DNA of 16,458 nucleotides from Nitrosotalea sp. (lineage in GTDB: Archaea; Thermoproteota; Nitrososphaeria; Nitrososphaerales; Nitrosopumilaceae), in contig JAKEIJ010000178.1 of NCBI GenBank assembly GCA_022545805.1, positions 1-16,458 of the forward strand. Direction: 5' to 3'. This document shows, piece by piece, positions 1 to 16,458 of this stretch (position 1 is its first letter; every line of letters begins with the position of its first letter). The position numbers and the translations under genes were made by a program. Below the pieces are notes generated by a model, which worked only from the letters and a program-made list of their open reading frames with translations, searched no databases and had not been told where the DNA came from.

Positions 1-663
1 GATGGACAAGGCGGCATCGGTTCTGACTCTGTTCTAGTTCATGTCATCAGTGGATCTGCATACAAACTTGCATCAGTGGACTGTGGCGCAATAATTAGAT
101 CACACGAAGGTGGAAGTACAACTCTTATAGAAGCAATTAACAATCCATCAAACGCTCCACTCACATACCAATGGACTCAAATCTCTGGTGCACAAATTCC
201 GATTTCATCTACTACTGATGCCTCACCAACTGTGTCGCTTCCAATTGGATCTGGCGGCAATGTCTATGCATTCCAATTAACAATTAGTCAAGGTAACGTA
301 ATTGTAGGAAACTGTGAACAATATGTTTATGCAGCATATCCTGAACCAGGTGGTGCTCCAACAGCAGACGCTGGTCCAGACCAAGTAGTTCCAGCCCTAT
401 CAGTAGTTCAACTTGATGGTTCCAAGAGTACTGGTCAATACTTGAAATACTCTTGGGTACAAATCTCAGGTGAACCAGTACAATTAATCAGTGCAAACAC
501 TGTAATGCCATCATTTACTGCACCTGATGTAGCCTTGGGTGAAACAAAGGAACTGGTGTTCGCTAATACCGTAAGCAACTCCTTTGGAAGAGATATGGCA
601 ACGGTGAATATCACAGTGGTCAACCCATCATCACCACCGAATGCTGTAATCACAATCAAGTAA
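1..663 (+). CDS. PKD-repeat surface protein, C-terminal part (5' end outside window)
   Basis: The frame is open from base 1 to the TAA at 661-663, so this is the 3' part of a larger gene; the GTG at 76 is internal to an uninterrupted frame and is not taken as the start. The 220 visible residues hold about two immunoglobulin-like beta-sandwich units. The second starts with the PKD-type signature DAGPDQVV, followed by V-x-LDGS-x-S and a Y-x-WVQISG strand. The first carries a parallel Y-x-WTQISG strand. Such tandem PKD domains are typical of archaeal S-layer or adhesion proteins. There is no C-terminal membrane segment, so the protein may be fully secreted or anchored elsewhere. Exact role unknown; surface location is inferred. 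Confidence 0.85.
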   Translation, partial: DGQGGIGSDSVLVHVISGSAYKLASVDCGAIIRSHEGGSTTLIEAINNPSNAPLTYQWTQISGAQIPISSTTDASPTVSLPIGSGGNVYAFQLTISQGNVIVGNCEQYVYAAYPEPGGAPTADAGPDQVVPALSVVQLDGSKSTGQYLKYSWVQISGEPVQLISANTVMPSFTAPDVALGETKELVFANTVSNSFGRDMATVNITVVNPSSPPNAVITIK

Positions 664-666
664 ACT

Positions 667-683
667 AGTAGATTTTTTCTACT
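667..683 (+). terminator. short hairpin with T-rich loop after the PKD gene
   Basis: AGTAGA (667-672) and TCTACT (678-683) are perfect inverted arms around a T5 loop, four bases after the stop codon. Archaeal termination mainly needs T-rich tracts, so this is a plausible but weak 3'-end signal. Confidence 0.35.
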
Positions 684-767
684 CTATACTCACTTTTGGT
701 TCTATATTGGCTGATTGAATGAATTATACTAAAGCCATTTTAGGCAATGGCACAGCTAGTTCTTAAG

Positions 768-775
768 AATAAATA
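768..775 (+). promoter_or_regulatory. TATA box for the FN3 protein gene
   Basis: AATAAATA is centred about 26 nt before the ATG at 798, the spacing expected for a leaderless or nearly leaderless archaeal message. Confidence 0.5.
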
Positions 776-797
776 TGATTAATTTATTTAAAGCAAA

Positions 798-2477
798 ATG
801 GCAACCATGACTATGAACTATACTAGATTCTTTATTCTTACAATTTCACTTGCTCTGATTGGAACCTTGGGTACCAACTTTTATGCAGAAGGGGCTGCAC
901 CTCAGGTACCGACTATAACACCTACCGGACTTAGTGCTACCGCGGTTTCACCTACACAAATTAACCTGTTTTGGTCTGCTCCTACACAAAACTATGGAAA
1001 AATAATTGTCGGATATAAAATTGAACAGGAAATAAGCTCTGGTGTGTTTAATACAATTGTATACAACACTGGCAGTATTCTTACATCATATTCTATAACT
1101 GGTCTAAAAACCGGAATCGCGTATACTTATCGAGTCTCGGCAGTTTATTCTGATGATACCTCTACTGATCCTTCAAATATTGCAGCTGCTATTCCTTCCA
1201 CAACTTCGGTACAATCCCCCAGTCCTCCAGTTTCATCTTATACTACAAATGTGAAATTTGATTTTGTTCCTTCGGATGGAACTACTCTATCTAGTGTAAT
1301 ATGCAGTCAAAGTGATTATCTTGCATTACAATACAAAAAAGATTCTAGAAGTTTAATGCTTGATGCATCTCCTACTTCTGATCCAATAAACAACAACCTT
1401 GTAAATTTGCTATCATTCCAAAGTAATCACCTAAGTGATCTGGCAGTTCCAGCTCCACTGATTGCAAAGCCTGCTTCTTCTACTAGGATCAATCTGTCAT
1501 GGCTTCCCCCGATTGAACAATATGGTCAAAAGCTAATGGGGTATAGAGTGGAACTAAAAGATGCGCAAGGTGTATTCCAGGTAATTGATGTAGATACTGG
1601 AAATAGCACAACAAAATATTCTATTGATGGCCTGACTCCAAATACTACATACACTTATCGAGTCTCGGCAGTTTATTCTGGTACACATAGCAACCCCTCA
1701 AATGAAGCATCTGTAACTACACTAGAATACGTTTCACCGCCTGTGCCAAAACCAAACCAAACAGGTACGTCTACGCCTCCCACAAATACGCCACCATCTA
1801 ATGTAACGCCTCCTTCAAACAATGTGAAACTTGATTTTACAGCTCCTGACGGAAACATCTTGACTGGAATAATACTTTCACAGAGTGATTACCAACAACT
1901 TGTTATCATAAAGGACCCAAGAACAATTTTATCAAATGTAACTCAAACACCATTTACAATAAACAATGTACTGTCAGGAATTTTGAGATATCAAACACTT
2001 CATACTGTAAAGGAACCTGATAACATTCCTCCCACTCCTACGCCAGTTGTAAACTCTAGTCAACCTCCGACATCTCCAACGCCTCCTGTATCAGATAGCA
2101 CGTTGATAAATGGTGTAATAACTTCGGTTGTTGCATCGGGTGTTGTTGGTATCACAACTTGGTTTGTTAGAACCAAAGTAGCAAGAAAGATAGCAAAAGA
2201 TTATCATTTTACACTTGAGCTTACTTCTACTGCAACTACATCTCAAGTAAGAATACGAAATAGTGGAGAGACAATAGAGGACTGTGTGATAATATGTGGA
2301 AAGGATAGATGCATTTGGGTTGATACTAATCTTGACAAGCCGCGGCATATCTATGAAGGAAGTGTCTCGTCAGTAACAATTCCTAAAGAATATGATCATC
2401 AAAACCCTGTGATAATTGTCAAGGGTGGAAAGAAGGTATTAAGAAAAATAATGCTTGATGATATGGCCCATGGATAG
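798..2477 (+). CDS. membrane-anchored fibronectin type III repeat protein
   Basis: A 559-aa protein with an N-terminal signal peptide or signal anchor (about residues 1-31). It has two FN3 domains (about 37-135 and 213-310), each with conserved W near the start and the motif TYTYRVSAVYS or AYTYRVSAVYS near the end. Each FN3 unit is followed by a copy of a shorter module beginning VKFDF (residue 152) or VKLDF (343) and containing SQSDY. Proline/threonine-rich linkers separate the parts. A transmembrane helix lies at about 436-457, followed by a basic stretch and a roughly 100-residue cytoplasmic beta-rich domain with a C-x3-C-x4-C cysteine group. The architecture implies an extracellular binding stalk with an intracellular domain, perhaps for signalling. 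ATGs at 807 and 813 are alternative starts; the first ATG fits the TATA spacing. Function unknown. Confidence 0.85.
   Translation: MATMTMNYTRFFILTISLALIGTLGTNFYAEGAAPQVPTITPTGLSATAVSPTQINLFWSAPTQNYGKIIVGYKIEQEISSGVFNTIVYNTGSILTSYSITGLKTGIAYTYRVSAVYSDDTSTDPSNIAAAIPSTTSVQSPSPPVSSYTTNVKFDFVPSDGTTLSSVICSQSDYLALQYKKDSRSLMLDASPTSDPINNNLVNLLSFQSNHLSDLAVPAPLIAKPASSTRINLSWLPPIEQYGQKLMGYRVELKDAQGVFQVIDVDTGNSTTKYSIDGLTPNTTYTYRVSAVYSGTHSNPSNEASVTTLEYVSPPVPKPNQTGTSTPPTNTPPSNVTPPSNNVKLDFTAPDGNILTGIILSQSDYQQLVIIKDPRTILSNVTQTPFTINNVLSGILRYQTLHTVKEPDNIPPTPTPVVNSSQPPTSPTPPVSDSTLINGVITSVVASGVVGITTWFVRTKVARKIAKDYHFTLELTSTATTSQVRIRNSGETIEDCVIICGKDRCIWVDTNLDKPRHIYEGSVSSVTIPKEYDHQNPVIIVKGGKKVLRKIMLDDMAHG
1125..1152 (+). 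repeat. 28-nt exact direct repeat inside the FN3 gene (copy 1)
   Basis: This 28-nt segment encodes the end of the first FN3 domain and is identical to 1653-1680, exactly 528 nt (176 codons) downstream. The surrounding FN3 sequence is much less conserved, so this block is either recently homogenised or under nucleotide-level constraint. Confidence 0.8.
1653..1680 (+). repeat. 28-nt exact direct repeat inside the FN3 gene (copy 2)
   Basis: Second copy of the 28-nt block at 1125-1152, encoding the equivalent strand of the second FN3 domain. Confidence 0.8.
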
Positions 2478-2512
2478 GGCAAAATAAATTAATAAAAAGT
2501 TGGGCTTTAAGA

Positions 2513-3136
2513 CTAGTACTTTTTCAAGTTACCATTCTTGTTGAACAGATCTTGGACGTTTGTGTCTGCAAGGTGATACTTTATGTTAATTCCCTTGTTG
2601 ACATCTACCAATTCTGTCTTCTGTGTTGCAGCGCCACTATAGTATGCATTCAATGCATCGCTACGTGAACCTCCTTGCTCCAAGACTTTGGTCATGGCAA
2701 GTTTTCCCTGAGCTACCTTTGCCTGCATGTATGCAAACTCGTCTTGGAATACTCCTTGCGCGGAACTATCCACGGTGCTGACAAAGTTAGAGTATGCATT
2801 TGCTGGATTGCTCATATCATTTACGTTGTTTGAGCTAGCAAGGTCTGCTTGCAAGTAATCGTTTGCAAGTTTGCGTTGCTGGTCAATCAACTGTTGTTGT
2901 TGAGCTTGGTATGCTTGTTTCTGTTGTTGTGCTGCGTACTGTTGCTTGAAGAGTTCTATGTTGTATAGTATCTTCATCATGCCAGGATCTTTCTTTATTG
3001 CATCGGTTGCCTTGATCTGTATGTTACCTAAAGAATTCTGTCCTGAATCTGCCCAGGCAAACCCTATGTAACTTGCACTCAATAGCAATGATCCTGCGCT
3101 GATTGCAAGAACTAGCTGTATTTTGGTTCCATTCAT
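2513..3136 (-). CDS. secreted Gln-rich coiled-coil protein downstream of the ribozyme
   Basis: A 207-aa protein with a clear signal peptide: a basic start, a hydrophobic core, and a likely cleavage after AWA at about residue 29. The mature part is mostly helical, with a strongly Gln-rich segment (about 63-95) suited to a coiled coil, and no cysteines or second membrane segment. It is probably exported and free or loosely attached to the surface. The start ATG (3136-3134) is supported by the signal peptide and by an unusually good Shine-Dalgarno sequence 11 nt upstream. No convincing TATA box lies at leaderless distance; the 83 nt upstream contain a hammerhead ribozyme, and the gene follows the zinc-finger gene on the same strand, so it is likely transcribed with it. 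Family not recognised. Confidence 0.85.
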   Translation of the reverse strand: MNGTKIQLVLAISAGSLLLSASYIGFAWADSGQNSLGNIQIKATDAIKKDPGMMKILYNIELFKQQYAAQQQKQAYQAQQQQLIDQQRKLANDYLQADLASSNNVNDMSNPANAYSNFVSTVDSSAQGVFQDEFAYMQAKVAQGKLAMTKVLEQGGSRSDALNAYYSGAATQKTELVDVNKGINIKYHLADTNVQDLFNKNGNLKKY

Positions 3137-3147
3137 TCTCTACGTTT

Positions 3148-3155
3148 CACCTCCT
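3148..3155 (-). promoter_or_regulatory. strong Shine-Dalgarno sequence
   Basis: On the minus strand AGGAGGTG (followed by A) lies 11 nt before the ATG at 3136 and matches the archaeal anti-SD core. It stands out because many genes here look leaderless. Its GGAG (3154-3151) can pair with CUCC at 3215-3212, the outer stem I of the hammerhead ribozyme, and its AGGU (3152-3149) could instead pair with ACCU at 3220-3217. Confidence 0.8.
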
Positions 3156-3215
3156 AGTTTTCTCCCGACAATATTGTTTCGTCCGAATCTCACGGACTCA
3201 TCAGGGGATTTGGAG
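3151..3215 (-). ncRNA. type I hammerhead self-cleaving ribozyme
   Basis: Read on the minus strand, every conserved hammerhead element is present in order. Stem I 5' strand UCCC (3208-3205). Core CUGAUGA (3204-3198). Stem II GUCCG (3197-3193) with loop UGAGAUU (3192-3186) and CGGAC (3185-3181), including the G10.1-C11.1 pair. GAAA (3180-3177), whose last A is A15.1. Stem III A-C-A (3177-3175) paired with U-G-U (3170-3168), loop AUAU (3174-3171), giving A15.1-U16.1 and C15.2-G16.2. C17 at 3167, then stem I 3' strand GGGA (3166-3163). Predicted cleavage is between 3167 and 3166, after GUC. Stem I is the open stem, so this is type I. An outer stem I, CUCC (3215-3212) with GGAG (3154-3151), lies across an internal loop that could supply the loop II-stem I tertiary contact. 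Activity is inferred, but the match is complete. Confidence 0.92.
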
Positions 3216-3219
3216 CAGG

Positions 3220-3447
3220 TCATATCGATTTTAGCATCGCCTCCACGACCTGTTTTACAATTTCTCTAAAGTCATTTTCAAGTATCTTGTGGATGACTGT
3301 CTTGTATCCACTGCATTTCTCTGCATGTACTAGTAGGTGTTTTGCACAAAAGTTTCTTCCACACTGGGTACATAGTTGTGTGCAGTTACAAGCACAGGTA
3401 TTGCATTTTGCTTGTTCAGTTCTTTCAACTGCTGGTATTGTTGTCAT
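3220..3447 (-). CDS. small Cys/His zinc-finger protein (AN1- or B-box-like)
   Basis: A 75-aa protein with a zinc-binding pattern: C15-x2-C18, C20, C22, C26-x2-C29, C34-x2-H37, H41 and C45, including GRNFCAKH and HAEKC. This resembles the AN1 or B-box type of treble-clef fingers that bind one or two zinc ions; the family call is by eye. A basic helical tail (about 50-75) follows. Small AN1-like proteins are frequent in archaea, and their partners are mostly unknown (protein or nucleic-acid binding). The ATG at 3447 sits 24 nt after a TATA box (ATTTATAAT, 3475-3467), so the message is probably leaderless. Its TGA stop (3222-3220) lies five bases before the outer stem I of the hammerhead ribozyme, suggesting the ribozyme forms in the 3' end of this transcript. 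Confidence 0.85.
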   Translation of the reverse strand: MTTIPAVERTEQAKCNTCACNCTQLCTQCGRNFCAKHLLVHAEKCSGYKTVIHKILENDFREIVKQVVEAMLKSI

Positions 3448-3466
3448 GGCATCACTTGTCAGAGAA

Positions 3467-3475
3467 ATTATAAAT
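3467..3475 (-). promoter_or_regulatory. TATA box for the zinc-finger/secreted protein transcript
   Basis: ATTTATAAT on the minus strand, centred 24 nt upstream of the ATG at 3447; the only good TATA box seen for the two-gene unit that contains the ribozyme. Confidence 0.65.
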
Positions 3476-3513
3476 CAATTAGAACACCTTTTGCCGCAGA
3501 AATGTGAGGGTCA

Positions 3514-3548
3514 TTTTAGGCACAAGCCAAGCTTGGCCATGCCTAAAA
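3514..3548. repeat. nested inverted repeat in a divergent promoter region
   Basis: Perfect 9-bp arms TTTTAGGCA (3514-3522) and TGCCTAAAA (3540-3548) enclose a perfect 12-nt palindrome GCCAAGCTTGGC (3526-3537). It lies midway between the two TATA boxes of the divergent genes starting at 3447 (-) and 3621 (+), where a shared operator would be expected. Confidence 0.7.
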
Positions 3549-3562
3549 GATTGGAGTTTTGA

Positions 3563-3581
3563 CATTTTTGCGACAAAAATG
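3563..3581. promoter_or_regulatory. candidate operator: 8-3-8 inverted repeat upstream of the HTH gene
   Basis: CATTTTTG (3563-3570) and CAAAAATG (3574-3581) form a perfect dyad with a CGA centre. It ends about 10 nt before the TATA box at 3592-3602, at or next to the expected BRE/TFB position, and precedes a HTH gene, as expected for autoregulation. Binding is inferred. Confidence 0.55.
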
Positions 3582-3591
3582 TAGTAAATGT

Positions 3592-3602
3592 TTTTAATAA
3601 TA
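3592..3602 (+). promoter_or_regulatory. TATA box for the HTH regulator gene
   Basis: TTTTAATAATA is centred about 24 nt before the ATG at 3621, fitting a leaderless message. Confidence 0.6.
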
Positions 3603-3620
3603 GTATGAGACCTTGTCATC

Positions 3621-4403
3621 ATGGTAGGCAGAGGAACAGACAATCCTGAAAGGGCAATCCCACTGAAGAATCTTACAAAAAATGAGATCAGCCCACTTGA
3701 TGTTTTAATATTGCAAGTATTGCAGGAAGGTGCTACTCCTGACACTGCAAACAAGGAACTTGAAAAACATGGCTATGTGCTGTCCAGAGATAATGTCAAG
3801 GGCAGAATTGAAGAGTTGATAAAAAAACGTGTTATCTTGGAGCACAACAATAGTGCAGACAGCAAGAGAGACGACAGGATAAAATGGATTTTAGTTGATC
3901 CAAGTAAGCTATTTGACAATCAATTTTATACTTTTATCAAAACTCAGAACCCGCTTTTTGAGCGCCGAGTTATTCCATATTCTGAGATGTATAACAACTT
4001 GGTGGAAATTAGCAGGGAATACAGCATTGTCACAACAATTGATGTCATCCAAGGAGAGGGACAAAACTATGACTTTATCTTAAGAATAGTGACAAACGAT
4101 GCTGGCCACTTTGAAGAGATGGTGGAAAAGATCAGGTCTCTTGGATGGGTGCACTCTGTTGACAGCAAACCAATCCATGTGCTAGAAGGTGTTGGAATAT
4201 CAAAGAACAATCTAACCAAAGTTCACATGAACTACTTTTACGAACCGATAAAACTTCCAGACTTTGAGTCTTATCTTAAGACCATACGACAGGTGTATCG
4301 AACTTATGACACCTACATAAAAGACGAGGGCTCATCAAAGCAAAAGGTTGCTAAAAAGAAGAGCAATGAAGACGCATTTGATGACTCCAAGTCAGAACAG
4401 TAA
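3621..4403 (+). CDS. HTH transcriptional regulator with ACT/RAM-like domain
   Basis: A 260-aa protein. Residues about 20-90 look like a winged helix: LDVLILQVLQEGATPDTANKEL leads into a recognition-type segment with LSRDNVKGRIEELIKK and a wing. After a linker, residues about 120-190 form an alternating beta-alpha unit (VTTIDVIQGEG, then FILRIVT, then a helix with FEEMVEKIRSLGWV) resembling the ligand-binding domain of Lrp/AsnC or ACT-type regulators. The lysine- and acid-rich tail (about 235-260) is probably disordered. It is the first gene of a run, with a methyltransferase gene starting 3 nt after its stop. The dyad at 3563-3581 may be its own operator. The DNA-binding role is supported by fold cues only; ligand and targets are unknown. 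Confidence 0.8.
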   Translation: MVGRGTDNPERAIPLKNLTKNEISPLDVLILQVLQEGATPDTANKELEKHGYVLSRDNVKGRIEELIKKRVILEHNNSADSKRDDRIKWILVDPSKLFDNQFYTFIKTQNPLFERRVIPYSEMYNNLVEISREYSIVTTIDVIQGEGQNYDFILRIVTNDAGHFEEMVEKIRSLGWVHSVDSKPIHVLEGVGISKNNLTKVHMNYFYEPIKLPDFESYLKTIRQVYRTYDTYIKDEGSSKQKVAKKKSNEDAFDDSKSEQ

Positions 4404-4406
4404 ATC

Positions 4407-5552
4407 TTGTCAAGCATCGAGCTGATAATTGCAAATTGCACTGTCTGTGGGCACAAGTTACAGCTTGATAAGAAAACCAAAAAAAGTGAAAATTTGTTTT
4501 GTGTCCACTGCTCATCTAGATACATCTTCAAAGATGATTATCTGAATTTACTTGCACCCAGTATAAGACATGAGATATGTGCAAATGGAATTCTTGCAAG
4601 AAAGATAAAAGAGAGATTGCATTTGGGTGGGCTCTCAAAAAATGACCATGATATCATCAAAGGAATAATTGCAAGCAAGCACATGGCAAGACAGTATTTC
4701 AGAAACGTTGTACACCATACGGAGGCTGCATGGTCTGCTAGATCCTATGAAAGATTCGAAGAGATATTTATCACAAGTTATCTTGATTCTCTTTTGAAAA
4801 AAAAACAGGTGACCTTTGTTGATGCTGGCTCGGGACCTGGAAGATACCTGATACTATTAGGATCTAAAATTGGAGTCAATTCATGCAAAGACCTGAAAAA
4901 AAATCCTGAAACAAGTAGGTTATATCAGTATGATGAAAACTATGAAAAAAACTTGCGATATGTCATAGGGATCGACTATTCTGAAGAGATGGTATCACAC
5001 TCTACTAGGTTGCTCAAAAAATATGGTCTCGGTAAATTTCTAAACAAGAGGATATTTCCAATAACCGGAATTGCCCAGAACTTTAATCTAAACAAAAAAA
5101 TGCTTGAAGATACCCACAAGGTTATTGTATGTACATTTCAGACATTAGGAAATCAAGAAAATACGGAACTACAGGTACAGATGCTCAAATCTATGAAAAA
5201 TCTTGCACTGCCACATGGTACCATACTCATTTCGGTCTTTAACAAGAAACTCTTCAAAGATTTTGGACTAAAAAAATTCTATGGTAGAGAGGTCAAAAGA
5301 ACAGTGGGTGAAATCACGACATCAAAGCAAGATGTAGAAAATGGAATACTTCGAACGTCCAAAGGTGTTTATTCTAAATGGTTCTCAAAAGATGATCTAG
5401 AAGACCTGTTTCGTAGGGCAAAGATATCCAAATACAAGATAATGGATGCCAAATCTTTGCAATCAATAGGTGGGTATGAGGAGTATCTCAAGGAAGAAGA
5501 GCAACGCAAAGATGTCTTTCCAAGAGCCATAGTTGGAATGGCTCAAGTTTAG
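4407..5552 (+). CDS. zinc-ribbon SAM-dependent methyltransferase
   Basis: A 381-aa protein. The N-terminus has a zinc ribbon: C11-x2-C14 and C32-x2-C35. A class I methyltransferase domain follows: motif I VDAGSGPGRY (about 138-147), the acidic motif II VIGIDYSEEM with D190, and a motif IV-like strand VIVCTFQTLG. It should use S-adenosylmethionine; the substrate cannot be read from the sequence. The start is TTG at 4407, three bases after the previous stop in the same frame; no earlier start is possible and later ones would lose the zinc ribbon. The tight spacing implies co-transcription with the HTH gene. No obvious ribosome-binding site was seen. A zinc ribbon on the methyltransferase suggests a macromolecular substrate, but that is inference. 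Confidence 0.85.
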   Translation: MSSIELIIANCTVCGHKLQLDKKTKKSENLFCVHCSSRYIFKDDYLNLLAPSIRHEICANGILARKIKERLHLGGLSKNDHDIIKGIIASKHMARQYFRNVVHHTEAAWSARSYERFEEIFITSYLDSLLKKKQVTFVDAGSGPGRYLILLGSKIGVNSCKDLKKNPETSRLYQYDENYEKNLRYVIGIDYSEEMVSHSTRLLKKYGLGKFLNKRIFPITGIAQNFNLNKKMLEDTHKVIVCTFQTLGNQENTELQVQMLKSMKNLALPHGTILISVFNKKLFKDFGLKKFYGREVKRTVGEITTSKQDVENGILRTSKGVYSKWFSKDDLEDLFRRAKISKYKIMDAKSLQSIGGYEEYLKEEEQRKDVFPRAIVGMAQV

Positions 5553-5576
5553 ATGCTGTACCCTTAGGTGCTATCG

Positions 5577-5584
5577 CTTTTATC
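5577..5584 (+). promoter_or_regulatory. possible TATA box for the two-TM protein
   Basis: CTTTTATC is centred 27 nt upstream of the TTG at 5608, which favours that codon as the start over the upstream TTG at 5533. Confidence 0.35.
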
Positions 5585-5607
5585 TGGGCAAACTCCGGTT
5601 CAAATTG

Positions 5608-6144
5608 TTGTCAGAAGATCTAATAGGTGCAATCCAGCAAATCCTGATTCTTGGAAAAGGTGACCCGGGCAGACTGGAATATCTTCTTGACCTTTTACAA
5701 AAGGGTAGACCACTTCCAGAATCTGATCAAAAATATCTACAACTAATGATACCTCTCTATCTTGGTCCAAAAGACTCTGACTCTTACCAGAAAAATGCAG
5801 AACTTGCATTGGAACGATTACATGATGAAGTAAAAGAACTCCGTGAAAAAATACAAAAAATTGAAAGAAAAGGATTTGAAAAGTATGTGGGAAGAAAAAC
5901 AGTCTTGTTCTTTGTTACAGTATTTGTGGGATGGAACACATTACAAAGCTACATTGCGCCATTTCTAACTGGTGTAATTCCTGGTGGAAACATATCGTAT
6001 GTATTTCCACTAAACTTGGCTGCAAACTATGCAAATTATGGTTCTGTTGTGTGGTTTGGGTTTTTGGTATTGCTAATGTCATGGCCATTTATTGGTGCAA
6101 TACATCTTGCCAAGTTTATCATATCCCGAAAGATCTCAAACTAG
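5608..6144 (+). CDS. two-TM membrane protein with coiled coil
   Basis: The frame is open from 5533, but the first 25 codons are Cys/Arg-rich and overlap the methyltransferase end, so I choose the TTG at 5608 (179 aa, beginning M-SEDLIGAIQQ), 27 nt after a TATA-like sequence. An N-terminal helical part (about 1-55) contains GKGDPGRLEYLLDLLQKG. A charged coiled coil follows (about 68-96), then two transmembrane helices (about 98-117 and 144-168) with a short loop and a basic tail. Function is unknown; the layout suggests a cytoplasmic sensor or scaffold attached to the membrane. Its TAG stop directly abuts the stop codon of the convergent HD gene, with no base between. Confidence 0.7.
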   Translation: MSEDLIGAIQQILILGKGDPGRLEYLLDLLQKGRPLPESDQKYLQLMIPLYLGPKDSDSYQKNAELALERLHDEVKELREKIQKIERKGFEKYVGRKTVLFFVTVFVGWNTLQSYIAPFLTGVIPGGNISYVFPLNLAANYANYGSVVWFGFLVLLMSWPFIGAIHLAKFIISRKISN

Positions 6145-7473
6145 TTATTGCAGTGCGATACGGTAGTAGTCCCAGCGTTCTGGGTCAAATTGCTTTACAA
6201 ATTCAATAGGCTCGTTTCTTTCAATTCTGCTTGCAATGACATCGCGCAGTGCAAAACTTGTAAGATACTTGTACCCTTTTGCCTGGACCTGCATGTTAAA
6301 TAATGATCTCATCTCTTTTCCACCTTTCTGTCCCCAATATCCCATCCTGATTGCAAGTGGTTCCATGAATGCTGTATTTTTTGAGCCATAGTTTATGTCC
6401 TTTATTTCGGGTCTCAATTTGTATGTCTCAAGTGGCCCTCCTTTTGTAAAACCTATGATGGGGCCATTGTCACTCCCTAGTCTAAGTGTGTTTAGTATGG
6501 TATCTTTTGCCATGACTGATTCTACAAAATCATCATTTCTGAATTGGAGCGGTTTTGGTAATTGCTTGTGAATCTCTGATAATGTGTCTATGAATTCTGG
6601 TGCTTGCCTGTTTGACATTGGCTCAATTATTGCAAAGAATTTTGTGTTGTCATATACAAGTGATCCTTCTATCTGGATCTCTTGCTCACGAAGTTTCATA
6701 AATGATAGAACATTGTCTGTGAAATGTTTTCTCATGTCTTTTGGAAGTGCCTGTAACACACTCTGATACATTTCTGCATCATTATTGAGAAGGTCTTCAA
6801 AATATGCTACTGATCTTCTGACAATATAATATGGGTGCCACGCTAATGCATGTGCATTTTTTTGTGCCATCTCTAATGCTTTTGCAAAGTCTCCTAGAGT
6901 ATACCCTGCAATCCTGTCTGTCACTGACAAGAACCATCCTATTTTTTTGAAATGTTCTCTCTTGCTAGGATCATCTCTTACAATATCTGATAAATCAAGA
7001 CAGTCCTCAATTTTTTTCTGTGTAACTTCTTTTGTTTCTCCGCTCCAAGGATATGTTGTCCTGTGGATAAGCGCAGCAATCAAATTTTTATCAATATTTG
7101 CGTCTCTTAGCAACAGGTTTAGCTTTTCATCTGTCATGACAAATTTTACGGCATCTTCTTCGTGTGGCTTGTCAACCTTTTTTTGAGGATCATAATCATG
7201 GAACAGGGCAGCTACAAAGAGATATGGAAAATCATCTGGTTTGAGAATGCCCTGAGTGTTATTTCCTTGGGCTGCAAGCAAAGTGACATAGGTTACTTCT
7301 AGTTCATGTACAATATTGTGATATCCGTAATAATCTTCACCAAGACCCTTTGACTCGAACAGGTTTATGGTGTAATCGAGAATCTTGGCATAGCACTCTC
7401 TCTTAAAACCATTATTTACCATGATTTTTTGAATCTCTTCCCGCAAGGCTACTGGATCCTGATTCTGTAGCAA
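6145..7473 (-). CDS. HD/PDE-like phosphohydrolase with acetyltransferase-like C-terminus
   Basis: A 442-aa protein. The N-terminal half has the metal-binding layout of HD-superfamily phosphohydrolases and resembles cyclic-nucleotide phosphodiesterases: G-YHNIVHELEV (H52, H56), LFHDYD (H92-D93), a later H137, and a candidate last Asp in SVTDRIAGY. The C-terminal about 110 residues (GFTKGGPLETYKL, then NYGSKNTAFMEPLAIRMGYWG, then GGKEMRSLF) look like a GNAT-type acyltransferase domain, a weaker call. If both are real this is a bifunctional fusion. The start is TTG at 7473; a TATA-like CTTAAAG lies about 29 nt upstream. Possible substrates are cyclic nucleotides or other phosphates and an unknown acyl acceptor. 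Confidence 0.75.
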   Translation of the reverse strand: MLQNQDPVALREEIQKIMVNNGFKRECYAKILDYTINLFESKGLGEDYYGYHNIVHELEVTYVTLLAAQGNNTQGILKPDDFPYLFVAALFHDYDPQKKVDKPHEEDAVKFVMTDEKLNLLLRDANIDKNLIAALIHRTTYPWSGETKEVTQKKIEDCLDLSDIVRDDPSKREHFKKIGWFLSVTDRIAGYTLGDFAKALEMAQKNAHALAWHPYYIVRRSVAYFEDLLNNDAEMYQSVLQALPKDMRKHFTDNVLSFMKLREQEIQIEGSLVYDNTKFFAIIEPMSNRQAPEFIDTLSEIHKQLPKPLQFRNDDFVESVMAKDTILNTLRLGSDNGPIIGFTKGGPLETYKLRPEIKDINYGSKNTAFMEPLAIRMGYWGQKGGKEMRSLFNMQVQAKGYKYLTSFALRDVIASRIERNEPIEFVKQFDPERWDYYRIALQ

Positions 7474-7522
7474 CGTTTTGGTAATCGAAACTGGTGGCTT
7501 TAAGTTCTCGCTCTATTTTTCA

Positions 7523-8446
7523 TCATGTTTTAGGTATGTTTTTCCTTTTTCGATAAATCGTAAGAACAACTACAAGTGCAATTACGATTATTATGGCTAT
7601 TGATATGTTGGTATAGTCTGCAGACCAGATCGCTACTAGAATTTTTGGCGAGTCTGCCAATATCTCGGTTGATTCTTGGTTTGTGTTTCCTATGACAGGT
7701 CCCTGCCATCCTGAAAATACATGATTTACGAAAATGTCATTTCCTGGAAGTGCGGTAATGTCCACAATTGTTCCGCTGTTGTACCACCCTGTTCCAAGAG
7801 TTCTACCGAAATTAGTGATGACGCTTACATAATACTGGGTTTTGTATTTTAGATCAATTCTATGTGGCTCTGACATGTGAATGACTGGAGACTTGAAGGT
7901 GTCTGACTCTCCTGAGATCACATTAATGTCCGAACTGTCAAGTGACCATCCTGTAACTTGTTGTTTGGTATATTGATTATCTGATGGTATCATACGTGGT
8001 ACGATAAATTGTTCGTCAGAGCCTGCGTCAAACCAGTTGTCATTTGTTGGGGACGCTGGGAAAAAAGTCGCATTTGTAATTCCATGCAATGACATCTCAA
8101 ATTGCGGTTTTGCGATAAAGAGTATGGAGTGGTTAGATTCTGCCACTAGATCTAGTGTAAAGTTTCCATCGAACAATCTATTGATGGGAACAACTGGACC
8201 GTTATCAATTGAATAAGATTGTAGATTGTATCTGGTGATGCCATCTGTTGTCCAAGAATGTTTCTGGGAGATTGTATATTTCTGATGCTCTGTAATATGA
8301 ATTGCATATGGATTTGATGTATGATTTTCATAATTTACATTGATGGTAACCTGGTTAATTTGTAGATGCTCTGCTAGACTACTTGGTACTGTTATGAAAA
8401 GCAGCAATACCAGCACTAGCAAGAGTGATGTGTATTTTATTGTCAA
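7523..8446 (-). CDS. surface protein with InlB-type repeat and C-terminal anchor
   Basis: A 307-aa protein with a signal peptide (residues 1-25, cleavage after SSLA) and one C-terminal transmembrane helix (about 281-298) followed by RKRK, so it is displayed outside the cell. Residues about 202-275 resemble the divergent InlB B-repeat or bacterial repeat unit: YYVSVITNFG, G-x-GWYNSGTIVDITA, FSGWQGPV and a final VAIW. This unit commonly decorates adhesins and S-layer-associated proteins. The central part contains WFDAGSDEQF, a related beta-strand pattern. The start is TTG at 8446; upstream TATATAGA near 8490-8500 is a candidate TATA box giving a short leader. Binding partner unknown. Confidence 0.8.
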   Translation of the reverse strand: MTIKYTSLLLVLVLLLFITVPSSLAEHLQINQVTINVNYENHTSNPYAIHITEHQKYTISQKHSWTTDGITRYNLQSYSIDNGPVVPINRLFDGNFTLDLVAESNHSILFIAKPQFEMSLHGITNATFFPASPTNDNWFDAGSDEQFIVPRMIPSDNQYTKQQVTGWSLDSSDINVISGESDTFKSPVIHMSEPHRIDLKYKTQYYVSVITNFGRTLGTGWYNSGTIVDITALPGNDIFVNHVFSGWQGPVIGNTNQESTEILADSPKILVAIWSADYTNISIAIIIVIALVVVLTIYRKRKNIPKT

Positions 8447-8521
8447 AAATTGTTCCCCATCTTATTGCCAAATGGCCTCTATTTTTCAATTCTCTATATA
8501 GAACAATCTCTAGAAAAGGTC

Positions 8522-8530
8522 AAATAATAC
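8522..8530 (+). promoter_or_regulatory. TATA box for the PEFG-tailed protein
   Basis: AAATAATAC is centred about 22 nt upstream of the ATG at 8548, consistent with a leaderless message. Confidence 0.45.
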
Positions 8531-8547
8531 GTGATAAAAAAGAATCC

Positions 8548-9048
8548 ATGCGTTGGCATTCTTATGTGATAATGTCTTGCATTGTATTTTCAATAGGTAT
8601 AGCACCGGTTTTTGCACAAACATCACAACATTATACGCTAAAAGATGCACAGAGCGGTCAATCGTTTCAGATACCTTATGATATCACAGGAGCAACAGTC
8701 ACTGACATGTCAATTAGCGCACCGGATACATCGCTTATAATTTCACTCCAATCGACTGCTGATGGTAACTTGACTGTCACACTACCAAGATCTCTTATTG
8801 ATGCAAAAGATGGCGCAAACGATGATCAATATTTTGTTCTAGTAGATGGTGCTGATACTGATTTTGCAGAAAGCAAGACTAGCACTGATAGGACCATAAC
8901 CGTATCAATTCCTCAGGATACTACACAAGTTGAGGTGATTGGCACTCAGGTGGTTCCAGAATTTGGAGTCTTGGCCTCCATAGTTCTTGCCGTTGCGGTG
9001 TTTTCCATAGTTGCAATATCTGCAAAGACTAGGCTCAAGTTTTCCTAA
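8548..9048 (+). CDS. secreted protein with PEFG-type C-terminal sorting signal
   Basis: A 166-aa protein. The frame opens earlier (8425), but the signal peptide (residues 1-23, cleavage after VFA) and a TATA box fix the start at the ATG at 8548. The mature part (about 24-130) is a beta-rich domain with repeated T-V-T-V/I-x-I patterns. The C-terminus is a tripartite sorting tail: P137-E-F-G140, a hydrophobic helix (about 141-160), and a basic end AKTRLKFS. PEF/PEFG tails are recognised by archaeosortase-type transpeptidases, which remove the tail and attach the protein to the surface; no archaeosortase gene is in this window. The domain's own function is unknown. Confidence 0.85.
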   Translation: MRWHSYVIMSCIVFSIGIAPVFAQTSQHYTLKDAQSGQSFQIPYDITGATVTDMSISAPDTSLIISLQSTADGNLTVTLPRSLIDAKDGANDDQYFVLVDGADTDFAESKTSTDRTITVSIPQDTTQVEVIGTQVVPEFGVLASIVLAVAVFSIVAISAKTRLKFS

Positions 9049-9133
9049 AATACTATCTCATTTTCAAGATTAATGTAATAGTCTGAATTTTCTTGGAGGG
9101 TTTTCATCGTTCAATTTAATTTCATCTTTTAAA

Positions 9134-9498
9134 TCAAACACAATATTTGCATTGTCCAAACTTGATTCTATAAAACAAAATAACGGATGTAACACCTATT
9201 AACATAATTGGAATTGTTAAATGAAATTTAGGTGCGACCCTTGTTTCAGATACACTATGATCTGGAACGGTACTCAATAAAATAAAATTTGTACTGGATA
9301 TGTCATAACCCATAACATGATCACATTTTTTGGAAATGGAATGGTACCATGTACTGGAGATTAAAGATTTGATTGGGTTTGGGGGGGAGTTATAATTAGG
9401 GACTTGTTCATTATGCATTTCACATTCCATTTGGGTATGCTATTGTCTGCAAGAACTTTTTCAGAAGATGATACACTGAAAATAAACATCGATGCCAT
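9134..9498 (-). pseudogene. frame-broken secreted PEF-like anchored protein
   Basis: Two overlapping minus-strand frames look like one gene split by a single base. Frame one starts at ATG 9498 with a signal-like sequence ending EKVLA-DNSIPKW and runs into a C7 run (9387-9381), reaching a TAA at 9363-9361. Adding one base at the C run continues into the second frame, which ends at 9134 with APKF, a 20-residue hydrophobic helix (IPIMLIGVTSVILFYR) and a basic end. This tail resembles the PEF-type tails of archaeal surface proteins, with VPEF changed to APKF. The joined product is about 120 aa. It may be a decayed gene, a phase-variable gene, or a homopolymer sequencing error. The 698 bp from 9049 to 9745 hold no other convincing gene. 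Confidence 0.45.
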
Positions 9499-9665
9499 GA
9501 TTATTTCACGCATGCACATAACCATACCTCATTTGCATGAAAGACAATTTCTATTTGTGGAATCACACATGTGGTGTCATTATATCCTATTAACCAATGA
9601 TTACAAAACAATTAGAATAATCTTCTATAAAATAAATTGACCTTGAAGAGATGTGTGATAATTAG

Positions 9666-9690
9666 GCACTAAAAGTTCCGAAATTAGTGC
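9666..9690. repeat. 7-bp inverted repeat in noncoding region
   Basis: GCACTAA (9666-9672) and TTAGTGC (9684-9690) are perfect arms around an 11-nt spacer. The site is in the gap between the two broken genes and could be a hairpin or a binding site; no function seen. Confidence 0.5.
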
Positions 9691-9694
9691 GGAG

Positions 9695-9757
9695 GACCTT
9701 CTCAAGTATGTGCCGATTTTCTTAATTTACTATTGAGTACGAAGATCAGAGAAGGTC
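9695..9757. repeat. 9-bp inverted repeat spanning the 3' end of the Lrp-like gene
   Basis: GACCTTCTC (9695-9703) and GAGAAGGTC (9749-9757) are perfect arms 45 nt apart. The right arm includes the last codons of the minus-strand gene ending at 9746, so in its message this is a 3' stem that could protect or end the transcript. Inner arms CTCAA and TTGAG can extend or compete with it. Confidence 0.5.
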
Positions 9758-10317
9758 TATAATCTCTGGAGGAACGGAGCCCTTGGATCCTACAACCTCG
9801 ACAATCTCACTCCATACAACATCTTTAACTCCATCCATTGCCTTTACCTGTTCTAAAAGTTCAAGCAACTGCCCATTTCCTGTTACAATCAGTTCTGTCC
9901 TCAAGTCGATGGTTGGCTCTCCAATACTGCGGCCAACATATACTACTTCTTTGATTTTCAATAGTTTTTTTGCAATAGGAACTGACAGGCCTTTCTCAGT
10001 AGCTATCAGAAAATCTATTCTCTTGTATCCAAATATTTCTATATTCATGAGGTAAAAAAGATCTAGAAAATGAGTTTCAAACAACTTGCGCCTCTTCTCT
10101 ATGGTAGCAACTGGTATTCCGAGTTTGGTAGCCATTTTTTTATCTAAACTATTCAAAGAAAGGGTGGATGATCCGTTGCCTTTTGGAGCAAGAAGAATTT
10201 TTAATATTTTCTTGTCATGAGCTGATAGCTTATGAGTAGAAGGGGATGATTTTAAGACCGACCCCTCATAATGAGAAAATCTGTTGTAGTATCTAATCCG
10301 TCAACTTCAAGCGTCAT
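9746..10317 (-). pseudogene. Lrp/AsnC-like regulator with a frame break near its N-terminus
   Basis: From a TTG at 10156 the frame encodes 136 aa of an Lrp-like regulator: the end of the HTH (IPVATIEKRRKL) and the ligand-binding domain (VVYVGRSIGE, then TELIVTGNGQLLELLEQV, VVWSEIVEV). That TTG is not the real start: upstream codons in the same frame, open to about 10300, encode DKKILKILLAPKG, matching DKKILKILLNPNG in the neighbour at 10398-10907. That upstream stretch has no ATG, GTG or TTG. A good start exists in another frame, ATG at 10317, 26 nt after a TATA box; its frame stops at 10252. One extra G in the G4 run (10265-10262) would join both into about 190 aa. Pseudogene, sequencing error, or rarely frameshifting; cannot be settled here. 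Confidence 0.6.
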
Positions 10318-10339
10318 CAATAGAAGTTTGGACTCTCTA

Positions 10340-10346
10340 CTATAAG
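10340..10346 (-). promoter_or_regulatory. TATA box for the frame-broken Lrp-like gene
   Basis: CTTATAG on the minus strand, centred 26 nt upstream of ATG 10317. It supports that ATG as the original start even though the frame breaks later. Confidence 0.5.
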
Positions 10347-10397
10347 AAAGATATGCTCTTTCGACATGAATTTTTTTTCTTTAACTTTTAATCAGCC

Positions 10398-10907
10398 TTA
10401 CATTCTGTCAATAATTTCACTTGGAATGGATTTCTTTTGTCCAATTATCTCTACAATTTCTGTCCATTCTACGGCCCTTACTCCCTCCATAGACTTTACT
10501 ATTTCAAGCATGTCAAGCAACTCAGCATTAGTCTTGATAATTAACTCTGCTTTTAGGTCAATCGTATGCTGTCCTACGCTTCTTCCAACATATACAACTT
10601 CATTACGTTTCAACAGAGCCTGTCCAATCGCAACGGTCAGGCCCCATTGTGTAGAAATCAAAAAGTCTATGCGCCTAAAACCTAATTCTTCCAGTTTAAG
10701 TTTATAGTCTAATTGAAGGAATCGCTTTTCCAACATGATTCGTCTACGTTGTATAGTGGACCTGGGAAGACCAGTTTTTTTTGCAAGCTGATCCGAACTA
10801 ACTCTCCCGTTAGGGTTTAGAAGAATTTTTAATATTTTTTTATCACTTGTTGATAGAATCTGAACATCATCATTCAATATTGCATTCACATAAGTCTCTT
10901 TAACCAT
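10398..10907 (-). CDS. Lrp/AsnC-like transcriptional regulator
   Basis: A 169-aa protein with an N-terminal HTH (about 20-65: DKKILKILLNPNGRVSSDQL, then TGLPRSTIQRRRIML) and a C-terminal alpha/beta ligand-sensing domain (about 75-155: FRRIDFLISTQWG, then VVYVGRSVGQHTIDLKAEL, then AVEWTEIVEIIG), the Lrp/AsnC layout. Related regulators form dimers or octamers and bind an amino acid or other small ligand; the ligand is not readable. ATG at 10907; a strong TATA (CTTTTATAATA, 10948-10938) about 35 nt upstream allows a short leader. Its paralogue at 9746-10317 shares a 20-nt identical DNA block (10191-10210 versus 10819-10838), showing tandem duplication. It is divergent from the ArnR-like gene. 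Confidence 0.85.
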   Translation of the reverse strand: MVKETYVNAILNDDVQILSTSDKKILKILLNPNGRVSSDQLAKKTGLPRSTIQRRRIMLEKRFLQLDYKLKLEELGFRRIDFLISTQWGLTVAIGQALLKRNEVVYVGRSVGQHTIDLKAELIIKTNAELLDMLEIVKSMEGVRAVEWTEIVEIIGQKKSIPSEIIDRM

Positions 10908-10937
10908 TTATTCAAGTCGTATAGATAATAGACTTGT

Positions 10938-10948
10938 TATTATAAAAG
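10938..10948 (-). promoter_or_regulatory. TATA box for the intact Lrp-like gene
   Basis: CTTTTATAATA on the minus strand, centred about 35 nt before ATG 10907, predicting a leader of about 10 nt. Confidence 0.5.
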
Positions 10949-11031
10949 GAGTCCTTTGATTACTGGATTAAGTAACAAATTTTGTAAAACTCAAACTAGG
11001 AAACATTTCCATATTCAGGTTTTTGTCTCAT

Positions 11032-11039
11032 GGGGGGGG
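11032..11039 (+). repeat. G8 homopolymer in an intergenic region
   Basis: Eight consecutive G in AT-rich noncoding DNA, followed by TTAT. The G7 run at 9381-9387 is followed by AGTTAT. The tract lies about 130 nt upstream of the ArnR-like start. Such runs slip easily in replication and sequencing. Confidence 0.8.
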
Positions 11040-11161
11040 TTATTTCTGGGCAATTGATACTCCATTAATGCAAATTTTAGGCGAACGTTATCTATACTCG
11101 TTAATACTAATACATTACTCTATGACACAAGATGTATCTTTACTTGGTGGGGGAGTCCGGG

Positions 11162-11431
11162 ATGAAAAATCGTAGCAGATTAGACATTACCACCATGATT
11201 TTAGAATCAGCTAGAACCGGAATTCCAAAATCAAAAATAATGTTTGAAGCATATCTATCTTATTCCCAACTAGTTGAGTATTTGAATTATTTAGACCAAA
11301 ATAACTTACTAGAATACGAGACAAATACACATCTTTACAAACTAACTGGAAAAGGATTGAGAGTTTTGAACATATCCAAAGAAATGAATGAATTATTGGT
11401 GTTACCTCAGAGTAGGAAGGCCTTAGCATGA
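11162..11431 (+). CDS. ArnR1-like winged-helix regulator
   Basis: From ATG 11162 the protein has 89 aa and is a compact winged helix: SRLDITTMILESA, then KIMFEAYLSYSQLVEYLNYL (the recognition region), then a wing with YETNTHLYKLTGKGLRVLN. This is the single-domain wHTH widespread in archaea and similar to ArnR1 and thaumarchaeal relatives. A purine-rich GGGGGAG 7-13 nt before 11162 can serve as ribosome-binding site. An in-frame ATG at 11132 (99 aa) is about 27 nt after TTAATACTAA, a TATA-like sequence, so a leaderless longer form is also possible; the extra residues add no domain. Its last codon overlaps the next gene by 4 nt (ATGA), so the two are co-translated. Confidence 0.8.
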   Translation: MKNRSRLDITTMILESARTGIPKSKIMFEAYLSYSQLVEYLNYLDQNNLLEYETNTHLYKLTGKGLRVLNISKEMNELLVLPQSRKALA

Positions 11432-11634
11432 GCAATTCTCCGGAGACAATTGATTCCGATGAGGCAAGAGAAATAGCAAAAAAATTTCTTGAACAACATC
11501 ATAACGTAAGTGATGTCCATGCAATTTTGGAAGGACACACATGGAAGGTCATGGCAAAAGTTGGACTTCCAAATTTGAGAATGAAAACAGTATTAGTGGA
11601 TGCTGAGAGTGGCAAAATATTAAGCTGGAAATGA
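11428..11634 (+). CDS. small PepSY-like protein
   Basis: A 68-aa protein. After an acidic N-terminus (SPETIDSDEAREIAKKFLEQHH) it has the helix-plus-strands layout of PepSY-type units: an AREIAKKFLEQ helix, V-HAILEGHTWKVMAKVG and a final strand VLVDAESGKILSWK, which matches the common PepSY ending. PepSY units often inhibit peptidases or act as small sensors; here there is no signal peptide, so it is cytoplasmic. The ATGA overlap with the winged-helix gene suggests that it might be the regulator's partner or ligand sensor. Family call is by eye. Confidence 0.7.
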   Translation: MSNSPETIDSDEAREIAKKFLEQHHNVSDVHAILEGHTWKVMAKVGLPNLRMKTVLVDAESGKILSWK

Positions 11635-11754
11635 TTGTTCGATTCTAATTTTTTTGGTGGACAAAGGATTCATCTAATTTTCATTAGGATTTTGAGTCTT
11701 GTATGACCTATTAGGTAATTGTTCACTTTGTTTAGTTCTCTGCTGTTTCTTTTT

Positions 11755-12021
11755 CTAGCTAAATCCAGCACCAAACTGGTCTCCATGCTGGAGAGGATCA
11801 GCAGAGTCTGAACCCTTTAGTTTTAGATATAAAAATGCCTCATTTACAAGCTGAACAGCCGGCTCGTCTTGCAAGTGAAATTGTTTTTTTGCTATTTCGT
11901 GATATTTCTTTAATTTGTTCTCATCTTGTTCGTCAAGTGATATGTTATCTTTGATTAATACTGATGCTATTTTTTCAATCTGAGAGTTGTACTGAGAATC
12001 ATCCATGTTATCTTTAACCAT
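11755..12021 (-). CDS. small hypothetical acidic-helical protein
   Basis: An 88-aa protein that I do not recognise. It is mainly helical and charged (IEKIASVLIKDNISLDEQDENKLKKYHEIAKKQF), ending in a Gly-rich tail QFGAGFS. No signal peptide, cysteines or membrane segment. ATG at 12021, with a second Met at residue 6. The gene lies 24 nt downstream of the 41-aa acidic ORF on the same strand, so the two are probably co-transcribed. The length and codon composition look like a real gene. Confidence 0.65.
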   Translation of the reverse strand: MVKDNMDDSQYNSQIEKIASVLIKDNISLDEQDENKLKKYHEIAKKQFHLQDEPAVQLVNEAFLYLKLKGSDSADPLQHGDQFGAGFS

Positions 12022-12045
12022 TTCTTGCTTTTAAGGTGATTGTAT

Positions 12046-12171
12046 CTATGATTCGGATTTTTCAGAATCTAAATCTTCTTCAAACTCGTCATCTAGAAAT
12101 TCTACTGACTCGTCATTGTTTTCTGAAGACTCGTCTGGAAATTCTTCCTTGTCTTTATTTTCTGGTTGCAT
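12046..12171 (-). CDS. 41-aa highly acidic microprotein
   Basis: This short frame begins at ATG 12171 and ends at TAG 12048-12046. The 41 residues are dominated by acidic and Ser/Asn residues (KEEFPDESSE, then EFLDDEFEEDLDSEKSES) and only four lysines, no cysteine or tryptophan. A TATA box GTTATAAG (12203-12196) lies about 28 nt upstream, consistent with a leaderless message. It precedes the 88-aa gene by 24 nt. A DNA mimic, a protein chaperone, or a cation buffer are possible but speculative; reality of the gene rests on the promoter, acidic bias and spacing. Confidence 0.6.
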   Translation of the reverse strand: MQPENKDKEEFPDESSENNDESVEFLDDEFEEDLDSEKSES

Positions 12172-12195
12172 CTTTTCTTTCTATCTCTTTTGTAT

Positions 12196-12203
12196 CTTAT
12201 AAC
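12196..12203 (-). promoter_or_regulatory. TATA box for the 41-aa/88-aa gene pair
   Basis: GTTATAAG on the minus strand, centred about 28 nt before ATG 12171. Confidence 0.5.
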
Positions 12204-12270
12204 TTACGTGTGCTGTTTTAAATTAGTCACCCTTGGTTAACTTTGTTAAGTCACAATTATACGCAATGCA

Positions 12271-12278
12271 TTATAAAC
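12271..12278 (+). promoter_or_regulatory. TATA box for the secreted helical protein
   Basis: TTATAAAC is centred 24 nt before ATG 12298, giving a leaderless message. Confidence 0.65.
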
Positions 12279-12297
12279 TCATAACGAATTACTCATC

Positions 12298-13242
12298 ATG
12301 CAAACAAGACTCCAATACACTGCATTGATTGCATGTGTCATGTTGGTATTGCCCTCTGCAGCATTTGCAGAGTCTAGTCCCAGGTCGAAATATGCTGAAC
12401 AACAACTACAGGTACAATTTGCATCTATTACTTGTAATAACGCATATCTTGATGGATACACAAATGTAGTAGTGACTGCAATTAACAATTCAACTACAAC
12501 TGCAAATCTTGGCACTGATATTACAAAAACAGGTGCTGACTTTGTTGCATTACAGACAGATGTTAATTCCAGCAATACTGCACAGTTCAAGACTGATCTC
12601 AAAACATATCACACCGACATCAGAACTACAAACCTAGATTCGCATGCAGATCTAAAGGCAACTCACAACAAGACAGTGTTTGCCACACTAAAATCAGAGA
12701 CAAGTCAACTACGATCTACTGAAAATAGCTGTCTCTTTGTAGCAAAACAGCAAAGAGCTCATCTCAAGGTGGACATGTTCAACTATGACATGGCTCGTGC
12801 TAATAACATGACCCAGAAAATGGCTAAACATGGTGAAGATACAACCGGAATGGTCAAAGTGATAGGCAACGCAACTGCACAAATTCAAGCATTTCAATTA
12901 GCAGTACAAAATGCAGAAAACAGCACACAACTTCAGGCAGCAATTCAAAGTTTCTGTCTTTACAATGGATGCAAGACATCTGACAACTTTCATTTTGCAG
13001 CAGCAACTGCAATTCAAGCAGATCAGGCAAAGCTAAATCTTCTTGCTACGAAAAACAGCACAACTTCGTATCAGGGTTTAGTAATCCAAGCACAGACCGA
13101 TATAGGAAATGCACAAACTGCACTGAATCAGGTGGGCTCGAACAAATACCAAGGAAACCAATCTAGTGATGTCTGGAACAATATCAAGGCAGCAGCTGAT
13201 GTAATCCACCAGCTACAGCAGATTGTAAACCACAAGCACTGA
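12298..13242 (+). CDS. secreted helical surface protein rich in N-glycosylation sequons
   Basis: A 314-aa protein with a classical signal peptide (residues 1-24, cleavage after AFA). The mature part is strongly helical, low in Trp, rich in Ala, Gln, Asn and Thr, and has four cysteines (in TCNNA, NSCLF, FCLYNGC) that could form two disulfides outside the cell. Many N-x-S/T sequons (NST, NSS, NKT, NMT, NAT) suggest heavy N-glycosylation. No C-terminal anchor is seen, so it may be released or held by partners. Family not recognised. The TATA box 24 nt upstream supports the start. Confidence 0.85.
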   Translation: MQTRLQYTALIACVMLVLPSAAFAESSPRSKYAEQQLQVQFASITCNNAYLDGYTNVVVTAINNSTTTANLGTDITKTGADFVALQTDVNSSNTAQFKTDLKTYHTDIRTTNLDSHADLKATHNKTVFATLKSETSQLRSTENSCLFVAKQQRAHLKVDMFNYDMARANNMTQKMAKHGEDTTGMVKVIGNATAQIQAFQLAVQNAENSTQLQAAIQSFCLYNGCKTSDNFHFAAATAIQADQAKLNLLATKNSTTSYQGLVIQAQTDIGNAQTALNQVGSNKYQGNQSSDVWNNIKAAADVIHQLQQIVNHKH

Positions 13243-13245
13243 TTA

Positions 13246-13266
13246 TCTTTCTCTTTTTTTATTTTG
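13246..13266 (+). terminator. T-rich termination tract between convergent genes
   Basis: A T-rich stretch (TTTCTCTTTTTTTATTTTG) directly after the stop at 13242 fits archaeal T-tract termination for the upstream gene. Confidence 0.45.
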
Positions 13267-13273
13267 TATCCTT

Positions 13274-14356
13274 CTAGCTTTTACCAAAATCTTCAAGGGC
13301 TATTTTTGCATCCTGTTCACCTGACCTTATCAATTTCTTTATGGTATCAATTGCAAAGTCTGCATCTTCAAAGAGGTAATGGGAGTCTTCTTTTCGGTCT
13401 ACCCTGACTATGTCCTTTATAATGGCCCCTCTCTGGCAAGCAAGTTTGTTAAACTCTGGCTCTATTTCTGCGAGTTTTTTTCTGTTGACATCATCAAGCG
13501 AGGTGGATTCTAAAATTTCATGCATCTTGTTTATCATGGTTAGGTATCTTGAGATTATCTTTGACATTCGAATTGTCTGGTCTGTCTTGTCGGCATGCAT
13601 GATATCTCTTGCTCTGTGCCAGGAATCCATCATGTTTTTTGGGATCTCTTCTTGCACTCTGGGAAATAGGCTTACAAGTATGACTCGCTTGTCACAAGTG
13701 GGTGATGCATCAATTACCTCTCTTATAGGCGTGTTACTCAATAAGGTCCCATCCCAGAGATATCTCTTGCCTACCTTGGTCCAAGAGATTCCATAGAATG
13801 GATATCCTGCACCTGAAGTAACATGATCTGAGGTAAATGTATCATACTTGCTATCAAATATGGTTGGTTTTCCACTCTGGATGTCTGTTGAAGTTATTAT
13901 GAGTCTTGGTCTTGAAGGATCCTTGAGTTTTGTATAGTCTACAAATTTTTCTAGAGTTGCTTTCATGGGAGACATGTCATAAAGATATGGGGAATTGTAC
14001 AAAAATCCAAATGCGGGCGTCATCCAAAGTGGAAAAAATGCATTAGAATTTCCCCACACTGCAGAATATGCTGATGATGAAACCTCTTTCATGCGTCCGA
14101 TAAAAAATGGCGATGTTACAGTCTGCCCTAATGTAAGCCAAAATGCCTCCAAATCTCTTGCCGGGTTATCGCTTTTACTTGCAGAAATTATTGCAGCGTT
14201 GATTCCACCTATCGATGTACCTGCAACAACGTCTATCTTTATCTTGAGCTTATCAATTGCTTTGTAGACTCCACACTCATAGGCACCAAGAGAGCCTCCG
14301 CCCTGTAGAACTAGAACATTTTCAATACAATCTTTTTCGCTACTTTCTCTATGCAT
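13274..14356 (-). CDS. patatin-like phospholipase/lipase
   Basis: A 360-aa patatin-family hydrolase with every catalytic element: the oxyanion glycine loop GGGSLGAYECG (19-29), the nucleophile elbow GTSIGG with S48, and the DG of the Ser-Asp dyad in LWDGTLLSNTP (D202-G203). Such enzymes cleave acyl esters of lipids or act as depolymerases. The C-terminal about 110 residues are helical and charged. No signal peptide or membrane helix, so it is cytoplasmic or peripheral. ATG at 14356, about 25 nt after a TATA-like CATACATAAC. It is last in a minus-strand run after a membrane protein, an alpha/beta hydrolase and a phasin-like gene, consistent with a lipid or storage-granule role, which is inference. 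Confidence 0.85.
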   Translation of the reverse strand: MHRESSEKDCIENVLVLQGGGSLGAYECGVYKAIDKLKIKIDVVAGTSIGGINAAIISASKSDNPARDLEAFWLTLGQTVTSPFFIGRMKEVSSSAYSAVWGNSNAFFPLWMTPAFGFLYNSPYLYDMSPMKATLEKFVDYTKLKDPSRPRLIITSTDIQSGKPTIFDSKYDTFTSDHVTSGAGYPFYGISWTKVGKRYLWDGTLLSNTPIREVIDASPTCDKRVILVSLFPRVQEEIPKNMMDSWHRARDIMHADKTDQTIRMSKIISRYLTMINKMHEILESTSLDDVNRKKLAEIEPEFNKLACQRGAIIKDIVRVDRKEDSHYLFEDADFAIDTIKKLIRSGEQDAKIALEDFGKS

Positions 14357-14421
14357 GTGTGGTATAGTTTGTATTGTTATGTATGATGTTTTCTATGATT
14401 CTCAAGGTATGAGTATGACAC

Positions 14422-14853
14422 TCAAGTAGGTTCTGCTTTATTTTGAATACTTTTGCTCTTGTGAAATGCATTATGAGAAGACAATATTCCAAGTGATGCT
14501 ACCGCAATACCTATGAAATTTCGTATCACCGTAATATCATCTGGCCTTGGTGCGATTATGGTAACATGGAATACTGTATAACAATTGTCAAGCAACCAGA
14601 ATGCAAGTGTTGTCCATGTTGTAATCCCTGCGACTAGATAACCCATTCTTGATTTTCTTAGAACCTTGTATGTGCTAAAACCGATTGCGCTATACCATGC
14701 AATTGATATTGTAATCCATTGGATTTCGTACACTTGTTTTCTGTCATCCAAGTAATAGTACGTGGTACCTATGAACGCAAGGGAAAAAAGACAACAAAGT
14801 AATAGACTGTGATTTATGGCAAGACTTGTTCTGCCTTTGCTTGGTACCGTCAT
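14422..14853 (-). CDS. small multi-pass membrane protein
   Basis: A 143-aa protein with four likely transmembrane helices (about 14-34, 44-64, 70-90, 107-128) and short loops. The second loop has KVLRKSR, suggesting a cytoplasmic basic patch. Conserved-looking polar positions in the membrane (D89, N90, H96) could matter for transport or catalysis, but nothing identifies a family. ATG at 14853 with a TATA box (GTTTAAAAT, 14886-14878) 29 nt upstream points to a leaderless message of its own. Confidence 0.75.
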   Translation of the reverse strand: MTVPSKGRTSLAINHSLLLCCLFSLAFIGTTYYYLDDRKQVYEIQWITISIAWYSAIGFSTYKVLRKSRMGYLVAGITTWTTLAFWLLDNCYTVFHVTIIAPRPDDITVIRNFIGIAVASLGILSSHNAFHKSKSIQNKAEPT

Positions 14854-14877
14854 GTTTAATGCTGATTACTTTTTGTC

Positions 14878-14886
14878 ATTTTAAAC
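14878..14886 (-). promoter_or_regulatory. TATA box for the small membrane protein
   Basis: GTTTAAAAT on the minus strand, centred 29 nt upstream of ATG 14853. Confidence 0.5.
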
Positions 14887-14907
14887 CGTGAGTTGATAAA
14901 ATTACCG

Positions 14908-15729
14908 TTAATGCGAATGTTTTGAGAAAAACTTGTTAACTATATCCGCAAGTCTTTCAGGATCTTCAATATACGGCGAGTGACCACATCCTTCGATCGG
15001 TATAAACTCACAGTTTTTGATTGATGATACAAACTGTTGCGAATATTCAAATGGTATCAGCTTGTCCTCTCTGCCCCAAACCACCAGTGTAGGAATGTTG
15101 ATCTCGTGTAACTTGTCAAAAATGTCTGGCGCATTTTTTAGACCCAATAATGTGGACAAGAAGACCATCTTTGCGTTTGGTCTTGTCATGTTTGTAATAA
15201 ACCTCTCAATCGATATATCGGACACTTGTTTTCCAGGACCAATCATCATCTGGTAAGCATTTTTTACAGAATCTCTGTTTGGGTATAGTGCAGCCATTGT
15301 ATATGCATCAAGTGTCGGAGTAGACTTTCTCATTATTCCAGCTGGTGAGACTAGGACAATCTTCTTGATCTTTGTATTCTGAACTGCTGCACATTCTGCA
15401 GTTATCTGCCCTCCAAGCGATGTTCCTATGATGTATGTATCTCTGATTTCAAGTGTATTGATGAAATCAAAAACAAATTTTGTAAAGAATTCTGGAGTAT
15501 AATCTACTGAAGGCTTGTCGCTCTGTCCGTATCCAATAAGATCTGGGGCAAAAACATGATATTTTTTACTCAGGTGTGGTATAAGACTAATCCATCTTTC
15601 TGCATATCCTCCCAGTCCATGCAGAAGGATCAAATTGCGATCTGACTCACCCTCTTCTAGATATCTGATTTTATTCCTGTTTACCGTGACAAATTTTTCC
15701 TTAATCAATGTGCATTGTGGAACTTGCAA
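14908..15729 (-). CDS. alpha/beta hydrolase (esterase/depolymerase-like)
   Basis: A 273-aa alpha/beta-hydrolase fold protein. The oxyanion segment is LLHGLGG (H37), the nucleophile elbow is IGTSLGGQ (S104), and the acid and base are D222 in WGREDKLIP and H250 in GCGHSPYIEDPERL; the triad is complete. The fold also has the APDLIGYGQSDKP strand typical of the family. PHA synthases carry a cysteine at the nucleophile; here it is serine, so it is a hydrolase, perhaps an esterase or intracellular depolymerase rather than PhaC. The start is TTG at 15729; a second TTG at 15708 (residue 8) is about 29 nt after another weak TATA-like stretch and could be the true start. It is 75 nt downstream of the phasin-like gene. 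Confidence 0.85.
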   Translation of the reverse strand: MQVPQCTLIKEKFVTVNRNKIRYLEEGESDRNLILLHGLGGYAERWISLIPHLSKKYHVFAPDLIGYGQSDKPSVDYTPEFFTKFVFDFINTLEIRDTYIIGTSLGGQITAECAAVQNTKIKKIVLVSPAGIMRKSTPTLDAYTMAALYPNRDSVKNAYQMMIGPGKQVSDISIERFITNMTRPNAKMVFLSTLLGLKNAPDIFDKLHEINIPTLVVWGREDKLIPFEYSQQFVSSIKNCEFIPIEGCGHSPYIEDPERLADIVNKFFSKHSH

Positions 15730-15804
15730 ACAACATAAGTTTTTAGCGACACTAGTTATGACAATATTGGTAAAGCCTTATTCACTAAAAAGATCGATAA
15801 ACCA

Positions 15805-16242
15805 TCAATTTTTCTTTGAGATTGTTACCATGACATAATCTAACATCTTGGCATACGATGACAACATGATCTTGACATAATCGTCATATGATTTCATTGT
15901 TGACATGATGTTTTCTACAAATGTCTTTTGAAAACTATTAATCATGTCTATCTCAAATGCTGTAGTTTTTGTAATTGCTTTTGAATATTTTTCAAATGAT
16001 TCTATTGCCTTTTGGTCTACTCCCATGTTGTCTAGGAGTTCTTTTTCTGCAATATAACAGGTGCCAAAAAAGTCTCTTGCAATGCGAAAACCTTCTGACT
16101 GCAAGTCTGTAAAACTTTCAATGTATGAGGGCAGTAATCTCTCTATCTTCATTATTATTTCATTTGTATTGTCTCTCATTACATCACACACTGAGAGAGA
16201 ATTAGTGACATCTGTGGTTTTTTGTGAGGGAGACTTTGACAC
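15805..16242 (-). CDS. phasin-like all-helical protein
   Basis: A 145-aa, almost purely helical protein without cysteine motifs that would mark an enzyme. Residues about 30-140 form long amphipathic helices (IIMKIERLLPSYIESFTDLQ, then FEKYSKAITKTTAFEIDMIN, then KMLDYVMVTISKK), the style of phasins and of the PhaE subunit of class III PHA synthases. The start is GTG at 16242, with a TATA-like GTTAAAAGG about 29 nt upstream. The neighbouring hydrolase and patatin genes fit a granule-associated protein. This is a guess from architecture and context; no signature motif fixes it. Confidence 0.6.
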   Translation of the reverse strand: MSKSPSQKTTDVTNSLSVCDVMRDNTNEIIMKIERLLPSYIESFTDLQSEGFRIARDFFGTCYIAEKELLDNMGVDQKAIESFEKYSKAITKTTAFEIDMINSFQKTFVENIMSTMKSYDDYVKIMLSSYAKMLDYVMVTISKKN

Positions 16243-16267
16243 TTGTGATTTGAGTTAGATGTGCATC

Positions 16268-16274
16268 CTTTTAA
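16268..16274 (-). promoter_or_regulatory. TATA box for the phasin-like gene
   Basis: TTAAAAG on the minus strand, centred 29 nt before GTG 16242. Confidence 0.45.
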
Positions 16275-16310
16275 CAATTTGCTGCACGTGTAATTGATAA
16301 CCAGCAATCT

Positions 16311-16318
16311 CTATATGT
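16311..16318 (+). promoter_or_regulatory. TATA box for the right-edge gene
   Basis: CTATATGT is centred about 31 nt before ATG 16346, allowing a leader of a few bases. Confidence 0.45.
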
Positions 16319-16345
16319 TCAGTAATCTACTTTATTCTACGGCCC

Positions 16346-16458
16346 ATGTCTATTCCACCTGAAATGAAAAAATCATTGGCAAATTACAAGCACAACTCTC
16401 TTTTCTGGACTGACTTGTTGTATCTGATGACAAACAGACAACAATCGCTTGCTGCTAC
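16346..16458 (+). CDS. N-terminal part of an unidentified protein (runs off window)
   Basis: From ATG 16346 the frame stays open to the window end (37 full codons). The start reads MSIPPEMKKSLANYKHNSLF, followed by WTDLLYLMTNRQQS, a helical, aromatic-rich stretch without a signal peptide. It is divergent from the phasin-like gene and shares its promoter region. A PHA synthase subunit (PhaE-like) or another granule protein is possible given the neighbours, but too little is visible to say. Confidence 0.6.
   Translation, partial: MSIPPEMKKSLANYKHNSLFWTDLLYLMTNRQQSLAA

Follow-up and report, generated by a model that had tools for sequence, protein, structure and literature searches.

A type I hammerhead ribozyme conserved in one gene junction of Nitrosotalea and a second archaeal genus

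Background

Hammerhead ribozymes are already known from archaea. At least three are mentioned in PMC3088659, and type II hammerheads are reported from some archaea in PMC3088659 and PMC6155905. In the former, the role of hammerheads in prokaryotic cells is presented as an open question (Perreault et al., PMC3088659). The window analysed here, a stretch of 16,458 nucleotides from a genome of Nitrosotalea, an acidophilic, ammonia-oxidising archaeon, poses this question anew: what would a hammerhead do in the 83 nt junction between two cellular genes that lie on the same strand?

Results and Discussion

A complete hammerhead on the minus strand

Type I hammerheads follow the core rule C3UGANGA9, G12AAA15.1 and U16.1 H17, in which N7 and H17 are the positions left free. 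Judged by its sequence, the minus strand from 3208 to 3163 is a complete type I hammerhead ribozyme, arranged as follows.

3163..3208, minus strand: type I hammerhead ribozyme, from stem I to stem I, identified by sequence, alignment and covariance models
3205..3208, minus strand: 5' strand of stem I, UCCC, pairing with 3166-3163; paired in 21 of 21 distinct rows and invariant
3198..3204, minus strand: core CUGAUGA (C3 to A9); N7 is U3200, and U, A or C in relatives
3181..3197, minus strand: stem-loop II, GUCCG-UGAGAUU-CGGAC, 5 bp (3197-3193 with 3185-3181); two pairs with changes on both sides
3178..3180, minus strand: core GAA (G12, A13, A14), invariant in the alignment; G12 is 3180
3168..3177, minus strand: stem-loop III, ACA-AUAU-UGU, 3 bp (3177-3175 with 3170-3168), including A15.1-U16.1 and C15.2-G16.2
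3166..3167, minus strand: cleavage site predicted by hammerhead rules, between C17 (3167) and G (3166); H17 is C or A in relatives
3163..3166, minus strand: 3' strand of stem I, GGGA, the 5' end of the predicted downstream product

The first-pass annotation had placed a complete type I hammerhead in an intergenic region of an archaeon, and sequence, covariation, conservation and a covariance model built outside Nitrosotalea bear it out. Loops close stems II and III and stem I is open, as the type I topology demands; a type III hammerhead (the RF00008 type, which opens at stem III and has a looped stem I) was rejected because stem III is closed and stem I open here. Cleavage is presumably at 3167^3166, as assigned from hammerhead rules, and this position and the placing of G12 at 3180, both proposed earlier, agree with the minus-strand reading. 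Stem III had been described as 3-4 bp with an AUAU or UA loop; the 3 bp and the AUAU loop stand for the window, whereas a fourth pair would need a loop of 2 nt. Many relatives in the alignment have a stem III of 4-5 bp. Pairing of CUCC with GGAG, which would lengthen stem I outwards in the window, was dropped, the 5' flank being variable and the 3' flank fixed.

A descriptor consisting of the core with at least 4 bp in stem I, 3 bp in stem II and 3 bp in stem III matched one site in the window, both strands included, and one site in 20 Mb of random sequence (a single strand, generated as a first-order Markov chain from the window's dinucleotides), which amounts to about 0.0016 sites expected per window. 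This expectation, the presence of the element in 24 of 250 family genomes and the compensatory changes described below rule out a chance match.

Distribution and covariation

A covariance model, R1, whose training set was the elements of 19 sequences from two genera, was run on 250 genomes of the family. It found 24 genomes with E below 1e-14, each with a single copy: 20 of the 37 Nitrosotalea genomes, among them that of Candidatus Nitrosotalea devanaterra (LN890280.1), and four genomes of a second genus (G041, G077, G090, G098). Because R1 was trained on 19 of the sequences in this two-genera set, its E-values there are largely circular. Four further family genomes with R1 E-values of 0.004-0.08 were excluded from the count. 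In other families of the order, R1 found hammerheads in G318, G370, G331, G368, G372, G373 and G409 (E 2.8e-11 to 2.6e-8).

The alignment holds 23 elements from 23 genomes, 21 of them distinct, with G098 left out; six genomes that were represented twice contribute one element each. Its core is invariant in every row except at N7 (U, A or C) and H17 (C or A). Altogether 98.3% of 294 cells are paired and 3 of 14 pairs have changes on both sides, two in stem II and one in stem III. For four of five covariation measures, no more than 1 of 500 shuffles did as well as the alignment; the measure of further pair types was no better than shuffles, all 500 of which reached it. Stem I, of 4 bp, is invariant across the two genera and therefore contributes no covariation there. 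At the position of a fifth pair, 20 of 23 rows have A-G, and the pair is possible in 3. The loop UGARAYN and the A-rich flanks of stem I are largely conserved in the alignment, a pattern that would fit a tertiary contact between stem I and loop II.

Covariance models

No Rfam model scored above its cut-off in the window (cmscan); RF00008 gave 20.3 bits and an E of 3.3, with a gathering score of 48.5. Across the window's genome, the only RF00008 match up to E 10 is this element (E 0.052). Of 14 control genomes, 8 also gave matches below the cut-off, and an RF00008 match by itself is therefore no proof. At the same time, Rfam returned no match over cut-off at eight loci, four archaeal and four viral, each of which has a complete hammerhead, and its silence is for that reason weak evidence against the element. 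Clear type I hammerheads with a GUGARA loop fall under the Rfam gathering cut-offs, and the results suggest that Rfam thresholds conceal a set of archaeal and viral type I hammerheads. The SAM_alpha match at 3233-3307, within the upstream gene described below, was discarded (18.1 bits, cut-off 36).

A second model, R2, was made from seven archaeal hammerheads only, all from outside the two genera. In these seven sequences 102 of 102 cells are paired and 9 of 15 pairs have changes on both sides (3 of 5 in stem I, 2 of 5 in stem II and 4 of 5 in stem III). The first-pass annotation had proposed a search with the Rfam hammerhead models as a check. No Rfam gathering score is reached in the window, but R2 is significant there, with 51 bits and an E of 2.1e-10 for its genome. 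R2 also recovers all 24 tested loci of the two genera; it finds nothing at ten Nitrosotalea loci (L028-L037) where the close downstream gene is absent, and it matches one of seven further loci (L094, E 1.5e-4). On 349 genomes of the phylum it matched seven at E of 0.001 or less, six from the two genera and one new (G471, locus L230). Its support is not wholly independent, since R1, the model trained on the elements in question, had served to find its seven rows.

Several weak candidates were inspected. Among weak R1 matches, L091 (G109) has no stem II by eye and L092 (G343) and L093 (G050) lack core letters by eye; L094 (G337) scores 26.7 bits with R2. The RF00008 matches L045, L047 and L053 obtained nothing from R1 or R2 at E up to 1.

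One locus and its genes

The element lies among the following features.

2513..3136, minus strand: downstream gene of 207 aa; hydrophobic N-terminal segment by eye; a low-confidence structural model is largely helical
3220..3447, minus strand: upstream gene, 75 aa; invariant Cys/His zinc-finger pattern, zf-AN1 match below cut-off
3147..3155, minus strand: Shine-Dalgarno-like AGGAGGUGA of the downstream gene, beginning 11 nt past the cleavage site
3467..3474, minus strand: TATA-box-like TTTATAAT, 20-27 nt before the ATG of the upstream gene
3489..3502, minus strand: imperfect palindrome TTTCTGCGGCAAAA, found by eye, a possible operator
3621-4403: divergent gene of 260 aa
798-2477: fn3 gene

The downstream protein has 207-230 residues across rows, the disrupted L004 excepted; it has no Pfam or PHROG match, and its structural model is poor (pLDDT 51.5). 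The upstream protein has 74-76 residues, with L014, L016 and L004 as exceptions, and C15, C18, C26, C29, C34, H37 and H41 are invariant in 19 rows. Pfam gave it zinc-finger matches below threshold only, and its model (pLDDT 66) has weak structural matches to B-box, ZnF-UBP and AN1 folds, the best with an E of 0.39. Neither of these two flanking genes matches a PHROG, so that the setting is not one of recognizable virus genes. Two of ten other proteins of the window do match PHROGs, the fn3-repeat protein (tail proteins) and an esterase.

Wherever the contig extends far enough, the flanking gene pair is the same. A close downstream gene (at least 49% identity) occurs in 20 of 37 Nitrosotalea genomes, which are the same 20 that carry the hammerhead, and in each the hammerhead stands before it. 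Some match to the downstream gene is present in 36 of the 37, more distant beyond these 20; the block is absent from 17. The zinc-finger gene is found in 19 of the 20 Nitrosotalea carriers and in the four of the second genus, missing only in G021, where the contig begins within the end of the gene. The divergent 260-aa gene lies beside the element in 21 of 24 genomes, the exceptions (L014, L016, L020) being on contigs that start near the element, and the fn3 gene likewise in 21 of 24 (exceptions L022, L024, L026). Across the genus, 19 of 37 genomes have the 260-aa gene, and each of these also carries the ribozyme; one carrier, G017, is without a match. Genes and ribozyme are thus present or absent together at one chromosomal place, G017 excepted. 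Loss of the core with retention of the flanking genes, named in the first-pass annotation as an outcome that would speak against the ribozyme, was looked for in the 37 Nitrosotalea genomes and found in none; the same 20 carry gene and ribozyme.

One contig is irregular. On contig C57 of G010 (L004 and L021), disrupted and partly repeated zinc-finger, downstream and 260-aa genes surround a single hammerhead, with the copy of the downstream gene in pieces. Either an assembly fault or a local duplication could account for this arrangement.

Mean pairwise identity is 0.912 over the first 33 nt of the ribozyme and 0.457 in the spacer that follows the upstream stop codon (68 pairs of equal length). 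For the zinc-finger gene, identities at first, second and third codon positions are 0.640, 0.712 and 0.526 (20 loci). The TATA block is 0.825 identical overall, and at the 12 loci with a spacer of 12 nt it exceeds the ribozyme (0.953 and 0.904, respectively). These values bear on whether the element might be a decaying, functionless relic of a virus hammerhead or a chance match. Viral contigs contain many hammerheads that share this loop II, and Rfam offers no match over its cut-off, both of which would suit such a reading; yet all 23 aligned genomes, from two genera, have kept the core intact next to a spacer of so low an identity, and chance would supply only the small expectation given above. 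We regard this reading as most improbable.

Spacing, putative promoter and predicted transcript

In all 23 rows the hammerhead stands behind one gene's stop and before the next start on one strand. The distance from stop to element is 7-24 nt, namely 12 nt in 15 rows, 7-13 nt in five more and 21-24 nt in the three aligned rows of the second genus. GAGGTGA or GGGGTGA follows the predicted cleavage site after 11-13 nt, and the first start codon of a long frame after 20-30 nt, in 23 of 23 rows; these spacings are to be read with the reservation that only the end of the upstream frame is available in L014 and L016, that the genes are disrupted in L004 and that L046 has an alternative earlier start.

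On the far side of the zinc-finger gene, TTTATAAT is found near its ATG (about 27 nt before it) in 18 of the 19 rows with enough upstream sequence; in L051 TTAATAAT stands in its place, and L020 is cut by the contig end. The position of this block would be compatible with a transcript start at or near the zinc-finger ATG, and from their arrangement the flanking genes look like one operon. The palindrome sits between the zinc-finger gene and the divergent 260-aa gene. Its form in relatives, TTTTTGYNGCAAAA, lies upstream of the TATA box in a 15-nt block that is 0.77 identical over 19 rows, and it is possibly a binding site for a regulator.

Fold, fixed place, Shine-Dalgarno spacing and conservation, all established by comparison, lead us to the view that a conserved type I hammerhead in a same-strand gene junction probably splits a dicistronic mRNA. 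That the two genes are transcribed together, that the ribozyme cleaves in the cell, that this affects expression and that the element is inherited vertically, the last because the locus is common to two genera, is what we infer from this comparison. A single transcript would start from the TATA box before the zinc-finger gene. Once the 3' strand of stem I has been transcribed, the ribozyme would fold and, by hammerhead chemistry, cut after C17. The upstream product would carry the zinc-finger gene and, past stems II and III, terminate in a 2',3'-cyclic phosphate, and the downstream product would start with 5'-OH-GGGAGAAAACUAGGAGGUGA and reach its AUG after 30 nt. The two halves would then be translated and decay separately; in the rows of the two genera, the next gene would be left with a leader of 20-30 nt that includes its Shine-Dalgarno site.

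Folding and regulation

Thermodynamic folding does not speak for this scheme. In the window the hammerhead fold has -10.5 kcal/mol against -15.7 kcal/mol for the minimum-energy fold, and the pairing probability of stem I is 0.00-0.32 across the 23 rows. Compared with shuffles, the folding of the 90-nt region is only moderately better (z -1.98, with 5 of 200 as good). These energies are weighed lightly because tertiary contacts are not part of such models. Misfolding is possible, and the energies are a real caveat for a stem I of 4 bp.

Competition of alternative folds with the hammerhead could also be taken as the sign of a controlled switch, in which cleavage is set by a protein (the zinc-finger or the divergent 260-aa protein), a ligand, acidity or terminating ribosomes. 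With the ribosome footprint taken as a measure of reach, the spacing, which is 12 nt in 15 rows and within 7-13 nt in five others, places stem I near the reach of a terminating ribosome. But the letters of the spacer vary freely, the three rows of the second genus have a longer spacing, and the minimum-energy folds differ among rows. Nor was a conserved extra domain seen: nothing of the element extends beyond stem I, and its stem III is short and differs between rows. A switch of this kind is accordingly unlikely.

In several rows the minimum-energy fold joins the UCC region to the Shine-Dalgarno site, and this pairing has a probability of 0.71 in L014 and 0.75 in L051, as would be expected if the element were a non-cutting leader structure that hides this site by pairing UCCCCU with AGGAGG. 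Partition functions over the 23 rows put the mean pairing of the site with UCCCCU at only 0.11, and sequestration of the Shine-Dalgarno site as a switch was rejected since this pairing is not conserved. In the cleaved product the mean openness of the site is only slightly higher (0.55 against 0.42), and in 7 of 23 rows it is lower. Such a structure would also leave the invariant CUGANGA, GAAA and UH letters unexplained, and we consider it very unlikely.

Hammerheads of other archaea and viruses

Eight archaeal hammerheads from outside the two genera were compared with the Nitrosotalea element (coordinates are those of each locus).

L087, 2697-2759, minus strand: type I hammerhead before a phage tail gene
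L090, 2586-2643, plus strand: type I hammerhead before a phage tail gene
L089, 2709-2769, minus strand: type I hammerhead two genes upstream of a capsid gene
L230, 1501-1563, plus strand: type I hammerhead behind a capsid gene
L085, 2672-2727, plus strand: hammerhead before a DsbD_TM-type gene
L096, 1501-1562, plus strand: hammerhead with flanking proteins similar on both sides by eye
L086, 2634-2691, plus strand: hammerhead whose neighbours' proteins have an N-terminal hydrophobic stretch by eye
L088, 2721-2780, minus strand: hammerhead with no gene stop nearby, the exception

All are type I and six of eight have the loop II GUGARA. Seven of eight sit between genes of the same strand, at positions from an overlap with the stop codon to 27 nt behind it. 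They differ from the Nitrosotalea element in their gene pairs, which include phage tail, capsid and DsbD_TM genes, and in having a fifth stem I pair and stem I covariation (seven of the eight). The contexts of L087, L090, L089 and L230 appear to be archaeal proviruses. L085 and L096 apparently occupy the same gene junction in two families (f7 and f4), and this junction before the DsbD_TM-type gene is perhaps a second conserved cellular context. In L086 the UGA stop of the upstream gene appears to be the UGA of the core CUGACGA. L088 has a TATA-like stretch about 50 nt upstream, which suggests a ribozyme in a 5' leader.

The loop II pattern was found in at least 120 stretches of viral contigs. 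Among the matches listed, 129 of 137 sites complete a type I hammerhead by the descriptor, and 48 of these 129 have a stop before and a start after on the same strand, where the stop must end a frame of at least 80 codons and lie from -45 to +15 nt of stem I, and the start must lie no more than 90 nt past the cleavage site and open a frame of at least 60 codons; the other 81 listed fail these joint limits, partly through contig ends. In many of 60 viral rows examined, TAA directly precedes stem I. One viral stretch of 14.8 kb (L152) has eight R2 matches.

The viral hammerheads are, like the Nitrosotalea element, type I and often placed between the stop of one gene and the start of the next; they have a stem I of 4-7 bp (60 rows among the matches listed) and share its loop II by choice of the pattern. 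In contrast, they lie in viral contigs, sometimes several per region and fused to the stop, whereas the Nitrosotalea element is present as one copy per genome between two non-viral genes, 7-24 nt past the stop. Prophage hammerheads have been proposed to cut long transcripts into mRNAs of operon or gene length, and their cleavage has been seen in vitro and in E. coli, according to PMC3088659.

The Nitrosotalea element probably has a common origin with the type I hammerheads that stand behind stop codons in gene clusters of tailed viruses. Because the same order of stop, ribozyme and start recurs among tailed-virus genes, a virus-type ribozyme has probably been domesticated. A further-reaching proposal, to which we give an even chance of being right, is that ammonia-oxidising archaea domesticated it before the two genera parted and that a single dicistronic mRNA of the cell has since been matured at this fixed site, perhaps under the control of ribosomes that terminate at the stop codon about 12 nt upstream.

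Relation to known ribozymes

The glmS ribozyme is a self-cleaving RNA that stands before a prokaryotic gene; it has a different fold and needs glucosamine-6-phosphate. The Nitrosotalea element shares with it the position before a prokaryotic gene, and a likeness to its ligand site was not seen in the element. A paper with roughly the title 'Hammerhead ribozymes in archaeal genomes: a computational hunt' is also said to exist. With type I hammerheads (Rfam clan CL00010), as described in PMC3088659, the element has in common CUGANGA, GAAA, UH, the three stems and the open stem I; it differs in a stem I of 4 bp in 20 of 23 rows, in scores below the Rfam cut-offs and in its place between two cellular archaeal genes. 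The open-access literature searched (mostly titles and the beginnings of abstracts) contained nothing on a Nitrosotalea hammerhead or on one in a conserved pair of archaeal cellular genes. The ribozyme class and its occurrence in archaea are therefore known, and the setting in a conserved cellular gene pair is without precedent found in the literature searched.

The locus thus presents a hammerhead between two cellular genes, at one place in 24 genomes, with its predicted cleavage 11-13 nt from a Shine-Dalgarno-like site. Since Candidatus Nitrosotalea devanaterra is among the carriers, what a natural hammerhead does in an mRNA can be put to the test.
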